DNA of 8,702 nt from positions 1 through 8,702 of the forward strand of contig JAGDMY010000044.1 in the NCBI GenBank assembly GCA_017860765.1, read 5' to 3'. The notes beneath the pieces were generated by a model. The model had not been told where the DNA came from and ran no database searches. It saw only the letters and a program-made list of their open reading frames with translations. The stretch is from Chloroflexota bacterium. Its GTDB lineage: Bacteria > Chloroflexota > Dehalococcoidia > Dehalococcoidales > UBA3254. This document shows positions 1-8,702 of the stretch, piece by piece (the first letter of the stretch is position 1; each line of letters starts with the position of its first letter). The position numbers and the translations under genes are program-made.

Positions 1-102
1 TGGCTGGTATTGCCGTTCTTCCTGGGAATGGTGGCCCTGTTTATCCTGATGATGAGACACGCCAACAGGCATTCCGTCTATGTTGAGCACCGGCCGGGAT
101 AG
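1..102 (+). CDS. C-terminal end of an integral membrane protein (partial)
   Basis: Frame 1 is open from the window edge to a TAG stop at 100-102 and encodes the last 33 residues of a protein whose start lies outside. The visible part is one hydrophobic helix of about 18 residues (from WLVLPFF to FILMM) followed by a short polar tail of about 15 residues rich in Arg and His. This is the usual ending of a multi-pass transporter, for example a major facilitator family protein with its last helix and a cytoplasmic tail, but a membrane anchor subunit would look the same. The family cannot be decided from 33 residues. It lies upstream of the molybdenum enzyme genes in the same direction, but a 209-bp gap with its own promoter separates them, so co-transcription is not required. 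Confidence 0.6.
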   Translation, partial: WLVLPFFLGMVALFILMMRHANRHSVYVEHRPG

Positions 103-215
103 AAAGAATCGCAGCTTCACAATCCGTCGCTTAAGTGGTAAACTGAAGGAAACCTTTTCAAAAATACCGGTTTGATTCCACAAAACGGACATTGAGAGCC
201 AAATTCGTGCCTATA

Positions 216-231
216 TGTGACCCAGGTCACA
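216..231. promoter_or_regulatory. CRP/FNR-family operator, TGTGA-N6-TCACA
   Basis: The 16-bp sequence TGTGACCCAGGTCACA has 7-bp half-sites (TGTGACC / GGTCACA) that are exact inverted repeats around a 2-bp centre. It matches the classical CRP consensus TGTGA-N6-TCACA completely. It ends 6 bp before the -35 element of the promoter at 238-266, which puts its centre about 50 bp upstream of the expected start. That position suits activation by a CRP/FNR-family protein. The regulator is not encoded in the window, so its ligand (cAMP, oxygen, CO, NO or another signal) is unknown. Confidence 0.75.
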
Positions 232-237
232 AATAAT

Positions 238-266
238 TTGAGTATCGATAGGTTATGAATTATAAT
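238..266 (+). promoter_or_regulatory. Sigma-70-type promoter for the molybdenum enzyme operon
   Basis: A -35 element TTGAGT (238-243) and a perfect -10 element TATAAT (261-266) are separated by exactly 17 bp. Transcription should start near 273, giving a leader of about 40 nt before the ATG at 312. The CRP/FNR-type palindrome lies immediately upstream, so the promoter is probably regulated although its core elements are already good. Confidence 0.75.
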
Positions 267-311
267 AGTGGCTGTTTGGGCGAATAAGTACTCTGAAAGG
301 AGAGAGATTGA

Positions 312-2954
312 ATGGCAGAAAGAAGTAGAGAGTCCAAAACCAGGGGCATTGCTCAGGTTGACAATACCGTCCTCAAGTCTCTGGCGCTGGGAGGCATACT
401 CGGCGGAGGGGGCGAGTGTGTGGTGGATGTTAAGGACGGAAAGGCCGTCAGAGTCAGGCCCTTCCATTATGACTGGAAATACGATAAAAAGACATTTAAC
501 GCCTGGAAGATGACCAGGAACGGCAAAACACTGGGGCCTTTAATGAAGTCGCTCCCCAGTCCTTTTTCGCTGGCCTACAAAAAGAGGACATATTCACCCA
601 ACCGCATCAAATATCCTCTGATGAGAGTAGACTGGGACCCCAGGGGTAAAAGGAACCCGCAGAATCGCGGCATAAGTAAGTACAGGAGGATCTCCTGGGA
701 GGAGGCCTCTTCTATTGTGGCCAGCGAGGTCAAGAGGGTCCAGAAGAAGTATGGCCCGCTGGCTATCCTGGTCCAGGGAGACGGGCATGGCGAATGCAAG
801 ACCATCCACACTCCCCACGGCCATTCAGCCAGGCTGCTGGACATGATGGGCGGCTTCACCCAGCAGGTAAGAAACCCTGACAGCTGGGAAGGCTGGTACT
901 GGGGCAGCAAGCACGTCTGGGGACAGGGTTTCCAGGGCATGATGTCTCCGGCTGCCAACCTGATCAAGGATATTTCAGAGAATAGCGATATGGTGCTGTG
1001 CTGGGGCTGCGATGGTGAGACGACTCCCTGGGGTTTTACCGGGCAGTATGCCACGCGCGTCCTGTTTTTCTGGAACCAGGCTGGCATCAAGCAGGTCTAT
1101 ATCTGTCCGGATGTCAACTACGCGGCGGCCGTCCACGCCGATAAATGGATTCCGATTTTGCCCAATACCGACGCCGCTCTGCAGCTGGCCATAATCTATA
1201 TCTGGCTGAAAGAGGGCACCTGGAAGAAGGACTACATCAGGACCCATGCTGTGGGGATGGATAAGGTCAGGGACTATGTCCTTGGCGAGGAAGACGGTAT
1301 TCCCAAAACGCCGGAGTGGGCTTCCAAAAAGTGCGGCGTTCCGGTATGGACCATTAAAGCTCTCGCCAGAGACTGGGCCAAGAAAGCCACTTCGGTGATC
1401 CATTACTTCGGTGGTTCGTATATTCGCGGTCCATTCTCCCATGAGCCGGCCCGGCTGGAATGTATCCTCCTGGGGATGCAGGGACTGGGTGGGCCTGGCG
1501 TCCATCAATGCCAGATCACCTACTTTGGAATGCCCCGGGCCGAAGGCCTTAAGAGCGTCCGCTTCTTTAATCCGGCACTGAGCGAGCGACTGAAGAAGCC
1601 CTGCCGCATGACCATCGACGCCTGGGGGAAGCAGCTCATACCGAAGACCTTGATCCAGGATGCGATCCTGAAACCACCGCTCACATTCATGGGCAGCGGA
1701 GGACAGGAATCCCAAACTGAGGACCAGTTTATCAAATATACATATCCCATCGAGAAAGAGAAGGGCGGCACCGAAGTCCATATGATATGGACGGACACCC
1801 CCTGCCGCATAACCTGCTGGAACCACGGCAACTGGACGATCGACGCCTTCCAGGACCCCAAGATCGAGTGCGTGGTAGCGCAGCATCCGTGGCTGGAAAA
1901 CGAGTGCCTCTACGCTGACATTATCCTGCCAGCCAACACCACCCTGGAGGTGGAGGATATCGTGACCAACACCCGGCAGGGCCCCCATTTCCAGAGCGTC
2001 GCTCTGCAGGAACAGGCTATCGCGCCCATTGGAGAGTCCAAGAGCGATTATGAAGTAGTACTGGAGGTCGCCAAGAAGCTCGATATGGGCGAGCAATTTA
2101 CCGAGGGAAAGACCACCCTGGACCTGGAAAAAGAGGTCTATAAAAATATGGGGCTGGACAATTTCATAACCTGGAAGGAATTCGAGGATAAGAAGTATTT
2201 TGTATTTCCGGTGGCCAAGGACTGGGAGCAAGACCCGCCGGGATTCCGGAAATTCTACGAAGACCCCAAGAACAATCCCCTGCAGACTCCGACCGGCAAA
2301 CTGGAGTTTTACTCACAGAGACTGGCTGACCATTTTCCCGATGACAGGGAGAGGCCGCCTTATCCGAAGTGGATCGAAAAGAGTGAGACTCACGATGAGC
2401 GGCTGTCGAGTGAAAGAGCGGCGATGTTCCCCTTGCTGTTGATGTCCAACCACGGCCGCTGGCGCACCCACGCTCAGGGCGACGATATCAGCTGGACCCG
2501 GGAAACAGTCACCTGCAAGGTACTGGGTGCCGACGGCTACAAATACGAACCGGTCTGGATTCATCCGCAGGATGCTGAAAAGCGCGGCATCAAAGACGGC
2601 GACATCGTCAAGGTCTTCAATGAGAGGGGTGTCGTCCTCTGTGGAGCCCGGGTCTGGGAGCGGATAATGCCCAATGTTGTCTATGTTGACCACGGTGCAC
2701 GCCACGATCCCATTATAGATACCGTCGACCGCGGCGGAGCCATCAATACCATCGCCCCTGACGGGCTCACTTCCAAGAACTGTGTCGGTCAGGCCACCAG
2801 CGGATATCTGGTAGATGTTCAGAAGGTCACCGAAGGTGACTGGGATACCTGGCGCAAGAAGGACCCCGAGTTATTCGAGGCAGCCTTTAAACGGGAATAT
2901 GACCCCGGATCGGGTCTGCGTTTCAATTCCTGGGTTATTGAAGGAGGAAAATAG
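312..2954 (+). CDS. Transhydroxylase-like molybdopterin oxidoreductase, large subunit
   Basis: This 880-aa protein belongs to the DMSO reductase superfamily and is closest in character to the large subunit of pyrogallol-phloroglucinol transhydroxylase (AthL, about 875 aa), which moves a hydroxyl group between phenols at a bis-MGD molybdenum centre. The N-terminus (about residues 30-50, GGGGEC then VKDGKAVRVRP) lacks the usual four-Cys Fe-S motif, as in AthL. The PDSWEGW motif at 189-195 contains Asp190-Ser191, matching the Asp174 and Mo-ligand Ser175 recalled for AthL; His159 fits its His144. ADIILPANT lies at 535-543, and a C-terminal molybdopterin dinucleotide-binding domain covers about 700-840. 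There is no twin-arginine or other signal peptide, so it is probably cytoplasmic. AAGGAG at 297-302 lies 9 nt before the ATG. The small subunit gene follows after 1 nt. The family is fairly certain; the substrate is unknown. Acetylene hydratase is less likely because it carries an N-terminal Fe-S cluster. Confidence 0.9.
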   Translation: MAERSRESKTRGIAQVDNTVLKSLALGGILGGGGECVVDVKDGKAVRVRPFHYDWKYDKKTFNAWKMTRNGKTLGPLMKSLPSPFSLAYKKRTYSPNRIKYPLMRVDWDPRGKRNPQNRGISKYRRISWEEASSIVASEVKRVQKKYGPLAILVQGDGHGECKTIHTPHGHSARLLDMMGGFTQQVRNPDSWEGWYWGSKHVWGQGFQGMMSPAANLIKDISENSDMVLCWGCDGETTPWGFTGQYATRVLFFWNQAGIKQVYICPDVNYAAAVHADKWIPILPNTDAALQLAIIYIWLKEGTWKKDYIRTHAVGMDKVRDYVLGEEDGIPKTPEWASKKCGVPVWTIKALARDWAKKATSVIHYFGGSYIRGPFSHEPARLECILLGMQGLGGPGVHQCQITYFGMPRAEGLKSVRFFNPALSERLKKPCRMTIDAWGKQLIPKTLIQDAILKPPLTFMGSGGQESQTEDQFIKYTYPIEKEKGGTEVHMIWTDTPCRITCWNHGNWTIDAFQDPKIECVVAQHPWLENECLYADIILPANTTLEVEDIVTNTRQGPHFQSVALQEQAIAPIGESKSDYEVVLEVAKKLDMGEQFTEGKTTLDLEKEVYKNMGLDNFITWKEFEDKKYFVFPVAKDWEQDPPGFRKFYEDPKNNPLQTPTGKLEFYSQRLADHFPDDRERPPYPKWIEKSETHDERLSSERAAMFPLLLMSNHGRWRTHAQGDDISWTRETVTCKVLGADGYKYEPVWIHPQDAEKRGIKDGDIVKVFNERGVVLCGARVWERIMPNVVYVDHGARHDPIIDTVDRGGAINTIAPDGLTSKNCVGQATSGYLVDVQKVTEGDWDTWRKKDPELFEAAFKREYDPGSGLRFNSWVIEGGK
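2941..2947 (+). promoter_or_regulatory. Ribosome binding site that fixes the small-subunit GTG start
   Basis: AAGGAGG lies inside the last codons of the large subunit gene, 8 nt before the GTG at 2956. The same reading frame is open back to an ATG at 2815, but that would overlap the large subunit by 140 bp, has no such site, and adds residues unlike a ferredoxin start. Starting at 2956 gives the typical VKVFVHDGSICNGC opening and suggests translational coupling to the large subunit. Confidence 0.85.
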
Positions 2955-2955
2955 A

Positions 2956-3765
2956 GTGAAGGTATTTGTACATGATGGATCGATTTGCAACGGCTGCTAT
3001 TGCTGCCAGATCGCCTGCAAGGACGAGCACGTAGCCAATGACTGGACACCCTATGCCAAGCCCCAGCCGGATACCGGCCAGTTCTGGCTGAAGATGACGG
3101 AAACGGTTAGAGGACAGGTACCCCGGGTCAAGGTGGCCTACACTCCTATCATGTGCGCTCACTGTGATGACGCCCCCTGCATGAAAGCCTGCAAAGTGGA
3201 AGGCGCCATCTATAAAAGAGAGGACGGGCTGGTCATTATAGACCCCATTAAATGCACCGGCTGCAAGAGCTGCGTGGATGCCTGCCCTTCCAGGTCCATC
3301 TATTTCAATGATGACCTCAACCTCGCCCAGAAATGCACCGGCTGCGCCCATCTCCTGGACAGCGGCTGGAAAGAGCCCCGCTGCGTAGATGCCTGCCCGA
3401 CTCTGGCCCTCAAGTTCCTGGAAGAATCTGAGGCCAAAGAGCTTATCAAAGGGGCAGAGTTCCTGGCGTCACAGGCAAAAATCCAACCCCGGGTGTATTA
3501 TCTCAACCTGCCCAAGAGATTTATTGCGGGCACCGTCTATGATCCGGTAGAGAAAGAAGTCATCATCGGGGCTACGGTTACGCTGGTAGAGGAAGGGGAC
3601 GGCAAGAAACCCTTGACCGCCAAGACAGATAGCTATGGCGATTTTGAGTTCGAGAAACTGCCCGTCGGCAAATTCGACCTGACGATCGAGAAGGGCAAGA
3701 AGTCCAAGAGCATCAAGGTCAGCACCGAGAAAGATATCAGCCTGGGCGATATCCCGTTGACCTAA
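2956..3765 (+). CDS. Transhydroxylase-like iron-sulfur small subunit
   Basis: This 269-aa electron-transfer partner of the preceding molybdenum subunit is close in length to AthS of Pelobacter transhydroxylase (about 275 aa). The first 150 residues form a DmsB/NrfC-like double ferredoxin with four complete motifs: Cys11/14/17/21, Cys67/70/75/79, Cys100/103/106/110 and Cys127/130/143/147, enough for four [4Fe-4S] clusters. Cys16 is additional. After a linker, residues about 190-269 (from FIAGTVYDP to the end) look like a carboxypeptidase-regulatory or Cna-B-like beta-sandwich, with the TDSYGDFEFEKLPVGKFDLTI pattern split over residues about 225-246. A C-terminal domain of this kind is a hallmark of the transhydroxylase small subunit. 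There is no signal peptide or membrane segment. The gene starts with GTG 1 nt after the large subunit stop and ends the operon; no NrfD-type anchor follows. Retaining the third Cys motif differs from AthS, as discussed in the findings. Confidence 0.9.
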   Translation: MKVFVHDGSICNGCYCCQIACKDEHVANDWTPYAKPQPDTGQFWLKMTETVRGQVPRVKVAYTPIMCAHCDDAPCMKACKVEGAIYKREDGLVIIDPIKCTGCKSCVDACPSRSIYFNDDLNLAQKCTGCAHLLDSGWKEPRCVDACPTLALKFLEESEAKELIKGAEFLASQAKIQPRVYYLNLPKRFIAGTVYDPVEKEVIIGATVTLVEEGDGKKPLTAKTDSYGDFEFEKLPVGKFDLTIEKGKKSKSIKVSTEKDISLGDIPLT

Positions 3766-3790
3766 ACTACGAATCACTCCCTGTTAAGCG

Positions 3791-3824
3791 CAAGGCGAAG
3801 CCCGCCATGGCGGGCTTCGCCTTG
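3791..3824. terminator. Perfect 34-bp palindrome, convergent terminator
   Basis: The 34 bases are a perfect inverted repeat (each arm 17 bases, with CATG at the centre), rich in G and C, so an RNA copy folds into a very stable hairpin. On the plus strand it is followed by a T-rich stretch (TATTGTCTTCTTT, 3825-3837). It lies 26 bp after the small subunit stop and 25 bp after the stop of the opposing MATE gene, so it could serve both. On the minus strand no T-run follows, so it is better as a terminator for the molybdenum operon. Confidence 0.75.
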
Positions 3825-3848
3825 TATTGTCTTCTTTCCAGGCTGCCT

Positions 3849-5285
3849 TCACTCGGCAGGCGCCACGCTTTTCGCGCCTGTCTTTTCCAGGTGGACCCCG
3901 GCTTTTTTCTGCTGCCGGTATTCGCGGTAAATCCAGAGTCCGGCCGTCAGCGCCCCCAAAACATCCGATACCGGCAGGGAAATCCACATCCCGGTCAGCC
4001 CCATCAGTCGTGTCAGAAGAAACAGCCCAGGGACAAAAAAGACCAGCTGGCGGGTAAAGGAAAGCAGCATAGCCACCTTTCCTTTAGAGAGCCCCTGGAA
4101 GGTAGTAATAAAGGCTACCGCAGGTCCGACAAAAACAAAAGTGGAATAGGCAATTCGCATCCCCGGCACTGCAATTTCAATTAGGGCCGGGTCGGGATTA
4201 AAGAAACCCAGGATCTGCCGGGTGAAAATTTCTACAAAGACGGTTAGCAGGGCCATAAAAGCAGCCAGCCATAAGCAGGACAGCCTGACCGCTTTCCACA
4301 GGCGGTCCCACTGCCGGGCACCAAAGCTGAAACCTACGATGGGAAGCAGCCCGTGGGAAGTGCCAATTACGGGCATAAAGGCCAAATCGAAGATCCGCAT
4401 GGCAATTCCCAGGGCGGCTAAAACTATGGAGCCGAATCCGGCGGCGATATGATTGAAAAGGGAAATGACCAGGCTTTCCGTAATCTCAATCACCATGGAA
4501 GGTAACCCTACCTGGTAGATACTTTTAAGGGTTTTCAGATCAGGCCGGCAGTGGCGCAACCGGATTCTATAAGCCGTCTTCCGGCCGAGAATAAATCCCA
4601 GGGCCAGCAGGGCACCCAGGTTGCTGGATATAACTGTTCCCAGGGCAGCCCCGGCGATCCCCATCTCCGGGAAAATCCAGAGGCCGAAAATCAGGAAGGG
4701 GTCGAGAACGGCATTACAGACCTGTGCCAGGATGGTAAACATCATCGGGCGAACAGTATCTCCGGAGGCGTGGAAGACGTTGCGGCTGATAAGGCTGAAG
4801 AAAAACAGCGGCAGGCCGCGGCCGAGCATCGTGAGATACTGTGCGCCGAGGTCTATAATATCGGGCGTGGCCCCGCATAACACCACAATCTGGCGGGGGA
4901 ATAGATTTGTCGCCAGCAGGAAAACGACTCCGATAACCAGGCTCAGAAAGAAGGACTGCCCGGCCGTCTGGTTGGCAGCTGCGACATTCCCTTCGCCGAA
5001 GCGGCGTGAAGCCAGGGCATTGATCCCGATACCGGTGCCCACCCCGATAGCGATGCAAAAAACATAAAAGGGCATTATGACAGTGACCGCGGCTACAGCC
5101 TGGTATCCCAGCCTGGCCACCCAAAAGGTGTTGACCAGGTTGTACAGAGACACCGCGACCATAGAGGTAATACTTGGCAGGCTGAGGCGGACTATCAGTT
5201 TACCCAGAGAGTCAGTCCCTAACCGGGCAGTGGTTTGATGGAGTTTAGCAGGTTCTTCCAGTAGCTTACACCTCTGAAACAGCAC
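3849..5285 (-). CDS. MATE-family multidrug/Na+ (or H+) efflux transporter
   Basis: A protein of up to 478 aa, close to the usual 450-470 aa, with about twelve hydrophobic helices in two similar halves. MATE hallmarks include LSLPSITSMVAVSLYNLVNTFWVARLG in the first helix region, GVGTGIGINALASRRFGEGN after the second, and FHASGDTVRPM and DPFLIFG in the N-terminal half; the family exports drugs or metabolites in exchange for Na+ or H+. The substrate cannot be told. The start is uncertain: GTG at 5285 is the first possible one after the uppS stop in this frame but lacks a clear ribosome site, while an AGAGGTG sequence precedes codon 9 (CTG, 5261). It follows uppS in the same direction after a gap of about 33 bp, so it may be read with the translation operon. 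It converges on the molybdenum enzyme genes. Confidence 0.87.
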   Translation of the reverse strand: MLFQRCKLLEEPAKLHQTTARLGTDSLGKLIVRLSLPSITSMVAVSLYNLVNTFWVARLGYQAVAAVTVIMPFYVFCIAIGVGTGIGINALASRRFGEGNVAAANQTAGQSFFLSLVIGVVFLLATNLFPRQIVVLCGATPDIIDLGAQYLTMLGRGLPLFFFSLISRNVFHASGDTVRPMMFTILAQVCNAVLDPFLIFGLWIFPEMGIAGAALGTVISSNLGALLALGFILGRKTAYRIRLRHCRPDLKTLKSIYQVGLPSMVIEITESLVISLFNHIAAGFGSIVLAALGIAMRIFDLAFMPVIGTSHGLLPIVGFSFGARQWDRLWKAVRLSCLWLAAFMALLTVFVEIFTRQILGFFNPDPALIEIAVPGMRIAYSTFVFVGPAVAFITTFQGLSKGKVAMLLSFTRQLVFFVPGLFLLTRLMGLTGMWISLPVSDVLGALTAGLWIYREYRQQKKAGVHLEKTGAKSVAPAE

Positions 5286-5318
5286 TCTGGCAGCTGGAAC
5301 CGCCGGGGGTCGTTGCTC

Positions 5319-6005
5319 TTATACTCCTCCGAACCGCCTTTGACGGCGGCTGAAAGCCTCCAGAGCGCGTTTGACCTGTGCCGGGGTAAAATCCGGCCAG
5401 AGGACTGCAGTGAAATAATATTCGGCATAGGCCGCCTGCCAGAGCAAAAAGTTGCTGATGCGGATTTCGCCTCCGGTGCGGATCAGCAGGTCGACATCCG
5501 GCATACCGGCCGAATAGAGATAGCTGGCAAAGACTTTTTCATCGATCTGTGCCGGGGGTTTCTTTACTTCAGCCAGCCGGCGGGCAGCGTCCACGATTTC
5601 AATTCGCCCGCCATAATTGAAAGCAAAACTGAGGACCATGCGGGTATTGTTTTGAGTTAAATTACAGGCGCGCACGATAGCCGCCTGCACCCCGGAGGGA
5701 AGCTCAAAAAGCCGTCCCAGATGGCACATCTTCACCCCCTGCCGGTGCAGTTCAGCCGCCTCGCGGTCGATGCTCTCCTCGAGCAAGGTGAAGATCCCCT
5801 GGACCTCTTCGTCAGGACGATTCCAGTTCTCACTGGAGAAGCCGTAGAGGGTCAAATATTGGACATGGTAATCGATGAGGGTAGTAACTACCGAACGTAT
5901 GCGGTTGACGCCTGCCTCGTGACCCGCCAATCGCGGCCAATTGCGCCGCTTTGCCCACCTCCCATTCCCATCCATAATAATCGCCACATGCTGCGGTAGG
6001 CGCAT
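5319..6005 (-). CDS. uppS: Isoprenyl transferase (undecaprenyl diphosphate synthase)
   Basis: This 228-aa cis-prenyltransferase adds isopentenyl units to farnesyl diphosphate to build the undecaprenyl carrier lipid for cell envelope polymers. Every family motif is visible: HVAIIMDGNGRWA at 6-18 with the Mg-binding Asp12, GFSSENW at 55-61, FAFNYGGR at 127-134, RTGGE at 176-180 with RISNFLLWQ following, and WPDF at 203-206. The length is slightly under the common 240-250 aa, but nothing essential is missing. The ATG at 6005 lies 21 bp after the frr stop, and a GAAAGG sequence about 11 nt before it may serve as ribosome site. It ends the conserved rpsB-tsf-pyrH-frr-uppS block; the usual next gene, cdsA, is replaced by a MATE transporter. 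The chain length of the product cannot be read from sequence. Confidence 0.96.
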   Translation of the reverse strand: MRLPQHVAIIMDGNGRWAKRRNWPRLAGHEAGVNRIRSVVTTLIDYHVQYLTLYGFSSENWNRPDEEVQGIFTLLEESIDREAAELHRQGVKMCHLGRLFELPSGVQAAIVRACNLTQNNTRMVLSFAFNYGGRIEIVDAARRLAEVKKPPAQIDEKVFASYLYSAGMPDVDLLIRTGGEIRISNFLLWQAAYAEYYFTAVLWPDFTPAQVKRALEAFSRRQRRFGGV

Positions 6006-6026
6006 TTTACTTTCAACCTTTCCGGG

Positions 6027-6584
6027 CTAAACTGCCATTAGCTCTGTTTCTTTTTCCTGAGCGATATTTTCGGCGATGGCGATATAAGAATCGGTCATTT
6101 TCTGCAGCTGTTCCTGGACCCGTCTGGACTCGTCCTGAGAGATCTGCTTGCCCTTTTCCGCCTTCTTAATCTCCTCGAGAGCATCCCTTCTGAGGTTGCG
6201 TACCGCCACCCGACGTTCTTCCAGCCGCCTGTGGACCACTTTGGTCAGTTCCTGACGCCGCTCTTCGCTGAGCTGCGGTATGCTGAGGCGGATAAGGCGG
6301 CCATCGTTAACCGGATTCAGGCCCAGGTCCGACTTAAGAATGGCCTGCTCAATATTGCGCAGGCTGCCAGGGTCCCAGGGCTGGATAACCAGCAGCCGGG
6401 CTTCCGGGGCGGAGATGCCGGCTATCTGGTTGAGGGGTATCGGCGCACCGGCATATTCAACCTTGAGATGCTCAATCAGGGCCGGGCTGGCTCTTCCGGT
6501 GCGGATAGTAGCCAGCTCCTGCGTCAGTCCCTCGGAGACCGCTTTCATCTTTTTATCGACATTGGTCAATATATTGCTAGCCAT
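6027..6584 (-). CDS. frr: Ribosome recycling factor
   Basis: This 185-aa protein has the standard length of RRF, which with EF-G splits the post-termination ribosome. It shows the RTGRASP motif at 28-34, the beta-rich hinge domain with IPLNQIAGISAPEARLLVI split across about 53-72, and the long charged C-terminal helix ending ENIAQEKETELMAV. The two-domain helical-bundle plus beta-domain order is intact. The ATG at 6584 is preceded by GAGGTG, which overlaps the end of pyrH and ends 6 nt before the start, and the two genes are separated by only 3 nt, so coupled translation with pyrH is likely. uppS follows after 21 bp. Confidence 0.97.
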   Translation of the reverse strand: MASNILTNVDKKMKAVSEGLTQELATIRTGRASPALIEHLKVEYAGAPIPLNQIAGISAPEARLLVIQPWDPGSLRNIEQAILKSDLGLNPVNDGRLIRLSIPQLSEERRQELTKVVHRRLEERRVAVRNLRRDALEEIKKAEKGKQISQDESRRVQEQLQKMTDSYIAIAENIAQEKETELMAV

Positions 6585-6587
6585 CTC

Positions 6588-7328
<741 letters not shown>

Positions 7329-7343
7329 TTAACTGTTGATAGC

Positions 7344-7352
7344 ATTATAGCA
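7344..7352 (-). promoter_or_regulatory. Extended -10 promoter for pyrH-frr-uppS
   Basis: On the minus strand TGC-TATAAT forms a consensus extended -10 element. There is no good -35 box at 16-18 bp (the spaced sequence is about AGAGTG), which is tolerated with an extended -10. Transcription would start near 7337, about 24 nt before the pyrH ATG at 7313. The element begins 6 bp downstream of the terminator stem for rpsB-tsf, so the two elements are tightly packed. Confidence 0.6.
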
Positions 7353-7358
7353 TATGAA

Positions 7359-7392
7359 AAGACCGTCACTCTAGATATTAAATGACGGTCTT
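7359..7392 (-). terminator. Intrinsic terminator after tsf
   Basis: Read on the minus strand, a 10-bp stem (AAGACCGTCA / TGACGGTCTT) encloses a 14-nt AT-rich loop, and the last stem bases run into TTTTCAT. It begins 18 bp after the tsf stop at 7411. The T-run is short, so termination is probably partial, allowing some read-through from rpsB-tsf into pyrH. Confidence 0.75.
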
Positions 7393-7410
7393 AGCAGAGA
7401 TGATCCGCTA

Positions 7411-7926
7411 TTATTTGCCCAATTCGAACCTGGCAAAACGGCTGATAACCACGTTCTCACCGGTTTTGGCGATAATTTCAGTTACCACATCCTGGATGGT
7501 CCTGGAGGGGTCTTTGATGTAAGGTTGAAGCAGAAGGCAAGCGTTCTGAAAATCTATCTCGACGCCGGTGGGACATTCATTTTTTGAAAGGAATTCAGGC
7601 GCCATCGCGGCAACCTGCATGGCGACATTGTGAGCCAATTCCTGAAATTCGGCTGTCCGGGCGACAAAGTCAGTCTCGCAATTGATTTCAACCAGGGCAC
7701 CGATCCGCCCTCCGCTATGAATGTAAGAGGCTACCACGCCCTGTTTAGTGACGCGTCCGGCGGTTTTCTGGGCCTTTATCAGCCCTTGTTTTTGTAAAAT
7801 GTCCAGCGCTTTAGCTTTGTCTCCGCTGGTCTCTTTTAAAGCATTCCGGCATTCCATGATCCCGGCGCCGGATTCCTGTCTGAGTTCTTTGATTTGTTCA
7901 GTTGTAATCTCCAAATTTTCCCCCAA
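7411..7926 (-). CDS. tsf: Elongation factor Ts, short form
   Basis: EF-Ts recharges EF-Tu by promoting GDP release. The protein is up to 171 aa: an N-terminal UBA-like domain (about 6-50, with LRQESGAGIMECRNAL at 15-30) and one core subdomain containing the EF-Tu-contacting TDFVAR motif at 85-90. Proteobacterial EF-Ts is about 280 aa with two core subdomains and a coiled coil; the short form, known from Thermus and Dehalococcoides, has one, so this is not a truncation. The start is a TTG: either 7926 (6 nt after the rpsB stop) or an in-frame TTG at 7914, preceded closely by GGGGGA. The second would remove four residues and give a start nearer to the usual one. The gene is followed by a terminator. 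Confidence 0.95.
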   Translation of the reverse strand: MGENLEITTEQIKELRQESGAGIMECRNALKETSGDKAKALDILQKQGLIKAQKTAGRVTKQGVVASYIHSGGRIGALVEINCETDFVARTAEFQELAHNVAMQVAAMAPEFLSKNECPTGVEIDFQNACLLLQPYIKDPSRTIQDVVTEIIAKTGENVVISRFARFELGK

Positions 7927-7932
7927 TTAAAT

Positions 7933-8702
7933 TTATTCTTCAGGAGCAGCCGTTTCCTGCTCGTCAGTCACCGGTATCGCCGTCGCAGGTGGAGGCGCGG
8001 GGACTGATTCAGGCGCCGCTTCTTCTTTGGGTGCCACAACCTGTATGCCCTTGCCGTCGATGACAGCATCAGCGATTTTTGTGCAAATCAACTTGACCGC
8101 CCGAATAGCATCATCATTGGCAGGGATAATGACACCCAGTTCATCCGGGTTGCAGTTGGTATCGCAGATGGCAACCACGGGGATATCCATCCGTTTAGCT
8201 TCCAATAAGGCGATCTTATCTTTGGTCGGGTCGACGATGAAAAGCGCACTCGGCAGCTTGGTCATTTCCTTGATGCCGCCTAATTGCCGGTTGAGGCGGA
8301 GGATCTCTTCATCGAGCTTGGAAGCTTCCTTTTTCGGAAGTCGTGTGAATTCTCCCTTGGCCCTCTGGTCTTCCAGGCGGACCAGGTGGTCGATGCGGGA
8401 CTGGATGGTGCTGAAATTGGTAAGTGTGCCACCCAGCCAGCGCTGATTGACGTAATGCATCCCGCAGCGCTTGGCCTCCGTCTCGACAGACTCCTGAGCT
8501 TGCTTTTTGGTGCCCACGAAAAGTATCGAGCCGCCATCCGCCACAATTTGCTTCACGAACTCCTGGGCTTTGGCCAGCAGCTTGACCGTCTGCTCCAGGT
8601 CGATGATATGAATACCATTGCGTTTGGTGAAGATATACTTTTTCATCCGCGGATGCCACCCGCTGGCCTGATGCCCAAAGTGGGCTCCGGCCTCCAGCAA
8701 TT
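7933..8702 (-). CDS. rpsB: Small ribosomal subunit protein S2 (partial, N-terminus outside the window)
   Basis: The frame is open to the window edge and the visible part starts [11 protein letters not shown], which in S2 lies about 8-10 residues from the N-terminus; the true start is therefore just beyond 8702 and the TTG at 8700 is not it. S2 motifs include [14 protein letters not shown], the [12 protein letters not shown] block, [38 protein letters not shown] split over two stretches, and [15 protein letters not shown]2 joins the 30S subunit late in its assembly. The C-terminal tail of about 35 residues after the core is rich in Glu, Ala and Pro, a flexible extension of variable length in this family. 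tsf begins 6 nt after the stop. Confidence 0.97.

Follow-up and report, generated by a model that had tools for sequence, protein, structure and literature searches.

A soluble two-subunit molybdenum enzyme of a Chloroflexota bacterium, in a sister clade to pyrogallol-phloroglucinol transhydroxylase, that retains four iron-sulfur cluster sites and may carry out redox chemistry on phenols

Pyrogallol-phloroglucinol transhydroxylase of Pelobacter acidigallici (AthLS, or PGTL/PGTS; PDB 4v4c) provides the reference for the gene pair described here. We take Tyr152, Arg153, Tyr404, Phe468, and Tyr560 of its large subunit, AthL, to be the pyrogallol pocket residues, and the catalytic and binding roles assigned to AthL residues below are likewise our assumption. 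According to one report, RhL is cytoplasmic and Ser ligated, belongs to one RhL/PgtL family, and hydroxylates resorcinol, which acts as electron donor (PMC10100899). A study of catechol dehydroxylases predicts soluble two-subunit forms for some and shows a tree in which they cluster with acetylene hydratase, away from the AthL family (PMC7028382). Chloroflexota genes of the present kind have previously been annotated as pyrogallol hydroxytransferase (PMC3971608, PMC4959651). In the literature examined, we found no activity for any member of the clade that holds our pair, here called W; the clade holding AthL is called A.

The window, i.e., the whole 8,702-nucleotide stretch of DNA analyzed, carries a two-gene unit (Table 1) whose large and small subunits both have 4v4c as their best solved match, in agreement with the kinship proposed by a sequence-only reading. 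Profile searches of the large subunit found PF00384, PF01568, and PF21423 ("AhtL-like_1st"), the last barely above its cut-off (27.6 bits versus 27) and without a match in 14 control genomes; E values were 3.7e-123 against AthL and 1.4e-10 against acetylene hydratase. The small subunit likely starts at GTG 2956, one base beyond the large-subunit stop, and not at 2815, the start given by the ORF tool. Counted from this GTG its 269 aa are close to the 274 aa of AthS, as the sequence-only reading had said, and AthS aligned with residues 52 to 314 of the small-subunit ORF (E = 6.3e-50). That reading was also right about the PDSWEGW motif, the C-terminal beta domain on the Fe-S subunit, and the missing N-terminal Fe-S site, no such cysteine motif being seen in the large subunit on inspection by eye. 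Its picture of a cytoplasmic unit with neither maturation gene nor membrane anchor was borne out as well: no chaperone or anchor gene occurs among the window genes, and no TAT-like motif was found in the first 60 residues of the large subunit by a scan that detected Escherichia coli TorA and DmsA as positive controls and gave hits in 3/108 W and 0/45 A large subunits. The proposed Chloroflexota host agrees with ribosomal protein S2, which is 83 to 84% identical to that of two genomes (G013 and G051) in the order of RBG_13_51_18, versus only 61 to 65% for some members of that order (138 of its 151 genomes were matched) and 50 to 61% for nine chosen genomes outside it.

Table 1. Features of the two-gene unit and its borders in window coordinates
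Feature	Position	Strand	Basis
Upstream membrane-protein gene, 3' end; left border of variable slot	1..102	+	58% identity over 31 aa to end of 227-aa ORF in L162
Perfect palindrome TGTGACCcaGGTCACA, 7-bp arms, candidate CRP/FNR-like operator	216..231	.	0/200 shuffles
Sigma-70-like promoter TTGAGT-17-TATAAT	238..266	+	Consensus match only, 10/12 positions
Large-subunit ribosome-binding site AGGAG	298..302	+	Sequence
Large subunit, Mo-bisMGD oxidoreductase, W clade (sister of AthL)	312..2954	+	880-aa ORF
His159 codon, equivalent to AthL His144	786..788	+	Alignment
PDSWEGW, residues 189-195 (Asp190; Ser191, Mo ligand by homology; Trp192)	876..896	+	
Small-subunit ribosome-binding site GGAGG	2943..2947	+	Sequence
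Small Fe-S subunit, 269 aa, GTG start	2956..3765	+	Start choice, profile and structure matches
16 ligand cysteines, four [4Fe-4S] clusters (residues 11-147); cluster 3 is Cys79, 100, 103, 106	2986..3396	+	
C-terminal CarboxypepD_reg-like beta domain, small subunit	3523..3711	+	PF13620, E 2.2e-10
Intrinsic-terminator-like hairpin, 16-bp stem, at unit end	3790..3825	+	

The slot that holds the pair is variable; the membrane-protein gene at its left border is presumably PrsW-like. The regulated promoter suggested earlier depends on one palindrome, which is absent from relatives. Perfect TGTGAN6TCACA occurred in none of 87 other W upstream regions scored. Conserved CRP-type control as a family trait was rejected, since the window alone carried the perfect site among 119 upstream regions of nonredundant large-subunit genes, each with 200 or more bases available (29 A and 90 W-scoring, with the window and two DMSO-type outgroups counted in the latter); a plasmid DmsA-type outgroup came within one mismatch, and the remaining regions resembled 2,000 random stretches. 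Promoter-like sites numbered 3 in positions 1 to 3900, with 2.3 expected by chance, and terminator-like hairpins numbered 7, with 4.0 expected.

In a rooted tree, W was the sister of A, with support of 100/99 for the two together against DmsA, TorA, and BisC; A itself received 100/100, with the window outside. A second tree separated W plus A from five DMSO-type rows with support of 100, and another, which left out large subunits below 780 aa, gave 99 for A and 100 for W. Two sequences, L148 (A by score) and L137:9932 (W by score), fell in a third clade, X, of the rooted tree. A firm placement of the large subunit in another DMSO reductase clade, named by the sequence-only reading as the outcome that would speak against it, did not arise. 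Such genes are widespread: relatives are carried on at least 590 stretches matched in the genome collection, W and A counted together. The names currently attached to these relatives' genes are TMAO reductase or pyrogallol hydroxytransferase.

The two clades share a catalytic core and differ in the pocket. Residues were counted in a profile alignment of 229 W and 165 A rows (large subunits below 780 aa and L148 left out; L137:9932, clade X by tree, still among the 229). The position of AthL His144 holds His in every row of both clades, and in the W rows the Ser and Trp of PDSWEGW are invariant (229/229) and its Asp nearly so (224/229). W retains the His144-Asp174-Ser175-Trp176 set of AthL, and Ser191 of the window is aligned with AthL Ser175. 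The assumed pocket residues are conserved in A (Tyr152, 165/165; Arg153, 136/165; Tyr404, 165/165; Phe468, 148/165; Tyr560, 161/165) and are replaced or unaligned in W, the window having Thr, Pro, no partner, Gly, and no partner, respectively. The label "transhydroxylase-like" holds for kinship and not for membership, the window lying in a sister clade without the conserved pocket tyrosines and arginine.

The Fe-S subunit had been likened to AthS, a likeness that fails at cluster 3: the window has four Cys at the ligand sites where AthS has A, K, L, and G. All four [4Fe-4S] sites are intact in the small subunits of 68/75 W pairs and in that of the window, and the cluster 3 site is kept in 0/28 A pairs, AthS also being without it (identical copies merged, 183 to 166; L148 and L137:9932 moved to clade X, before which the counts were 69/76 and 1/29). 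Exceptions within W are L078, which lacks cluster 3, and five members with a single ligand replaced. The gene order at L119 and L122 is W, then A, then a small subunit adjoining A. The number of clusters does not serve as a strict criterion, and A members from aerobes (L111 to L113) may be redox hydroxylases despite having two clusters.

Retention of the fourth cluster site, absent from AthS, speaks for net redox chemistry over hydroxyl transfer, and a full electron wire combined with the loss of the known phenol-binding residues means that a hydroxyl is probably added or removed by a true redox reaction. With moderate confidence, we favor a soluble cytoplasmic molybdenum enzyme that adds or removes a phenolic-ring hydroxyl by a net two-electron reaction, hydroxylation being slightly favored over dehydroxylation. 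The earlier choice of hydroxyl transferase or dehydroxylase is narrowed by the fourth cluster, which tells against the former; a phenolic substrate, also proposed then, still appears likely. We infer this substrate, the redox character, the soluble carrier, and the pathway in the host organism. A water-derived hydroxyl would be added to the ring, or a hydroxyl removed, with the oxygen carried by Mo-bisMGD bound to Ser191 and acid-base chemistry performed by His159 and Asp190, while two electrons would pass through the four small-subunit clusters, with a soluble carrier as their acceptor or donor. The product in some relatives, and possibly in the host, may be a meta-hydroxylated ring that enters a phloroglucinol-type reductive ring-opening route.

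Alternatively, the pair may be a true transhydroxylase like AthLS that acts on other phenols with no net redox, the extra cluster being an unused relic. AthLS is its closest characterized relative, the Mo-ligand motif and acid-base residues are common to both, the published Chloroflexota annotation agrees, and the window has no anchor or partner oxidoreductase. We nevertheless regard this as unlikely, as the five pocket residues conserved in A are replaced or unaligned in W and the retention of cluster 3 ligands across most W pairs suggests selection on the wire. Rather unlikely, too, is orthology to resorcinol hydroxylase RhLS or 3,5-dihydroxybenzoate hydroxylase, already described in nitrate reducers, with W as the known RhL branch hydroxylating a 1,3-dihydroxy ring. 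A four-cluster wire fits the cytoplasmic, Ser-ligated RhL with resorcinol as electron donor, as described in PMC10100899; however, an A subclade of about 1,000 aa is an equally possible home for RhL, and a protein search from a proteobacterial A member of that subclade gave no resorcinol hydroxylase among the 120 matches listed, in which "pyrogallol hydroxytransferase" was present and most names were missing or generic.

Gene neighborhoods bear on the remaining readings. The unit is isolated in the window, as first described, but a share of relatives lie beside A-type pairs or ring-opening genes. An A gene lies within 5 kb at 12/79 W loci and is absent from the retrieved stretch at 67/79, many stretches being short; at five loci of the window's order, W and A lie almost end to end, with 19 to 111 nt between them. 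W pairs also occur in Geobacter sp. AOG1 (L048) and Geomobilimonas luticola (L044). In other phyla, tandem cyclase-family genes adjoin some W pairs, and in two related genomes a W pair sits beside a phloroglucinol-type SDR/cyclase/3HCDH set. The window has no cyclase linkage, and in five genomes of its order no cyclase occurred on any contig listed with a W gene; in the order as a whole, variable W neighbors include a rhodanese-type flavoprotein, MFS, class II aldolase, and nitroreductase genes. The SDR of L094 was rejected as a phloroglucinol reductase because its best solved match was a gluconate dehydrogenase and not 5g4k, which leaves the two SDRs of G158 as the sole reductase-like candidates. 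Recurrent neighbor cluster c2 was dismissed as an apparent antisense reading of the small subunit; several genes sorted as "other" are overlap artifacts (e.g., L017), so rates of missing small subunits were not drawn from that sorting.

W might serve as a redox starter, converting trihydroxybenzene and water to 1,2,3,5-tetrahydroxybenzene, the co-substrate of an A-type transhydroxylase, with electrons passing down the four-cluster wire. This idea, which we hold to be distinctly unlikely, would explain both the repeated W/A adjacency and an affordable wire loss in A, and is weakened by some genomes in which scores point to W but to no A. Function as an S- or N-oxide reductase, with W and A adjoining the DMSO/TMAO reductases, is highly unlikely: W groups with A and not with DmsA, TorA, or BisC; the window did not pass that family's curated cut-off; the His-Asp-Ser-Trp core and PF21423 are common to the window pair and AthLS, as is the C-terminal domain of the small subunit; and the lack of a signal peptide and the ring-opening genes linked to some relatives fit poorly with a respiratory oxide reductase. 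Action on another substrate class, in which case ring genes beside distant relatives would have no bearing on this Dehalococcoidales lineage, draws on the variable neighbors and slot but is very improbable given the near-contiguous W and A genes in the same order.

The metabolism drawn for sediment Chloroflexota in published work relies on the gene names TMAO reductase and pyrogallol hydroxytransferase, and with its wire kept and its pocket changed, W should not be equated without further ado with pyrogallol fermentation. Were W to prove a water-using hydroxylase or dehydroxylase of polyphenols, it would provide an oxygen-independent redox entry to ring breakdown in anoxic habitats. Furthermore, by contrasting W with A one could test directly why a molybdoenzyme would give up a cluster from its wire.

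Among known systems, the catechol dehydroxylases (Dadh, Hcdh, Cadh, Dodh, and Cldh) resemble the window pair as bis-MGD enzymes acting on phenols; mentioned as distant family members in the sequence-only reading, they do not appear to be near kin, being set apart by the published tree (PMC7028382) and the acetylene hydratase score. DmsA, DorA, TorA, and BisC share the fold and serine ligand, and DmsB a four-cluster relay, but their clade is separate from W, and the AthL-type His-Asp-Ser-Trp pattern is missing from a plasmid DmsA-type protein and from a Vibrio homologue. Several DMSO, TMAO, and biotin sulfoxide reductases are exported or have no Fe-S subunit. RhLS of Azoarcus anaerobius is alike by its description, with a cytoplasmic location, Ser ligand, RhL/PgtL family, and net redox ring hydroxylation (PMC10100899). 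AthLS, 37% identical in the profile alignment, shares two soluble subunits, the PDSWEGW Ser Mo ligand, the catalytic-core His and Asp, the absence of an N-terminal cluster, and the C-terminal beta domain on the small subunit; the window pair differs in its sister clade position, in not keeping AthL Trp354 along with the five pocket residues above, and in having four small-subunit cluster sites where AthS has three.

The window's large subunit falls in a clade of transhydroxylase-like proteins, here called W, whose sister clade, A, holds AthL, the large subunit of the Pelobacter acidigallici pyrogallol-phloroglucinol transhydroxylase (AthLS; PDB 4v4c). In the tree of transhydroxylase-like large subunits, W comprised 88 rows (SH-aLRT 100) and A 40 rows (SH-aLRT 99). 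The two were sisters with bootstrap/SH-aLRT of 100/99 in a 38-row tree rooted on E. coli DmsA, TorA, and BisC, in which a third small clade from two genomes, X, branched outside W+A; owing to the long DmsA branch, the rooting is the least certain feature of this tree. The X members (L148:4179-6767 and L137:9932-12505) have a four-cluster small subunit, and their catalytic Asp is replaced by Ser or Cys. By sequence, the top solved-structure match of both window subunits was the Pelobacter enzyme, well above TMAO/DMSO reductases. The first match of the AlphaFold2 model (mean pLDDT 87.8, pTM 0.90) was 4v4c by two methods, with a small lead over DMSO reductases by Z (37.8 versus 36.0).

The 880-residue large subunit carries Mo-bisMGD domains and an AthL-type first domain; for the small subunit, which ends at 3765, GTG 2956 is the most likely start, ahead of position 2815 from the ORF list. 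No TAT-like motif was present in the first 60 residues of the large subunit, and neither subunit had a strongly hydrophobic stretch (top 19-residue Kyte-Doolittle means, 1.37 for the large and 1.01 for the small). The host is related to the order that includes Chloroflexi RBG_13_51_18 (hereafter the window's order). In G013, which with genome G051 is closest to the window by S2, genes for a putative MFS transporter and putative UspA-like and CAP-like proteins replace the pair between the upstream gene and uppS; because this slot carries other genes there, the pair occupies a variable slot. Within the stretches compared, the best W large subunits shared 67% (G013) and 52% (G051) identity with the window's. 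The window's EF-Ts gene (7411-7926) is a short form of 171 aa.

Features of the two-gene unit and its surroundings in the window
Feature	Position	Strand	Remark
Promoter-like site	238-266		5' of two-gene unit
Two-gene unit	312-3765	+	Between promoter-like site and terminator-like hairpin
Terminator-like hairpin, 16-bp stem	3790-3825		3' border of two-gene unit
MATE transporter gene, uppS, frr, pyrH, tsf, rpsB	3849-8700	opposite to unit	

W and A differ in the [4Fe-4S] clusters of the small subunit. Cysteines were counted in aligned small subunits directly downstream of large subunits (105 pairs, the two X members then being set apart), with clusters numbered as is usual for DmsB-type proteins. 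All 16 cysteines for four clusters were found in 68 of 75 W pairs. The remaining seven comprise five with one cluster-3 ligand replaced, L078, which lacks cluster 3, and L129, which lacks the first part of its alignment. Cluster 3 occurred in 0 of 28 A pairs and is likewise missing from AthS, the small subunit of AthLS. Three A pairs on Pseudomonadota plasmids (L111-L113) also lacked cluster 4, which left two full cluster sites; VOC-family and fumarylacetoacetate-hydrolase genes lie near them. Because one plasmid DmsB and both X members have four clusters, the four-cluster state looks ancestral, and cluster-3 loss would belong to A. On a plain reading, AthLS can manage without a through-wire (the small subunit's electron relay) since hydroxyl transfer is redox-neutral overall, whereas W enzymes would still pass electrons in or out. 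The Moorella stamsii W pair (L078:2095-5498), whose genome has just one PF21423 match, has its own independent cluster-3 loss and is a natural test of this argument. In the window's order, A-type large subunits of 832-834 aa are encoded at L135:7176-9680, L138:5561-8059, and L139:7416-9914; no Fe-S subunit was recognized in the stretches around them, and a one-subunit form is possible there.

Pockets were compared in a profile-profile alignment that covered 229 W and 165 A sequences. In AthL numbering, His144 was kept in 229/229 W and 165/165 A sequences, Asp174 in 224/229 and 163/165, and Ser175 and Trp176 in all rows of both clades. We take Tyr152, Arg153, Trp354, Tyr404, Phe468, and Tyr560 to line the AthL substrate pocket. 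Tyr152 (A, 165/165) is Thr in 171/229 and Ala in 39/229 W sequences, Arg153 (A, 136/165) is Pro in 199/229, and Phe468 (A, 148/165) is Gly in 118/229 and Ala in 76/229; Trp354 varies even inside A (109/165). At Tyr404 (A, 165/165) and Tyr560 (A, 161/165), the window has no aligned residue; the Tyr404 loop comparison is uncertain because the commonest patterns of an earlier plain alignment of 211 W rows include at least 11 with Tyr there. W has near-invariant residues of its own (e.g., Cys502, Trp503, Lys736, and Trp749) where A is fixed for others. W has thus retained the family core, with what seems to be a different substrate-binding site.

The 79 loci retrieved with the window's large subunit as query were not picked for A genes; in 12, an A gene lay within 5 kb. 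These are not 12 independent events, since six share one divergent arrangement in Actinomycetota; the rest, from Bacillota, Thermodesulfobacteriota, Actinomycetota, and Chloroflexota, have other gene orders. Within the window's order, five loci have the large-subunit genes of W and A consecutively, 19-111 nt apart. At L119:9893-15894 and L122:33-6016, a W large gene, an A large gene, and a single small-subunit gene follow in that order; the small subunit, with 12 and 15 cysteines in total, respectively, may serve either large subunit. Of 151 genomes searched from the window's order, 22 had PF21423 over the cut-off, in as many as 16 copies. With the split drawn at a PF21423 score of about 58 bits (A above it), in agreement with loci sorted at full length, all nine genomes of a separate PF21423 search had both W and A. 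By this score, G021, G044, G113, G160 (Moorella stamsii), and G166 had W and no A match, and G052 had A and not W. Such absences are weak evidence because most of these genomes are incomplete drafts; still, A is not always required by W. Clostridial W genes (L057-L059 and L061-L064) encode a longer large subunit (934-964 aa), with a recurrent predicted radical-SAM-like gene (cluster c9, named from sequence) downstream. A gene that we take to be MoeA-like (cluster c21) lies upstream in five W loci (L021, L033, L035, L056, and L072), mostly from Thermodesulfobacteriota; the window differs.

At L053, in a Pseudomonadota MAG (G158), a LuxR-type gene comes after the tandem W genes, and next come two 'cyclase' family genes, an SDR, and a 3-hydroxyacyl-CoA-dehydrogenase-like (3HCDH) gene. 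The SDR's top solved match, 5g4k (7.6e-48; next other protein, 1.6e-39), has a generic record name and is, we assume, a phloroglucinol reductase structure. The four enzymes of the phloroglucinol pathway in Clostridium scatologenes (PMC10470551) are a phloroglucinol reductase of the SDR type, a cyclohydrolase of the cyclase family, a 3-hydroxyacyl-CoA-dehydrogenase-like enzyme, and a lyase. Among the neighbors scanned, no gene of this fourth family was identified. On G158 contig C18, which also carries these W genes, two divergent A pairs begin at a distance of about 14 kb; 6-10 kb past them lies a second SDR/cyclase/3HCDH set, whose enzymes share 38-54% identity with their paralogues and whose SDR also has 5g4k as top match. 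In the related genome G161 (L049, L168), the W-side set has close homologues (83-91%), and A genes again lie some 14 kb away from the W genes. These two parallel modules, one carrying W and the other A, suggest that both enzymes supply similar ring-opening routes, each starting with different phenols. A tandem cyclase pair also occurs at the W locus in L025, L026, L035, L037, and L038, in genomes with 2-4 cyclase genes. The cyclase survey of 16 genomes gives no rate, since eight were picked for a cyclase at the W locus; the five surveyed from the window's order had 1-3 cyclases each, none on a contig with a listed W gene, so the ring-opening link is shown in other phyla rather than in the window's order.

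Earlier studies describe transhydroxylase-like complexes of the pyrogallol-phloroglucinol type in Chloroflexota RBG-2 and RBG-1351 (PMC3971608) and three pyrogallol hydroxytransferase genes in DEH-C11 (PMC4959651). The literature searched, with subscription titles mostly outside coverage, held no paper setting W apart or noting the cluster difference. Judging from the shared core, kept wire, and gene company, the pair would most likely be a soluble enzyme for net redox hydroxylation or dehydroxylation of a polyphenol. The transhydroxylase needs 1,2,3,5-tetrahydroxybenzene as co-substrate, according to a review (PMC13039779), and in our boldest reading W would produce it; we consider this improbable, and as W's only role it is disfavored by the genomes with W and no A. 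For a net redox enzyme, hydroxylation is slightly favored over dehydroxylation, since resorcinol hydroxylase (RhLS of Azoarcus anaerobius), assigned to this family in PMC10100899, hydroxylates. Should resorcinol hydroxylase fall in W, the clade would in part already be known.
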